Shown: one piece after another, positions 1 through 11,371 of the stretch
How the letters are laid out: each line of letters opens with the position of its first letter
Position numbering within the stretch: the stretch's first letter is position 1
Assembly: GCA_021791455.1 (NCBI GenBank)
Contig: JAJYWM010000115.1
Span: 1 to 11,371, forward strand
Length of the DNA stretch: 11,371 nt
DNA from: a bacterium
Lineage (GTDB): Bacteria > Chloroflexota > Dormibacteria > UBA8260 > Bog-877
Direction of reading: 5' to 3'
The notes under the pieces: generated by a model
Seen by the model: the letters and a program-made list of their open reading frames with translations, nothing else
Told to the model about the DNA's origin: nothing
Databases searched by the model: none
Made by a program: the position numbers and the translations under genes

Positions 1-1455
1 GCGCAGGTACTGATCCCCGAAGGCTCTGGCGGTGGCGTCGCGGGCGGCGTACAGCTCGGGATCTGTGATGGGCTCGAAGAGGCGCCGACGGACGATCTCG
101 AAGCTTTCCTCGGAGCTAGCAGGTCGCCACGCCGATTCAACCCTTCCGACCACCGTGCGCAACCGGGCCAGAGCCTCGCGACCTCCAGGTCCTCCCACCT
201 CGATACTTGGCCCGGTGTCCGAGCCCACTCGGTCGGATTCGGGGATGGAGATCACGACCATGGTGCCGGGAACCGCCTTCGCCGCCTCAGTCAGGGCCTG
301 CGCGAAGGAGAAGTGGGCGTCGAAGCTGCCAGCGGGCAGGTCCTGGCTGTGGTAAAGCTGGCGGGCGTAGGTGACCCACTCGTCGATCAGGATCAGCGAC
401 GGGCCGAAGCGCCGGAAGAGCTCATTCAGCGCCGCGCCGGGACTGGTGCCGGTCCGATCTGCCTCCGCGATTAGGGCGAACCCGTCTGCACCGCCGAGCT
501 GCCAGGCGATCTCCCCCCAGAGGGTCTTGATGACCGTCCCGTCGGGCTTGGTACTGGGTTGAGCCGGGGCGATTTCGACCCCGACGATGACCGCCCGTTG
601 GACCTTCGGCAGCTCACCGACCCCAGCCTTGTGGGCCAGATCCTGGACCTCCTGCGGCAGCTGCCGGAGCACTATGCCGGAGAAGAGGTGATACAGCGCG
701 AGTAGGGAGTGGGTCTTACCTCCCCCGAAGGTGGTCTGCAGGTCCACCACCGGAACCCCGCCCTGGCCACCAAGACGCAGCAACGCTTGGCGAAGCAGTT
801 GGCTGAGCCCTTCGGTGAGATAGGTCCTGGAGAAGAACTCAGCGGGGTCGAGATACTCCGGGGATCCGTCGCCTTGGAAGACCTGCCAAAGGTTGGCTGC
901 GAACTCAGCCTCCACGAAAGACCCAGATGCCACGTCGCGGTGCGGCAGGATCACCTCTCGCCAGGGTCGCAAGCCCGAGACCCCCTTCGCGGTTGCCGGC
1001 GCTAGTTTGGTCGCCTTGCGGGCCTCCTCGTCGAACCGCTGGCGCAGCACCTCATCGCGGGACCGCTTGACGACCTGCGCCTGTTTCTCTGCGGAGACCG
1101 CTGCCAGCAGGGCCTGGATGGCGTCGAGGGTGCGATATGTCTCATCCGAGTTGAAGGCCTCATTGTGAGCCCACCGATCTCTGGCATCACGGAGGATGCT
1201 GACCAGGTTTCGATCGCTGCGCTGCAGCACCTTGGCGAAGACGGGATTCCAGAAATCCCAGAGCACCTTCAGCTGAAACTGGGGATCGGTGAGCGAGACC
1301 TTGCGCCCGGGGCCAAGTGTCGAGGCGGCGACAGCCTGGACCCAGTCGGCCTTCCCCGGCGCTTGCTGGCGCATCTGCTCATCGACGAAGGGGGCCAGGC
1401 CCTCGCCCAGGACTTCCAGGGCGGTCTGGACCCGCTCTCGGTTGCTGGCGGTCAC
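1..1455 (-). CDS. DUF499 AAA+ ATPase with N-terminal Swt1-like HEPN domain (3' end beyond window)
   Basis: My own translation gives 485 codons open from a GTG at 1455 to the window edge; the C-terminal part is missing because the window ends, not because the gene is broken. GGAG of a GGAGAAG site lies 7 nt before the GTG, 13 nt after the methylase stop, so the two genes are one operon. Residues 1-125 are helical and carry R92-x4-H97 within RDRWAHNEAF, the signature of HEPN domains of the Swt1 type. The P-loop is TTFGGGKTHS (241-250, K247, T248), the Walker B strand is LILIDEW (354-360, D358, E359), and MVVISIPESD (399-408) looks like the sensor strand. This GGGKTH-type P-loop is typical of DUF499 (COG1483) ATPases, which pair with DUF1156 methylases in defence islands and are related to the BREX ATPases BrxC/PglY. 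It probably powers DNA sensing or complex remodelling; whether the HEPN part cuts RNA is unknown. Confidence 0.88.
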   Translation of the reverse strand, partial: MTASNRERVQTALEVLGEGLAPFVDEQMRQQAPGKADWVQAVAASTLGPGRKVSLTDPQFQLKVLWDFWNPVFAKVLQRSDRNLVSILRDARDRWAHNEAFNSDETYRTLDAIQALLAAVSAEKQAQVVKRSRDEVLRQRFDEEARKATKLAPATAKGVSGLRPWREVILPHRDVASGSFVEAEFAANLWQVFQGDGSPEYLDPAEFFSRTYLTEGLSQLLRQALLRLGGQGGVPVVDLQTTFGGGKTHSLLALYHLFSGIVLRQLPQEVQDLAHKAGVGELPKVQRAVIVGVEIAPAQPSTKPDGTVIKTLWGEIAWQLGGADGFALIAEADRTGTSPGAALNELFRRFGPSLILIDEWVTYARQLYHSQDLPAGSFDAHFSFAQALTEAAKAVPGTMVVISIPESDRVGSDTGPSIEVGGPGGREALARLRTVVGRVESAWRPASSEESFEIVRRRLFEPITDPELYAARDATARAFGDQYLR

Positions 1456-1468
1456 AACACTTCTCCAA

Positions 1469-4189
1469 TCACAAGAGAGTCTCCTGCCTTCCGTGCTGGC
1501 GCAAGTCTGCCGCCAGTCGAAGGATCTCCGGCCACGATGTGACCAGGTTGTTGAAAGCGAGGGCATCCTGGGTCCAGCCGTGTCGTTCCGAGGTCACGTA
1601 GAGACGGTATGCGAGGTCCCGGACGGCATCACCCATGTTGGAGTGAGGGACGAGAGCCTCGGCCGCGGTCTCCTCGCCGGACGATGCGAGCGCATGCACC
1701 AAGCTCTGGGTGAGGGCCCATACGCTTGGTGCGCCATCAAGCGAGCTGGTGGTATCAAACAGCCGCTCTCGGCTCGCGAGCTTCACCTTCCCAGCTCCGG
1801 CCTCCACGACTCCTCGTTCTTGGAGATGAGACACCGCAGTCACCTTCGCCTTGGAGAGGGTCTCGGCTTCCCCGAATGCGCCCTGCTCGAAGCCGTGCCC
1901 GTCGAACCACGCGACCGCCCAGCGGGTGTCGGGGTCGAACTCGCCCTCTTGCTCGGCCAGCACCTCGTCCAGCGCCTGGTTGATGAGCCCCAGCGCCGTG
2001 CCGACCCGCATGGGGTCTCCGTTGGCCTCGACGACCTTGCCGTACTTGGAGAACACCGCCATGCCTGGACCGATGGCGGCCTGGGCGAGGTCGACGGGTG
2101 CGATGAGTCCCTCCTGGAGCTCCCGGAGCGCCGTTGGGAGGCTGGCTCTCAGCTCGGCGATGAGGCCCCTCCGGTCGATGATCCCGGCGGTGGCGGAACG
2201 GGGGCGGCAGACGATGACTACCGACGACGCGAGCGCATTGGCCTTCTGACTGTTCGTTCTGTTTCCCAACTCGGTGCGCATCGGCCATGTCCCGGTGATC
2301 GCCAAGCCGCCGTTGATCAGGCCCTGCAGCATCGTTTCCCAACCAGTGGAGATGAGCCCATCGCCACCGGCCGTGTCGGCCTGCTTGAAGGCGTAGAAGA
2401 TGGTCATGGGAGTGGATGGATCCGCGATCTCCTTGAGCCGGTGAAAGGCCGCTCCGAACCCCTCTTCGAACTGCTCCTTGGCGCTCTCCTTGCCTCCGGA
2501 TCGGTAAGGATCGGCCACCAGCTCAGCGACCTTCGGGGTGAGCACGGTGGCGAACAAGTCCGGGTACAGACCGCCGATGGAGCGGCGCAGCCAAACGTAG
2601 AAGAAATCGGCCAGGTTGGCGTAGCCGATGTTGTCGTAGTACGGCGGGTCGGTGGACACGACGACTGGAGTGAGGGGGGCGGGTAGCGCGGTGGCGTCAA
2701 CCTGCTGCGCGGTCCCAGTGATAAGCGGGGTCAACAAGTCCAGCACTTTGGCGATACCGTTTACTGAGACAGTGAAGTCGCCGGCGGCCCCAGAGAACGG
2801 TTGCACTTCGGCATAGTCCCAAACCATGGGGAGGGCCTGCCGGGTGAAGCCATGAATGGCTTGATCCATTGACGCCTTCCAAGTCACCAGGCTATTGGTG
2901 ATATCCGCCATCTTGTCCACGCCAAGCCCCAGGTATGTCGCCACGGCGTCCGCGTAGGCGGGCTCCCCGCCATCGGCGATAACCTTCTCCCGGGCCTCCA
3001 TCACCAAGTCGGAGAACGTGGTGATGGATGTGAGCTGGCGGTTGGTGAAAGCATCGTGCCAGAGTTTCATGCCGTACATGGGGAGGCGGTCAACCTCGTG
3101 GGCGTTCCTGGTCACCTCCTGTGTAGGCACGTCGTCCGGTCGCGGCACCTGGGCTGCCCTGACATGCTCCTCGTTGGCCGGCAGGTATACGCGCCCCCGT
3201 TGGCCCTCTGCGACGATTGCCACCAGTTGCGCGCCAAGACGCTGCGCTCTACCCTCGCCCCGCACGTGATCCAGCGGGATCGGTGCGCCGCAGACCAGGC
3301 ACTTCGCGCCAGTTCGGAATACGGTGCCACTGTCAGGTGCGCCGTCCCCCTTGACTATCTCGAACCTCACCCCTTTGCCCTCAGGAATGGCCCGCATCCA
3401 GACCTCCTTGCCGGCCTTCGTGGAGAGGTAGAAGGAGCGGATCAGAGGGGCCGCAGCCCCGCAAGCCGGATTGGGGCAGGGGACGGTCCGTGACCAAATC
3501 CAGGCGATGACCGGAGCCTTGTCGCCACTCGGGAGAGGGGCCTGGGGGTAGAGGTGCCCGATCTGCCTCTTCGATTCTTTGAGCATCCATTCGCCATAGT
3601 GGCGGACATCCTGGGCCAGGCCACGGGCACCCGGCCATGCCTCGCCGCTCAGCCGCAGTCCTTCAGGGGTGTGGAGTGGCCGCTGCCCAGCGAACTTAGC
3701 GGGGAGCTCAATCAGGGCCTTGCAGATCAGGACGGCAACGGGGTTGAGGTCGCTGGCCTGGGCCACAAGCCCCAGCCGCTGTGCCTCGAGCGGTATCGAC
3801 CCGCCTCCGGCGAAGGGGTCCAAGACCGGCGGAGGATTCTCCCCCATGGACTTGCGGATCTCCGCCCGGGCCATTGCCAGGACGCGCTCGTTGGTCGAGT
3901 TCTCCCACTCCACCAGCTGCTCGATGATTCGGAATAGCCGCTGCCGCTCATCGGCCTGCAGTTCGACGGTGGGGAACTGGTCAGGGTGGGCGGAGGGGTC
4001 GTCAACCAGCTGGGCGAACAGGACCGCGCGGCAGGCGGCCAGCGGGCGCCGGGCCCACCACAGATGCAGAGTGGAGGGATGCCCATGGCGGATCGACTTC
4101 TCCCGGGCCGACGCCGCGTTGATCGCTTGGAGCGGGATCGCCACCTCGATCAGCTTGCGGGGAGCGGCCTCCGCGTCTCCGTCAGCCAT
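1469..4189 (-). CDS. DUF1156 adenine-specific DNA methyltransferase with zinc ribbon
   Basis: The 906-residue protein starts at the ATG at 4189; the frame is open for 11 more codons upstream, but this ATG overlaps the previous stop by 8 nt and precedes the conserved start of the domain. Residues 10-60 are the DUF1156 head (IPL, then REKSIRHGHPSTLHLWWARRPLA). SAM motif I is VLDPFAGGGSIPLEA (122-136), followed by an acidic SDLNP loop (146-150). Two cysteine pairs, C238/C243 and C297/C300, form the zinc ribbon. The catalytic motif is TDPPYYDN (513-520). Motif I before a long middle region before DPPY is the alpha-type order of N6-adenine methylases, and the family is COG1743. It should methylate adenine in DNA, marking self in a defence system. 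No weak SD was seen, so translation is probably coupled to the upstream small gene. No truncation or missing catalytic residue is visible. Confidence 0.93.
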   Translation of the reverse strand: MADGDAEAAPRKLIEVAIPLQAINAASAREKSIRHGHPSTLHLWWARRPLAACRAVLFAQLVDDPSAHPDQFPTVELQADERQRLFRIIEQLVEWENSTNERVLAMARAEIRKSMGENPPPVLDPFAGGGSIPLEAQRLGLVAQASDLNPVAVLICKALIELPAKFAGQRPLHTPEGLRLSGEAWPGARGLAQDVRHYGEWMLKESKRQIGHLYPQAPLPSGDKAPVIAWIWSRTVPCPNPACGAAAPLIRSFYLSTKAGKEVWMRAIPEGKGVRFEIVKGDGAPDSGTVFRTGAKCLVCGAPIPLDHVRGEGRAQRLGAQLVAIVAEGQRGRVYLPANEEHVRAAQVPRPDDVPTQEVTRNAHEVDRLPMYGMKLWHDAFTNRQLTSITTFSDLVMEAREKVIADGGEPAYADAVATYLGLGVDKMADITNSLVTWKASMDQAIHGFTRQALPMVWDYAEVQPFSGAAGDFTVSVNGIAKVLDLLTPLITGTAQQVDATALPAPLTPVVVSTDPPYYDNIGYANLADFFYVWLRRSIGGLYPDLFATVLTPKVAELVADPYRSGGKESAKEQFEEGFGAAFHRLKEIADPSTPMTIFYAFKQADTAGGDGLISTGWETMLQGLINGGLAITGTWPMRTELGNRTNSQKANALASSVVIVCRPRSATAGIIDRRGLIAELRASLPTALRELQEGLIAPVDLAQAAIGPGMAVFSKYGKVVEANGDPMRVGTALGLINQALDEVLAEQEGEFDPDTRWAVAWFDGHGFEQGAFGEAETLSKAKVTAVSHLQERGVVEAGAGKVKLASRERLFDTTSSLDGAPSVWALTQSLVHALASSGEETAAEALVPHSNMGDAVRDLAYRLYVTSERHGWTQDALAFNNLVTSWPEILRLAADLRQHGRQETLL

Positions 4190-4550
4190 TGCCGCGACCA
4201 ACCGATATGAGGATCGCCGCAACGGCTGCCAGTCCCAGCCCTATCAGCGCCGCGGTCTTCTGCCGATCAGATCGGCACCTATCGCAGGCCAGGGTCACCG
4301 CGTCGGCGATCACCTCGATTGGCGGTCCCCACCCGTACAGGCTGGCGAGGGGTAGCAGAATCTCACAGACCTCGGATGTCGTGGGGCCGTTCCAGAAGCC
4401 GCAGAGGTCCAACGCCGCAAACCGGGCGTCAGCCGCCAGGTCGTTGGCGAGTTGGCCAGCGTCCCAGAGATTGCCTGCCTCCCGTCTGGCCCACTCCGAG
4501 CGCTTCCCGGCGATGTAGCTGCTCAGCGCCCGTTGCTGGTCGTCCCTCAC
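4182..4550 (-). CDS. Small tail-anchored membrane protein of unknown function inside the defence operon
   Basis: I do not recognise this 122-residue protein. The GTG at 4550 is chosen because it lies 25 nt after the helicase stop and has GAAGG about 10 nt upstream; the only in-frame ATG, at 4748, would overlap the helicase gene by about 170 nt and add residues of shadow-like composition. Residues 1-95 are soluble and mostly helical, starting with a charged stretch (SSYIAGKRSEWARREAG) and containing DLCGFWNGPTTSEVCEILLPLA. C90 and C92 sit in a CDRCRSDRQK segment just before one hydrophobic span at 99-118 (AALIGLGLAAVAAILISV), leaving a tail of only four residues. This predicts a C-terminal membrane anchor with the body in the cytoplasm. 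Its last codons overlap the methylase start (ATGGCTGA), which supports a real, coupled gene. It could anchor the complex to the membrane or act as an effector; both are inference. Confidence 0.72.
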   Translation of the reverse strand: MRDDQQRALSSYIAGKRSEWARREAGNLWDAGQLANDLAADARFAALDLCGFWNGPTTSEVCEILLPLASLYGWGPPIEVIADAVTLACDRCRSDRQKTAALIGLGLAAVAAILISVGRGNG

Positions 4551-4575
4551 CTGAGGATGCCCTTCAGATTTCCGT

Positions 4576-7500
4576 TCACGATGGAACTCCCGCAGCCTCC
4601 CAGAGCCGCCTCCAGTCGAAGCTGGTGCTCGTCTCGGCGAAGTGTAGTCGCGGCGACTTGCCCGAGAAGGGGTCCCGCAGGTAGCGGACCCGCTCCCCGC
4701 CGTCGGTGAGCACCTCCACCAGCGCCAGGACGTAGTTCTGGCTGGCATTCAGCCCGGTCAGGATCTCGGTTCTGGTGACGGTGACGCTCTCCGATCCCTC
4801 GATCCTTCCCTTCACCTCGATGAGGTGGAGGTGCTGCTCGGAGTCGACGGAGCGGATGTCGTACCCGGGGTTGTTGGGCGGCATCTCACTCGGGTTTCGC
4901 CTCAGCATCCGCTCAGCCGCCAGCACCGCCTCCACTGCCCGCCGTTCCACCTCCTTGGTCTCCCGCGCCCGTGGGGGAGGTGAGTCAGATGGGCCCACCC
5001 CTTGACGCACCAGACCAACTGGGACGACGATTGCCGCTCCGACGACCACAGGTGGCAGCGGCTGAAGCTTGAGCTCCTGGTCCAGCTCCACCAGGCGCCG
5101 GTCGAGGCGGTGCTGCAAGTCGTCCGCCCGCGCGCGAGCCCGCTCCGGATTAATACGGGGCTGACGCCCCTGGCTGACCTGCTGCTGCAGCTCGGAGGCG
5201 CGCTTGTCCCAGTGGATGATCTCGGCGGTGAGTCTGGCCTGCACCACCGCCTTCACCTTGCGCACCCTCTCCTCGGTGCGCCGCCGCACCTCGGCCAGGT
5301 GCTCCGGCACGAGGGTTGAGATGGCGTAGTCCAACCCGGCGCTCTCCACGCCACGGGTGAGCCAGGGTGCAGTACGAAGGTCCGAAAGGCTGGAGAGCAG
5401 CTCCGGTCGTGGCGTCTCATAGTCGAGATATGGTGCTGGACCGGCCAGCGCCGGCTCACCCGTCGGTGCGAGGGTGACGAACTGAGCTCTTCGGGACACG
5501 GCCCGGGGTGGCAGGCCGTCCCGACGTCTGGCGTCTGCTATCTCGTGCTCCAGGAAGAGCAGCAGCTTCGGCACTTGGCCATCGTCGGTGGGGTCAACCA
5601 GGGTTGCCCCCTGGGTCAGCGCTCCCCCATCTCGAGCTAGGGTCAAGTCGATCACAGCCTCTAGCAGGGGGTGCCCAGGGCAGATGAACTCGGCCAGCGG
5701 CCGGCCGGGGATGGCGATAAGGGCCTTTTCGAAGGTCACTCGCTCGTAGCGCATCAGCAGTGGGCCCCGGCCAGGGACGTTGCGGATGGTGGCGGGGACG
5801 AAGGTCAGCTCGAACCGGTCCTGCTCCCGCTCCACCGCCCTGCCCCCAACCCTCTCCAAGGCGCCGAGGAAGAAGTCGCGCACGAAGTGAGGTTGCAGCT
5901 TCTGGGCGGCGGCCTCCTCCATCTGGAGGCGGACTTCCTGCACATCCACTACGCTCATCACGTCACTGGCGAGCGCCTCTCGCTCCACCAGCTCGGAGAG
6001 CCCTTCTCCCACCGCGGAGTTCACCACCTGGTGGAGCCGGGCGCGGACATCCGGCCGATCACCATACCGGATCGCCTCGATGAGGAGATCCCGGAGCTGG
6101 CGGCCCGGCAGTGCCTGGCCCAGGACGTCGAACACCTGCCCTCCCAGGGCGGCCCGCTGCTCCTCGAGCTTGCTGAGCAGCACCTCGTAAACCTGTCCCT
6201 CCCGGGTGTTCTCGGCGAGCAAGTTCCACATGTGGCAGACCTCGGTCTGCCCGATGCGGTGAATGCGCCCGAAGCGCTGCTCGATCCGGTTGGGATTCCA
6301 GGGCAGGTCGTAGTTGACCATGAGATGAGCTCTTTGCAGGTTGATCCCCTCGCCAGCGGCGTCGGTGGCGACCATCACCACCACTTGCGGGTCCTGGGTG
6401 AACAGCCCTTGGAGCCGGCGCCGCTCCTCCCGGTGGACTCCCCCGTGGATGGCGACCACTGCCTCGGCGCGCCCGAAGTAGCTGGAGAGGCGGGAGACCA
6501 GATAGTCGAGAGTGGCCCGGTACTCGGTGAAGATGATCAGCTTGCCGGGTCCAGGTCCCGCCATCTGGCCGTCCTTGGCGAGCATCCCCTGCAGCCCTCG
6601 CCACTTGCTGTCGGTGCCCATCTGGCGGACCTGCTTCGCGAGCTGCTCAAGACGGGTCACGGACCGTATCTCGGCTTCCAGCTCGGCCTTGGTCTGCGCG
6701 GCGGAGGCCTGGTCCACCGCCTCCTCGTCCAGCCGCTCAGCCTCATCAGAGTCGAGGTCGTCGAGGTCGTCCCCTCCCTCCTCGCTCAGCAGCTGGGAGA
6801 GACGGTTCAGGTTTGCTGACGGGGCCTCGGCGCCCTCGACGAGTCGCTTCTCCAGCCTCTCCCTTCGCCGGCTGAGCGACTGATAAATGGCCTCGGGTGA
6901 GGATGCCAGTCGACGCTGCAACCCGGTGAGGGCGAAGCCCACCACGGTGCGTTGTCCACCCCCCAGCCGGTCGGCCCGGTTCATCTCCTCCCGGACGTAC
7001 TGGGTCACCTCCTCGTACAGCTCCATCTCCGCTGGCGAGAGGGGGAATGGCACTGTGGTGGCCAGCCGTTCCGGGAAGAGCGGCCGGCCGTCGAAGCGGA
7101 GGATCTTCTCCTTGATCATCCGGCGCTGCAGGTCGGAGACATCCCCGGCTCTGCCTCTGCCTCTGCCCGCGAATCGGTCGGGGTCCAGCAGGGAGAGGAA
7201 GAGCTGGAAGTCCTCGTCCTTGCCCGAATGGGGGGTGGCGGTGAGCAGCAGGAAGTGCCGGCAGATCCCACCCAGGAGCTTGCCCAACCTGTATCGCTGT
7301 GTCTCCCGAACCTCGTCGCCCTGGTAATGGGCGCTCATCCGATGAGCCTCGTCGACAATGATCAGATCCCACTCGCTGGAGCGGAGGCGGGATTGAAGAT
7401 CCTCGCTGCGGGACAGCTGATCCATTCTGGCGATGAGGAGGGGTTCCTCGGCGAACGGGTTGCCATGCAGGCTGGCCTCCACAGCCTCCCTGGTCAGGAT

Positions 7501-8121
7501 CGAGAACTGCAGGGCGAACTTGGAGCTGAGCTCATCCTGCCACTGCGCCACCAGCCCGCCGGGCGCGACCACCAAACATCGCCGAAGGTCCCCGCGCAGC
7601 ATCAGCTCCTTTACGAAGAGGCCCGCCATGATCGTCTTGCCGGCCCCGGGATCGTCGGCCAGCAGGAAGCGGAGCGGTTGGCGAGGGAGCATCTCCCCAT
7701 ATACGGCCCGAATCTGGTGAGGAAGAGGCTCGAGAAGGGACAGGTGCACGGCCAGCATGGGATCGAAAAGGTAGGCGAGCCGGATCCTGCGCGCTTCGGC
7801 CGCGAGCCGAAATGCCGCCCCGTCGCCGTCCAGGGTCCATCTCCGATTGCTTTCACCCAGCTTGAGGCCCGCCTCGTCGGCTCGGAACAGCAGCCGCTGC
7901 GACACCTGGCCCGAGCTCTCCTGATATGTGAGGGTCACCGCTTCCTGCCCGTGCCAGGAGATCGCTACCACGGTCACCTCATCGCCCGGGACGATGCCGG
8001 CGACCAGCGCTCCTGCCGTGAGATCCTCCAGCTTGGCTATCGCGGCCCCTTCGGGGTTGGGATGGCAGAGGACTGCGCCAGGGCATGGCCGCCGAGAAGA
8101 AGGTGAAATCCGAGACGGCAA
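4576..8121 (-). CDS. SNF2-like DEAD/DEAH helicase with C-terminal DUF3883 nuclease-like domain
   Basis: Numbering is from the TTG at 8121 (1181 residues); the true start is probably the ATA at 8040 (residue 28, 1154 residues). The N-terminal part LEDLTAGALVAGIVPGDEVTVV is typical of a family of large helicases near restriction and defence genes. Helicase motifs in order: PHQ (134-136), DDPGAGKT (156-163), DEAH (257-260), LTATP (293-297), FTEYRATLDYL (531-541), ATDAAGEGINLQ (585-596) and QRFGRIHRIGQ (615-625). A very acidic segment lies at 447-470. Residues 940-1020 look like a coiled coil. The end holds NPGYDIRS (1084-1091) and HLIEVKGR (1099-1106): G-Y-D then E-V-K (D1088, E1102, K1104) match the PD-(D/E)xK-like core of DUF3883. 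The protein probably translocates on DNA and may cut it, as the helicase-nuclease arm beside the methylase. It resembles DISARM DrmD-type SNF2 helicases, but drmA and drmB are not in the window. Confidence 0.93.
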   Translation of the reverse strand: MPSRISPSSRRPCPGAVLCHPNPEGAAIAKLEDLTAGALVAGIVPGDEVTVVAISWHGQEAVTLTYQESSGQVSQRLLFRADEAGLKLGESNRRWTLDGDGAAFRLAAEARRIRLAYLFDPMLAVHLSLLEPLPHQIRAVYGEMLPRQPLRFLLADDPGAGKTIMAGLFVKELMLRGDLRRCLVVAPGGLVAQWQDELSSKFALQFSILTREAVEASLHGNPFAEEPLLIARMDQLSRSEDLQSRLRSSEWDLIIVDEAHRMSAHYQGDEVRETQRYRLGKLLGGICRHFLLLTATPHSGKDEDFQLFLSLLDPDRFAGRGRGRAGDVSDLQRRMIKEKILRFDGRPLFPERLATTVPFPLSPAEMELYEEVTQYVREEMNRADRLGGGQRTVVGFALTGLQRRLASSPEAIYQSLSRRRERLEKRLVEGAEAPSANLNRLSQLLSEEGGDDLDDLDSDEAERLDEEAVDQASAAQTKAELEAEIRSVTRLEQLAKQVRQMGTDSKWRGLQGMLAKDGQMAGPGPGKLIIFTEYRATLDYLVSRLSSYFGRAEAVVAIHGGVHREERRRLQGLFTQDPQVVVMVATDAAGEGINLQRAHLMVNYDLPWNPNRIEQRFGRIHRIGQTEVCHMWNLLAENTREGQVYEVLLSKLEEQRAALGGQVFDVLGQALPGRQLRDLLIEAIRYGDRPDVRARLHQVVNSAVGEGLSELVEREALASDVMSVVDVQEVRLQMEEAAAQKLQPHFVRDFFLGALERVGGRAVEREQDRFELTFVPATIRNVPGRGPLLMRYERVTFEKALIAIPGRPLAEFICPGHPLLEAVIDLTLARDGGALTQGATLVDPTDDGQVPKLLLFLEHEIADARRRDGLPPRAVSRRAQFVTLAPTGEPALAGPAPYLDYETPRPELLSSLSDLRTAPWLTRGVESAGLDYAISTLVPEHLAEVRRRTEERVRKVKAVVQARLTAEIIHWDKRASELQQQVSQGRQPRINPERARARADDLQHRLDRRLVELDQELKLQPLPPVVVGAAIVVPVGLVRQGVGPSDSPPPRARETKEVERRAVEAVLAAERMLRRNPSEMPPNNPGYDIRSVDSEQHLHLIEVKGRIEGSESVTVTRTEILTGLNASQNYVLALVEVLTDGGERVRYLRDPFSGKSPRLHFAETSTSFDWRRLWEAAGVPS
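8038..8051 (-). promoter_or_regulatory. Strong ribosome site with ATA as probable helicase start codon
   Basis: AAGGGG (8046-8051) stands 5 nt before ATA (8038-8040), followed by GCC AAG CTG GAG GAT. In proteins of this family that I recall, the initiator methionine lies two or three residues before the LEDLT motif, exactly where this ATA falls. The only in-frame ordinary start upstream is a TTG at 8121, which directly follows a TGA and has no ribosome site. The AAGGGG is the right arm of a CCCC-GAA-GGGG stem (8046-8056), which might partly hide it. A rare AUA start, a mutated ATG or a sequencing error are all possible. Confidence 0.5.
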
Positions 8122-8398
8122 TCAGTCGGTCCGTCCGTCAAGGGTCCAACCGGTGCGGCGAGAGAAGTGATCAGCGTCGGCATGCTGGAAGCATGGGCGC
8201 CGCCTCGCGTCGAGATCGAGCCTAGATTGACGCCCAGGACGGCAGCCATTTCGCGCTAGGAAGGCAGCGCGGCACTCCTTTCACCTGCGGAGCCCCGTAC
8301 TGAGCCGAATCCGATCAGACGGCGTGCTGCCTTGCGTCCTGACCACTGCACTCATTGCAGTGACCCCTTGAACCCAGCCACTCAGCCCCGCAGCCATC
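8122..8398 (-). other. Structured gap between TIR-like gene and helicase gene
   Basis: This 277-bp stretch has no recognisable gene but holds three perfect stem-loops: CACTGCA-ctcat-TGCAGTG (8344-8362), CGCGCT with AGCGCG around an 8-nt loop (8252-8271), and CATGCT-gga-AGCATG (8181-8195). None is followed by a T-run on the minus strand, so none is a classical terminator. TTGACG occurs on the minus strand at 8136-8141, but no matching -10 box stands 16-18 nt away. The stretch may be a leader of the helicase operon or an attenuating spacer. Confidence 0.4.
8281..8397 (-). CDS. Possible 38-residue small ORF (or 24 residues from the internal ATG at 8355)
   Basis: An ATG begins one base after the stop of the TIR-like gene (TGAGATG) and the frame runs 38 codons. 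A second in-frame ATG at 8355 has AAGGGG 8 nt upstream (8364-8369), a good ribosome site, and would make a 24-residue basic peptide starting MSAVVRTQGS. That ATG sits in the loop of the 8344-8362 hairpin, so folding could affect its use. The stop TGA is followed directly by AAGGAG. The peptide has no recognisable motif and could be a leader peptide or chance. Confidence 0.2.
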   Translation of the reverse strand: MAAGLSGWVQGVTAMSAVVRTQGSTPSDRIRLSTGLRR

Positions 8399-9769
8399 TC
8401 ACGTGCTGGGAGGTGTCCGGTCCGGATGCTTCCCAGCGATCTCGTCCCAAAACTCTGGATAAAACCGCGACAACGGGCTTTCCGCCGTGCCCTGGTCGCG
8501 CATGTCCTCTAGAGCCGCGCGGCACTGCCGGGTGATCTCCTGAAGGTGCAGTTCGATTTGAGGCACTAGCGTGTATATATCGGTGGTGTCAATGGTCACA
8601 GTGCGGAACTGACCCACGTCGAATGGCAGCTTGTCGGCAGTCCGGATGATCTGCACCACCGGTTTGCGGGTGGCGTGCCGCAGGGCAAGCTCGTAGTATA
8701 CATTCGGGTTGCTGAACGACAGGTCGGCGATCACCAGGCGAGCCTTGGTGAGCTGCTCGATGATTTGGCCGGTGATCAAGCCCGGCCGGCTGATTCTGTC
8801 CGCACGAACAGCCCGCAGGTTGAGCTCCTTAAGCGCTGGTTCGATGAGCGACGTCAGCACAAGATCGGCGTGCTTGCGCTGCTCCGATCCGGGGTCGCCA
8901 ATTGGTGAAATGACGAAGCAAGTGTCGGCGGTCATTGCCGTGGCCGTCACCTGAGCCTTCGAAGTTTCGCGCCGACGCCCTTTGTCTGAGCCTTTGAGCT
9001 CGGAGGCTGCAACAACCTCTGTGTAGTCGTTCTCCGCCACCGGCTGTGCCAAATCGGTGTCCTTTCCGGCCTGCTCGGCGACTTGGTCGACGAGCTGCTC
9101 GATGGCCACCAGGTGTTCAGTACCTCCGATGTTGCGGATCAGATGCAGGTCGCGAGCGTTTGCGAGGAATGTCTCGACGCATTCCGCGGCTTTCGAATCG
9201 GCTACCCCCACCTCCCGGGCGGCATCTCGGAGCACCTGGCTCGCGGGCAGCCTTGAGCCCTTGTACTTTTCATAGATAGCATTGAACGGCGCGATTTTGC
9301 TAATGGCGCACTCAGCACGGGCCGCGGCCTTCGTCGCTGGTGCGGCGTTGGGATCGGTGGCGGTAGTACCCAGCGAGGTCAGCTGCAGCCATTCGGCGGC
9401 ATACGAGCCGGTGGTGAGGCCGTACTGCCTGCTGGCGGTTATGAGCTTGCGGGACGTGCTGCTGTCTGGCGACCGCTTCAGCGCCTCGAACAACGTAAGG
9501 CGGCGGACCCGTTGGCCGGAGCCGTGGGTCTGGATGGCTTTGGCGAGGAATAGTGCCTCCTCAAAAGACATGGCAGGGAACTCCCGCGGGGTGCGTGTCC
9601 GGGTGCCAGAATCGTTCCCACTCATCTCGGGGGTGTCTAGTGCTTCCGCAGCACCCGCCGTTGCTTCGCTGGCTGCCGGAGGTTGGACCGTGTCCGGCCC
9701 GCGCGAGTTGCCAGTGTCATCGACGGTCGCGCTCCCTGCGGGGCGGGCTGGCCCATTGGCCTCAGTCAT
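8399..9769 (-). CDS. TIR/nucleoside-deoxyribosyltransferase-like protein with winged-helix-like N-terminal half
   Basis: The protein has 456 residues from the ATG at 9769. Residues 1-64 are Ala/Pro/Gly/Thr-rich and probably disordered; an alternative start at M67 (9571) has GGGAG 9 nt upstream. Residues 68-135 (SFEEALFLAKAI, VRRLTLFEAL, SRKLITASRQYGLTTGSY, WLQLT) look like a winged-helix module, followed by a helical part to about 230. Residues 284-395 form a Rossmann-like domain: CFVISPIG (284-291), SEQRKHAD (295-302), VRADRIS (321-327), LVIADLSFSNPNVYYELALRHA (345-366) and KPVVQI (369-374). The NPNVYYEL glutamate, E360, matches the position of the catalytic glutamate of nucleoside 2-deoxyribosyltransferases and of TIR-type NAD hydrolases. 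In this neighbourhood it is best read as a nucleotide- or NAD-degrading effector, or a sensor for the locus. That function is inferred; the fold call is fairly firm. It is 278 bp from the helicase gene, so may have its own control. Confidence 0.75.
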   Translation of the reverse strand: MTEANGPARPAGSATVDDTGNSRGPDTVQPPAASEATAGAAEALDTPEMSGNDSGTRTRTPREFPAMSFEEALFLAKAIQTHGSGQRVRRLTLFEALKRSPDSSTSRKLITASRQYGLTTGSYAAEWLQLTSLGTTATDPNAAPATKAAARAECAISKIAPFNAIYEKYKGSRLPASQVLRDAAREVGVADSKAAECVETFLANARDLHLIRNIGGTEHLVAIEQLVDQVAEQAGKDTDLAQPVAENDYTEVVAASELKGSDKGRRRETSKAQVTATAMTADTCFVISPIGDPGSEQRKHADLVLTSLIEPALKELNLRAVRADRISRPGLITGQIIEQLTKARLVIADLSFSNPNVYYELALRHATRKPVVQIIRTADKLPFDVGQFRTVTIDTTDIYTLVPQIELHLQEITRQCRAALEDMRDQGTAESPLSRFYPEFWDEIAGKHPDRTPPST

Positions 9770-9775
9770 GATGAG

Positions 9776-9786
9776 AGGGTAACCCT
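9776..9786. promoter_or_regulatory. 11-bp palindrome AGGGT-A-ACCCT next to the TIR-like gene start
   Basis: The perfect inverted repeat lies 6 bp upstream of the ATG at 9769, where a ribosome site would be expected. The position would suit an operator or a translational block. No other copy was found, and such a short palindrome may be chance. Confidence 0.25.
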
Positions 9787-9935
9787 TTTGAGTGCGTTTT
9801 GCGCTCTACGAGGGGAATGTGGATGTCGACGTGTGGGTACTTTCGAAGTGTTCAGTCAGCGACGAGCGATTTTACCTACGTGTGCATCGTGTGCATCGAC
9901 CACCACCGGGTCGCCCTTCCCACCCGCCGCAACCT

Positions 9936-9978
9936 GCCCGGGGCCGCGGCTCACCTACGTTGAGCCGCGACCCCGGGC
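9936..9978. repeat. 18-bp stem, 7-nt loop hairpin
   Basis: The arm 9936-9953 (GCCCGGGGCCGCGGCTCA) pairs with 9961-9978 around the loop CCTACGT. The only mismatch (9944 with 9970) becomes a G-U pair in a minus-strand transcript, so the structure is complete in RNA reading through from the hydrolase gene. No T-run follows. It could be a rho-independent-like stop of the U-less kind seen in high-GC bacteria, or a DNA-level recognition structure. Confidence 0.6.
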
Positions 9979-10172
9979 CTGGGGTGCAGGTGACTGCGAC
10001 CGGCCCAGCCCGCGACCCCGGGCCGGGGGTGCAGGTGACCTCCTCCAGCCCCGACCCCGGGCGGGGGTGCAGGGGGCTTCCTCCAGCCCCGACCCCGGGC
10101 CGGGGGTGACCTCTCCCCCGGCCAGCCGCGGCCGAGGGCGCAGCTCTTACCGGTGGCTCTCCGACCCCGGGC
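9969..10172. repeat. Degenerate tandem repeats with GC-rich mini-hairpins
   Basis: Copies of GACCCCGGGCC begin at 9969, 10014, 10053 (shortened), 10091 and 10163 (ending GGGCTC), with spacings of 45, 39, 38 and 72 bp. The first three continue with GGGGTGCAGG and the middle units share TCCTCCAGCCCC. Four contain ACCCC facing GGGGT around a 5-6 nt loop (9970-9985, 10015-10030, 10054-10068, 10092-10107). The array starts at the stop codon of the hydrolase gene. It resembles a REP-like or minisatellite array and may end transcription or shield the mRNA 3' end. Confidence 0.7.
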
Positions 10173-11060
10173 TCAGCTGATAAGGCCAGCCACGGCGGGG
10201 ACCTGGGCGAACGCCCCGGCGATCACCTCATATCCCGTCTCATTGGGATGGATGTTGGGGGTGGAGCCGCACATCCAGGTCAGCTGGCAGATCCGCTCCA
10301 CATCGACGGGCAGCCCGGTGGTGGGGTCGGTGGTGGTGTCCAGGGTCTGGAAGGCCGACTGGACGTCGGCCACCTGGTCCCCGGCCCGCTGGTACACCCC
10401 CTCCAGCAGCTGGTTGAAGGTCCCCGTCACGGTGAGCGACTCCGCGGCCAGGGTGGTCCCGCCGGGGAGGAGGTAGGCGGCGAGGAAGGGGTCGTAGTAG
10501 TTCATGCCCACGATCGGCACCCCCCTCCCGGCGGCGCCCCGGAGGGCGGTGAGGATCACCGGCAGCTGCCTTGCCACCTCGGCCAGTCCCTGGAGAACGC
10601 AGCTCTGGCTGATGCTGCCCACGCTCTGGACGCAGCCGTCCACGTTGTTGGCGCCGATGTCGATGGTGATGAGCGCCACCTGGCCCCGGTGCTGCGCCAG
10701 GAAGCGGACGGCGCGGGCCAGCTGGGGCGCGCCCCCCGCGTAGCAGGGGCTGCCCACCCCACTCAGCATCGAGGAGGTGGTCTCCCCCGGGCAGCTGAGG
10801 TTGACCGCCTCAAGGTTGGGATGGTCCCTCCGCAGCCCCTGGTAGAGGTCGCAGGCGTACCCGTACTGGTAGCCGCAGGAGGTGAGCTGGCCGATGGAGG
10901 CCGGCTGGTACCCGGTGGCCAGGGAGTCCCCCAGCGCCAGGTAGTAGCTGGGAGCCGCCGGAGGGCCGGGCCGGCCCGCGGCGCTGGCCACCTCCGGCAC
11001 CGCCGCCAGCAGCAGCCCCACAAGGGCCGCGATCCCGAGACGCCAGCTCCATCTGCTCAT
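10173..11060 (-). CDS. Secreted SGNH/GDSL-family hydrolase
   Basis: The 295-residue protein starts at the ATG at 11060, which has AAGGGGGAAGG just upstream; a GTG at 11078 lies before that site and is less likely. Residues 1-27 are a signal peptide (basic start, hydrophobic 8-21, ASA at 25-27), so it is exported. Block I is LALGDSLATGY (41-51) with nucleophile S46; block II is the glycine of CPGET (G92); block III is IGANN (135-139), with oxyanion N138 kept and the usual Asp replaced by N139; block V is PNIHPNETGY (268-277) with catalytic H271. The usual Asp two residues before the His is Asn here, so it may work as a Ser-His dyad. Eight cysteines in the mature part (62, 70, 90, 106, 143, 154, 258, 264) suggest four disulfides. 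It should cleave esters or lipids outside the cell; the substrate is unknown. It has no evident link to the defence genes. Confidence 0.9.
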   Translation of the reverse strand: MSRWSWRLGIAALVGLLLAAVPEVASAAGRPGPPAAPSYYLALGDSLATGYQPASIGQLTSCGYQYGYACDLYQGLRRDHPNLEAVNLSCPGETTSSMLSGVGSPCYAGGAPQLARAVRFLAQHRGQVALITIDIGANNVDGCVQSVGSISQSCVLQGLAEVARQLPVILTALRGAAGRGVPIVGMNYYDPFLAAYLLPGGTTLAAESLTVTGTFNQLLEGVYQRAGDQVADVQSAFQTLDTTTDPTTGLPVDVERICQLTWMCGSTPNIHPNETGYEVIAGAFAQVPAVAGLIS

Positions 11061-11100
11061 GACCTTCCCCCTTGGCACCTGCTCCGCCGTCCCGGCGGGG

Positions 11101-11108
11101 ACTATACT
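11101..11108. promoter_or_regulatory. Overlapping -10-like boxes in the divergent intergenic region
   Basis: TATACT on the plus strand (11103-11108) overlaps TATAGT on the minus strand (11101-11106), in the only AT-rich spot between the hydrolase and the plus-strand gene. On the minus strand this leaves a leader of about 35 nt before the ATG at 11060. No convincing -35 is seen on either strand (TTGGCA at 11072-11077 is 25 nt away, too far). Confidence 0.35.
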
Positions 11109-11189
11109 CCCGGCCCGCGGCGATTTGGGAGAGGCCTTTTGGGCCTGGACCCGCGGACCGCCCTCCCGGGGGCCGCCCGGAGGACCAGG

Positions 11190-11371
11190 ATGAGGGTGGA
11201 CCAGCTCCCCGACCTCGCCGAGCTCTTCGCCGCCAGCACCGGGCGGGCCAGCAGCTCACGCGAGTACCGCTCGGTGCTGCGCTCCTTCGCCGCCTTCGCC
11301 ACCGAGCGGGGCGCGGGTTTGCCGGATCAGCTCTCCCCCACCCTCCTCCTCCACTACCAAGCACAGCTGGC
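11190..11371 (+). CDS. Probable tyrosine recombinase/integrase, N-terminal fragment (3' end beyond window)
   Basis: An open frame from the ATG at 11190 runs off the window after 60 full codons. GGAGG lies about 7 nt upstream, an ideal ribosome site. The visible part (LAELFAAS, then SSSREYRSVLRSFAAFATERG, then LSPTLLLHYQAQL) has the helical pattern and spacing of the SAM-like core-binding domain of phage-type integrases. The catalytic domain with the Arg-His-Arg-Tyr residues is not in the window, so the call rests only on the N-terminal pattern. It is transcribed away from the hydrolase gene, 129 bp apart. If confirmed, it would point to a mobile element adjoining the defence locus, or be a chromosomal Xer-like recombinase. 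Confidence 0.5.
   Translation, partial: MRVDQLPDLAELFAASTGRASSSREYRSVLRSFAAFATERGAGLPDQLSPTLLLHYQAQL

Follow-up and report, generated by a model that had tools for sequence, protein, structure and literature searches.

The closest described system is Hma, reported with 1,638 instances by Payne et al. (2021, PMC8565338), where HmaB is called an m5C methyltransferase; the PADLOC model of HmaB is described as a DNA-adenine methylase, and the methylase of Type-1 BR is given as an N6 enzyme (PMC12839542). According to the latter source, Type-1 BR is found in 2446 taxa and is HEPN-fused in 1370, 79% of Type-1 BR taxa have a C-terminal nuclease domain on the helicase, and nucleases are embedded in BR core loci. 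In 2013, HEPN-DUF499 proteins of the Ava_2192 group were described in operons with restriction-modification components, including a DUF3883-fused SNF2 helicase (PMC3710099).

The window, i.e. the whole 11,371-nt stretch of DNA that was analysed, carries the following genes:

1..1455, minus strand: hmaC, partial; Swt1-like HEPN domain, then DUF499 AAA+ ATPase (Pfam and PADLOC HmaC)
1469..4189, minus strand: hmaB; DUF1156 amino-methyltransferase, 906 aa, ATG start at 4189 (PF06634, PADLOC HmaB, motifs)
4182..4550, minus strand: small accessory gene, 122 aa, GTG start at 4550 (relatives; slot in loci L008 and L092)
4576..8121, minus strand: hmaA; SNF2-type helicase with a C-terminal NOV_C/DUF3883 domain (PF00176, PF00271, PF13020; PADLOC HmaA)
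8399..9769, minus strand: TIR/deoxyribosyltransferase-like neighbour gene (PHROG 3634 and 10872; fold likeness)

The three large genes share one strand, with hmaA first, hmaB second and hmaC last. Only 25 nt separate hmaA from the small gene, which overlaps the start of hmaB by 8 nt, and the hmaB-hmaC junction is 13 nt long. The start of hmaA is ambiguous (TTG at 8121, or near 8040). The visible part of hmaC amounts to 485 residues from its likely GTG start at 1455, the rest being beyond the left edge of the window. In Pfam, DUF1156 was found on HmaB (PF06634, 109 bits), DUF499 on the cut HmaC (PF04465, 47 bits), and NOV_C, which is the DUF3883 of the original prediction, on the helicase (PF13020, 61 bits). 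These matches, together with the short junctions, confirm that a DUF499 ATPase, a DUF1156 methylase and a DUF3883 helicase form one tight minus-strand operon. A domain that had been overlooked is the Swt1-like HEPN at the N-terminus of HmaC (PF18731, 102 bits).

For all three large proteins the best PADLOC models were those of Hma. HmaA matched the helicase with 1453 bits over residues 29-1177 and HmaB the methylase with 1052 bits, both nearly full-length, and HmaC matched the ATPase with 426 bits, covering positions 3-313 of the 941 in the profile. The remainder falls off the window, as would the RRM-like domain that DUF499 proteins of Type-1 BR have at the C-terminus. The expected motifs are present. 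HmaC has RDRWAH, GGGKTH and LILIDEW, which we take to be the HEPN Rx4H, Walker A and Walker B motifs respectively; HmaB has DPFAGGGS and DPPYYDN, the DPPY motif presumably fitting an amino-methyltransferase; HmaA has GAGKT, DEAH, QRFGRIHRIGQ and IEVKGR, the last conserved in what appears to be a nuclease-type NOV_C/DUF3883 domain at its C-terminus. The key motif residues are conserved in the relatives that align there, which number 62-67 (HmaA), 87 (HmaB) and 66-76 (HmaC) of 87 loci.

The locus therefore shares with Hma both its genes and their order, and differs by the 122-aa gene inserted between hmaA and hmaB. The HEPN-fused Type-1 BR (PMC12839542, 2026) has the same HEPN and DUF499, DUF1156, and SNF2 with C-terminal nuclease domain; its main text makes no mention of a small or transmembrane protein, a TIR domain or Toll in those words. 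The same HEPN-DUF499 fusion and DUF3883-fused helicase occur in the systems of PMC3710099, whose passages on these operons do not mention a small gene. By homology, the locus is a modification-linked defence locus, as originally proposed, and its Hma system looks intact, as far as sequence can predict. The further suggestion of an undescribed subtype mostly fails: the PADLOC models gave the named system Hma for the core, a result that the original prediction had itself listed as speaking against it, and the gene set, HEPN fusion included, has been in print since 2013. As the core is a widespread published system, the claim of an undescribed make-up was dropped. We conclude that this is very probably an Hma (Type-1 BREX-related) restriction-modification-like system, HEPN-fused, with the small gene as a clade-specific accessory in a slot. 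The finding is modestly new, the core being already known and the small gene being the new part.

After the published model, HmaB would methylate adenine and thereby mark self DNA. HmaC, as an AAA+ ATPase, may scan or loop DNA and assemble the complex, and HmaA would travel on unmarked DNA and cut it by means of a PD-(D/E)XK-like domain at its C-terminus. If defence fails, the HEPN domain of HmaC could serve as a reserve RNase.

The hmaA-hmaB junction was compared across 86 Hma loci. It could be measured in 69; the 17 omitted were 16 loci without an HmaA match, some of them truncated (the A-B-C triad is thus not universal), and L068, where HmaA matches only on the other strand. The junction reached at least 500 nt in 32 of the 69. 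From 78 slot ORFs, 20 were scanned, mostly long ones and cluster representatives, and 16 of these chosen ORFs had a PADLOC match with an E-value of 1e-8 or lower. Some slots hold whole modules, such as Septu, PARIS-like, HEC-01 or Nsn, and some are nearly empty. On the HmaB tree, at least 13 changes of slot state were counted over 71 rows. A literature search for Septu nested in Hma returned only an unrelated paper. As a changeable slot able to hold whole modules, the hmaA-hmaB junction is a practical place for seeking new defence genes.

The small gene has a narrow distribution within Hma. Four HmaB rows, including that of the window, group as a clade (SH-aLRT 100, in a quick tree with SH-aLRT supports, without bootstrap), and three of them have the gene between hmaA and hmaB: the window, L008 (45% identity) and L092, from the independent genome G1131 (41% identity). 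The fourth, L007, whose letter composition was flagged as odd, was placed as sister to the HmaB of the window (64% identity; SH-aLRT 99). It has no small gene, nor was one found among the 83 remaining rows of the HmaB tree. The conserved neighbour link expected across homologous loci therefore exists for the small gene in one small clade only, and Hma does not always need this gene. A search of the 218-nt junction of L007 for a remnant, with the low-complexity filter off, gave three short matches of 17-24 residues and a weaker fourth; the best had an E of 0.009 in a 400-base piece, two overlapped the ends of the flanking genes, hmaA and hmaB, and one was on the opposite strand. These were taken as chance matches, and a remnant was rejected.

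In the protein database, the small protein has 33 other close full-length relatives, one fragment and five distant relatives. The 33 come without genomic context, so that the slot position is known from the window, L008 and L092; one database protein, P0040, is the small gene of L008 itself. No relative was found in viral contigs or in plasmids. A single-sequence search of the genome contigs found none either, a scan which was too narrow, since L008, reached there via HmaB, carries the 45% relative. With a 15-row profile (A2), matches were obtained in 1 of 6 genomes, in 2 of 296 from the class of G002 (the genome of L008), in 3 of 298 from its order, and in none of 296 and 400 from the phyla of G001 and G003 respectively; these samples partly overlap, and the four large ones cover at most the best 11-15 candidates per genome, so that misses are possible. 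The strong matches were confined to G002 and G1131. A weak one (E 3.6e-4) in G558 is a distant relative in a genome without HmaB. Profile comparison supports the kinship of the distant relatives from other genomes (94.6%, E 7e-8). Their surroundings (L089, L101-L104) contain what appear by eye to be plasmid-like genes, a KAP NTPase and an HTH gene, and no neighbour in common was seen.

The small protein itself is predicted to be helical with a hydrophobic C-terminal tail. It matched no model of Pfam, PADLOC or NCBIfam, its best PHROGs match was at E 0.43, and comparison with the PDB found nothing, the best E being 4.3 for folds and 0.42 for profiles. A C-terminal stretch of 19 residues with a mean hydropathy of at least 1.6 is present in 30 of 34 close sequences, that of the window included; the other four (P0026, P0027, P0033 and P0034) range from 1.32 to 1.56. 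The two slot-mates have no such tail, the hydropathy of their last 35 residues reaching at most 0.68 (L008) and 0.82 (L092), nor do the five distant database relatives. The five distant relatives from other genomes have a hydrophobic stretch near the C-terminus (1.67-2.67). The gene of the predicted small membrane protein is thus real, but the word membrane is insecure, given that neither of the two slot-mates has a hydrophobic tail.

In the preferred reading, the small gene is an accessory particular to this clade and sits in a cargo slot of Hma. Its product would most likely act as an adaptor or regulator, small and helical, that is produced along with HmaA and HmaB, a role to which we give a little less than an even chance. 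It would then be a defined accessory of a system whose mechanism remains mostly inferred. A possible but less probable explanation is that the gene is self-sufficient cargo, using the slot only for co-expression as the Septu and PARIS-like modules may do elsewhere. The changeability of the slot, the defence models matched by most of the chosen slot ORFs, and the occurrence of distant relatives away from hma all point in this direction; yet the gene is alone, with no partner, and its place is unchanged in two diverged members of the clade. We consider it unlikely that this small helical family, whose members often carry a membrane tail at the C-terminus, supplies one Hma lineage with an integral, co-translated subunit that links restriction to the membrane or controls the HEPN RNase; if this were true, the lineage would be a true Hma subtype. 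More doubtful still is a distinct subtype in which the small protein would be tethered to the cell membrane, as a component or effector that ties Hma to it, either a tail-anchored sensor or a membrane-damaging effector. The stretch common to most close sequences and to the distant relatives from other genomes fits such a tether, as does the overlap with hmaB, but the tailless slot-mates, the lack of the gene in L007 and the low confidence of the fold model (pLDDT 63, pTM 0.46) argue against it.

The TIR-like gene lies upstream, as originally noted, and is the next gene on the same strand. It encodes a predicted C-terminal alpha/beta domain similar to the folds of TIR, deoxyribosyltransferases, MilB, DNPH1 and flavodoxin-like proteins, with N, P, N, V, Y and E invariant in a 30-row alignment. 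It might therefore be imagined as an NADase effector triggered by Hma. This is very improbable: the gap to the operon is at least 277 nt, no relative was found in L092, and tblastn at E 1e-3 gave none in the 86 Hma loci, 56 of which reach at least 1.5 kb upstream of hmaA. The conserved link to Hma is thus absent, membership was rejected on the 0 of 86, and the gene is probably a separate unit. Its protein matches PHROG 3634 and 10872 and, with E-values of 1e-5 or lower, at least 989 proteins of the database; 78 plasmid records match, none over 80% of the gene's length. A search of 296 genomes from the phylum of G001, which found no match at E 1e-40 among the best 6 candidates at most per genome, was uninformative.

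A variant of DISARM, BREX or Type-2 BR is the least credible alternative, for although the helicase also matches DrmD (388 bits) and BrxH (358 bits), the Hma models score far higher (1453 bits for HmaA), and no drmB, pglZ, brxL or DUF3780 match appears among those listed for the six window proteins. For the helicase the matches listed are the best 25 of 58 in PADLOC, where drmB was sought, and the best 25 of 28 in NCBIfam; PglZ was sought in Pfam, PADLOC and NCBIfam. The genes originally reported as unseen thus stay unseen among these matches, except that the drmA model, like that of drmD, does match the helicase only, below HmaA. The marks of Type-2 BR, a DUF3780 gene and an N-terminal HKD nuclease on the helicase, were likewise lacking among the matches listed for the six proteins. 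The NCBI 'anti-phage-associated' set (DUF499, DUF1156, phospholipase-D-like), which we infer to be Type-2 BR, had been invoked for the ATPase and the methylase. Both are indeed homologous to it, but their scores remain far below the equivalog cut-offs: 82 bits against 1200 for DUF499_antiphage, on a partial protein, and 102 bits against 1000 for DUF1156_antiphage, on a whole one. Finally, HmaC departs from its relatives at position 130, beside the HEPN arginine, which is D here and N in 60 of 66 relatives.

The core of the locus is well supported as the named Hma system. The window contains the following minus-strand genes:

8399-9769, minus strand, TIR-like gene, first in right-to-left reading order
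4576-8121 (or a slightly later start), minus strand, hmaA (helicase)
4182-4550, minus strand, small gene of 122 aa
1469-4189, minus strand, hmaB (methylase)
from 1455, minus strand, hmaC (ATPase), incomplete at the window edge
10173-11078, minus strand, GDSL-family lipase/acylhydrolase gene (Pfam)

The close-set DUF499 ATPase, DUF1156 methylase and DUF3883 helicase of the original prediction were confirmed by short junctions and by Pfam matches: SNF2/Helicase_C and NOV_C (DUF3883) in the helicase, DUF1156 in the methylase, HEPN_Swt1 and DUF499 in the ATPase. The make-up had been put forward as a possible undescribed subtype; for the core this can be dropped, since PADLOC ranks HmaA first for the helicase (1453 bits), HmaB for the methylase (1052) and HmaC for the ATPase (426, on a protein incomplete in the window). 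The DISARM DrmD (388) and BREX BrxH (358) models fell well below HmaA on the helicase. The NCBIfam "anti-phage-associated" equivalogs, probably the families originally meant, both match, but far under their cut-offs: 82 bits against 1200 for DUF499, on the incomplete protein, and 102 against 1000 for DUF1156.

All catalytic motifs sought occur in the window proteins, and their key residues are conserved among the relatives aligned at those positions. These motifs are GAGKT, DEAH and QRFGRIHRIGQ (helicase), IEVKGR (nuclease), DPFAGGGS and DPPYYDN (methylase), GGGKTH and LILIDEW (ATPase) and RDRWAH (HEPN). The HEPN motif could be aligned in 66 of the 76 loci having an HmaC match; its R is kept in 63 of these and its H in all 66, while the residue following R is D in the window versus N in 60.

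A HEPN-DUF499 fusion in an operon with R-M components that include a SNF2 helicase-DUF3883 fusion was described in 2013 (PMC3710099). The three-gene set was named Hma in 2021, with 1,638 instances (PMC8565338, whose excerpt does not mention HEPN), and renamed Type-1 BREX-related in 2026, with 2446 taxa, 1370 of them HEPN-fused (PMC12839542). The mechanism adopted for the window locus is a proposal taken from the 2026 paper, which also refers to an experiment that tested the helicase.

Judging from junction spacing (25 nt between hmaA and the small gene, an 8-nt overlap between the small gene and hmaB, 13 nt between hmaB and hmaC), these four genes look like a single transcript with coupled translation. 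The TIR-like gene stands at least 277 nt from hmaA. A simple scan for sigma-70-type promoters found none at 7900-10300, which says little for a G+C-rich genome of this kind. The earliest in-frame standard hmaA start is the TTG at 8121; the hmaA ATG of L007, another Hma locus, corresponds to an ATA at 8038-8040, preceded by a ribosome-site-like GAAGGGG.

The comparison drew on 86 Hma loci: 6 from annotated plasmids, picked out of 180 records with an HmaB match, and 80 from genome contigs, a number capped at 80 out of 209 confirmed. All three Hma proteins are matched in 65 of them; 16 are without an HmaA match, partly owing to truncation. Eight loci (L039, L056, L057, L058, L061, L067, L069, L080) contain 10 kb upstream of the HmaB match, yet no HmaA relative there; the first five have an HmaC match downstream.

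When five window proteins were searched against the 86 loci by tblastn, no relative of the TIR-like protein was found. The HmaA start is contained in 62 loci, 56 of them with at least 1.5 kb upstream, and truncated loci can conceal neighbours. A relative was equally absent from the 19.9 kb of L092, the Hma locus of genome G1131. We conclude that the TIR-like gene, proposed earlier as a component, is as far as tested a bystander to Hma. A very G+C-rich tandem repeat (9963-10108, period 38, 3.6 copies) separates it from the GDSL lipase gene, which has no relation to defence as far as seen. At the window edge, 11184-11371 on the plus strand may encode the beginning of a tyrosine recombinase, judging only from a Pfam match below threshold (Phage_int_SAM_1, E 0.077).

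The hmaA-hmaB junction, where the small gene lies, could be measured in 69 of the 86 loci, as the distance between the stop codon of hmaA and the first HmaB residue in the match. It was below 150 nt in 29 loci, 150-499 nt in 8 (including L008), 500-1499 nt in 9 and at least 1500 nt in 23, that is, 500 nt or more in 32. Examples are L003:3803-7886, L037:8012-10040, L071:3310-10000 and L084:5172-10000. The slot contained 78 ORFs of at least 60 aa in all, and a PADLOC scan of 20 chosen ones gave 16 with a match at E 1e-8 or better and 4 without any. The models were PtuA/PtuB (Septu), HEC-01A/B, NsnA/B, AriA/AriB-like (PARIS), HEC-09, PDC-S19, PDC-S59, mad6/PD-T4-6 kinase, PD-T4-4_A-like ATPase, PDC-S32, TmtA and, weakly (E 6e-10), Aga. 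By clustering, a PtuA-like ORF occupies the slot in six loci. Scoring the slot as filled at 450 nt or more, plus three small-gene rows, gave at least 13 changes of state over 71 rows of the HmaB tree. The slot is changeable and can house entire defence modules of other kinds, among them Septu, HEC-01, Nsn and PARIS-like ones. Hma is reported to be often accompanied by Septu type I (PMC8565338), and nucleases embedded in such loci were already described (PMC12839542). The hmaB-hmaC junction varies too (at least 800 nt in 19 of 76 loci, including L092). Since both junctions are variable, an extra gene in an Hma operon is common in kind; what is special here is its identity, not its presence. In two plasmid loci from different phyla, a gene named "four helix bundle protein" (~122 aa) lies between hmaB and hmaC (L003:10889-11257, L005:11042-11410).

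A relative of the small protein was found by tblastn in one of the 86 loci, L008, between hmaA and hmaB (45% identity). A more permissive profile search over all ORFs of these loci added none (next best E 0.36). The genome profile search gave a second independent case in G1131 (L092), in the order hmaA, small gene, hmaB, hmaC. On an HmaB tree of 87 rows (the window, 85 of the 86 loci and L092; L054 was too short), the window, L007, L008 and L092 form one clade (SH-aLRT 100), in which the window and L007, whose composition was flagged as odd, are sisters (SH-aLRT 99). The gene is present in three of the four members and absent from L007, requiring two changes, either a gain and a loss or two gains. 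Its predicted link to the operon therefore holds within this clade, but not across the gathered loci. We conclude that it is a real, clade-specific accessory, to which sequence assigns no function.

The protein matches no model of Pfam, PADLOC or NCBIfam, and its best PHROGs match was only E 0.43. A structure model, of low confidence, predicts an all-helical fold. The protein database held 35 sequences, 34 full-length (including the window's own entry) and a fragment, P0035; the record of one close relative, P0004, gives Candidatus Dormibacteria as its source. Five distant relatives (~40% identity), among them P0040, the L008 gene, came from a profile search. The predicted membrane nature fits most of the close family, where a stretch of 19 residues with mean hydropathy at least 1.6 ends 30 of the 34 full-length sequences at the C-terminal side, but not the slot proteins of L008 and L092, which reach only 0.68 and 0.82 in their last 35 residues. 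None of the five ~40% relatives has such a stretch at the C-terminus; P0040 reaches 1.77 internally.

A weak match in genome G558, which has no HmaB match, opened a wider set from five genomes, whose members all have a hydrophobic stretch (1.67-2.67) close to the C-terminus. The wider family occurs in varied and in part plasmid-like surroundings. A single profile-profile comparison with this five-member set, itself built from one query, gave 94.6% (E 7e-8) over 83 columns, in the region before the tail. A distant tailed relative, at L101:2092-2496, lies two genes away from a large KAP-family NTPase.
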